Positions 1-38,505 of a DNA stretch of 38,505 bases are shown piece by piece. Origin of the DNA: Bacteroidales bacterium (lineage in GTDB: Bacteria > Bacteroidota > Bacteroidia > Bacteroidales > UBA932); contig JAFZED010000063.1 in assembly GCA_017560825.1 (NCBI GenBank), forward strand, positions 1-38,505, in the 5' to 3' direction. The notes beneath the pieces are model-generated. The model searched no databases. It was not told the origin of the DNA and saw only the letters and a program-made list of their open reading frames with translations. The position numbers and the translations under genes are program-made. Within the stretch, counting starts at the first letter, position 1; each line of letters begins with the position of its first letter.

Positions 1-513
1 AATATGTACTTTGCAGAATTCACCATACCGTTTGCGGCATTCAAGAGGAAACTCTATGGAAATGTCGAGGTCGATGTGAACTGGTCACATTTCGTCAATC
101 CGAGAAACGGATATGAACTGCCATATGACGGCAAGCGATTCTGGACTACTAAGATCACCGGATTCGTACAATACGACATAACCGACAGATTCTCCCTCAG
201 CAGCCAGTTTGCAGTATATCCGAAAAAGAAGACAGCACAATACATAGAGAAACCATACTGGTGGCTTGACTTCTCGGCAGACTGGTACATCACCAAGAAA
301 AAGGATCTTCTCCTTTCATTGAGTGTAGAGGATGTAGCGAACAAACTCAACCACACCAGAACCTATCTCTATTCAGGTGCAGAGCGAAACCGATACACCA
401 AATCAGTCACCCAGCTCATAAGATTCCGTCTCACCTACAAATTCGGCGGCGGAAAGAAACAGTCTATGGAACAGAAATCAGTCTCTAACGACATTGGACG
501 TTTCAGAGAGTGA
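1..513 (+). CDS. outer membrane beta-barrel (TonB-dependent-receptor-like) protein, 3' end
   Basis: Only the last 170 or so codons are present; the reading frame is open to the left edge, so the true start is outside the window. The protein alternates aromatic and polar residues in short stretches typical of outer-membrane beta strands, and ends in RFRLTYKFGGGKK followed by a polar tail (SNDIGRFRE). That terminal strand and tail are usual in Bacteroidetes outer-membrane beta-barrel proteins related to TonB-dependent receptors (OMP_b-brl_3 type). The substrate cannot be told from this fragment. A strong hairpin follows 30 bases after the stop, so this is the last gene of its unit. Confidence 0.7.
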   Translation, partial: NMYFAEFTIPFAAFKRKLYGNVEVDVNWSHFVNPRNGYELPYDGKRFWTTKITGFVQYDITDRFSLSSQFAVYPKKKTAQYIEKPYWWLDFSADWYITKKKDLLLSLSVEDVANKLNHTRTYLYSGAERNRYTKSVTQLIRFRLTYKFGGGKKQSMEQKSVSNDIGRFRE

Positions 514-522
514 TTAAAGGAC

Positions 523-612
523 GACCGAGTGCATTTTTATAGGAAAAGTGCTCGCGGTACCCCGAAATCAAAGGGTATCGCGAGCACTTTCGCTATGTTT
601 TTGCACTCGGTC
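523..612. repeat. nested inverted repeat around the terminator
   Basis: An outer pair of perfect 11-base arms (GACCGAGTGCA at 523-533 and its complement at 602-612) encloses the 18-bp terminator stem. The whole 90-base segment can fold as a stem within a stem. Confidence 0.7.
545..602 (+). terminator. intrinsic terminator, 18-bp stem followed by T5
   Basis: Arms 545-562 and 573-590 pair over 18 bp with one G-T wobble and a 10-base loop. A T run lies at 598-602 on the plus strand, which fits termination of the beta-barrel gene. The hairpin also lies beyond the end of the convergent phosphofructokinase gene, but there is no T run in that direction. Confidence 0.75.
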
Positions 613-645
613 CCCAGATGGGAACCGGTGCGTTGTGTCAGAAGA

Positions 646-1881
646 CTACCAGTTGAGAATCTTATTGAAGTCGTAAGCCTCTGGGTTCTCGATGCCGAGA
701 GCCTTAACTGCCTCGTAGTCAGCCTCAGTTACGTAGTGAGCAATGTACTTGTAGTAGTTCTGTGCAGTACCTGCATTGATGTCTACTACGCGTGGCGGGA
801 TCTTGCCAGTTGTAGGGTCCTGGAGGTCTGCAAGGTAGAGTGGAGATACGTTTCCGTATGAGTCAACGTAAACCATACAGCCTGTCTTGCCCTCGCTGTA
901 GAGCTGGTAAACTCCCATTGCGAGCTCTGTGCAGTAAGTAAGGTCATAAGCAACCGGATCCTGGCAACGTACATCGTAACCGATCTCAACAGGACGGCTC
1001 TTAACCTTAAGACCGATCTTCTTGAACTCAGCCTCGAGGAGGTCGTTGAAGAGGACAGCCTTAGAAACCTTACCAAGCTCTGGGTGACCGTGATCATCGT
1101 ATGAGAAGTGTACGCCTGCTGCCTCCATCTCCTCTGCCTTGAACTCGTGGAAGAGACCCTCGGCAGCTACGATAGTACCGTAGTTAACGCCCATAACCTT
1201 TCTCTTAAGGATAGCTGAGATAGAAAGCTTAACCACCTTGTCGAGGCAGATTTCAGTCTTGTTGAACATCTCAGGGATGATAGTCATAGGGCAGTGAGTA
1301 GCCTCACCGATACCTAAAGCAAGACTTCCGCAAGTACGACCCATTGCTGAGATTACCAACCAGTTACCTGATGTACGTGCATCCTCGTAAACTGTGCGTG
1401 CGAGGTGAGCACCCTCGTTCTTTGCAGAGTTGTAGCCGAATGTAGGCGCATTTGCTGGAAGAGGAAGGTCGTTGTCGATAGTCTTAGGGCAGTGGATGTT
1501 TGCGATAGGGTAACCCTTAGCTGCGAGGAACTTAGAGATACGGTTAGCTGTAGAAGCTGTGTCGTCACCACCGATAGTTACAAGAAGCTTGATATTGTTG
1601 TCCTTGAAGAGGTCAAGGTTGAAGTTGTTCTCGAAGTCTGCGTCAGTAGGTTTGAAACGGCTCATTTCGAGGTATGAACCACCTCTGTTGAAGTAACGGT
1701 CAGCGATGAAGAAAGTGATGTCCTCAGTGCGTGCGTTCTTGCTGAAAAGGCCTGAATAACCACCGTGGAGACCGATCACACGGAATCCCTTTGTAAGGAA
1801 TGTCTTAGCGACACTCATTGAAACTGAGTTCATTCCCGGAGCCGGGCCGCCACCACAAAGGATGATAACTGCGTCTTTCAT
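646..1881 (-). CDS. pfp: 6-phosphofructokinase, diphosphate (PPi)-dependent type
   Basis: This 411-residue protein of the phosphofructokinase family phosphorylates fructose 6-phosphate in glycolysis. The N-terminal nucleotide loop is CGGGPAPGMN (residues 9-18). The motif IGGDDT (103-108) carries Asp107 where ATP-dependent enzymes have Gly, and Lys133 in PKTIDND (132-138) replaces another Gly; in the family both changes indicate pyrophosphate as phosphoryl donor. Asp136 in TIDND is the catalytic base, and an MGR substrate motif follows. It is a single-gene unit on minus, with its own promoter, divergent from ligA. The family is certain; PPi use is inferred from the two residues. Confidence 0.88.
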   Translation of the reverse strand: MKDAVIILCGGGPAPGMNSVSMSVAKTFLTKGFRVIGLHGGYSGLFSKNARTEDITFFIADRYFNRGGSYLEMSRFKPTDADFENNFNLDLFKDNNIKLLVTIGGDDTASTANRISKFLAAKGYPIANIHCPKTIDNDLPLPANAPTFGYNSAKNEGAHLARTVYEDARTSGNWLVISAMGRTCGSLALGIGEATHCPMTIIPEMFNKTEICLDKVVKLSISAILKRKVMGVNYGTIVAAEGLFHEFKAEEMEAAGVHFSYDDHGHPELGKVSKAVLFNDLLEAEFKKIGLKVKSRPVEIGYDVRCQDPVAYDLTYCTELAMGVYQLYSEGKTGCMVYVDSYGNVSPLYLADLQDPTTGKIPPRVVDINAGTAQNYYKYIAHYVTEADYEAVKALGIENPEAYDFNKILNW

Positions 1882-1935
1882 TTTTTCTTGATTTTAAGTT
1901 ATACTATAATGTTGAATGTTTCATTTTGCAATCTG

Positions 1936-4253
<2,318 letters not shown>

Positions 4254-4299
4254 GCCGTAAAAAGGAGCAGACACAAGAAAAAAACAGAATCAGGTATAT

Positions 4300-4662
4300 A
4301 TGAAAGCAGGCGACACATACGAAATGACACACATCGTGTCAGAAAACGAAACAGCAGAAGTGCTCGGATCGGGCGGACTCCCGGTCTACTCTACCCCATC
4401 GATGATATGTCTGATGGAACTCGTGTCCTACAGGCTCGCAGAGCAGAAGGGCCACCAGAGCGTCGGCACCAAGGTTAACATCAGCCACCTGAGGGCGTGC
4501 AAAGTGGGCACCGAACTGACGGCAAGGGCGGAACTGACCCTCGTAGAGGGCAGAAGGCTCGTATATAGAGTCAGCGTCAGCGACGCACAGGGCCTTATCG
4601 GCGAAGGCGAGCACGAGCGCTTCACTATCGATCCTGAAAGATTTATGTCAAAACTTCAGTAA
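4300..4662 (+). CDS. hot-dog thioesterase of the fluoroacetyl-CoA thioesterase (FlK) family
   Basis: This 120-residue single-domain hot-dog protein is full length for the family. Thr32 and Glu40 (in STPSMICLMELV) and His63 (in VNISHLRA) fall where the Thr-Glu-His set of Streptomyces FlK is found, so hydrolysis of an acyl-CoA thioester in the cytoplasm is likely. The substrate is unknown; fluoroacetyl-CoA is unlikely to be the natural one here, and family members are usually annotated only as thioesterases. It lies 46 bases after ligA, and its TAA overlaps the next ATG by one base, so the two downstream genes are probably translationally coupled. Confidence 0.8.
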   Translation: MKAGDTYEMTHIVSENETAEVLGSGGLPVYSTPSMICLMELVSYRLAEQKGHQSVGTKVNISHLRACKVGTELTARAELTLVEGRRLVYRVSVSDAQGLIGEGEHERFTIDPERFMSKLQ

Positions 4663-5585
4663 TGGGACTCCGCAGACGCACAAGAAAACTCAAGGACTTC
4701 TTCAGCACAGAGATCTGGGCTATGGAATTGGAAGAACTCTCCAAGGCCAGGGCCCGTTTCATAAAGTACCTGAAGGTGATGATGATCACCATCAAGACCT
4801 TCTCCAGCGAGAAGATCGGATTCCAGGCAGTTGCACTGAGCTTTTTCAGTACAATGTCCGTGGTGCCGTTCATCGCCATTGCCTTCGTCGTGACAGGCGG
4901 TTTCGGCCTCACCGACAAGCTGAAGGAACTCCTGTATACCTACTTTGACAACAGCCACGAGATCATCCAGACAGTCCTCGGCTTTGCAGACAACATCATA
5001 GCCTCATCCCAGAGCAGCGCACTCGGACTTATAAGCTCCCTGTTCTTCATCTCTGTGGTGATCTGGATGATGCTGTCGGTTGAAAAGGTGTTCAACAACG
5101 TGTGGATGGTACAGAAGCCAAGAAAGATCATCAAGCGCCTGTCCATCATCATAGGTATGCTCATCATAGCACCATTTGTGGTAATGGTCTTCTTTGCCGG
5201 ATCTATCGTCTATTCGAACAGTCTGGACTACCTTGGCCTGGACCTTGAAGCATTCGGTGCAGTGAAGACACTCCTGACCTGGGTGGTGTTCGGAGTCTTG
5301 GTGACATTCACCTTCTCGGCGATGTACAAGTTCATCCCCAATGCCGACGTAGACTACGCCAATGCCCTCCGCGCCGCCATATTTTCAGGAATAGGCTTCA
5401 CAGTGCTTCAGTATATATATATTGAAACACAGGTCATAATGACCCGACTTAACAGCATATTCGGAGTGTTTGCAGCAATCCCTCTGTTTATGACCTGGAT
5501 AAACATAGGTTGGTTCATCATCCTCATCGGAGCAGAACTTTCATATGCCTTCCAGCACGTAGATAATTATAACATAGAAGATTAA
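4662..5585 (+). CDS. YihY/BrkB-family inner-membrane protein
   Basis: This 307-residue integral membrane protein of the YihY/virulence factor BrkB family has about six hydrophobic segments, for example around GFQAVALSFFSTMSVVPFIA, ALGLISSLFFISVVIWMML, IIIGMLIIAPFVVMVFFAG and the C-terminal IPLFMTWINIGWFIILIGAEL. The conserved family features VVPFIAIAF near the N-terminus and the pre-C-terminal W-x-N-x-G-W-F-I-I-L-I-G-A-E pattern are present. The biochemical role of the family is not established; the old ribonuclease BN label is incorrect. The start overlaps the stop of the thioesterase gene (TAATG). Confidence 0.85.
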   Translation: MGLRRRTRKLKDFFSTEIWAMELEELSKARARFIKYLKVMMITIKTFSSEKIGFQAVALSFFSTMSVVPFIAIAFVVTGGFGLTDKLKELLYTYFDNSHEIIQTVLGFADNIIASSQSSALGLISSLFFISVVIWMMLSVEKVFNNVWMVQKPRKIIKRLSIIIGMLIIAPFVVMVFFAGSIVYSNSLDYLGLDLEAFGAVKTLLTWVVFGVLVTFTFSAMYKFIPNADVDYANALRAAIFSGIGFTVLQYIYIETQVIMTRLNSIFGVFAAIPLFMTWINIGWFIILIGAELSYAFQHVDNYNIED

Positions 5586-5598
5586 GGAATATATAAAT

Positions 5599-7383
5599 AT
5601 GGCAGCATCAGGGTTCAGACAACGCGACTACGAAGTGATAGCGAGAGAATATGCCGACCTCAAGGAGGCGGCAAGGAAGCGCTGTACCGACCAGTCGGAG
5701 CTGGATATGATCCAGAAGGCCTTCGACTTTGCCAACGAGGCACATAAGGGCGTAAGAAGACGCTCCGGCGACCCATATATCCTCCATCCGATAGCTGTCG
5801 CAAAGATTGTGGTAAGCACTATCGGCCTGGGCTACAAATCGATAGTCGCCGCACTTCTGCACGACGTGGTAGAGGACACAGCCTACAACATAGACGACAT
5901 CAGGAACCTTTTCGGCGAAAGAGTGGCCACCCTCGTGGAAGGACTCACCAAGATCAAGACTGTCCTTGACAACGAAGACAAGGCCCGCCAGAAAAGTATG
6001 CAGGCAGAAAACTTCAAGCGTATCCTCCTGACTCTGAATGACGACGTGCGTGTAGTCCTGATCAAGCTGGCTGACCGCCTGCACAACTGCAGGACCATCG
6101 AGTACGTCTCCGAGCACAAGAGAAAGAAGATCCTCAGCGAGACAATGTACGTCTTCATTCCCCTGGCTCACCGCCTGGGTCTTTACGGAATGAAGTCCGA
6201 AATGGAGGATATCTGGCTGAGATACAACGAGCCTGAGGCCTATAATTCCATCAGCGAAAAGGTCAACAAGGACGTAATCGACAAGGAAAAGGAGATCGAC
6301 GAGTTCATCGCCCCTATTGAGGAGGCCCTCAGAACTGCCGGCTTCCGCTTCGAGATCAAGAAAAGGGTCAAGACCCCGTACTCGATCTGGCACAAGATGA
6401 ACACAAAGGGCGTGAGCTTCGAAGAAATATTCGACCTCTACGCAGTCCGCATCATATTCGACCCGCAGGAAGACGCGAAGGAATCTGAGCGCGACCAGTG
6501 CTATCATATATTCTCGATAATCACGAGCCTATATAAATATAAGTCCGACCGTATCAGGGACTGGGTGAACTTCCCGAAGAACAACGGCTACGAAGCGCTC
6601 CACTGCACCCTTATGAGCAGATCCGGCATCTGGGTGGAAGTCCAGATCCGCTCCCGCAGAATGCACGAGGTCGCAGAAAAAGGTATTGCAGCCCACTGGT
6701 CCTACAAGAAGGACGGCTTCATAGACAAGAGCCAGAACGAGGTAGATAAATGGATAGTCCAGGTAAAGGAGATCCTGGTAAATCCGGACGTAAATGCCCT
6801 CGACCTCCTGGATATGATACACAACGACCTGATAAAGAGCGAGATATTCGTATTCACTCCTAAAGGTGAGCAAAGAAGCATTGAAAAAGGCGCAACTGCA
6901 CTCGACTTTGCCTACTCGATCCACAGCCAGATAGGTCACAAGGCGATTGCAGCAAAGGTGAACCTCAAGCTTGTCCCTCTCTCGCGAGAGCTCAAGACAG
7001 GAGACCAGGTGGAGATCATCACAGCCGAGACAGAGAAGCCAAAACGCGAATGGCTCGACTTCGTGAAGACAAGAAAGGCCAAGGCCCTCATCCTGGACCA
7101 TCTCAAGGATGAGCACAAGGAAAAACGAAGCCAGTTCAGGGACACATCACGTATCAGATTGAACTTCAAAGGCTTGGACAGAATAGGAATATTACACGAC
7201 ATAACAAGGTATATATCCACTATCACCGACGTGCACATCAAGACCATCCATCTTGGCACAGAGGACGGAGTGTGCGAGGGATATATAGAAGTCAAGGCCA
7301 ACAAGGCCGGCGACGTCGAGACAATTATCAACGAAATGAGCAAGGTCGAGGGAATCCAGGCGATTTCAAGGGCCGAAATATAA
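5599..7383 (+). CDS. rel: (p)ppGpp synthetase/hydrolase Rel, compact form lacking the middle of the C-terminal half
   Basis: This bifunctional RelA/SpoT homologue makes and degrades the stringent-response alarmone. The HD hydrolase domain is intact (HPIAVAKI, LLHDVVEDT, LADRLHN), as is the synthetase domain (KTPYSIWHKM, FDLYAVRIIFD, NNGYEALH, WVEVQIRSRRMHE). A TGS domain follows (EIFVFTPKGE to DQVEIITAET). The chain then passes within about 16 residues (502-518) to an ACT domain (IRLNFKGLDRIGILHDITRYIS). Usual Bacteroidetes Rel proteins are about 735 residues; this one is 594 and lacks the helical and Cys-containing zinc-finger regions. The frame is uninterrupted, so this is a domain loss and not a frameshift. 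Confidence 0.92.
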   Translation: MAASGFRQRDYEVIAREYADLKEAARKRCTDQSELDMIQKAFDFANEAHKGVRRRSGDPYILHPIAVAKIVVSTIGLGYKSIVAALLHDVVEDTAYNIDDIRNLFGERVATLVEGLTKIKTVLDNEDKARQKSMQAENFKRILLTLNDDVRVVLIKLADRLHNCRTIEYVSEHKRKKILSETMYVFIPLAHRLGLYGMKSEMEDIWLRYNEPEAYNSISEKVNKDVIDKEKEIDEFIAPIEEALRTAGFRFEIKKRVKTPYSIWHKMNTKGVSFEEIFDLYAVRIIFDPQEDAKESERDQCYHIFSIITSLYKYKSDRIRDWVNFPKNNGYEALHCTLMSRSGIWVEVQIRSRRMHEVAEKGIAAHWSYKKDGFIDKSQNEVDKWIVQVKEILVNPDVNALDLLDMIHNDLIKSEIFVFTPKGEQRSIEKGATALDFAYSIHSQIGHKAIAAKVNLKLVPLSRELKTGDQVEIITAETEKPKREWLDFVKTRKAKALILDHLKDEHKEKRSQFRDTSRIRLNFKGLDRIGILHDITRYISTITDVHIKTIHLGTEDGVCEGYIEVKANKAGDVETIINEMSKVEGIQAISRAEI

Positions 7384-7393
7384 GAATATAAAG

Positions 7394-9190
7394 ATGAAGA
7401 AGATATTTCAGAACCTGCTTCCGGCAATACCGGTTTCAATCATTCTCGGAGTGATGATATTTTCGCATTCGTGCGCAAACACCACGACTCCTCCTTCCGG
7501 AGGCCCCAAAGACACCATTCCTCCTGTCATAACCAAGGTCTATCCAGCGTTAGGACAGATAAATGTACCAAGGGAAAAGACCAAGCTTGAGATTGTATTT
7601 AACGAATATGTACAGGTGAAGGATCCAAAGAGCCTCTTCCTGTCCCCTCCTCTTGAGAAGGCTCCTAAGCATAAGCTCAAGGGCAAGGGCGTTGTAATCA
7701 CCTTCGAATCCCCTCTGGATTCTGCCAGGACCTACACCCTTGACCTTACCAATGCAATTGCAGACAACAACGAAGGAAATAAGTTCCCAGGCTACACCCT
7801 TGTCTTCTCAACCGGTGACAGGATCGACTCTATGGTAGTGACAGGAACCGTGCAGGACTGCAACACCCTCCAGCCTCTCAAGGGAGCCACAGTTATGCTC
7901 TATAAGGACCAGGCTGACTCAGCAATATTCCTGAAACGCCCTGACGCGGCTATGAAGACCGACGAATGGGGCTTCTTCGCCCTCAGAAACATCCAGGACA
8001 CAGTCTACAGGATGTATGCAATCATAGATGAGAACAACAACAATATGTATGATCCTGATTCTGAGAAAGTTGCTTTCATCGACACCCTTATCAGGCCTGT
8101 TATGATGGTGACAGACTCGCTTCCGGAGCTCCAGAAATATGAGATGACTGACACCGTACACTGCCTCGCAAGAAAGAGCGAATTCGAATTGAACATATTC
8201 AGAGAGAAGCCAAGTATGCAGATGGTGGTGAACAAGGAGCGCGTCGGCGACAGAACAGCCTACATAACCTTTATGGCTCCATATGCACAGATCGACTCAC
8301 TTTGGATCAAAGGCGTCGCAGCCGACCAGATCATAACCCAGTTCAACCCTCTCCAGGACAGCCTCGAAATCTGGGTGAACGACCCTAAGCCGCAGCCGGA
8401 CACTATGTTCCTGAATGTCAGGTATATGAAGACCGACACACTCGGTATGCTGAACCTTTTCACCGACGAATTCAAGCTTCTCAACCCTAACAGAAAGCTT
8501 ATTGGCAAGAGTTCAAAGAAAGACATAAAGCACGCCGACACAACAGCTGTAATCACAGTGACAGCTCAGCCTGAAACTGTAGAGCAGTATGGCTTTACAC
8601 TGGAATTCCAGTACCCTATCGTGGAAGATGCATTCGACTCGCTTACATTCCGTTACCTGAATCCTCGTCAGGAAGAGGTAATCGGCAAGTACACTGTCGA
8701 GCAGGACACGCTCAACCTCAGAAAGTACGTCATAAGACCTACTGAAGAGCTTCTTCCGGGCTATGAGTACTTCCTTAAGATCCCGCACAGAAAGTTCAAG
8801 GACATCAACGGCCACTACAATGACAGTTCTGAGGTGAAGGTAACTCTTCCTAAGGACGACAAGCTCAGTCTGATGAGACTGGAGCTCACCAATGTAAACA
8901 ACAAGTACATCGTAGACCTTCTCAACGAGAAACGCAATAAAGTACTTCGCTCATACATCATCGAAGACGACCAGACACTGCTCTTCCCGTACCTGAAGGC
9001 CGGAAAGTACTCGATCAGAATCACTGAGGACCTGAACAAGAACGGAATCGTCGACACCGGTATCCTCCTCGAGCACAGGCAGCCTGAAAAAGTGCGTTTC
9101 TATAAGCTTGAAGACGGTACATTCCTGATCGACATACCGGAAATGGCCGAACTCGACCAATCGATCGACATAATCGAAATGTTCAAATAA
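7394..9190 (+). CDS. Ig-like-domain lipoprotein (Bacteroidetes SbsA/Big_5 type)
   Basis: This is a 598-residue predicted lipoprotein. An N-terminal hydrophobic segment ends in a loose lipobox with Cys27 (FSHSC), followed by a Gly/Pro-rich TTPPSGGPKDTIPP linker. An N-terminal Ig-like domain of the Big_5 kind comes next (PPVITKVYPALGQINVP to LVFSTGD), with the usual Y-x-L-D-L-T-N-A-I-x-D-N-N-E-G-N core. A transthyretin-like or carboxypeptidase-regulatory fold follows (VTGTVQDCNTLQPLKGATVML), then beta-rich sequence. Proteins of this architecture are conserved across Bacteroidetes but their role is unknown. It sits 10 bases after rel in the same operon. Confidence 0.75.
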   Translation: MKKIFQNLLPAIPVSIILGVMIFSHSCANTTTPPSGGPKDTIPPVITKVYPALGQINVPREKTKLEIVFNEYVQVKDPKSLFLSPPLEKAPKHKLKGKGVVITFESPLDSARTYTLDLTNAIADNNEGNKFPGYTLVFSTGDRIDSMVVTGTVQDCNTLQPLKGATVMLYKDQADSAIFLKRPDAAMKTDEWGFFALRNIQDTVYRMYAIIDENNNNMYDPDSEKVAFIDTLIRPVMMVTDSLPELQKYEMTDTVHCLARKSEFELNIFREKPSMQMVVNKERVGDRTAYITFMAPYAQIDSLWIKGVAADQIITQFNPLQDSLEIWVNDPKPQPDTMFLNVRYMKTDTLGMLNLFTDEFKLLNPNRKLIGKSSKKDIKHADTTAVITVTAQPETVEQYGFTLEFQYPIVEDAFDSLTFRYLNPRQEEVIGKYTVEQDTLNLRKYVIRPTEELLPGYEYFLKIPHRKFKDINGHYNDSSEVKVTLPKDDKLSLMRLELTNVNNKYIVDLLNEKRNKVLRSYIIEDDQTLLFPYLKAGKYSIRITEDLNKNGIVDTGILLEHRQPEKVRFYKLEDGTFLIDIPEMAELDQSIDIIEMFK

Positions 9191-9195
9191 GACCT

Positions 9196-10041
9196 ATGAA
9201 AAGATTTATCACGATAATATTGATCATATCCGCATATATATCTGCGTCAGCTCAGGAATCCCTCGGAAGCCTTGCAAACAGGTACGCCCCTGAGACCTAC
9301 ACAGACGAGTTTCTGGACACTGTGACCGTAAATAAGACCCTTGTGGTGAACGACTATTCACTCATAGGCGTACAGTACGGAGCCGGTCTGAGCCAGATCT
9401 ACTGGAATCCAAGCCAGGAGCAGGATATGGTGTTCATCCCCAAGAACTTCGGCGTGACCTACACCAAATACGGACAGATGTTCGGTATGCCGTTCTTTGC
9501 TCTGAAGGCAGGAGTATTCTACGCTCAGGAAGGCTACCAGTTCAAGTACAATGAGGAATATGACTACACCTACAAGATAGAAGGAGCAGAAAAAGCCATA
9601 ATGGACGTACTTGAGGTACCTATGCTCTTCCAGGTGCACATCGATTCGTGGAACTTCAAGATTATGGCGGAGGTAGGATTCTTTGGCGGCTACCGCCTCG
9701 GAATCCATCGCTTCCCGGGAAAGACCGGATCCGTCAAGCCGGATGTGGAGCACTCCTTCATAGACACAGACAGAAGAATAGACTACGGAATCAAGGGTGG
9801 AGTCGGTATGGCCCTGGTTTTCGACCCTATAGAAGTGCACTTCAATGTTTCTTACAAGCACTCTCTTTCTTCTATCTACGAGCCAGACCACGCAAGCCAG
9901 TATTATTATAGGTATGCCTATCCGATGAACCTGATAGTATCTGCAGGTGTTCATTATCAGATAAGCAAACGAACAGGTAAGACAAAGGCAGCATTAAAGA
10001 AAGAAGCAAAAGAATTGGTATATGGAATCGAGGGAAACTAA
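9196..10041 (+). CDS. PorT-like outer-membrane beta-barrel protein
   Basis: A 281-residue protein with a signal peptide (MKRFITIILIISAYISASAQ, cleavage after ASA) and then a beta-rich chain containing GVQYGAGLSQIYW, FFALKAGVFYAQEGYQF, FKIMAEVGFFGGYRLGI and FNVSYKHSL. This pattern is typical of small outer-membrane beta-barrel proteins of the PorT or OMP_b-brl_2 kind in Bacteroidetes. It starts five bases after the lipoprotein gene, and its last 20 bases overlap ispG, which suggests coupled translation. I see no motif that points to a specific substrate. Confidence 0.65.
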   Translation: MKRFITIILIISAYISASAQESLGSLANRYAPETYTDEFLDTVTVNKTLVVNDYSLIGVQYGAGLSQIYWNPSQEQDMVFIPKNFGVTYTKYGQMFGMPFFALKAGVFYAQEGYQFKYNEEYDYTYKIEGAEKAIMDVLEVPMLFQVHIDSWNFKIMAEVGFFGGYRLGIHRFPGKTGSVKPDVEHSFIDTDRRIDYGIKGGVGMALVFDPIEVHFNVSYKHSLSSIYEPDHASQYYYRYAYPMNLIVSAGVHYQISKRTGKTKAALKKEAKELVYGIEGN

Positions 10042-11353
10042 AGTCGGTAATGTAATCATAGGTGGTTGCAATCCTATTGTTGTCCAGACAATGTGCAACA
10101 CCCACACATCAGATGTAGAAGCATCGGTAGAGCAATGCGTAAGACTTTATGAAGCGGGAGCCCAGCTTATAAGACTGACTGTGCCTTCATTGGGACAGGT
10201 AGAGAGTCTGCGCAAGATCAAGGAGGAGCTTCGTTCAAAGGGAATAGACACTCCCCTAGTGGCTGACGTGCATTTCTCATCAGAGATTGCAATTGCAGTG
10301 GCAGAGGTGGTGGAAAAAGTACGAATCAATCCTGGAAATTTCCATAAAGACCACCAGAAGGCACGTGAGCAGTTCGCCAGACTTGTAGAAGTCTGCAAGA
10401 CGAACGGCACAGCAATAAGGATAGGACTGAACCACGGCTCACTGGGAGAGAGGATCACAAATCTCTACGGCAACACCCCTCTGGCAATGAAGGAAGCCGT
10501 GATGGAATGGCTGGATATGTGCGTAGAGAACGACTTTTATAACGTAGTTGTCTCCCTAAAAGCTTCTAACACTTTTGTTATGGTGGAAGCTTACCGCCTG
10601 CTGGCCAATGAGATGCAGAAAAAAGGCGTCGTATTTCCTCTCCACCTCGGTGTAACCGAGGCAGGAAACGGCGACGCAGGACGAATCAAGTCCGCAGTCG
10701 GCATTTCAGCCCTTCTGTCGGAAGGAATAGGCGACACCATAAGGGTTTCTCTGACAGAAGATCCTGCAAATGAGATCCCAGTTGCCCAGTACCTTTCAGA
10801 CAGATACGGACGCAGACTGCACTCCACTATGACTTCACTGGTTCTCGAGGGCAAGAAGGCAGTAGCGACTTACAACTCCCCTTCCCGCGAGCGTCTGCTG
10901 CTTGATTTCTCCTGCGATTTCGGAAAGAGACTCCTTGACAAGGAGCTTGATGAAGTGGAAATAAGAGGTACCTATATTGATGAGACCGGCTCAGAAGTGG
11001 TTCTGGACGGAACCCCATTCGCTGACTATCTTGTAGACGAGCTTATGCAGGCTGCAAGACGAAGATTCTACAGGCCGGAGTACATAGCCTGCCCAGGCTG
11101 CGGCCGAACAATGTACAATCTCGAAAAGACCTTCGAAGAAGTCAAAAAACGCACTTCCCACCTCAAGGGAATGGTAATAGCAGTAATGGGCTGCGTGGTA
11201 AACGGTCCTGGAGAAATGGCTGACGCAGACTGGGGCTATGTCGGAGAAGGAAACGGCAAAGTATCTATATACAGGCAGAAGACTCCTGTCCTGCGCCATA
11301 TTCCTGAAGATGAAGCAATAGATAAACTTTTGGAATTGATTGAAGCTCAATAA
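10022..11353 (+). CDS. ispG: 4-hydroxy-3-methylbut-2-enyl-diphosphate synthase IspG, compact long form
   Basis: IspG (GcpE) carries out the penultimate step of the MEP isoprenoid pathway with a [4Fe-4S] cluster. The TIM-barrel part is clear (PIVVQTMCNTHTSD, ADVHFSSEIA, VRINPGNF, GLNHGSLGER, HLGVTEAGNGD). The cluster cysteines are Cys357 and Cys360 (CPGC) and Cys391 in MGCVVNGPGE, with the conserved Glu398. At 443 residues it is longer than the E. coli enzyme (372) but shorter than the roughly 600-residue Bacteroides form: about 100 residues (257-356) stand where the large insert domain normally is. The start overlaps the preceding gene by 20 bases. It is the last gene of the ligA operon. Confidence 0.92.
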   Translation: MESRETKVGNVIIGGCNPIVVQTMCNTHTSDVEASVEQCVRLYEAGAQLIRLTVPSLGQVESLRKIKEELRSKGIDTPLVADVHFSSEIAIAVAEVVEKVRINPGNFHKDHQKAREQFARLVEVCKTNGTAIRIGLNHGSLGERITNLYGNTPLAMKEAVMEWLDMCVENDFYNVVVSLKASNTFVMVEAYRLLANEMQKKGVVFPLHLGVTEAGNGDAGRIKSAVGISALLSEGIGDTIRVSLTEDPANEIPVAQYLSDRYGRRLHSTMTSLVLEGKKAVATYNSPSRERLLLDFSCDFGKRLLDKELDEVEIRGTYIDETGSEVVLDGTPFADYLVDELMQAARRRFYRPEYIACPGCGRTMYNLEKTFEEVKKRTSHLKGMVIAVMGCVVNGPGEMADADWGYVGEGNGKVSIYRQKTPVLRHIPEDEAIDKLLELIEAQ

Positions 11354-11357
11354 AGAT

Positions 11358-11385
11358 ATATCGACGCCCAAAGGGCGCTCGATAT
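11358..11385 (+). terminator. hairpin after ispG
   Basis: ATATCGA-GCCC (11358-11369) and GGGC-TCGATAT (11373-11385) pair as an interrupted stem with a three-base loop, just after the ispG stop. It has no good T run itself and probably acts with the stronger hairpin 13 bases further on. Confidence 0.5.
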
Positions 11386-11397
11386 GACAGAAAAAGT

Positions 11398-11422
11398 AAA
11401 AGCTGACTGTTAGTCAGCTTTT
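11398..11422. terminator. bidirectional intrinsic terminator between ispG and the CBS-domain gene
   Basis: Perfect 11-bp arms AAAAGCTGACT (11398-11408) and AGTCAGCTTTT (11412-11422) surround a three-base loop. The A/T ends give a T run in both directions. The stop codon of the minus-strand gene (11410-11412) lies in the loop and the first base of the right arm. Confidence 0.8.
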
Positions 11423-12456
11423 ATTATTTCCTTCTGGGCTTTCTCCCATTGTTCTTTCGCATATTCCTGCATATCCACTACCTCGTCCTTTTCATCGACG
11501 ATCTCGCGGCCGATCATTGTCTCGATGACGTCCTCCATTGTGACGAGGCCTCGCACCGAGCCGTACTCATCAAGAATTACCGAGATATGCTCCTTTTTCT
11601 CTATGAACTTCTCCCAGATGTCTCCTACAGGTTCTTCTTCACTGAATGTAAGGATAGGACGGAGAATGTCTGAAAGCCTTGTGGTGAACTTGTCTTCTGC
11701 CATCTTTTCAAGAATCTCCTGACGGAGAACATAACCTATCACATATTCATCATTCTCGGAGTCGTACACCGGAATACGTGAGTGAGTCAAGTCACTGTCA
11801 TACAACTCTTTGACTGTCATATCACCAGGAGCCATCTCCACTACGACACTCGGAGTCATAATCATATGCGCTGTAAACTCGTCGAGCTTGAGGATGTTCT
11901 GGATCATCTTCTTCTCATCCTTCTCCACAACCTCCTCCTCAGTCGCCACACTTACCATTGCAGAGATGTCCTCACGGCTTACACTTACCTGTGTAGAACC
12001 TGATGAAATCAGTCGTGTAAGGTGTTCAAGAATCCACACCAACGGGAATGTAATGAAGATCATTCCACTGATTATGGCAGAAGCCGGAATCGCGAGCTTT
12101 CTCCAGTAGCTTGTTCCTATGGTCTTCGGTATGATCTCTGAGAATATGAGGATCATAAATGTGAAGACTGTCGAGAATATACCGACCAAGGCATTTCCAT
12201 ATACCTCCATTACAAGGGATCCGACAATCGAGGCACCTACTGTGTTTGCTATAGTGTTCAGACACAAGATAGCCGAAATCGGCCTGTCCGGGCTCTGTTT
12301 GAGCTTTTTAAGTCTCTGTGCTCCCTTGACTCCCTGGTCCTCAAGTCCTGTAATGAAGGACAAGGGCGTGGAAAGAAGAGTCGCCTCCAGCGTCGAGCAT
12401 AATGCCGAGAGAGCGATGGAAAGGAGCATAATTATATATATAAGTTGTTCTGCCAT
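11410..12456 (-). CDS. CNNM/CBS-domain membrane protein (CorC/TlyC-like hemolysin family)
   Basis: A 348-residue protein with an N-terminal CNNM (DUF21) transmembrane domain (LIYIIMLLSIALSALCSTLE, the family's NTIANTVGASIVG, IFSEIIPKTIG) and a pair of CBS domains (MTPSVVVEM...SRIPVYDSENDEYVIGYVL; ISVILDEYGSVRGLVTMEDVIE). The family is linked to Mg2+ or Co2+ export and resistance. The C-terminal CorC_HlyC domain of many homologues is absent; the chain ends soon after CBS2 with an acidic/basic tail. I chose the Met at 12456, six bases after the psd stop, over the in-frame upstream Met at 12513, which would overlap psd. It is the last gene of the rsfS-to-here cluster. Confidence 0.85.
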   Translation of the reverse strand: MAEQLIYIIMLLSIALSALCSTLEATLLSTPLSFITGLEDQGVKGAQRLKKLKQSPDRPISAILCLNTIANTVGASIVGSLVMEVYGNALVGIFSTVFTFMILIFSEIIPKTIGTSYWRKLAIPASAIISGMIFITFPLVWILEHLTRLISSGSTQVSVSREDISAMVSVATEEEVVEKDEKKMIQNILKLDEFTAHMIMTPSVVVEMAPGDMTVKELYDSDLTHSRIPVYDSENDEYVIGYVLRQEILEKMAEDKFTTRLSDILRPILTFSEEEPVGDIWEKFIEKKEHISVILDEYGSVRGLVTMEDVIETMIGREIVDEKDEVVDMQEYAKEQWEKAQKEIIKAD

Positions 12457-12461
12457 ATCTG

Positions 12462-13139
12462 TTATTTCTCTATATTCTTGATTTCGGGTAATTCTGCGAT
12501 GACTGTTTCGCAAGCCTTCACACAGTCTCCCAGCTGCACCTTGATGTCGGAGTCAAGCGGAAGGAACATATCCAAACGCGATCCGAACTTAATCACACCG
12601 CACTGTTCTCCCTTGATGACTGATTTTCCTACAGGCTCAGCATAGGTCACAATTCTTCTTGCAAATGTTCCCGCAAGCTGCTTGAAGAGAATTTCTCCGT
12701 ACGCAGTGTCCATCGCGACTGACGAATGCTCGTTCAGTTCAGATGCCTTAGGAAGGAACGCGAGCATATATTTGCCCGGATGGTACTTGTAGTAAGTTAC
12801 GTTACCGTCTATTGGCCAATAGTTTACGTGCACATTGAAGAAGTCCATATACACAGAAACCTGGATGCACTCCTTCTTAAGATACTCGTTTTCGAACACC
12901 TTGTCTATGATCACCACCTTTCCGTCAGCTACAGATGTGAATACATTGTTGCCCTGCACTGTAGTTCTGTCCGGCACTCGGAAGAAAAACAGCGAAAAGC
13001 CCATCATAAAGACAGGCAGGATACAAAGTGGATATGATATATATGGATACGGGATGAAGCGCAAAATCAGAAACACGATCGGCGCACATATAATCCATAT
13101 TGTAAAAATCGTACTGTAACAGTCTTTTTGAATCTTCAT
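12462..13139 (-). CDS. psd: phosphatidylserine decarboxylase proenzyme
   Basis: Psd converts phosphatidylserine to phosphatidylethanolamine at the inner membrane. From the Met at 13139 the protein has 225 residues. Two N-terminal membrane segments (IFTIWIICAPIVFLILRFIP, LCILPVFMMGFSLFFFR) precede the catalytic part. Gly186-Ser187 in KFGSRLD is the self-cleavage site that makes the pyruvoyl group, and FFNVHVNYWP is the conserved family motif. The length and the short FGS site fit the PSD-A type. A promoter directly in front of 13139 supports this start over the in-frame Met at 13178. cdsA, which supplies CDP-diacylglycerol, lies just upstream. Confidence 0.92.
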   Translation of the reverse strand: MKIQKDCYSTIFTIWIICAPIVFLILRFIPYPYISYPLCILPVFMMGFSLFFFRVPDRTTVQGNNVFTSVADGKVVIIDKVFENEYLKKECIQVSVYMDFFNVHVNYWPIDGNVTYYKYHPGKYMLAFLPKASELNEHSSVAMDTAYGEILFKQLAGTFARRIVTYAEPVGKSVIKGEQCGVIKFGSRLDMFLPLDSDIKVQLGDCVKACETVIAELPEIKNIEK

Positions 13140-13147
13140 AACGGCCG

Positions 13148-13178
13148 CGAAGGTACGCAAAAAAAGCCAATAAGTCAA
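13148..13178 (-). promoter_or_regulatory. promoter inside the cluster, in front of psd
   Basis: On the minus strand TACCTTCG (13148-13155, one mismatch to TAnnTTTG) is preceded by TTG at 13176-13178 with a 20-base spacer. Only eight bases separate the box from the psd ATG, so the transcript would have almost no leader. Confidence 0.5.
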
Positions 13179-13192
13179 AAGAACTTATTTGC

Positions 13193-14023
13193 TTATAAGA
13201 CATTAAGGATAACAAGGTAGATGATACCGATAGGAATCGCGATCAGAGCGCTGTCAAAACGGTCAAGCAGTCCGCCGTGGCCGGGGATGATGCTGCCTGA
13301 ATCCTTCACCTCATAATGACGCTTCCACTGCGACTCGATAAGGTCGCCATAGACACCAGTCACACAAAGAAGGATGGCCATAATTATGCAATGACACAGT
13401 TCAAAGCGGAAGATTCCGATCTTGTTCAGAAGGACAGCCACTATAACTGAAGTCAGGAGACCGCCCCAGAAACCTATCCAGGACTTCTTAGGAGAAATGG
13501 ACGGGAAGAGTTTCTTGCCGTACTTCTGTCCGAGTGTGATTCCGAACAGATAGGCTCCCACATCAGATCCCCAGATGATAGCAAAGAAGGACAGCAGAAG
13601 AAGACCGCTGAACTCCCCTTCCTGACCGAACACAGCAAAGTTCAGCACTGACCAAGGCACGGCTATGTAAAGTATTGCTGCATAAAGGTTTGAGAACTTA
13701 TCAAATCTTGACTTATCCTTTACATACAAGGAATTGATCATCAGGATGAACACTGGTACAAACGCCAGGATCACAAATCTTCCGGGAAAGTCAAATCCCT
13801 TGAAAAGATAGGTCAATGTAAAAAGAGTGGCTCCCGCAAGAACCGAAAGGATCTGCGAGAACCAGTAACTCTTACCACAGGTCATCCTAAGGAATTCGCA
13901 CATCATCACGATGAGTGCAAAAAGCATTACGATGCCGAATGTAAACTTGTTTGTAAGCAGTGCGGCGAGCATTACTGCTGCGAACACCACTGCCGATATT
14001 GTTCTTTTAAGAAAATTATTCAT
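13193..14023 (-). CDS. cdsA: phosphatidate cytidylyltransferase
   Basis: CdsA makes CDP-diacylglycerol from phosphatidic acid and CTP, the branch point of phospholipid synthesis. The 276-residue protein is strongly hydrophobic with seven or eight membrane segments. It ends with the family signature: KKSWIGFWGG, then GDLIESQWKRHYEVKDSG, then IIPGHGGLLDRFDS, with the metal-binding Asp residues. It overlaps the end of ftsH by eight bases, so translation is probably coupled. Confidence 0.94.
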   Translation of the reverse strand: MNNFLKRTISAVVFAAVMLAALLTNKFTFGIVMLFALIVMMCEFLRMTCGKSYWFSQILSVLAGATLFTLTYLFKGFDFPGRFVILAFVPVFILMINSLYVKDKSRFDKFSNLYAAILYIAVPWSVLNFAVFGQEGEFSGLLLLSFFAIIWGSDVGAYLFGITLGQKYGKKLFPSISPKKSWIGFWGGLLTSVIVAVLLNKIGIFRFELCHCIIMAILLCVTGVYGDLIESQWKRHYEVKDSGSIIPGHGGLLDRFDSALIAIPIGIIYLVILNVL

Positions 14024-15998
14024 CTGTTTCTACTGCTGCTGGAGCTGCTTCTGCCTGAGGTTCTTCCTGTGCAGGTGTCTCCTCTGCTTTAGCGCCGGCC
14101 CTCGGGCCGAAGATTCTCTCCATATCTTCTGCAAAGATAACTTCTTTCTCCAATAAAATAGCAGCCAACTGATGAAAACCTTCACTATTTTCCTTCAAAA
14201 TGTTCACAGTCTTCTCATAGATGGACTCTACGAGCTCCTTGACTTCCTGGTCGATGAGTTCAGCAGTCTTCTCGCTGTATGGCTTTGTGAGGTCATAGCC
14301 ACGGGAACCTGTTGAATCATAGAAAGATAACTTACCTACTTTCTCACTCATACCATAGTAAGTAACCATAGCGTAGGCCATCTTGGTAAGCCTCTCAAGG
14401 TCGCTGATCGCTCCTGTCGAAGGCTGGCCGTAGATGATGTCCTCAGCCGCACGTCCACCAATGAGCGAGCACATCTCGTCGAGCATCTGCTCTTTAGTCT
14501 CTGTGTGTCTTTCATCAGGCAGGTACCAGGCTGCACCGAGTGCGCGTCCGCGAGGTACAATAGTTACCTTGAAAAGAGGATTTGCGTGTGGAAGAAGCCA
14601 GCTTACAGTTGCGTGTCCTGCCTCGTGGTAGGCTGTGTTCTTCTTCTCTTCCTGAGAAATCATCATTCCCTTCTTCTCAAGACCACCGATGATCCTGTCT
14701 ACAGCATCAAGGAAGTCCTGCTTGTCGATCTCAGGCTTGTTCTTTCTTGCAGCTGTAAGAGCTGCCTCGTTGCAGACATTTGCAATGTCAGCACCTGAGA
14801 AGCCAGGAGTGTGCTTTGCAAGGAATTCCACATCGAAGTCCTTCTCGAGCTTGAGAGACTTAAGGTGTACGTTGAAGATCTCCATTCTTTCCTTAAGGTC
14901 CGGAAGATCCACGTGGATCTGTCTGTCAAAACGGCCTGCACGCATAAGCGCCTTGTCAAGGATGTCAGCTCTATTTGTTGCAGCAAGGATGATCACACCG
15001 GAGTTTGAACCGAAGCCATCCATTTCTGTAAGAAGCTGATTGAGAGTGTTTTCACGCTCATCATTTGAAGAGAAGCCTGCATTCTTTCCACGGGCTCTAC
15101 CCACTGCGTCGATCTCGTCGATGAAGACAATGCACGGAGACTTCTCCTTAGCCTGACGGAAGAGGTCACGTACTCTTGAAGCACCCACTCCGACGAACAT
15201 CTCCACAAAGTCAGAACCAGAGATCGAGAAGAACGGAACGTTCGCCTCGCCTGCTACAGCCTTTGCAAGAAGGGTCTTACCTGTGCCCGGAGGGCCTACG
15301 AGAAGGGCACCCTTCGGTATTTTTCCGCCAAGAGCGGTATATTTCTGAGGATTCTTGAGGAAATCCACGATCTCCATCACCTCCTCCTTTGCTCCGTAAA
15401 GGCCGGCCACATCCTTGAATGTCACCTTCATCTCGTTCTTCTCGGCGAGCTTGCCAGTTGACTTGCCCACGTTGAAGACGCCGCCAGGGCCACCGCCGCC
15501 GGCGTTCCTGTTGATTCCACGGAACATAAAGATCCACATAAATATGAGCAGGAGCGGGAATATAAGCCATTCGACCATACTCCATATGCTTTCGTGGTTC
15601 TCTATCACCACCTTGACCTTTTCATCTTCAGGAAGCTGGTCGTTCAGCTCACCGAACATCTCCTCGGCGTTGAAGCTGCCTGACACGAGGAAGGTGAAAT
15701 GCGGCGACTTCGCCGGTATATTACCACCGAATTTTTCCGAATACTTGTCAAGTCTATCCGGCTTCATCGTGATACGACCCTCGAACTCGTTTCGGATGAA
15801 TACGACTTCCTTGATGTCTCCGGCGAGCCACTGCTTCTGCACGTCAGCCCACTCCTCCTTCTGAGGATTGGCTCCGCTCTGGTTGAAGAACATCCAGCCG
15901 ATACCGATAAGGAGGATAATGTAGATCCACGATATGCCGAATGAAACTTTCACGGGCTTTTGCGGCCCGTGAGGTTTATTGTTTTTATTTTCTGCCAT
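14016..15998 (-). CDS. ftsH: ATP-dependent zinc metalloprotease FtsH
   Basis: FtsH is the membrane-anchored AAA+ protease that removes misfolded membrane proteins and regulators. Two N-terminal membrane segments (about 19-39 and 138-159) flank a periplasmic domain. The AAA module has Walker A GPPGTGKT (235-242), Walker B FIDEID (292-297), the second region of homology ([20 protein letters not shown]), and the zinc-protease motif HEAGH (458-462). The Ala/Glu/Pro-rich C-terminal tail is unremarkable. At 660 residues it is normal length. The order rsfS-ftsH-cdsA-psd is common in Bacteroidetes. Confidence 0.97.
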
Positions 15999-16050
15999 AG
16001 TCTTTTTATGATTTTCTATATACCGCTATAACACTCTGTTTAGCAGCAGT

Positions 16051-16398
16051 TTAGTCTTCGTAGACTGTCCTTTCCGCATCAGCCCACAGGTCTTCGAGTC
16101 TGTAGAAGGCTCTGTACGGAGTCTGGAAGACGTGCACTACGATGTCACCGTAGTCGAGGATCACCCAGAAGGCATTCTCCTTACCCTGGGTACGTACTAC
16201 TTTTCTCTTGCACTTTTCTATCATTCTGTCCTCTACGTTGTCTGCAATCGCAACAACGTTTGGTGTTGAATCTGCATTACATACTATGAAGTGATCTGAG
16301 ATTGCTGTTCCGATCTTTCTAAGATCAAGCGAAACCACATCCTGAGCCTTCTTTTCCAGCATTGCATCGGCAATGACCTTGAGTTCTTTGTTGTCCAT
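16051..16398 (-). CDS. rsfS: ribosome silencing factor RsfS
   Basis: RsfS (RsfA/Iojap family) binds uL14 on the large ribosomal subunit and blocks subunit joining in starvation. The 115-residue chain is the standard single domain: AQDVVSLDLRKIGTAISDHFIVCNADS, then the hallmark FWVILDYGDIVVHVF and YRLEDLWADAE. It is the first gene of the cluster running down to 11410, and it is transcribed from a promoter that overlaps the start of birA. Confidence 0.93.
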   Translation of the reverse strand: MDNKELKVIADAMLEKKAQDVVSLDLRKIGTAISDHFIVCNADSTPNVVAIADNVEDRMIEKCKRKVVRTQGKENAFWVILDYGDIVVHVFQTPYRAFYRLEDLWADAERTVYED

Positions 16399-16420
16399 CA
16401 GTTAAATATTGTTAATTTTG
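16391..16420 (+). promoter_or_regulatory. promoter for birA, overlapping the rsfS start
   Basis: TAATTTTG (16413-16420) matches TAnnTTTG, with TTG at 16391-16393 and a 19-base spacer. The upstream element lies inside the first codons of rsfS on the other strand. Confidence 0.55.
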
Positions 16421-16444
16421 TAAAAATATCAGGTTAAATCCGGG

Positions 16445-16474
16445 CAAAGATAAGCAAAATCCGTACTATGACAA
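16445..16474 (-). promoter_or_regulatory. promoter for the rsfS-ftsH-cdsA cluster, overlapping the birA start
   Basis: On the minus strand TATCTTTG (16445-16452) matches TAnnTTTG, with TTG at 16472-16474 and a 19-base spacer. The upstream element falls in codons 2-3 of birA. The leader to the rsfS ATG at 16398 would be about 40 bases. Confidence 0.6.
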
Positions 16475-17310
16475 AGATGTATGACATTATGTGGCTCGAG
16501 AGAGTCGATTCGACCAATTCAGAGGCCAAAAGGCACATTTCTGACATTGACAATTTGTCAGTACTGTCAGCTTTGTCACAGTCGGAAGGCAGAGGACAGA
16601 AAGGAAACAAGTGGTCAAGTTTCCCGGGAGAGAACCTGACTTTCAGTATTGTCCTGAAGTTCGGGGAGCAGGAGGCTGGGAAGGCAGGGCCTGGAGTTGC
16701 TGAAAAGGCGAGGCTTTCGGTTGCTGGAAAGCTGCAGCTTGTGGTTGCCGCCAGAGAACAGTTTGTTCTGACAGAGATCACTTCCCTATCTATTGTGGAA
16801 TTCCTTTCAAGACACGGGATCAAGGCCAAGATCAAGTGGCCGAACGACATCTACGTCGGTGACAAAAAGATCTGCGGCGTCCTTATCGAGAACAGCCTGC
16901 GCGGAGAGAACCTGTCGTCAAGCATAGTAGGTATTGGTCTGAATGTCAATCAGAGAAACTTTGATATTAACCTCCCTAACCCGACCTCAATGGCCCTGGA
17001 GACAGGTTTACAGGAAGACATAAAGGGGTGTCTTGAAGAGTTTATGGACATCTTCCAGAACACCCTGTTTGCAGCACTCTCATCCGACCATAATCTTCGC
17101 GACTCCTACCTTTCGCACCTATGGCGACGCAACATCCCTGCCCAGTACATTGACCTCAGTACCCACCCATCACCAGAAGGCCGACACCACGGCAGAGAAT
17201 TCACCGGCATCATCCGCAACCTCTCCCCCATCGGTCACCTCCAGATCGAAGACACAGAAAAAGGCGAACTCAAAGAATTCGCCTTCAAAGAAATATCGTA
17301 TATCCTTTAA
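16468..17310 (+). CDS. birA: biotin--[acetyl-CoA-carboxylase] ligase with an internal repeat insertion
   Basis: BirA attaches biotin to the biotin carboxyl carrier protein. This is the short class without an N-terminal DNA-binding domain, so it should not act as a repressor. The catalytic domain shows VDSTNSEAK, the biotinyl-AMP loop GRGQKGNKW, NLTFSIVLK, KWPNDIYVGDKKICGVLIEN and IVGIGLNVNQ. After FSIVLKFG there is an unusual insertion of about 30 residues made of imperfect 8-residue units (VAEKARLS, VAGKLQLV, VAAREQF). The last 150 bases use C-ending codons more than the rest. Its stop codon touches the stop codon of rpe. Confidence 0.9.
   Translation: MTKMYDIMWLERVDSTNSEAKRHISDIDNLSVLSALSQSEGRGQKGNKWSSFPGENLTFSIVLKFGEQEAGKAGPGVAEKARLSVAGKLQLVVAAREQFVLTEITSLSIVEFLSRHGIKAKIKWPNDIYVGDKKICGVLIENSLRGENLSSSIVGIGLNVNQRNFDINLPNPTSMALETGLQEDIKGCLEEFMDIFQNTLFAALSSDHNLRDSYLSHLWRRNIPAQYIDLSTHPSPEGRHHGREFTGIIRNLSPIGHLQIEDTEKGELKEFAFKEISYIL
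16696..16761 (+). repeat. imperfect 24-bp tandem repeat within birA
   Basis: Units start with GTTGC at 16696, 16720 and 16744, exactly 24 bases apart; the first two share GTTGCTG(A/G)AAAG and the third is partial. They encode the 8-residue repeats of the BirA insertion. Confidence 0.55.
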
Positions 17311-17952
17311 TCATCCTCTGAGGAGGGACACTGTTGTTGCGGGATCATCTGATTTGAAGACTGCGCTGCCGGCAACGAGGATTTCCGCTCCTGCTTCGAT
17401 AAGCTTGCCTGCATTTTCAGGGCAGACGCCACCATCGATTTCGATCTTTACGTTGAGCTGGAGACGGTCTATCTCAGCCTTCAATGTACGGATGCGCTCA
17501 TAGGTGTCCTCAATGAACTTCTGTCCGCCGAATCCTGCATATACAGACATCAGAATGATGTGGTCGCACAGGTGCAGGTACGGATAGAGCGACTCTACAG
17601 GCATATCAGGATTGATGACCAGTCCCGCCTTCATTCCAGCCTCTCTGATGTGGAGAAGGGCCTGAGCCGGCTTGTCGGTTGCATTGAGGTGGAAGCTGAG
17701 CATAGAGACTCCTATCCTTGCGAATCTTTCAATATATTTTTCAGGATGAACTATCATCAGATGCACATCCAGCGGTTTTCTGGCAATGCTGGCAATGGCC
17801 TCGACAACGGGAAATCCATAGGATATGTTCGGCACGAAAGTACCGTCCATAATGTCGAGATGGAACATATCTGCGTGCTGGTTTACCATCTCCACATCCT
17901 TCTCAAGATGAAGGAAGTCAGCAGCAAGCATCGAAGGTGAGATAAGAGTCAT
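17311..17952 (-). CDS. rpe: ribulose-phosphate 3-epimerase
   Basis: Rpe interconverts ribulose 5-phosphate and xylulose 5-phosphate in the pentose phosphate pathway. The 213-residue TIM barrel shows the family motifs in order: SMLAADF near the N-terminus, the metal ligands in FHLDIMDGTFVPN, DVHLMIVHPE, the loop LMSVYAGFGGQKF, and KIEIDGGV with the catalytic Asp, then ILVAGSAVFKS. It follows pepD by 30 bases on the minus strand and probably shares its transcript. Confidence 0.96.
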   Translation of the reverse strand: MTLISPSMLAADFLHLEKDVEMVNQHADMFHLDIMDGTFVPNISYGFPVVEAIASIARKPLDVHLMIVHPEKYIERFARIGVSMLSFHLNATDKPAQALLHIREAGMKAGLVINPDMPVESLYPYLHLCDHIILMSVYAGFGGQKFIEDTYERIRTLKAEIDRLQLNVKIEIDGGVCPENAGKLIEAGAEILVAGSAVFKSDDPATTVSLLRG

Positions 17953-17982
17953 AAGTCTTTATATATCAATTGATTTTACTTC

Positions 17983-19416
17983 TTACTTATAGTTTTTGAT
18001 TACATCCACAAGAAGCGCAACGAATTTGTCAAGGGATGCAAGGTCAAGTCTCTCGCCTGGAGCGTGTACTCCGCGGAGTGTCGGACCGAATGAAACCATA
18101 TCGATTCCAGGGAACTTTTCAGTGAAGAGTCCGCACTCGAGTCCGGCGTGAATAGCCTTCACCTTAGGTTCTGTTCCGAAAAGCTTCTTATAAGATGCCA
18201 CGCACGCATCTCTTACAGGAGACTCTGCAGCAGGAGCCCAGCCCGGATACTCGCCTTCGTGCTTTACAATGGCACCTGCAAGAACGAAGCAGGCTTCCAT
18301 CTTCGCTGCCGCTGCGCGGCGCGCCGCTGTAACGCAGCTTCGCTGGCTCGAACCGATACGGATTACGCCTGGCTCTGTCATCTTCACAGAAGCAAGATTT
18401 GTAGATGTCTCCACAAAATTCTCGATTTCCTGACTCATTGCAAGGACACCGTGAGGAGAAGCGCAGAGTGCTGTCACAAGGTTCCAGGCTGTCATTTCAT
18501 CGATTGCAGTTGTGCACTCGCCCTCGTATTCAGCATATCCAACCTTGAGTTCCTTCTCTATCGCACCGTACTCTTCTGCAACATCTTCTGCATATGCCTC
18601 AAGTCTCTCATTGATGATGTCAAGAGTGTCAGGCTCTGCTGCAATAAGTGCCTTAGCCTCACGTGCAATCGCATTTCTCTTGTTACCACCATTGATTGTA
18701 ATGAGCTGCCAGTCAAGGTCAATGATGCTGTAAAGGAAGCGTCCGAGAAGCTGAACAGCATTTGCACGGCCCTTATTGATGTCATCTCCACTATGTCCGC
18801 CCATCGCATCCTTCACAAAGATCTCCTGGAACTCAAAATCCTCCTGAACCGGCTCCTCTTTATAATGGAACTCTGCAGTGGTGTCAAGTCCGCCTGCACA
18901 TCCCACAAAGATCTCTCCCTCATCCTCAGAATCAAGGTTAAGGAGTACTTTTCCTGTAATGAAGTCCGGGCTGAGAGCCATAGCTCCGTCAAGACCTGTC
19001 TCCTCTGCAGTAGTAAAGAGGCACTCTATCTTTCCGCAAGGAATGTCGCTTACAAGAACCGCCATCTGAGCTGCAACACCAATACCGCAGTCAGCACCAA
19101 GAGTTGTGTCAGGAGCGATCATCCAGCCATCCTTGATGATGTACTTGATAGGATCCTTGGCAAAATCGTGCTCCACTCCCTCATTCTTCTCGCAGACCAT
19201 ATCCGAATGGCTCTGAAGAACAATAGTAGGAACATTCTCATATCCAGGAGCAGCCTCCTTGACTATCAAGACATTACCAGCCTCGTCAGTCTTGCATTCA
19301 AGACCATTGTCTGCTGCAAATTTCTGCAGATACGCAACGATCTGCTCCTCGTGTCCTGATTCCCTTGGAATCGCAGTTATCTCCTTGAAGAAGGAAAGTA
19401 CGGTTTCTGATGTCAT
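17983..19416 (-). CDS. pepD: aminoacyl-histidine dipeptidase (beta-Ala-His dipeptidase), M20C
   Basis: PepD is a cytoplasmic zinc dipeptidase of the M20C family that splits Xaa-His and other dipeptides. The 477-residue protein has normal length. Metal and catalytic motifs are visible: QSHSDMV, DTTLGADCGIG, FTTAEETGLDGA with the catalytic Glu pair, LLNLDSEDEGEI, and the HSGDDINKGRANA lid region. GVHAPGERLDL near the C-terminus supplies the last metal ligand. It is the first gene of a pepD-rpe unit. Confidence 0.94.
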   Translation of the reverse strand: MTSETVLSFFKEITAIPRESGHEEQIVAYLQKFAADNGLECKTDEAGNVLIVKEAAPGYENVPTIVLQSHSDMVCEKNEGVEHDFAKDPIKYIIKDGWMIAPDTTLGADCGIGVAAQMAVLVSDIPCGKIECLFTTAEETGLDGAMALSPDFITGKVLLNLDSEDEGEIFVGCAGGLDTTAEFHYKEEPVQEDFEFQEIFVKDAMGGHSGDDINKGRANAVQLLGRFLYSIIDLDWQLITINGGNKRNAIAREAKALIAAEPDTLDIINERLEAYAEDVAEEYGAIEKELKVGYAEYEGECTTAIDEMTAWNLVTALCASPHGVLAMSQEIENFVETSTNLASVKMTEPGVIRIGSSQRSCVTAARRAAAAKMEACFVLAGAIVKHEGEYPGWAPAAESPVRDACVASYKKLFGTEPKVKAIHAGLECGLFTEKFPGIDMVSFGPTLRGVHAPGERLDLASLDKFVALLVDVIKNYK

Positions 19417-19449
19417 AGTATGTAATTCTAATTAATTCGGTTAATCCCA

Positions 19450-19457
19450 CAAATATA
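19450..19457 (-). promoter_or_regulatory. possible -7 box for pepD
   Basis: TATATTTG on the minus strand (19450-19457) matches TAnnTTTG, 33 bases before the pepD ATG. I find no TTG at the usual 19-21-base distance, so the call is tentative. Confidence 0.35.
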
Positions 19458-19551
19458 CCATATATAACTCAACAATCCTACCTTATATATATAATTTTAG
19501 AGAACTCCAGAATATTTCAGGATGCAGAGTCAACTTATTTTAGGGAAAGAC

Positions 19552-19582
19552 AAAAAAAGCTATTCCGGGTGGGAATAGCTTT
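19552..19582 (-). terminator. intrinsic terminator of dnaA
   Basis: Perfect 11-bp arms 19556-19566 and 19572-19582 with a five-base loop, followed on the minus strand by seven T (complement of 19552-19558). It begins four bases after the dnaA stop. Confidence 0.85.
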
Positions 19583-19586
19583 GGGG

Positions 19587-21008
19587 TTATCTTCTTACGG
19601 GAACGAGGATTTTTTCGATGTCGTTCACGTACTGCTTGAATGTCTTGTCGATAGTCATCAGGTCGCCGACTGTCGTGCAGGCGTGGAGGACTGTTGCGTG
19701 GTCCTTGCCTCCGATCTCGGCTCCGATTGTCGAAAGTGAGCAGTTCATCAGGTTTCTTGAAAGATACATTGCAATCTGTCGTGCCTGAACGATCTGGCGC
19801 TTTCTTGTCTTTGAGAGGAGCTGGTCGCGTGTGATGTTGAAGTAGTCACACACTGCTCTCTGCACCTTGTCGATTGTGACATCAGCCTGCTGCTCTCCTA
19901 CAATCTTCTCTGTGATCTTCTCTGCAAGAGAGACTGTAATCTCTTTGTGAGCGAGTGTTGCATTTGCAATCAGTGAGATCAGCGCGCCTTCGAGCTCACG
20001 GAAGTTGGACTTGATCCTTGTTGCAAGGAACTCGAGTACTTCATCACTGAGTTTCACTCCCTCACGGAAGGCTCTTGCCTTGAGCATCTGGAGTCTTGTC
20101 GGATAATCAGGCTTCTGAAGCTCCACAGAGAGTCCCCATTTCAGACGCGAGAGAAGTCTTTCCTCGAAGTTCTCAAGCTCTACAGGCGGACGGTCTGAAG
20201 TGAATATCAGCTGCTTGCCTGACTGATGAAGGTGGTTGAAGATGTTGAAGAATGCATTCTGAGTGCTCTGACCCATAAGATCCTGGATGTCATCCATAAT
20301 GAGCACATCCATCTTCATATAGAATGCAAGGAAGTCAGTAAGCTTGTTTCTCACATTCACCGCATCCATATACTGAGTCTTGAATCTGTTCGCAGGAACA
20401 TAAAGCACTACGAGTTCTGGATACTTCTTCTTGATCTCGATACCGATCGCCTGTGCAAGGTGGGTCTTTCCAAGACCTGGACCGCCAAAGAGGAAGAGAG
20501 GGTTGAATGCTGTCTTACCAGGGGCCTGCGAGATGCTCTCACCAGCTGTGAATCCCATCTTGTTACACTCACCGACGATGAGGTTCTCAAAGCAATATAC
20601 CGGATTCAGCTGTGGGTTTACCTGCACTCTCTGCATTCCAGGGAATACGAACGGGCCAGGATTACCGCCACGAGTGAAAGTCTCGACAGAGATTGTCCTG
20701 TTTACCGGAGCATTGCCGTGGGCAGCCGGATAGACCAGAGACTGCTGACGCTTTACCGGTGTCACCACATACACAAGCTTGGCAGCGACTCCGAGCTCCT
20801 TTTTGAGTGATGCCTTGAGGATCTCAAGGTAAGCACCCTCCACATACTCGCGGAAGAACTCAGAAGGAACCTCTACTGTGAGAGTAGACTCAACCAGCGA
20901 AACAGGCTTGATCGGCTTGAACCAAAGTTCAAACTGTTTCAAGTCAATGTTCTGCCTGATGAAGTTCAGACAGTTGTTCCAAACCAGTATGTGTCTTTCC
21001 TGAATCAT
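19587..21008 (-). CDS. dnaA: chromosomal replication initiator DnaA
   Basis: DnaA opens the origin of replication. The 473-residue protein has domain I (LVWNNCLNFIRQNIDLKQFELWFKPIKPV), a short linker, and the AAA+ domain with Walker A GGPGLGKT (175-182) and Walker B IMDDIQ (237-242). The arginine-finger region is RLLSRLKWGLSVEL, and the domain IV DNA-binding signature near the C-terminus is GGKDHATVLHA. It has its own terminator and a 337-base AT-rich upstream region. The AAA+ motifs show no missing residues. Confidence 0.97.
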   Translation of the reverse strand: MIQERHILVWNNCLNFIRQNIDLKQFELWFKPIKPVSLVESTLTVEVPSEFFREYVEGAYLEILKASLKKELGVAAKLVYVVTPVKRQQSLVYPAAHGNAPVNRTISVETFTRGGNPGPFVFPGMQRVQVNPQLNPVYCFENLIVGECNKMGFTAGESISQAPGKTAFNPLFLFGGPGLGKTHLAQAIGIEIKKKYPELVVLYVPANRFKTQYMDAVNVRNKLTDFLAFYMKMDVLIMDDIQDLMGQSTQNAFFNIFNHLHQSGKQLIFTSDRPPVELENFEERLLSRLKWGLSVELQKPDYPTRLQMLKARAFREGVKLSDEVLEFLATRIKSNFRELEGALISLIANATLAHKEITVSLAEKITEKIVGEQQADVTIDKVQRAVCDYFNITRDQLLSKTRKRQIVQARQIAMYLSRNLMNCSLSTIGAEIGGKDHATVLHACTTVGDLMTIDKTFKQYVNDIEKILVPVRR

Positions 21009-21345
21009 TATGTATTTTGGTGATTTTCTATGTTTGTAGCCCGTCTTTCAAACGGTAGTGCAAAGGTGAGGAAAAAAAAGTAATAAAAAAATCAAAAAGC
21101 TCTTGCAAATTAATTTTCTTTTACACTCCCCCTTATTTTAATCACGCTTAAACATTTTTGTTAATATACTGATTTTCAATATATTACAATCACCAAAATT
21201 ACATAAATACCACAATATCAAAGGGGTTACAATTTAGAATATTTCAAAATAGGTAAAACCTTGATTTTATGTTGATATACGTAGTTCTATGGCAGAAAAA
21301 TCGCAATTTGTAAGTGATTACTTCAGAAAAACGAGAAGGTTGAAA
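21009..21345. other. AT-rich intergenic region upstream of dnaA
   Basis: This 337-base stretch has no gene on either strand. It is visibly A/T rich, with runs of A and T and two similar 10-mers, GTTAATATAC (21160-21169) and GTTGATATAC (21271-21280). A box CAAAGGTG at 21061-21068 resembles a minus-strand -7 element with one mismatch and could serve dnaA. I searched by eye for TTATCCACA-like DnaA boxes and found none convincing, so I do not call an origin here. Confidence 0.5.
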
Positions 21346-22554
21346 TTATTTTGAAATTTTTACGCTGTCACCATTGACCTCCACAATAAATGCTTCAGGA
21401 AATTTCTTTTTGACAGCCGGCAATTCAGCCGCAGCCGCGGAGCGAGTCGCGTGTTTTCCATATATATATTTATATATAGATGAACCTTCCGCCTTCACAG
21501 CCTGGACCTGCAGGCCCTTCAAGGCGCTGTCGCCGTTCTTGAGCAGACGACCCAGGCCCATAATCTGGATTCCGTAGTACTTTGATGGGGTTGATGTCAC
21601 ATTCTTGTCAGATTCTTCCTTCTGCACAGGTGCGGTTTCCTGCTTTGGAGAAGCGGGTTCTTCATTGACAGTCGAAGGTTCAGGCTCCGGAGTGGACTCT
21701 GAAACAGCCGGAAGAGCTCCAACACTTGCGTCATACTTCTCCTTGTAGCTCTTGAAGGCATTGAAGAGACTCTTTGCTATCTTTTCCTGACCGTCAGCGG
21801 TCGAAAGTACGGCATAGTCACTTGGATTTGAGAGAAATCCGACCTCCAGAAGGGCAGCAGGCATATTGGTAGCCCACAACAGATAGAAAACATCCTGATG
21901 GATGCCTGTGTAGTTGCTGACCCTGTATGGAGCCTTGTGGATCTGGGCGTCATACTCGGCTGCGAAGAGAAGGCTGTTGCCGTAGTTTGCCTGCCAGAGA
22001 AGACTGTGGCTGATCACCGCTTCAGGAGAATTCGGGTCAAAGTCCTGATAAGCAGTCTGATAGTCATCTTCAAGAAGCATTACGGAGTTCTCTCGCTGAG
22101 CTACAGACTTACTCTTCTCAAAGTAGTCGCTTGTGTTTTTAGGGTTGTTTGATTTGGGTCCGAGGATGTGGGCAGACGCTCCGAAAGCCTTGGAATTTGT
22201 GCTGGAGTTGCAGTGTACCGATATGAAAAGGTCGGCATTGTTGCGCTTCGCTATATTCGCCCTTTCCTTCAGCTCCACAAAGACGTCGGTGCTCCTTGTA
22301 TATACCACCTTCACATCCGGGTACTCAGCCTTTATCTTGTCGCCGAAAAGTTTCGATATGTTCAGAACGATGTTCTTTTCTGCCGTAGACTTCGACTTTC
22401 CTGGCGCACCCGGGTCCTTTCCTCCGTGACCTGGATCGATCACAACGGTCTTAAGACCCTGTCCGGACACATTCTGGCCGGAAATATGCAGTGGAGAACT
22501 TATCAGAAGCGCTATTGCTGAAATAATAGTCAAACACAAAACTTTATTGGTCAT
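21346..22554 (-). CDS. N-acetylmuramoyl-L-alanine amidase with C-terminal SPOR-like domain
   Basis: This periplasmic zinc amidase (Amidase_3) cuts the amide bond between peptide stems and peptidoglycan glycan chains, in cell separation or turnover. A signal peptide (MTNKVLCLTIISAIALLISS) is followed by the zinc motifs VVIDPGHGGKDPGAPG, the Glu in STAEKNIVLNI, and the His in LFISVHCNSS; the catalytic Glu is in ALLEVGFLSN. A Pro/Glu-rich linker leads to a C-terminal SPOR-like domain (YYGIQIMG to AFIVEVNGD), which in other proteins binds denuded glycan at the division site. It diverges from lptD, an arrangement common in Bacteroidetes. Confidence 0.9.
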   Translation of the reverse strand: MTNKVLCLTIISAIALLISSPLHISGQNVSGQGLKTVVIDPGHGGKDPGAPGKSKSTAEKNIVLNISKLFGDKIKAEYPDVKVVYTRSTDVFVELKERANIAKRNNADLFISVHCNSSTNSKAFGASAHILGPKSNNPKNTSDYFEKSKSVAQRENSVMLLEDDYQTAYQDFDPNSPEAVISHSLLWQANYGNSLLFAAEYDAQIHKAPYRVSNYTGIHQDVFYLLWATNMPAALLEVGFLSNPSDYAVLSTADGQEKIAKSLFNAFKSYKEKYDASVGALPAVSESTPEPEPSTVNEEPASPKQETAPVQKEESDKNVTSTPSKYYGIQIMGLGRLLKNGDSALKGLQVQAVKAEGSSIYKYIYGKHATRSAAAAELPAVKKKFPEAFIVEVNGDSVKISK

Positions 22555-22568
22555 AACTGCGTCTCAAT

Positions 22569-22599
22569 TTGGTAATAATTGAAATTAGTTGTAAATTTG
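22569..22599 (+). promoter_or_regulatory. promoter for lptD
   Basis: TAAATTTG (22592-22599) with TTG at 22569-22571, spacer 20 bases. The leader to the GTG at 22667 is about 60 bases. Confidence 0.6.
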
Positions 22600-22606
22600 C
22601 GAGTTG

Positions 22607-22614
22607 CAAAAATA
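22607..22614 (-). promoter_or_regulatory. possible -7 box for the amidase gene
   Basis: TATTTTTG on the minus strand (22607-22614) matches TAnnTTTG and would give a leader of about 45 bases to the ATG at 22554. No TTG lies at the usual spacing. It sits beside the lptD promoter, so the two may compete. Confidence 0.35.
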
Positions 22615-22666
22615 GGAAAATCTTGTCAAAGATTGAAATCCTGCGTACAGTAAAAGGAAAAGAATA

Positions 22667-25537
22667 GTGACGGAAGCTATTATAAACATATTGAAAATAT
22701 GGCTTAAGCGTGGTTGGCTGGCAGCGTCTATGTTGCTGGTCATCAGTTCTTTTTCATTGTCTGCGCAGGCGCCGCGCATCAACAGGAACCTCCGTGGAAG
22801 CATTCCGAGAATGGAAAGTTCTGTTGCCAGAACTACTCAGCCTACAATCAGTGAAGATGCACAGCTTCCGGCTCCGGCAGCCACTGATTCTATCGTCAGA
22901 AGCGGAAAAGACGTGATTTCAGACAGCAAGAATGACACAATTCTTCGTCCGGACCCGAGCGCCAGCCTTGACTCTGCAGCAAGAGCAGACTCCATAGCGG
23001 CAGCGAAAGCTGACTCGGTGGCCCTTCTGACCAAGAGTTCGCTTGAGTCACCTGCATTCTCGACAGCAAGGGACTCCATCATCGAAGATTTCACAGGCGG
23101 AAAGCAGATGATATATTACTATGGTGACGTGACCGTCACTTACGGTAATATGAAGCTGACTGCCGACTATATGGAGTACGACCTGAAGACCCAGACTCTT
23201 TTTGCACGTGGTACAAAAGACACGACGGGAGTGATCACAGGTATGCCTGAAATGACTCAGGGCAAGACTTCCTACCAGATGGAGGAGGTCCGCTACAACT
23301 TCAAGACAATGAAGGCCAGCATCAAGAATATGGTGACACAGGAGCAGGACGGTATCCTGCACGGAAAGACCATCAAGATGATGCCGGACCGTTCGATCAA
23401 CATCAAGAACGGCCGTTACACAGTCTGCGACTGCGAAGAGCCTCACTACTATCTCCACCTGAGCCGCGCGAAGGTTATGACCAAGCCGTCACAGAAGACT
23501 GTGTTCGGCCCCGCCTGGCCGGTCATCGCAGACGTTCCTCTGCCGATAGCCCTGCCATTCGGATTCATTCCTGACCGTCCAGACAGAGCCACCGGTATCC
23601 TCTTCCCTTCATTCGGAGAGGAGGCATCACGAGGATTCTACCTGCGCGACGCCGGATTCTATTTCGTGATCGGAGAGTATTTCGACGTAGCACTGACAAC
23701 CGACATCTACACCCTCGGATCGTGGGCGGTGGACGTAAACTCAAGATACAAAGTAAATTACAAGTTCAACGGTAGCTTCTCCCTGACCTATTCGAATGAC
23801 CAGACAGGTGAGAAAGGAAGCTCAGACTTCTTCCAGACCAAGAACTTCGGAATCAGATGGTCACACTCACAGGACGCCAAGGCACGCCCTGGAACAAGTT
23901 TCTCAGCATCCGTAAACTTCTCCAGCCCATCGAACAACAAGTACAACTCGACTTCGGTGACTGAAGCCCTCCAGAACCAGATTTCATCATCCATTTCATA
24001 CTCGAAGAACTGGAACGGAAAGCTGAACCTGTCCATCAACGCCCTGCACAACCAGAACTCGAAGGACAGTTCGTACACATTCACACTTCCTAACATCACG
24101 TTCTCGGTAAGCCGTTTCTATCCTTTCAAGCAGAAGAACAGAGTCGGAAAGGAGAAGTTCTATGAGAAGTTCTCCCTCGGCTACAACACCACGTTGCAGA
24201 ACAAGATCAGCTTCAAGGCTTCAGAGTTCAACAAGCCTGGCTTCTACGACAAGTTCCAGAACGGTATGACCCACAACTTCCAGATCGGACTTCCTAACTT
24301 CACAGCGTTCAAGTACATAAACGTGACTCCAAGCGTAAGCTACGGTATGAACTGGTTCTTCAGAAAGAACGAGAAGGTCTACAACGCAGACACAGAAAGG
24401 GTGGAAGATGTAAAAGGAAAGGCATTCGGAGCATTCGGTGCTACCCACAACTATTCAGGAAGCATATCGATGAGTACCCGAGTGTACGGTCTGTTCAACT
24501 TCGGAAAGCACCGCAAGGTCCAGGCGATCAGACACGTCATATCACCTTCGCTTTCAGCGTCGTTCAGCCCTGAGAAGGGTACCTATTTCAACGGTTGGAG
24601 GACTCTGGAATATACCGACAGAAACGGTCAGGTCAAGAAACAGGACTATAACATATGGTCAGGCAACATCGGTTCTGTGCCGTCAAAGGGTAAGACAGCC
24701 AGCCTTAACCTCTCAGTTGGAAACAACTTCGAGGCAAAGGTACGCGACCTCGCCGACACCACAGGACGAGGCTCGAAGAAAGTCAAGCTCATCGACCAGC
24801 TGAACTTCTCGACCGGCTACAACTTCCTTGCAGACTCATTGAATATGAGCAACATCGGCGTAACGATGTCAACCTCGCTTTTCGGAAAGGTAAACATCAC
24901 CGGTAACGCCAACTTCGACCCATATGCAATCCTCGTGGATGAAGCCCACAGATCCGGAACGAAGATCAACAAATATGCATTCCAGATGGGACAGGGCCTT
25001 GCCAGAATGACCCGAGGAAGCGTCTCACTCTCCTACTCCCTCTCCGGAGACGGAAAGATCGACGGTAACGACGGAACACAGAGCGGCGGCGGACCTGCAG
25101 ATCATTACACACGTATATACTATCACCCTGTAACCGGAGAATATATCCCTGGAGGATGGCTGTACTATATGAACCCGAATGTTCCGTGGTCAGTAAACTT
25201 CAGTTATTCATATAACTACGGAAAGTCCTACCAGTTCTCCAACGGACAGGCTATAACCAAACATCAGCACACTCAGACACTTGGAATCAACGGTAACATC
25301 AAGCTTACCCCAAGTATGTCATTCAATATGAGTACAGGTTTCGACCTTATGGCCCTTAAGATGACTACCACTCAGTTGAGTGCATCTTATGACCTTCACT
25401 GCTTCAACATCCGTGTTTCCTGGGTACCTACAGGTCAGTGGGAGTCCTGGACATTCCAGATTGCTGCAAATGCTGCAGCTTTGGCAGACCTTTTGAAATA
25501 CAAGAAGAGCAGCAGTTACTGGGATAACAATTATTAA
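22667..25537 (+). CDS. lptD: LPS-assembly protein LptD, Bacteroidetes type
   Basis: LptD is the outer-membrane beta-barrel that inserts lipopolysaccharide into the outer leaflet. The protein has 956 residues from a GTG start at 22667, preceded by AAGGAAAAG. That start gives a full signal peptide (basic KRGW, then AASMLLVISSFSLSAQA); starting at the next Met (22730) would leave no basic n-region. A low-complexity Ala/Asp/Ser segment follows, then an OstA beta-jellyroll (YYYGDVTVTYGNMKLTADYM, KTQTLFARGTKDTTG, MVTQEQDGILHGK), a CDCEEPHYYL motif and a long C-terminal barrel with alternating aromatic strands. An intramembrane Cys pair like that of E. coli LptD is not obvious. Confidence 0.85.
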   Translation: MTEAIINILKIWLKRGWLAASMLLVISSFSLSAQAPRINRNLRGSIPRMESSVARTTQPTISEDAQLPAPAATDSIVRSGKDVISDSKNDTILRPDPSASLDSAARADSIAAAKADSVALLTKSSLESPAFSTARDSIIEDFTGGKQMIYYYGDVTVTYGNMKLTADYMEYDLKTQTLFARGTKDTTGVITGMPEMTQGKTSYQMEEVRYNFKTMKASIKNMVTQEQDGILHGKTIKMMPDRSINIKNGRYTVCDCEEPHYYLHLSRAKVMTKPSQKTVFGPAWPVIADVPLPIALPFGFIPDRPDRATGILFPSFGEEASRGFYLRDAGFYFVIGEYFDVALTTDIYTLGSWAVDVNSRYKVNYKFNGSFSLTYSNDQTGEKGSSDFFQTKNFGIRWSHSQDAKARPGTSFSASVNFSSPSNNKYNSTSVTEALQNQISSSISYSKNWNGKLNLSINALHNQNSKDSSYTFTLPNITFSVSRFYPFKQKNRVGKEKFYEKFSLGYNTTLQNKISFKASEFNKPGFYDKFQNGMTHNFQIGLPNFTAFKYINVTPSVSYGMNWFFRKNEKVYNADTERVEDVKGKAFGAFGATHNYSGSISMSTRVYGLFNFGKHRKVQAIRHVISPSLSASFSPEKGTYFNGWRTLEYTDRNGQVKKQDYNIWSGNIGSVPSKGKTASLNLSVGNNFEAKVRDLADTTGRGSKKVKLIDQLNFSTGYNFLADSLNMSNIGVTMSTSLFGKVNITGNANFDPYAILVDEAHRSGTKINKYAFQMGQGLARMTRGSVSLSYSLSGDGKIDGNDGTQSGGGPADHYTRIYYHPVTGEYIPGGWLYYMNPNVPWSVNFSYSYNYGKSYQFSNGQAITKHQHTQTLGINGNIKLTPSMSFNMSTGFDLMALKMTTTQLSASYDLHCFNIRVSWVPTGQWESWTFQIAANAAALADLLKYKKSSSYWDNNY

Positions 25538-25554
25538 TAAAAGGTACTCTGGCG

Positions 25555-25584
25555 TTGCGCATATAGTATTTTTTATTATCTTTG
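25555..25584 (+). promoter_or_regulatory. promoter for rho
   Basis: TATCTTTG (25577-25584) with TTG at 25555-25557, spacer 19 bases. Transcription would start near 25590, leaving a leader of about 90 bases to the ATG at 25681. Confidence 0.6.
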
Positions 25585-25621
25585 TAAATCCCTTGTCCAC
25601 ACAGGGGTCGCATATTCTTGA

Positions 25622-25726
25622 ATGAGTTCCCTGTCGCGGGAAACTACAACGACATTTATAATCATTATCATACTATCTTTATGCACAACATTTATGAGCT
25701 TAAAGAAATGGCTGTGGAGCAGTTGA
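25622..25726 (+). CDS. possible upstream reading frame overlapping the rho start
   Basis: A 34-codon frame begins at an ATG in the rho leader and ends 45 bases inside rho in another frame. Its predicted product is short and hydrophobic in the middle ([10 protein letters not shown]). An imperfect hairpin (25625-25631 with 25638-25645) lies at its start. E. coli rho also has a leader reading frame. There is no proof of translation; it could be chance. Confidence 0.25.
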
Positions 25727-27705
25727 ATGCCATCGCTGAAGACCTTAAGATCAAAGGTTACAAGAAAATGGATGTAGAGACACTCCGTTATGCCATTTTG
25801 GACGAAGAGGCTGTTCAGAATGCTATGAAGGCACCTGAGAAGCCAGAAAAGCCAAAACGCGGCCGTCCACGCAAGGAGAACAAGACTGAACTTCCGAAGA
25901 AGGAGACAGAGGCTCAGAACAAAGAGACTGAAAAGCCGAAGAAACAGGCGGAAGAAAAGAAGTCTGTAGAGAAAAAGAATAAGAAAGAAGAACCGAAGCC
26001 GGAAGTTACACCGGAAGCACAAGAGGCTGTAAAGGCAGAGAGCACACCAAAAGCTGAAAAGCCAGCCCAGAAGAAGCGTAACAAGAAGGCAAAGACAGAG
26101 CGCAAAGACGAGCAGGTCGAAGCAGCAGCTGTCCAACCTGAAGTTGCAGCAGAACCTGCAGTGGAGACTGTTCCTGAAATAAAGGAAGAGAACGTGCAGG
26201 CAGCAGAACCGGCAAAGGATCAGAAACGCCAGAAAAGGGCCCGTATCCAGAAGAATCCAAACCAGCACGCCAATGCTCAGCCTGTAAATATCGAAGAGCC
26301 TGAGGCTGCTATTGCTGAGGGAGCTGCGAAGGATGAGCTGAAGGCTCCGAAGGAGCAGAAAGTTCATCAGCAGAAGGAGCAGCACAATCAGCACAACCAG
26401 CAGCAGAAGGACCAGAAGGAGCAGCGAGATCAGAAGGACCAGCACCATAAAAACAACCAGCAGGGCCAGCAGAATCAGAACAATCAGAACAATCAGGGCC
26501 AGAATCAGCAGAACCAGCAGGGTCAGAATAATCAGCAGCAGAACCAGCAGCGCAAGCAGCAGGAGCCTGCAATCGAGTTCGACGGAGTTGTAGAGGCTAC
26601 AGGAGTTCTCGAGATTATGCCAGACGGCTATGGATTCCTCAGATCTTCAGACTATAACTACCTGAACTCCCCTGACGACATCTACGTGTCACAGTTCCAG
26701 ATCAAGCAGCACGCCCTCAAGACCGGTGACACAGTTACAGGTGAGATCAAGCCGCCAAAGGTAGGTGACAAGTACTTCCCTCTTGTACGCATAAAATATA
26801 TCAACGGACGTACACCGGAGTTCATCCGCGACCGTATTCCGTTCGACTTCCTTACCCCACTTTTCCCAGAAGAGAAATTCAACCTTCTCGGCAATGGCCA
26901 CAACGATATGTCCTGCAGAATCGTGGATATGTTCACGCCTATCGGAAAGGGCCAGCGCGGTCTCATCGTAGCGCAGCCTAAGACAGGTAAGACAATGTTG
27001 CTCAAGTCAATAGCCAATGCTATCGCAGACAACCACCCTGAAGTGTATATGATCGTCCTCCTGATCGACGAGCGTCCTGAGGAGGTAACCGATATGGCAC
27101 GCAGCGTAAAAGCTGAGGTAGTAGCGTCAACATTCGACGAACCGGCTGAGCGCCACGTGAAGGTTGCGAATATGGTTCTCGAGAAGGCCAAGAGAATGGT
27201 AGAGTGCGGTCACGATGTAGTGATCCTCCTTGACTCGATCACCCGTCTGGCACGTGCATACAACACAGTGCAGCCAGCTTCAGGCAAGGTGCTCTCAGGT
27301 GGTGTAGACGCAAATGCCCTCCACAAACCTAAGAGATTCTTCGGAGCAGCTCGTAACATCGAGAACGGCGGATCGCTCACAATCCTTGCTACAGCCCTCA
27401 CAGAGACAGGTTCTAAGATGGATGAGGTCATCTTCGAGGAGTTCAAGGGAACAGGTAATATGGAGCTCCAGCTCGACAGACGTCTCTCTAACAAGCGTAT
27501 ATTCCCAGCTGTGGATGTCACTCTGTCAAGCACACGACGCGACGACCTCCTCTACGATCCGGCAATCGCCAGCAGGATCTGGATAATGAGAAAATTCCTT
27601 GCGGATATGAACTGTATCGAAGCGATGGAACTCCTCCAGAACCGAATGAGACGTTGGGGAACAAACGACGCACTTCTCCAGAATATGGACAAAGACGATA
27701 TGTAA
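25681..27705 (+). CDS. rho: transcription termination factor Rho with long disordered insert
   Basis: Rho is the hexameric RNA helicase that ends transcription. Starting at 25681 it has 674 residues. The N-terminal Rho_N domain ([21 protein letters not shown]) is followed by an insert of about 250 residues absent from E. coli Rho: first Lys/Glu/Pro-rich, then a Gln/Asn/His-rich stretch (about 229-294). The cold-shock RNA-binding domain ([17 protein letters not shown]), Walker A ([11 protein letters not shown]), Walker B ([16 protein letters not shown]) and secondary-site motifs follow and look intact. The alternative start at 25618 adds 21 residues with no family match. A strong hairpin follows the stop. 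Confidence 0.95.
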
Positions 27706-27707
27706 CA

Positions 27708-27750
27708 ATATAAATAATGCTGGCTTTTAAAAAGCCAGCATTATTTATAT
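27708..27750. terminator. bidirectional terminator between rho and the small lipoprotein gene
   Basis: Arms 27708-27728 and 27730-27750 are perfect complements over 21 bases; the inner T4/A4 probably opens to form the loop. It starts two bases after the rho stop and ends 12 bases before the convergent gene, with T-rich ends in both directions. Confidence 0.85.
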
Positions 27751-27762
27751 TACCTATAGTCT

Positions 27763-28275
27763 CTATTTGCGGTGATGGTCGTGGTGGCGCTGCGCGTCTG
27801 CCTTGCAATCCGCGATCTGCTTGTCGAACTTAGCCTTCAGCTGCTCCTTGGTCATTCCCTTGGTCTCGAGCTTGTGCTGTTCTTCCTTGAGGTTGTATTT
27901 TACCTGATTCTTGTGCAACTGTATGTCATTGTACAATTCAGCTCTTTCTACAGCCCTGCGGTAGTGACGCAAAGCGCTCATCTGGGTCGGGAAGGTGTAC
28001 ACTCTCTCCACTTCCACACATTCATCACCGTCGAAGGTATATGCCTTGACATCTACGATGCCATCGAATATGTGAGTAAAGACTACAGTACTGTCAATGA
28101 TCTCAACAGTCTGAACTTCAGGACTTTTAGCCTTGATTGCCTCCTTCAGGAACTCTTTCTCCTGATTGTAGGGAGCATTTTCTGCCTTCCTTTCCATCTT
28201 TGCCCCGCTGTTATTGCACGATGCCAGAACACCAAGGACTGCAACAAGTGACATTGCTAAAATAAAACGTTTCAT
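27763..28275 (-). CDS. small lipoprotein of unknown function
   Basis: I do not recognise the family. From the Met at 28275 it has 170 residues with a lipoprotein signal (MKRFILAMSLVAVLGVLASC, lipidated Cys20). The mature part is short, charged and mostly helical toward the C-terminus, with a long Lys/Glu/Gln-rich predicted helix (residues about 100-160) and a His-rich end (RHHDHHRK) that could bind metal or be incidental. The upstream in-frame Met at 28299 would put eight residues before the signal peptide and is less likely. It lies between terminators at 27708-27750 and 28351-28385, so it is a single-gene unit. Confidence 0.7.
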   Translation of the reverse strand: MKRFILAMSLVAVLGVLASCNNSGAKMERKAENAPYNQEKEFLKEAIKAKSPEVQTVEIIDSTVVFTHIFDGIVDVKAYTFDGDECVEVERVYTFPTQMSALRHYRRAVERAELYNDIQLHKNQVKYNLKEEQHKLETKGMTKEQLKAKFDKQIADCKADAQRHHDHHRK

Positions 28276-28350
28276 AACACTAATAATTAAATTAAACACC
28301 GAGGGGCAGATGTCAACTTCTGTGCCTTAACCGCGCTTTGCGCGATATAT

Positions 28351-28385
28351 AAAAATTGCCAGGCTTACTAGGGTAAGCCTGGCAA
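28351..28385 (-). terminator. intrinsic terminator of carB
   Basis: Perfect 13-bp arms TTGCCAGGCTTAC (28356-28368) and its complement (28373-28385), loop of four, followed on the minus strand by five T (complement of 28351-28355). Confidence 0.9.
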
Positions 28386-28411
28386 CATATTCATATCTAT
28401 ATATTTCCGAA

Positions 28412-31400
28412 TCAATACTGATCCCAGCTCTTGATCTGGATGTCATCGATCGACATTGCGCAGAATGCTCTGATGAAGGCTGTTGCCAATCGTGCATTTG
28501 TGATGAGCGGAATGTTGTAGTCGATGGCTGCACGGCGAACGTGGTAGCCGTTTGTGAGCTCACCTGTAGAGAAGTTCTTAGGGATGTTCACCACAAGGTC
28601 AATCTCCTTGTTTGCCAGCATCTCCATTGCCTGTCTGTACTGACCTGCAAGCTCTGGGTTCTGAGCCTCTGTAGGCCAGATTACGCGCTCAGCCGGTACG
28701 CCGTTCTCGTTCAAGTACTTCGCTGTGCCTTCTGTACCATACAGGTTGTAGCCTCTTTCGTGGAGAAGTTTGCAAGCGTTGAGAAGGTCTGCCTTCTGAA
28801 GGGCGTTACCTGAAGAAATGAGGATGTTCTTCTTAGGAATCTCATAGCCTACTGAGAGCATTGAGTTAAGGAGGGCCTCATTGAAGTCGTCACCGATACA
28901 TCCTACCTCACCTGTCGAGTGCATATCCACACCCAGGACAGGGTCTGCCTGCTGGAGACGTGAGAATGAGAACTGTGAAGACTTGATACCTACATAGTCA
29001 AGGTCAAATGCAGACTTGCGAGGAGCAGCCGGCTTGAGGCCGAGCATAGCCTTTGTTGCAAGCTCGATCATATTGATCTTAAGCACCTTAGAAACGAATG
29101 GGAAGCTTCGTGATGCACGGAGGTTACACTCGATCACCTTGATGTAGTTGTCCTTTGCAAGGAACTGGATGTTGAATGGTCCTGTAATCTCGAGGGCTGC
29201 AGCAATCTTCTTAGCGATCTTCTTGATCCTGCGGACAGTCTCTACATAGAGTTTCTGTGGAGGGAACTGGATGGTTGCGTCACCTGAGTGTACTCCGGCA
29301 AACTCAACGTGCTCAGAGATTGCATATGCGATCACCTCACCACCGTCAGCAACTGCGTCGAACTCGATCTCCTTGCAGCGCTGCATAAACTCTGACATCA
29401 CGACTGGATGTTTCTCTGACACTTCAGCCGCAAGACCGAGGAAGTTGCGGAGCTCGTCGTGGTTGTAGCATACATTCATAGCAGCTCCTGAGAGTACGTA
29501 TGAAGGACGGACAAGCACTGGGAATCCTACCTGGTCAATGAACTTGTCCACTTCGTCGAAGTTTGTAAGCTCTTTCCACTTAGGCTGGTCGATTCCAAGG
29601 GCGTCCACGATTGATGAGAACTTGTGACGGTCCTCTGCCTTGTCGATTGAAGTAGCCCTTGTTCCAAGGATATTCACTTTATTCTGGTCGAGTCTGAGAG
29701 CAAGGTTGTTTGGAATCTGACCTCCCACTGACACCACTGTTCCGTGTGGATTCTCCAGATCGTGGATGTCCATTACACGCTCGAATGTGAGCTCGTCGAA
29801 GTAAAGACGGTCACACATATCGTAGTCAGTCGAAACTGTCTCTGGGTTGTAGTTGATCATTACTCCCCTATATCCCTGATTGCGGATTGTCTGGAGGGCG
29901 TTTACCGAGCACCAGTCGAACTCTACTGATGATCCGATACGGTAGGCACCTGAACCGAGAACGATTACAGAGTTCTTGTCGTGCTGATACTTGACGTCGT
30001 TGAAGTTACCTCCGTAAGTAAGGTAGAGGTAGTTTGTAGCTGCAGGATAGTCGGCAGCGAGAGTGTCGATCTGCTTTACGCACGGCACGATACCTTTTGA
30101 CTTACGGAATGCACGTACGATGTCCTCAGCCATCTCTGTGTCCATACCCTTATAGAGAGCGTTAGCTACCTGTACGTCTGAGAAGCCCTGTACCTTGGCT
30201 TTCTTGAGAAGGTCAAGCGGCATTGCCTCACAGTTGTCGTACTTCCGCATCTCCTTGTGAGTCTCAACGATGCCCATAAGCTTGTTGAGGAACCACTTGT
30301 CGATCTTTGTAAGGTCGTGGATCTGGTCTACTGTGTAGCCGGCCTGCATAGCCTTGCTGATGACGAAGATACGATTGTCTGTCGGCTCGTGAAGTGCCTC
30401 GTCGATGTTGTCGACCTTGATCTCCTTGTTGCCTACGAATCCGTTTGCACCCTGTCCGATCATACGGAGACCCTTCTGGATGATCTCCTCGAAGTTACGT
30501 CCGAGTGACATAACCTCACCTACGGACTTCATACTTGATCCGATCTTGCGTGACACGCCTGTGAACTTAGAGAGGTCCCATCGTGGGATCTTAGCCACAA
30601 CGTAGTCAAGTGCAGGTTCGAAGAATGCAGGAGTCTGCTTTGTCACTGAGTTCTGAATGTCGAAGAGACCGTAGCCGAGACCGATCTTCGCTGCTACGAA
30701 TGCGATCGGGAATCCTGTTGCCTTTGATGCAAGAGCCGAAGAACGGCTGAGTCGTGCATTCATCTCGATCACATAGTACTCCATTGAATCTGTGTCGTAA
30801 GCGTACTGTACGTTACACTCACCCACGATGCCGATGTGGCGTACCATCTTGATTGCGAGGTCGTGGAGGAACTGTACCTCCTTTGCGCTGAGGGTCTGGG
30901 TCGGAGCGACAACGATTGACTCGCCGGTGTGGATACCGAGCGGGTCGAAGTTCTCCATATTACAGATGGCGATACAGTTGTCGTAGCGGTCGCGCATTAC
31001 CTCGTACTCGATCTCCTTCCATCCCTTGAGAGACTTCTCGACGAGCACCTGTGGAGAGAATGAGAATGAGCTCTCGCAAAGAGTCACGAGCTCTTCCTCA
31101 TTGTTACAGAAACCTGATCCGAGACCACCGAGGGCGTATGCCGCACGTACGATCACCGGATAGCCGAGTTCCTTAGCTGCTTCCTTAGCTGCCTCCACTG
31201 TCTCTACTGCGTGAGACTTGATGGTCTTTACATTGATCTCAGCGAGTTTTGCGTTGAAGAACTCACGGTCCTCTGTGTCCATAATAGCCTGGACCGGTGT
31301 TCCAAGGACCTTTACATTGTATTTGTCAAGGATTCCTGCCTCGTAGAGATCCACACCGCAGTTCAGTGCTGTCTGGCCACCGAATGCGAGGAGAATGCCC

Positions 31401-31648
31401 TGAGGAGCTTCCTTCTGGATTACCTTCTCGACAAAGTATGCTGTTACGGGGAGGAAGTACACCTTGTCTGCAACCTGCTCAGATGTCTGGACTGTCGCGA
31501 TGTTCGGGTTGATGAGGATGGTCTCGATACCTTCCTCTTTCAGGGCCTTGAGGGCCTGTGATCCTGAGTAGTCAAACTCTCCGGCCTGACCGATCTTGAG
31601 TGCTCCCGAACCGAGCACGAGGACTTTCTTTATGCTGTTGTCAATCAT
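28412..31648 (-). CDS. carB: carbamoyl-phosphate synthase large subunit
   Basis: CarB makes carbamoyl phosphate from bicarbonate, ammonia and two ATP for pyrimidine and arginine synthesis. The 1078-residue protein has the two homologous ATP-grasp halves (first: LGSGALKIGQAGEFDYSGSQ, RAAYALGGLGSGF, NARLSRSSALASKATG; second: VLGSGAYRIGSSVEFDWCSV, RPSYVLSGAAMNV, ECNLRASRSFPFVSK), an oligomerisation region between them, and a C-terminal MGS-like allosteric domain (FSTGELTNGYHVRRAAIDYNI). The second half reads strikingly like animal CPS1, as in other Bacteroidetes. The catalytic motifs I can see are intact. It lies 130 bases after carA and ends at a strong terminator. Confidence 0.97.
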   Translation of the reverse strand: MIDNSIKKVLVLGSGALKIGQAGEFDYSGSQALKALKEEGIETILINPNIATVQTSEQVADKVYFLPVTAYFVEKVIQKEAPQGILLAFGGQTALNCGVDLYEAGILDKYNVKVLGTPVQAIMDTEDREFFNAKLAEINVKTIKSHAVETVEAAKEAAKELGYPVIVRAAYALGGLGSGFCNNEEELVTLCESSFSFSPQVLVEKSLKGWKEIEYEVMRDRYDNCIAICNMENFDPLGIHTGESIVVAPTQTLSAKEVQFLHDLAIKMVRHIGIVGECNVQYAYDTDSMEYYVIEMNARLSRSSALASKATGFPIAFVAAKIGLGYGLFDIQNSVTKQTPAFFEPALDYVVAKIPRWDLSKFTGVSRKIGSSMKSVGEVMSLGRNFEEIIQKGLRMIGQGANGFVGNKEIKVDNIDEALHEPTDNRIFVISKAMQAGYTVDQIHDLTKIDKWFLNKLMGIVETHKEMRKYDNCEAMPLDLLKKAKVQGFSDVQVANALYKGMDTEMAEDIVRAFRKSKGIVPCVKQIDTLAADYPAATNYLYLTYGGNFNDVKYQHDKNSVIVLGSGAYRIGSSVEFDWCSVNALQTIRNQGYRGVMINYNPETVSTDYDMCDRLYFDELTFERVMDIHDLENPHGTVVSVGGQIPNNLALRLDQNKVNILGTRATSIDKAEDRHKFSSIVDALGIDQPKWKELTNFDEVDKFIDQVGFPVLVRPSYVLSGAAMNVCYNHDELRNFLGLAAEVSEKHPVVMSEFMQRCKEIEFDAVADGGEVIAYAISEHVEFAGVHSGDATIQFPPQKLYVETVRRIKKIAKKIAAALEITGPFNIQFLAKDNYIKVIECNLRASRSFPFVSKVLKINMIELATKAMLGLKPAAPRKSAFDLDYVGIKSSQFSFSRLQQADPVLGVDMHSTGEVGCIGDDFNEALLNSMLSVGYEIPKKNILISSGNALQKADLLNACKLLHERGYNLYGTEGTAKYLNENGVPAERVIWPTEAQNPELAGQYRQAMEMLANKEIDLVVNIPKNFSTGELTNGYHVRRAAIDYNIPLITNARLATAFIRAFCAMSIDDIQIKSWDQY

Positions 31649-31664
31649 AATCTTATATTCAGCG

Positions 31665-31773
31665 TTCTATGACGAAGTTGTAAAAACTAAATCCCTCCCA
31701 CTCCTTCGGAGCGGGCCCCTCCCGTTCACAAGACCACGGGCGGCTATGGTTTTTACAACTTCATCATAGAACT
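31665..31773. repeat. 109-bp palindromic (MITE- or REP-like) element between carA and carB
   Basis: Terminal inverted repeats of 24 bases (31665-31688 and 31750-31773) match at 23 positions. Between them lie two further GC-rich hairpins: 31698-31716 (stem CTCC/GGAG plus CCC/GGG) and 31722-31741 (CCCGT/ACGGG). The element fills most of the 130-base spacer in the middle of the operon. No open reading frame is inside. No second copy is visible in this window. Confidence 0.65.
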
Positions 31774-31778
31774 GAGAT

Positions 31779-32888
31779 TTATAATTTCGATACAAATTCG
31801 TCTAGTGGGGTAACGTTCTCTGTCAAGCCGACGCATACTTCCGGGGCGAAGTTAAGGCCGATGAACGGTTTGGTCTTGTGGCGGAGGCCGTCTACAGCAC
31901 CGTCATTGAGGTTTGTGAAGTACACTTCCCAGCCTGAAGGGATGGTGGCTGCCTTCACTGCACGGTTTGTATTCTGTGCAGAGATGTATGTGCGGTTAGT
32001 TCCCTCTTTGCGTACAGGCTGGTTTGCACCTCTGTGCGGATGAGCGAGTTTTACGAGCTCGCAACCTGCTGCCTTTGCAATGATGTGATAACCCATACCC
32101 TGGCCGAACACCGGCTTGTTGCCCTCGAGAGCCTTCTTGATGTTCTCTATAGTTGCCTCGCAGCCGCAAGCACAGCCAGGACCATTGGAAACATACACTC
32201 CGTCGTACTCAAGAGCTGTGAAATCATAGTCGAATGGAACTCTGATCACTTCAGCGCCTCTTGCGAGCAGGCCGCGGATGATGCTGTGCTTTACACCGAG
32301 GTCAACTACAACGACCTTCTTGCCGTCAGTTGTCGCAGCCTTGCTTCCGTTGATATTCTCGACTTCCTGAGCTTTTTCTGCCTTATATGTGATCACGTCC
32401 TTGCAGCTTACGTCTGCCGGAGACGGCTTCGCAGGAGCCGCTGGCTTTGCCGCACCCTCCGGAATGATCTCACCTGTCATAGAACCCTTGTCCCTGAGGA
32501 TCTTTGTGAGCTCGCGGGTGTCGATTCCATATATACCTGTAAGATTCTGTTCCTTCATCCACTGCTCGAGTCCCTTTTCGGCCTCCCAGTTGCTGTAGTC
32601 CTCGCACACATCAAATGCGATCAGACCTTTCGGCTGAATCTTTTCAGACTCAAGATTCTTTGAGAGTTTTTCAGCAAGGAGCTCCTCAGAAGGAACGCCA
32701 TAGTTGCCGATAAGAGGATAAGTGAGACAAAGGATCTGGCCGCTGTAGGCTGCATCGGTAAGCTGCTCAGGGTAACCGACCATCGAGGTGTTGAAGACCA
32801 CCTCTCCGCTTACCGCCTCTGCGCTTCCGAAGCTCCAGCCGTGGAATTCAAGGCCGTTCTCCAGACGAAGTGTAGCTTTAAGTTTCAT
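31779..32888 (-). CDS. carA: carbamoyl-phosphate synthase small subunit with inactivated glutaminase site
   Basis: CarA normally hydrolyses glutamine and passes ammonia to CarB. The N-terminal domain is intact (TLRLENGLEFHGWSFG, VVFNTSMVGYPEQLTD, YPLIGNYGVP, GIDTRELTKILRDKGSM). The C-terminal class I glutaminase domain keeps its fold but not its catalytic residues. The nucleophile motif G-I-C-L-G-H-Q reads GQGMGYH, with Gly264 for Cys. The His of FHPEA is Ala348 (FAPEV), leaving only Glu350. The glutamine-binding NHGF loop reads NTNR, and the stretch after SNGPG reads CACGCE. A Pro/Ala-rich linker (about 145-160) joins the domains. The frame is open over 369 residues, so this is a maintained protein and not a pseudogene. 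Confidence 0.93.
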   Translation of the reverse strand: MKLKATLRLENGLEFHGWSFGSAEAVSGEVVFNTSMVGYPEQLTDAAYSGQILCLTYPLIGNYGVPSEELLAEKLSKNLESEKIQPKGLIAFDVCEDYSNWEAEKGLEQWMKEQNLTGIYGIDTRELTKILRDKGSMTGEIIPEGAAKPAAPAKPSPADVSCKDVITYKAEKAQEVENINGSKAATTDGKKVVVVDLGVKHSIIRGLLARGAEVIRVPFDYDFTALEYDGVYVSNGPGCACGCEATIENIKKALEGNKPVFGQGMGYHIIAKAAGCELVKLAHPHRGANQPVRKEGTNRTYISAQNTNRAVKAATIPSGWEVYFTNLNDGAVDGLRHKTKPFIGLNFAPEVCVGLTENVTPLDEFVSKL

Positions 32889-32943
32889 TTTATAGTTTGT
32901 TTAAATTACATTTACCTTCCTGCTCCCCTTCGGTTGGGGATAT

Positions 32944-32978
32944 AAAAAAACGACCACGTCTTGTTAAAGACAATGGCC
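32944..32978 (-). terminator. terminator (attenuator) in the carA leader
   Basis: On the minus strand GGCCA (32974-32978) pairs with TGGTC (32952-32956), and GTCTT (32967-32971) with AAGAC (32958-32962). A small internal loop separates the two stem segments and the apical loop is TAAC. Seven T follow (complement of 32944-32950). It lies between the carA promoter and the carA start, about 56 bases before the ATG. Confidence 0.7.
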
Positions 32979-33071
32979 GACAGCAATAGTAAAAGGGAAA
33001 ACGAAAGACTGTGCATCATCTTGTAATGCGTTCACCTTAAGATATGTATAAGAGTAAGCTCGTTTACACAT
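32964..33071 (-). CDS. possible leader peptide of the car operon
   Basis: A 35-codon frame with ATG at 33071, preceded by AGGGAATAATT, ends in TAA at 32964-32966, exactly in the loop of the leader terminator. The middle is coded by a pyrimidine-rich run (32988-33010) and reads QSFVFPFTIA. A ribosome that reaches the stop would cover the left arm of the terminator stem. The arrangement resembles the leader of E. coli pyrBI, where a U-rich run slows RNA polymerase when UTP is low. Translation is unproven. Confidence 0.45.
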   Translation of the reverse strand: MCKRAYSYTYLKVNALQDDAQSFVFPFTIAVGHCL

Positions 33072-33094
33072 AATTATTCCCTAGTTAAATCATA

Positions 33095-33126
33095 CAAAGA
33101 TAGGAAAATTTCATCGATTTGTACAA
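33095..33126 (-). promoter_or_regulatory. promoter of the carA-carB operon
   Basis: TATCTTTG on the minus strand (33095-33102) with TTG at 33124-33126, spacer 21 bases. Transcription would start near 33088, giving a leader of about 200 bases. Confidence 0.6.
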
Positions 33127-33136
33127 ATATAATTGC

Positions 33137-33144
33137 TATTTTTG
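33137..33144 (+). promoter_or_regulatory. -7 box for mnmE
   Basis: TATTTTTG (33137-33144) matches TAnnTTTG 20 bases before the ATG at 33165. The nearest TTG (33119-33121) gives a short spacer of 15, so the upstream element is uncertain. Because the box ends at 33144, the in-frame GTG at that position cannot be the start. Confidence 0.45.
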
Positions 33145-33164
33145 TGGCCGCTAAGACAGAGATT

Positions 33165-34697
33165 ATGTATATAAAAAACGAAGACACAATATGTGCGCCG
33201 GCGACGGTGCCTGGAACAGGGGCGATTTCGGTGATCAGGGTCAGCGGCCCCGAGGCCTTGACCGTGGCTGACAAGGTGATCAGATGCCGCAAGGGAAATA
33301 TATCCACAGCTCAGGGATATACCCTAAAGTTTGGATTGATATACGACAATATAAATAATTGTATATCTTGCGATTGCAATACTTTACCTAAAGGAAAGAT
33401 TATTGATGAAGTTTTGGTAAGTATCTTCAAAGCGCCGCATTCGTACACAGGTGAAAACTCTGTGGAAATCTCTTGTCACGCGTCTTCGTATATAGTGTCA
33501 GCAATTATGGATCTGCTCTATCAGGCAGGAGCGCGTGCAGCTGAACCGGGCGAGTTCACCCAAAGGGCTTTCCTCAACGGAAAGATGGACCTTGCTCAAG
33601 CTGAGGCTGTAGCTGATGTCATCGCCTCTCAGAACGCGGCGGCACATCAGGTAGCGTTCAAGCAGATGAAGGGAGGCTTCTCCTCTGAGCTTCGCGATAT
33701 GAGAAGCGAGCTTCTGGAGCTTGTCTCTCTGATGGAGCTCGAGCTTGACTTCAGCGAAGAGGAAGTGGAGTTTGCTGACAGGTCACGTCTTGACTCTCTT
33801 TTGGAGAATCTGATAGCTCACGTGTCAAGACTCATCGACTCCTTCCGCCTTGGAAACGCCATCAAGAACGGAGTTCCTGTAGCGATTGCAGGAGCGACCA
33901 ACACAGGCAAGAGCACCCTGCTCAACGCGCTTCTCGGAGAGGAACGCGCCATCGTTTCTGATGTGCACGGAACCACCCGAGACACCATCGAGGAGACCCT
34001 CAACATCGACGGAGTGCTGTTCAGATTCATCGACACAGCAGGCCTTCGAGAGACTTCTGAAATCGTCGAGAAGATCGGTATCGAAAGAACATTCAAGAAG
34101 CTTTCTGAAGCGACAATCGTGCTCGGAATGGTAGACCTTACCAGAGATGAGCAGAGCACTCTCGAGACAGTCTCAGAGATTCTTGACAAGGTCGACTTCA
34201 AGACTCAAAAACTGGTCATTCTGCTCAACAAAACCGACATAATAGGGGTTAACAAAAATGTTAGCACTGTTAACAATATTGTTTCTCTTATTGATTCTAA
34301 AGGTATTAATGCTGAGGTTATAAATATCGGAGATTTTGCAGGACCTACCAGCCTTGAAGCTCCAAAGAGCAACGAAAATGCAGTAAAGCTCCTCCCGATC
34401 TCAGCAAAAACCGGCTCAGGAATAGACATTTTGAGAGGAATTCTTGCCACATCACAGCGCGATCTTCTGGGCGACAGCGACACCACCCTGGTCACAAACC
34501 AGCGCCACGTCCAGGCCCTCGCCGACGCCCGTACTTCCCTCCTCCGCGTCCGCGAAGGCCTCGCCTCCGGCCTCCCGACCGACCTCGCCGCCCAAGACAT
34601 CCGCGAAGCCATCTACCACCTCGGCTCCATCATCGGCGAGATCTCAACAGACGAGGTGCTGGGGAATATTTTCAGGAATTTCTGCATCGGGAAATGA
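33165..34697 (+). CDS. mnmE: tRNA modification GTPase MnmE
   Basis: MnmE, with MnmG, modifies the wobble uridine of certain tRNAs (cmnm5U). From the ATG at 33165 it has 510 residues, a little longer than the usual 450-460. The N-terminal folate-binding domain begins DTICAPATVPGTGAISVIRVSG. The G domain has G1 GATNTGKS (from residue 243), G2 GTTRDT, G3 DTAGL (from 290) and G4 LNKTD. The C-terminal catalytic CIGK is present. Extra length lies near residues 60-85 and 365-395, in AT-rich stretches, while the last 200 bases are very C-rich. Confidence 0.95.
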   Translation: MYIKNEDTICAPATVPGTGAISVIRVSGPEALTVADKVIRCRKGNISTAQGYTLKFGLIYDNINNCISCDCNTLPKGKIIDEVLVSIFKAPHSYTGENSVEISCHASSYIVSAIMDLLYQAGARAAEPGEFTQRAFLNGKMDLAQAEAVADVIASQNAAAHQVAFKQMKGGFSSELRDMRSELLELVSLMELELDFSEEEVEFADRSRLDSLLENLIAHVSRLIDSFRLGNAIKNGVPVAIAGATNTGKSTLLNALLGEERAIVSDVHGTTRDTIEETLNIDGVLFRFIDTAGLRETSEIVEKIGIERTFKKLSEATIVLGMVDLTRDEQSTLETVSEILDKVDFKTQKLVILLNKTDIIGVNKNVSTVNNIVSLIDSKGINAEVINIGDFAGPTSLEAPKSNENAVKLLPISAKTGSGIDILRGILATSQRDLLGDSDTTLVTNQRHVQALADARTSLLRVREGLASGLPTDLAAQDIREAIYHLGSIIGEISTDEVLGNIFRNFCIGK

Positions 34698-34741
34698 GCC
34701 GTTGATAAAAAACGAGCAAAAAACGATTATAATTGATTACT

Positions 34742-34767
34742 AAAGAGTCACTTAGTGGCTCTTTTTT
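34742..34767 (+). terminator. intrinsic terminator of mnmE
   Basis: AAAGAGTCAC (34742-34751) and GTGGCTCTTT (34755-34764) pair with one wobble and a three-base loop, followed by T to 34767. Confidence 0.8.
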
Positions 34768-34883
34768 ATTTGCCCTAAAATCTCGATAAGTACCGTATTT
34801 CATCGAATTTTAGCACTTTTTTGGACATTTTTTCTACCTCGCCCTCTGATATCATGCCTAACAATCCGAAGTAGTAGATACGT

Positions 34884-34942
34884 GCGACATGGTGCGACAC
34901 CATGCGACACCATGCGACAAATTTGGCGAAATAAATGCGACA
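34884..34942 (+). repeat. helically phased GCGACA repeats (possible recombinase or regulator binding array)
   Basis: GCGACA occurs at 34884, 34894, 34904 and 34914, exactly 10 bases apart, and again at 34937. Inside the array CATGGTG-CGA-CACCATG (34888-34904) is a perfect 7-base inverted repeat. The array ends at the ATG of the multi-HTH gene. Confidence 0.65.
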
Positions 34943-35838
34943 TGATATATAAAAAAATATGTGAGTGGTGCGGTAGTAAATTTACTGCAAAAAAGGCGAC
35001 GACACGATTCTGCTGTCAGCGATGTGCGAACCTTGCATATAAGAAGAATATACGCGAGGCCAACAAGGATATAGTCGACAGAAAAGCAGGAATAGACCGT
35101 GATGAGAAGATAGAACGGAATACCCCTGAGATAATGTCTGCCAACATTGCAGCTGAATACTTAGGCGTTCATCGTGCCACTATATATAGGTACATGGAAA
35201 AAGGCATCCTCAAATGCAGACAACTCCCCGGGAAGACCATTATTCGCAAGTCAGACGTGCAAAGGTTATTTGAAGATTCATCCGAGTATGTCAAGCAAGT
35301 ACGAACACCTCCGGAAGAGTTGAAGGATTTCATCACTATGAAAGAAGCATCTGAAATATTGGACCTTTCAATAGCTGGAACATATAAGATTCTCAAGGAA
35401 AAGAAGGTACCTGTTGCTAAATCCAGAGGCAAACACTTCTACAGTCTCAAGCACATCAATCGAATTGCAGCTGAGAGAAAGGCCAACAGCTTTCCTGAGA
35501 TACAGGAATGGTATACATGCCAGCAAATCATGCAACTGTATGACATGACTGAAACGGCTGTATTCAGCATGGCATATGACTACAATATACCACGCAAAAA
35601 AATCGGGCGCATTGCTCATTATTCAAAGCTTCACGTTGACGCCATCAAGAAACGCGATGAGGAAGATGACAATATCTTCTACACTGTTGAAGAGTGCATG
35701 GAGAAATACAGTCTCACCAGGGATATGGTATACCACTATCTGAGGTATTACAAGATTGCAAGAGTGAAATTCGGCAGATACGTCAAATTCAAGAAAGTAG
35801 ATTTCGACGCGATCTTCAAAATGATACAATTAGACTGA
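34942..35838 (+). CDS. DNA-binding protein with zinc ribbon and four MerR/excisionase-like HTH units
   Basis: This 298-residue protein starts at the Met at 34942. An N-terminal ribbon has Cys7, Cys10, Cys24 or 25, and Cys28. Four similar helix-turn-helix units follow at about residues 64-110, 130-175, 190-235 and 246-291. Each begins with a helix pair such as SANIAAEYLGVHRATIYRYM and ends in a short wing like GRYVKFKKVDFDAI. These are of the HTH_17/excisionase kind that bind DNA in phage and plasmid recombination. It lies directly upstream of the integrase gene. Role inferred: recombination directionality factor or element regulator. The longer frame back to 34882 would consist of the repeat array. 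Confidence 0.7.
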   Translation: MIYKKICEWCGSKFTAKKATTRFCCQRCANLAYKKNIREANKDIVDRKAGIDRDEKIERNTPEIMSANIAAEYLGVHRATIYRYMEKGILKCRQLPGKTIIRKSDVQRLFEDSSEYVKQVRTPPEELKDFITMKEASEILDLSIAGTYKILKEKKVPVAKSRGKHFYSLKHINRIAAERKANSFPEIQEWYTCQQIMQLYDMTETAVFSMAYDYNIPRKKIGRIAHYSKLHVDAIKKRDEEDDNIFYTVEECMEKYSLTRDMVYHYLRYYKIARVKFGRYVKFKKVDFDAIFKMIQLD

Positions 35839-35926
35839 TTTCGTGTTACTACCACGTTACTCTTTCGTTACTTTTTTGATATACATTCATTTATACTTTT
35901 CTTCGCAACCAAAATCAACAGCTATT

Positions 35927-37015
35927 ATGATTACTGTTACTCTTAGACAAAAGAAAACCAACACAGGTAACATTTACCTTTATCTGGACTACCACCCTGC
36001 CGTCTTTAACCCCAGAACCTTTAAGACCATAAGGCGTGAGTCTTTAAAAATCAAGCTTTACGCAGACCCGAAAAATGCGCGGGAGAAGAAGTACAATGAG
36101 ATAATGCTAGAAAAGGGAGAGGCTATCAGATGCAAGCGCCAGATAGAACTCGTCAACGAACAATACGGATTCCTTGACAAAAGCACTAGAGGAGAAGACT
36201 TTCTGGATTATTTCTACAAGGCAAGCTTGAAAAAGTCAGAGAAATGGATGGCAACATACAGGCACTTCAAGGAATTCATGAAGGGCAAATGTACCTTTGG
36301 TGCATTGTCGATTGGCTTATGCGACAAATTTAAGGACTACCTACTTACAGCTCCCATAGGCAAGCATAGAAAGAAATTGCATCAGAATACCGCCTCGGCG
36401 TACTTCTGCGTACTTCAGTCTATCCTTAAAGACGCCTACCGTTCTAAACTGCTGCAGGAAAACCTCAATGACTACCTGGAGTCCATACCGTCTAAAAGAA
36501 GCTACAGGCCGTTCTTAACTATAGAGGAAGTACGTAAGTTGAAAGACACGCCATGTAAAATACCTGTCCTCAAGGCCGCATCAATGTTCTCCATTCTGAC
36601 TGGATTAAGACGAAGTGACATAATGACTCTGGAATGGTCACATATCAGCACAGCTCCTGACGGTGGTCCATGTATCATAAAGACAATAGAGAAATCGGAC
36701 CGAGTTGAAGTTAACTATATCAGTGAAGAGGCGCTCTCCTACTGTGGCCCACGATCATCTGGTCTGGTCTTCAAGGGTCTTACTACTTCAATGACATATA
36801 CCTATCTTCCTCAATGGGTAGCTGAAGCAGGTATTGACAAACATGTGACTTTCCACATTTTCAGACATACTAACGCAACGCTACTCTCCTCTGCCGGAAT
36901 CGACATCTATACGGTTTCCCGAATGCTCAACCACAAGAATGTGGGAACTACCCAGATCTATGCAGATATCGTTGATGACAGGAAAAGAGTTGCTGCCAAT
37001 GCAATCAAGCTATAA
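35927..37015 (+). CDS. tyrosine recombinase / integrase
   Basis: This 362-residue site-specific recombinase starts at 35927; the frame extends further upstream to 35843, but those 28 residues lack family features. An N-terminal arm-binding domain (ITVTLRQKKTNTGNIYLYLD) is followed by a SAM-like core-binding domain (about 85-185). The catalytic domain has Arg in TGLRRSDIMTLEW, the beta-hairpin Lys near IIKTIEKSD, HIFRHTNATLL with His and Arg, a further His in MLNHKNVGTTQIY, and the nucleophile Tyr in that same motif. All catalytic residues appear intact, so it may be active. It follows the multi-HTH gene by 88 bases. Confidence 0.9.
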   Translation: MITVTLRQKKTNTGNIYLYLDYHPAVFNPRTFKTIRRESLKIKLYADPKNAREKKYNEIMLEKGEAIRCKRQIELVNEQYGFLDKSTRGEDFLDYFYKASLKKSEKWMATYRHFKEFMKGKCTFGALSIGLCDKFKDYLLTAPIGKHRKKLHQNTASAYFCVLQSILKDAYRSKLLQENLNDYLESIPSKRSYRPFLTIEEVRKLKDTPCKIPVLKAASMFSILTGLRRSDIMTLEWSHISTAPDGGPCIIKTIEKSDRVEVNYISEEALSYCGPRSSGLVFKGLTTSMTYTYLPQWVAEAGIDKHVTFHIFRHTNATLLSSAGIDIYTVSRMLNHKNVGTTQIYADIVDDRKRVAANAIKL

Positions 37016-37020
37016 ATAAT

Positions 37021-37051
37021 TTGCGAAAACGGAACTTTTAAGTTACATTTG
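37021..37051 (+). promoter_or_regulatory. promoter abutting the toxin start codon
   Basis: TACATTTG (37044-37051) with TTG at 37021-37023, spacer 20 bases. The ATG of the toxin gene is only two bases after the box, so the mRNA would be leaderless or begin within the start codon. Confidence 0.55.
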
Positions 37052-37053
37052 CC

Positions 37054-37404
37054 ATGGGAAAATATAGAACAGTTGTCGCATATAAGGACTATTTCGAAGA
37101 GTTCCTTAATGCCCAGACACCCAAAGTACAATCCAAGGTGCTTCAGATACTGAGAATCATTGAGGAAATTGAGATTGTCCCGAAAAACCACCTGAAGCAT
37201 GTAGAAGGGACAAACGGACTCTTCGAGGTAAGAGTCATATTCGGAAGTAATATATTCAGGGTGTTCTGCTTCTTTGATAACGGAAATCTGGTCGTGCTAT
37301 TGAGCGGGTTCCAGAAGAAGACACAGAAGACTCCGAAGAGTGAAATCGACAAGGCGGTACGATTAATGAATGAGTACTATAACGAAAAGCAGGAGGACAA
37401 ATGA
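37054..37404 (+). CDS. HigB/RelE-type toxin (phage Gp49-like family)
   Basis: This 116-residue protein of the RelE/ParE superfamily, Gp49-like (HigB) branch, is typically a ribosome-dependent mRNA endonuclease. Signature sequences are LFEVRVIFGSNIFRVFCFFDNGNLVVLLSGFQKK, where the FRVFCFFD strand and the GFQKKTQKTP motif are diagnostic. It precedes its antitoxin, the reverse of most toxin-antitoxin order but usual for HigBA, and overlaps it by four bases (ATGA). Activity and target are not tested. Confidence 0.85.
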   Translation: MGKYRTVVAYKDYFEEFLNAQTPKVQSKVLQILRIIEEIEIVPKNHLKHVEGTNGLFEVRVIFGSNIFRVFCFFDNGNLVVLLSGFQKKTQKTPKSEIDKAVRLMNEYYNEKQEDK

Positions 37405-37694
37405 TGAAAACAAAAACATTATCGCAGCTCGAAGACAAATACATCGGCAAGAAAGGATCTCCTGCTAGAGATCGATATGAAAATGAAATTGCAGACCTAT
37501 TGATTGGACAGCAGATCCGAGATGGACGCATCAAGCTAGATCTGACTCAGGAAGATCTGGCTGAGCGGATCGGCAAGAAGCGTGAATTCATATCACGCAT
37601 CGAGAATGATGGAAGCAATATAACGATAAAGACACTTCGAGATATAGTTGAAGTTGGACTTGGAGGTAAGCTTCGCATCGAAGTGACTTTATAA
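37401..37694 (+). CDS. HigA-type XRE-family antitoxin
   Basis: This 97-residue protein has an N-terminal helical region and a C-terminal HTH_XRE domain (IRDGRIKLDLTQEDLAERIGKKREFISRIENDGSNITIKTL). It is the expected antitoxin partner of the upstream toxin, neutralising it by direct binding and probably repressing the promoter at 37021-37051. ATGATG gives two possible starts (37401 and 37404); the first overlaps the toxin stop by four bases. Confidence 0.85.
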   Translation: MMKTKTLSQLEDKYIGKKGSPARDRYENEIADLLIGQQIRDGRIKLDLTQEDLAERIGKKREFISRIENDGSNITIKTLRDIVEVGLGGKLRIEVTL

Positions 37695-37718
37695 ACGAGA
37701 CACGAACTACTTTATATG

Positions 37719-37742
37719 GCCCTACCGATGGTGGGGCTTTTT
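37719..37742 (+). terminator. terminator after the toxin-antitoxin pair
   Basis: GCCCTACC (37719-37726) and GGTGGGGC (37730-37737) pair over 8 bp with one wobble and a three-base loop, followed by five T (37738-37742). Confidence 0.8.
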
Positions 37743-37794
37743 CTATCAATTGAAGTCAATACCTATCAATAGCGATCACCAATAATCACTTCTA

Positions 37795-37825
37795 TTGCAA
37801 GTTAAGTTAGACTTGCGTAACTTTG
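37795..37825 (+). promoter_or_regulatory. promoter for the unknown gene at 37981
   Basis: TAACTTTG (37818-37825) with TTG at 37795-37797, spacer 20 bases. Transcription would start about 150 bases before the next ATG. The leader contains a short inverted repeat (TGTCA and TGACA around 37857-37873). Confidence 0.55.
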
Positions 37826-37980
37826 CCTATACAAGGATGTTAGTCAATATCCTGTTGTCACGCTCGTGACATTCATGCCAATAGATTTGGCTCTATATGA
37901 GGCCTGAGATGGCCTGCTGAACTGTGTAAGAAAATGCTAGATGTGTAATGCTGCTATTGCGGCACAAAGACGTGAATATT

Positions 37981-38451
37981 ATGGACACGACATGTATTAA
38001 TGCACAGGGAGTGAGAGAATGTTTCGCCCGCTATCTCCAGGACAAGCTAGGCATGTATGCCGACGAGAAGGACATTCGGAATTTCGAGTCTGTACTATAT
38101 AGGATAAAGACCCGACAGGCAGACAACAACTCGGTTGAAGATTTATGCAAAGCGGTCTTCATGGAACCCGTACTGAGGCTTAAAGGCGAACCTTGTAGAA
38201 TACTTGAGGTAAGGAACCTTTATGCTCTGCTGTTCAATATGACAGGATTCATAAATATCAGTCGTAATGATGCTGCAATAATTCTGAAGAGATGCTTTCC
38301 GAATGTCTTCGCCAACACTAAGGTAATCTCAATTAACAAAAGCTTGACTAGGTATAAGTTCGAAGGAATGGACACAGGAATGAAGATACCGTATTTGAGA
38401 TCTTCCGATTCACAGTACTTCGAGAAGATGCTTAATAAATACATCAGATAA
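37981..38451 (+). CDS. uncharacterised protein of the integrated element
   Basis: I do not recognise this protein. From the Met at 37981 it has 156 residues with no signal peptide or membrane segment; it is mixed helical and basic toward the C-terminus (INKSLTRYKFEG). Several spaced Cys residues (MDTTCINAQGVRECF, DLCKAVF, GEPCRI, KRCFPN) do not form an obvious zinc site. The frame could extend back to 37948, but those 11 residues look unlike the rest. It sits between the toxin-antitoxin pair and another gene start. Confidence 0.55.
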   Translation: MDTTCINAQGVRECFARYLQDKLGMYADEKDIRNFESVLYRIKTRQADNNSVEDLCKAVFMEPVLRLKGEPCRILEVRNLYALLFNMTGFINISRNDAAIILKRCFPNVFANTKVISINKSLTRYKFEGMDTGMKIPYLRSSDSQYFEKMLNKYIR

Positions 38452-38470
38452 CCTAATAAAATCAATTGAT

Positions 38471-38505
38471 ATGAAAGTAGATAATTCAAATGTTTTTACT
38501 GCACT
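38471..38505 (+). CDS. start of a further gene, truncated by the window edge
   Basis: An ATG at 38471 opens a frame (MKVDNSNVFTA) that runs to the end of the window, 19 bases after the previous stop. It is too short to identify; the spacing and strand suggest the same transcript as the unknown gene. Confidence 0.3.
   Translation, partial: MKVDNSNVFTA

Follow-up and report, generated by a model that had tools for sequence, protein, structure and literature searches.

The small subunit of carbamoyl phosphate synthase (CarA) encoded in the window, by which we mean the whole 38,505-nucleotide stretch of DNA analysed here, has lost the catalytic cysteine and histidine of its glutaminase site, and the enzyme is very probably an ammonia-dependent, two-subunit carbamoyl phosphate synthase (CPS) in which CarA is kept as a structural or allosteric partner of the synthase subunit, CarB. 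By this scheme, CarB would draw NH3 from solution and combine it with bicarbonate, at the cost of two ATP, into carbamoyl phosphate, while CarA would neither bind nor hydrolyse glutamine and would be indispensable to CarB as a structural or allosteric partner, perhaps as a regulatory cap. Both the use of ammonia by the CarAB of this clade and the partner role of CarA are what we infer from the sequences; the same reading had been put forward in an earlier note on this DNA, and it now draws support from the fixed loss, purifying selection, a single carA and an intact CarB.

The carA gene (31779..32888, minus strand, as are all CarA features below) has an intact reading frame of 369 codons plus a stop, and its 369-residue product carries both the Pfam CPSase_sm_chain and GATase domains that define the CarA family and scores 332 bits against TIGR01368, for which the cut-off is 307. 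In a HMMER alignment to E. coli CarA (1c30), residues 264 and 348 of the window protein stand opposite 269 and 353, and the 84 residues between the two sites equal the E. coli spacing. Codon 264 is GGT (Gly; 32097..32099) where E. coli has the catalytic Cys269, and codon 348 is GCC (Ala; 31845..31847) where it has the catalytic His353, both residues being essential for glutamine hydrolysis in E. coli (PMC6245113). The surroundings of both sites are altered as well: the nucleophile elbow is remodelled to FGQGMGYH (residues 261-268, 32085..32108), NTNR (residues 306-309, 31962..31973) replaces the NHGF/NHGY glutamine loop, FAPEVC (residues 347-352, 31833..31850) ends on a clade-invariant Cys352 that is usually Ser, and a GPGC-A-C loop (residues 236-241, 32166..32183) brings in the new Cys239 and Cys241. 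At codon 47 (32748..32750), the window has Ala and 12/14 clade genomes have Thr in place of the Ser47 of the comparison CarAs, which we take to be a glutamine contact in E. coli CarA. A conserved, clade-specific insert, ENxNGSKAA (residues 177-185, 32334..32360), lies between the two domains and is absent as such from the basal member of the clade, L099. Codon reading and alignment thus bear out what had been claimed from the sequence for Gly264 and Ala348, and the motifs FGQGMGYH, FAPE, NTNR and GPGC, the open frame and the spacing are likewise as described.

The Gly264 clade belongs to Candidatus Cryptobacteroides and comprises 20 distinct CarA sequences from gut metagenome-assembled genomes (MAGs), the window genome among them being 2.06 Mb in 82 contigs, 77% complete and with 0.17% contamination. 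In a draw of 300 genomes of the genus, 14 carry a window-type CarA (74-100% identical to the window protein), and a scan of named genomes gave 19 window-type loci among the best 80 of 217 loci; the two sets overlap, and their 33 rows hold the 20 distinct sequences. Where the hosts of the named loci are titled, they are ruminants (water buffalo, goat, sheep, roe deer, cow); one of the 19 loci, L088, carries the title Clostridia. The next-best CarAs of the genus are at most 56% identical to that of the window, and the 13 of them that were read (L060-L072) all have the Cys. For comparison, 106 rows were used (L004-L030, L060-L072, L034-L037, L045 and 61 non-clade loci of named genomes, with some duplicates), excluding group B, a distant paralogue in most of whose members the Cys is missing too.

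Position 264 is Gly in 33/33 clade rows (14/14 genomes and 19/19 named loci), and Cys264, Ser47, Gln268, His307 and Gly308 are each found in 106/106 comparison rows, with His348 in 104/106 (one Leu, one truncated CarA). Residue 348 in the 14 clade genomes is Ala in six, Asn in four and Thr, Ser, Asp and His in one each, so the Cys loss is fixed in the clade while the His position drifts. The claim that both catalytic residues are gone accordingly holds for the Cys in every clade member, and for the His in the window protein (Ala348), but not universally, as 1/14 clade genomes has His; a glutamine-hydrolysing CarA would carry the Cys, for which all 14 genomes have Gly. The rest of the pocket follows suit: among the 14 genomes, residue 47 is Thr or Ala and residue 307 Val or Thr in all, Gly308 is replaced in 13 and retained in one, residue 268 is His in 13 and Leu in one (Gln268 elsewhere), residue 309 is Arg in 13 and Cys in one, the Phe/Tyr being lost in all, and Tyr267 is present in 14/14. 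The basal L099, with a CarA 63% identical to the window's, has Gly264 and Asn348. Outside the clade, the only carA match of G044 (L005), a 99% complete genome, has an intact Cys and reads FLPQ at the His-Glu site.

That the clade genomes with known titles are all metagenome assemblies, and that the window genome is only 77% complete, could make one think of an assembly or binning artefact, yet the chance of this is next to negligible, since the same state recurs in MAGs of several studies and hosts, and 16/19 named clade loci also contain a carB of the same type, full-length in 14 of them; an assembly fault was rejected on the finding of Gly264 in 20 distinct sequences. A second, intact carA, which by the earlier note would have told against an ammonia-using enzyme, was sought in the 14 clade genomes and not found: each of the 14 has one carA match, and neither the window genome nor the 13 sister genomes, all of them incomplete (69-95%), yielded another. 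This absence, like those of pyrG and of other glutaminases considered below, rests on the agreement of several incomplete genomes and on a genome search whose first pass may miss candidates.

The clade CarA is under purifying selection. Its frame is open in 14/14 genomes, and dN/dS is 0.088 for CarA and 0.090 for the GATase domain, compared with 0.067 and 0.066 in 17 relatives, of which 16 have both catalytic residues and one, G044, has Leu for His, many of the relatives' pairs being saturated (dS saturated in 68/136). These figures bear on the proposal that CarA is a decaying remnant, nucleotides or arginine being obtained otherwise and the operon being on its way out. Such decay would suit the lack of a carA match in 106/300 genus genomes, many of them incomplete, the failure to find CTP synthase in 7/7 clade genomes, and a CarA/CarB pN ratio of 5.9 in 13 clade loci versus 1.09 in 14 relatives, but we regard it as very unlikely. 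In the same loci (L099, L093, identical in sequence to L094, and loci lacking either gene near full length being left out), pN/pS of CarA is 0.19, not above the 0.27 of the relatives (saturated pairs included), while that of CarB is 0.04 in the clade versus 0.24 in the relatives, so the rate contrast is due to a very slow CarB as much as to a fast CarA; when the comparison is limited to pairs with CarB pS <0.55, the clade gives a ratio of 5.6 (26 pairs) and the relatives one of 0.97 (16 pairs). The new clade-invariant motifs GPGC, PEVCVG and ENxNGSKAA also argue against decay, and a pseudogene was rejected on the open frames together with the pN/pS of CarA.

The partner retained alongside CarA appears intact. 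carB (28412..31648, minus strand) encodes a synthase subunit of 1078 residues that scores above the TIGR01369 cut-off and retains EMNARLSRSS, presumably a catalytic motif of CarB; it is 95-100% identical among 15 clade rows and 91% identical in the basal L099. In a 101-genome set of the genus, carA is matched in 32 of the 33 genomes that give a strong carB match, the exception being G056, in which carB begins 86 bases from a contig end. The constant company of the two genes, the conservation of CarB and the new invariant residues of CarA fit a CarA that is needed as the partner of CarB. Clade-fixed changes in CarB fall mostly in residues 1-400 (18/27, p 0.0017), with a boundary that was chosen post hoc and regional variability uncontrolled. 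Carbamoyl phosphate has users, since matches to the ATCase/OTCase carbamoyltransferase family occur in 15/15 clade genomes (among which G056 is counted on the strength of its CarB), with two matches each in 11 of the 15.

In the window, carA and carB both lie on the minus strand, with mnmE divergent upstream. Between them sits a hairpin-forming element of 109 nt with 23-nt inverted ends (31664..31772; MFE -59.6 kcal/mol, z -8.4), apparently a small mobile or regulatory element; in the sister genomes G021 and G026, carA almost adjoins carB. An excisionase-type HTH gene and a tyrosine recombinase adjoin mnmE (window 34882-37015), possibly the edge of an integrated element.

The new residues of CarA also invite a different reading, namely that the pocket was rebuilt and that Cys239, Cys241, His268 and Cys352 serve as a metal-binding site or as a new nucleophile for another amide or signal. 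Cys239 and Cys352 are present in 14/14 and Cys241 and His268 in 13/14 clade genomes, no comparison row among the 106 has Cys at 239, 241 or 352 or His at 268, and all four are sequence neighbours of the former oxyanion loop, elbow and His-Glu loop. The invariance of Cys239 and Cys352 might point to another role for the pocket, which would count against ammonia use with CarA as partner. We nevertheless consider a rebuilt pocket unlikely: L099 has Cys352 but Asp239 (a residue also found in many comparison rows), Ala241 and Leu268, which places the completion of the set after the loss of the Cys, and group B lost the Cys without acquiring this set.

Ammonia could also reach CarB from a separate glutaminase or amidase subunit, passing it via CarA or directly, an option that the earlier note had left beside the use of free ammonia. 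CarA does retain its fold family and GATase domain, which could dock such a partner, but a search with PF00117 (the class-I fold) found only the window-type CarA and a truncated GuaA in 7/7 clade genomes, and no other class-I glutaminase to feed CarB, which makes the feeding enzyme the less likely half of the note's proposal; carB is followed by an acyltransferase gene in one sister locus (G021). We give this option a slim chance, and the ammonia-dependent CPS with CarA as partner remains preferred.

The truncated GuaA is itself in keeping with that preference. The clade protein has 435 residues, matches PF00117 positions 1-76 of 190 (7/7 genomes) and, compared with five full-length GuaAs of the genus, lacks about 70-90 residues with the elbow and the His-Glu part; this short GMP synthetase without most of its glutaminase domain is seen, for example, at L226:436-1740 (G000 contig 72), and in the window genome it scores 453 bits for the ATP-binding half (cut-off 339) and 54 bits for the glutaminase half (cut-off 172). 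Because it is 91-96% identical within the clade and shares only 42-45% identity with the genus form across the aligned region, the short GuaA may have been acquired rather than trimmed in place. No truncated match of this kind was found in 12/12 control genomes, and no GuaA at all was recognised in three of these (G023, G181 and G247). CTP synthase, not found in the seven clade genomes, is present in 5/5 relatives with a Cys-bearing CarA (G044 included) and in 4/7 other genomes (G204, G023, G037 and G047, not G181, G247 or G045). Together with the change in CPS, a GuaA without its glutaminase half and the missing CTP synthase look as if nucleotide synthesis had moved away from glutamine and onto the free ammonia of an ammonia-rich gut.

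A collapse of the whole glutamine economy was considered and rejected. Glutamine synthetase (PF00120) is found in 14/15 clade genomes, with no match in the window's own, 77% complete genome, and the protein, about 730 residues long in most, is probably GS III by its length; a PurF-like protein with its Cys, so named on the motif HECGVLG alone, is found in 7/8 clade genomes, one copy being a fragment. It is therefore the class-I enzymes of nucleotide synthesis that are affected, and not the use of glutamine as such. In the eighth, G163 (L302), a different protein matches GATase_6 and begins MSGFFGC, without the usual CGI/CGV start or HECGVLG. No match to a dedicated ammonium transporter (Amt) was obtained in 15/15 clade genomes, so that uptake would rest on diffusion of NH3 or on nitrogen released inside the cell.

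Within the same genus, a second loss of the Cys is found in group B, a CPS paralogue present in 51/300 genomes with a CarA about 30-37% identical to the window's, which was read in 34 of the 51. The main subclade of group B (L183-L212) has Gly264 in 30/30 loci and His, Gln or Asn at residue 348 (22, 7 and 1 loci, respectively), and the four basal members have Cys, Cys, Gly and Ser at 264. In a tree of 49 chosen CarAs, obtained by a quick search, the window clade and group B form distinct groups (support 99 and 100) and at least three changes of the Cys state are required, so by the branching of these sequences, group B lost its CarA Cys independently of the window's clade, and it did so without gaining the Cys239/Cys241/His268/Cys352 set. 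In G181, G204 and G247 (97-98% complete), the single carA match, at E-values of 1e-42 to 1e-45, is the group B gene (L187, L205 and L203), with Gly264 in all three. G204, in which the genes run pyrC-carA-carB-pyrK-pyrD with a pyrB-pyrI fusion nearby, has this dead CarA as its single match and yet a full GuaA and CTP synthase, hence the loss of the CPS glutaminase and the losses of the GuaA glutaminase and CTP synthase need not go together. Five further genomes of the genus (G023, G037, G039, G045 and G047; 94-97% complete) have neither a carA match nor a strong carB match; the pattern of matches suggests repeated loss of the CarAB route to carbamoyl phosphate in the genus.

Taken more broadly, the lineage as a whole might have given up class-I glutamine amidotransferases in nucleotide synthesis, with CPS and GMP synthetase both stripped of their glutaminase sites and supplied by free ammonia, CTP synthase dropped, the CarA pocket rebuilt as a Cys/His site that tunes CarB by metal or redox sensing, and the CPS loss repeated in the paralogue, in which case it would be a recurrent adaptation to guts rich in ammonia; we offer this wider picture tentatively, as possible but short of probable.

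Among known systems, the solved chain closest to the window CarA by sequence is human CPS1 (277 bits), ahead of E. coli CarA (196 bits). In human CPS1, the catalytic Cys is replaced by Ser294, free ammonia is the donor and an alternative entry path has been proposed (PMC4655335). Like the vertebrate CPS I enzymes (human CPS1, 6uel/5dot), the clade enzyme by its sequence retains an inactive glutaminase-like domain, without the catalytic Cys, beside an intact synthase, and position 47 is Ala in the window CarA as in human CPS1. Whereas the clade enzyme is encoded by separate carA and carB genes, CPS I is a single fused polypeptide that depends on N-acetylglutamate and functions in the urea cycle. 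The glutamine loop of human CPS1 still reads Asn-His-Gly and its catalytic His is present; the loss in the clade pocket is wider. The family, domain order, carA-carB operon order and scores above the TIGR01368 and TIGR01369 cut-offs are those of E. coli CPS II (1c30), from whose CarA the window clade differs by the replacement of Cys269, His353, Ser47, Gln273 and the NHGF loop.

For E. coli, and by extension for all bacterial CPSases, glutamine is held to be the relevant donor, and the ammonia reaction of the E. coli enzyme needs a very high, probably non-physiological concentration (PMC6245113). The clade CarB would thus need a better affinity for ammonia than that of E. coli, of which its sequence gives no sign. 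Synthesis of carbamyl phosphate from NH3 by the large subunit of E. coli in vivo was reportedly described in a 1987 paper. Ammonia use by carAB has been suggested for Blochmannia vafer when glutamine is short, in an ammonia-rich setting; unlike in the window clade, the carAB genes are ordinary, the relevant part of that report describing no loss of the CarA active site (PMC3017870). Members of the CPS family that have shifted convergently toward ammonia include the CPS III of Alcolapia fish and the CPS I of frogs; according to the pertinent section, Alcolapia CPS III keeps the catalytic triad without one glutamine-binding residue, whereas the window clade is without the Cys throughout (PMC7657897). 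Type N (single-domain) NAD synthetase, which has been argued to be ancestral, uses free ammonia with no glutaminase partner as far as that account goes, in contrast to the clade CPS, which keeps an inactivated glutaminase subunit (PMC3376133). Searches of the open-licence literature of PubMed Central yielded no report of a bacterial CarA whose glutaminase site is naturally dead.

If the proposed reading is true, the clade would hold a bacterial analogue of CPS I that arose independently of animals, and at least twice within one genus; its gut bacteria would be predicted to depend on free ammonia. It would also offer a natural experiment on what CarA does for CarB apart from making ammonia, and would show that an annotation as 'glutamine-hydrolyzing' drawn from a TIGR01368 score above the cut-off can be wrong.
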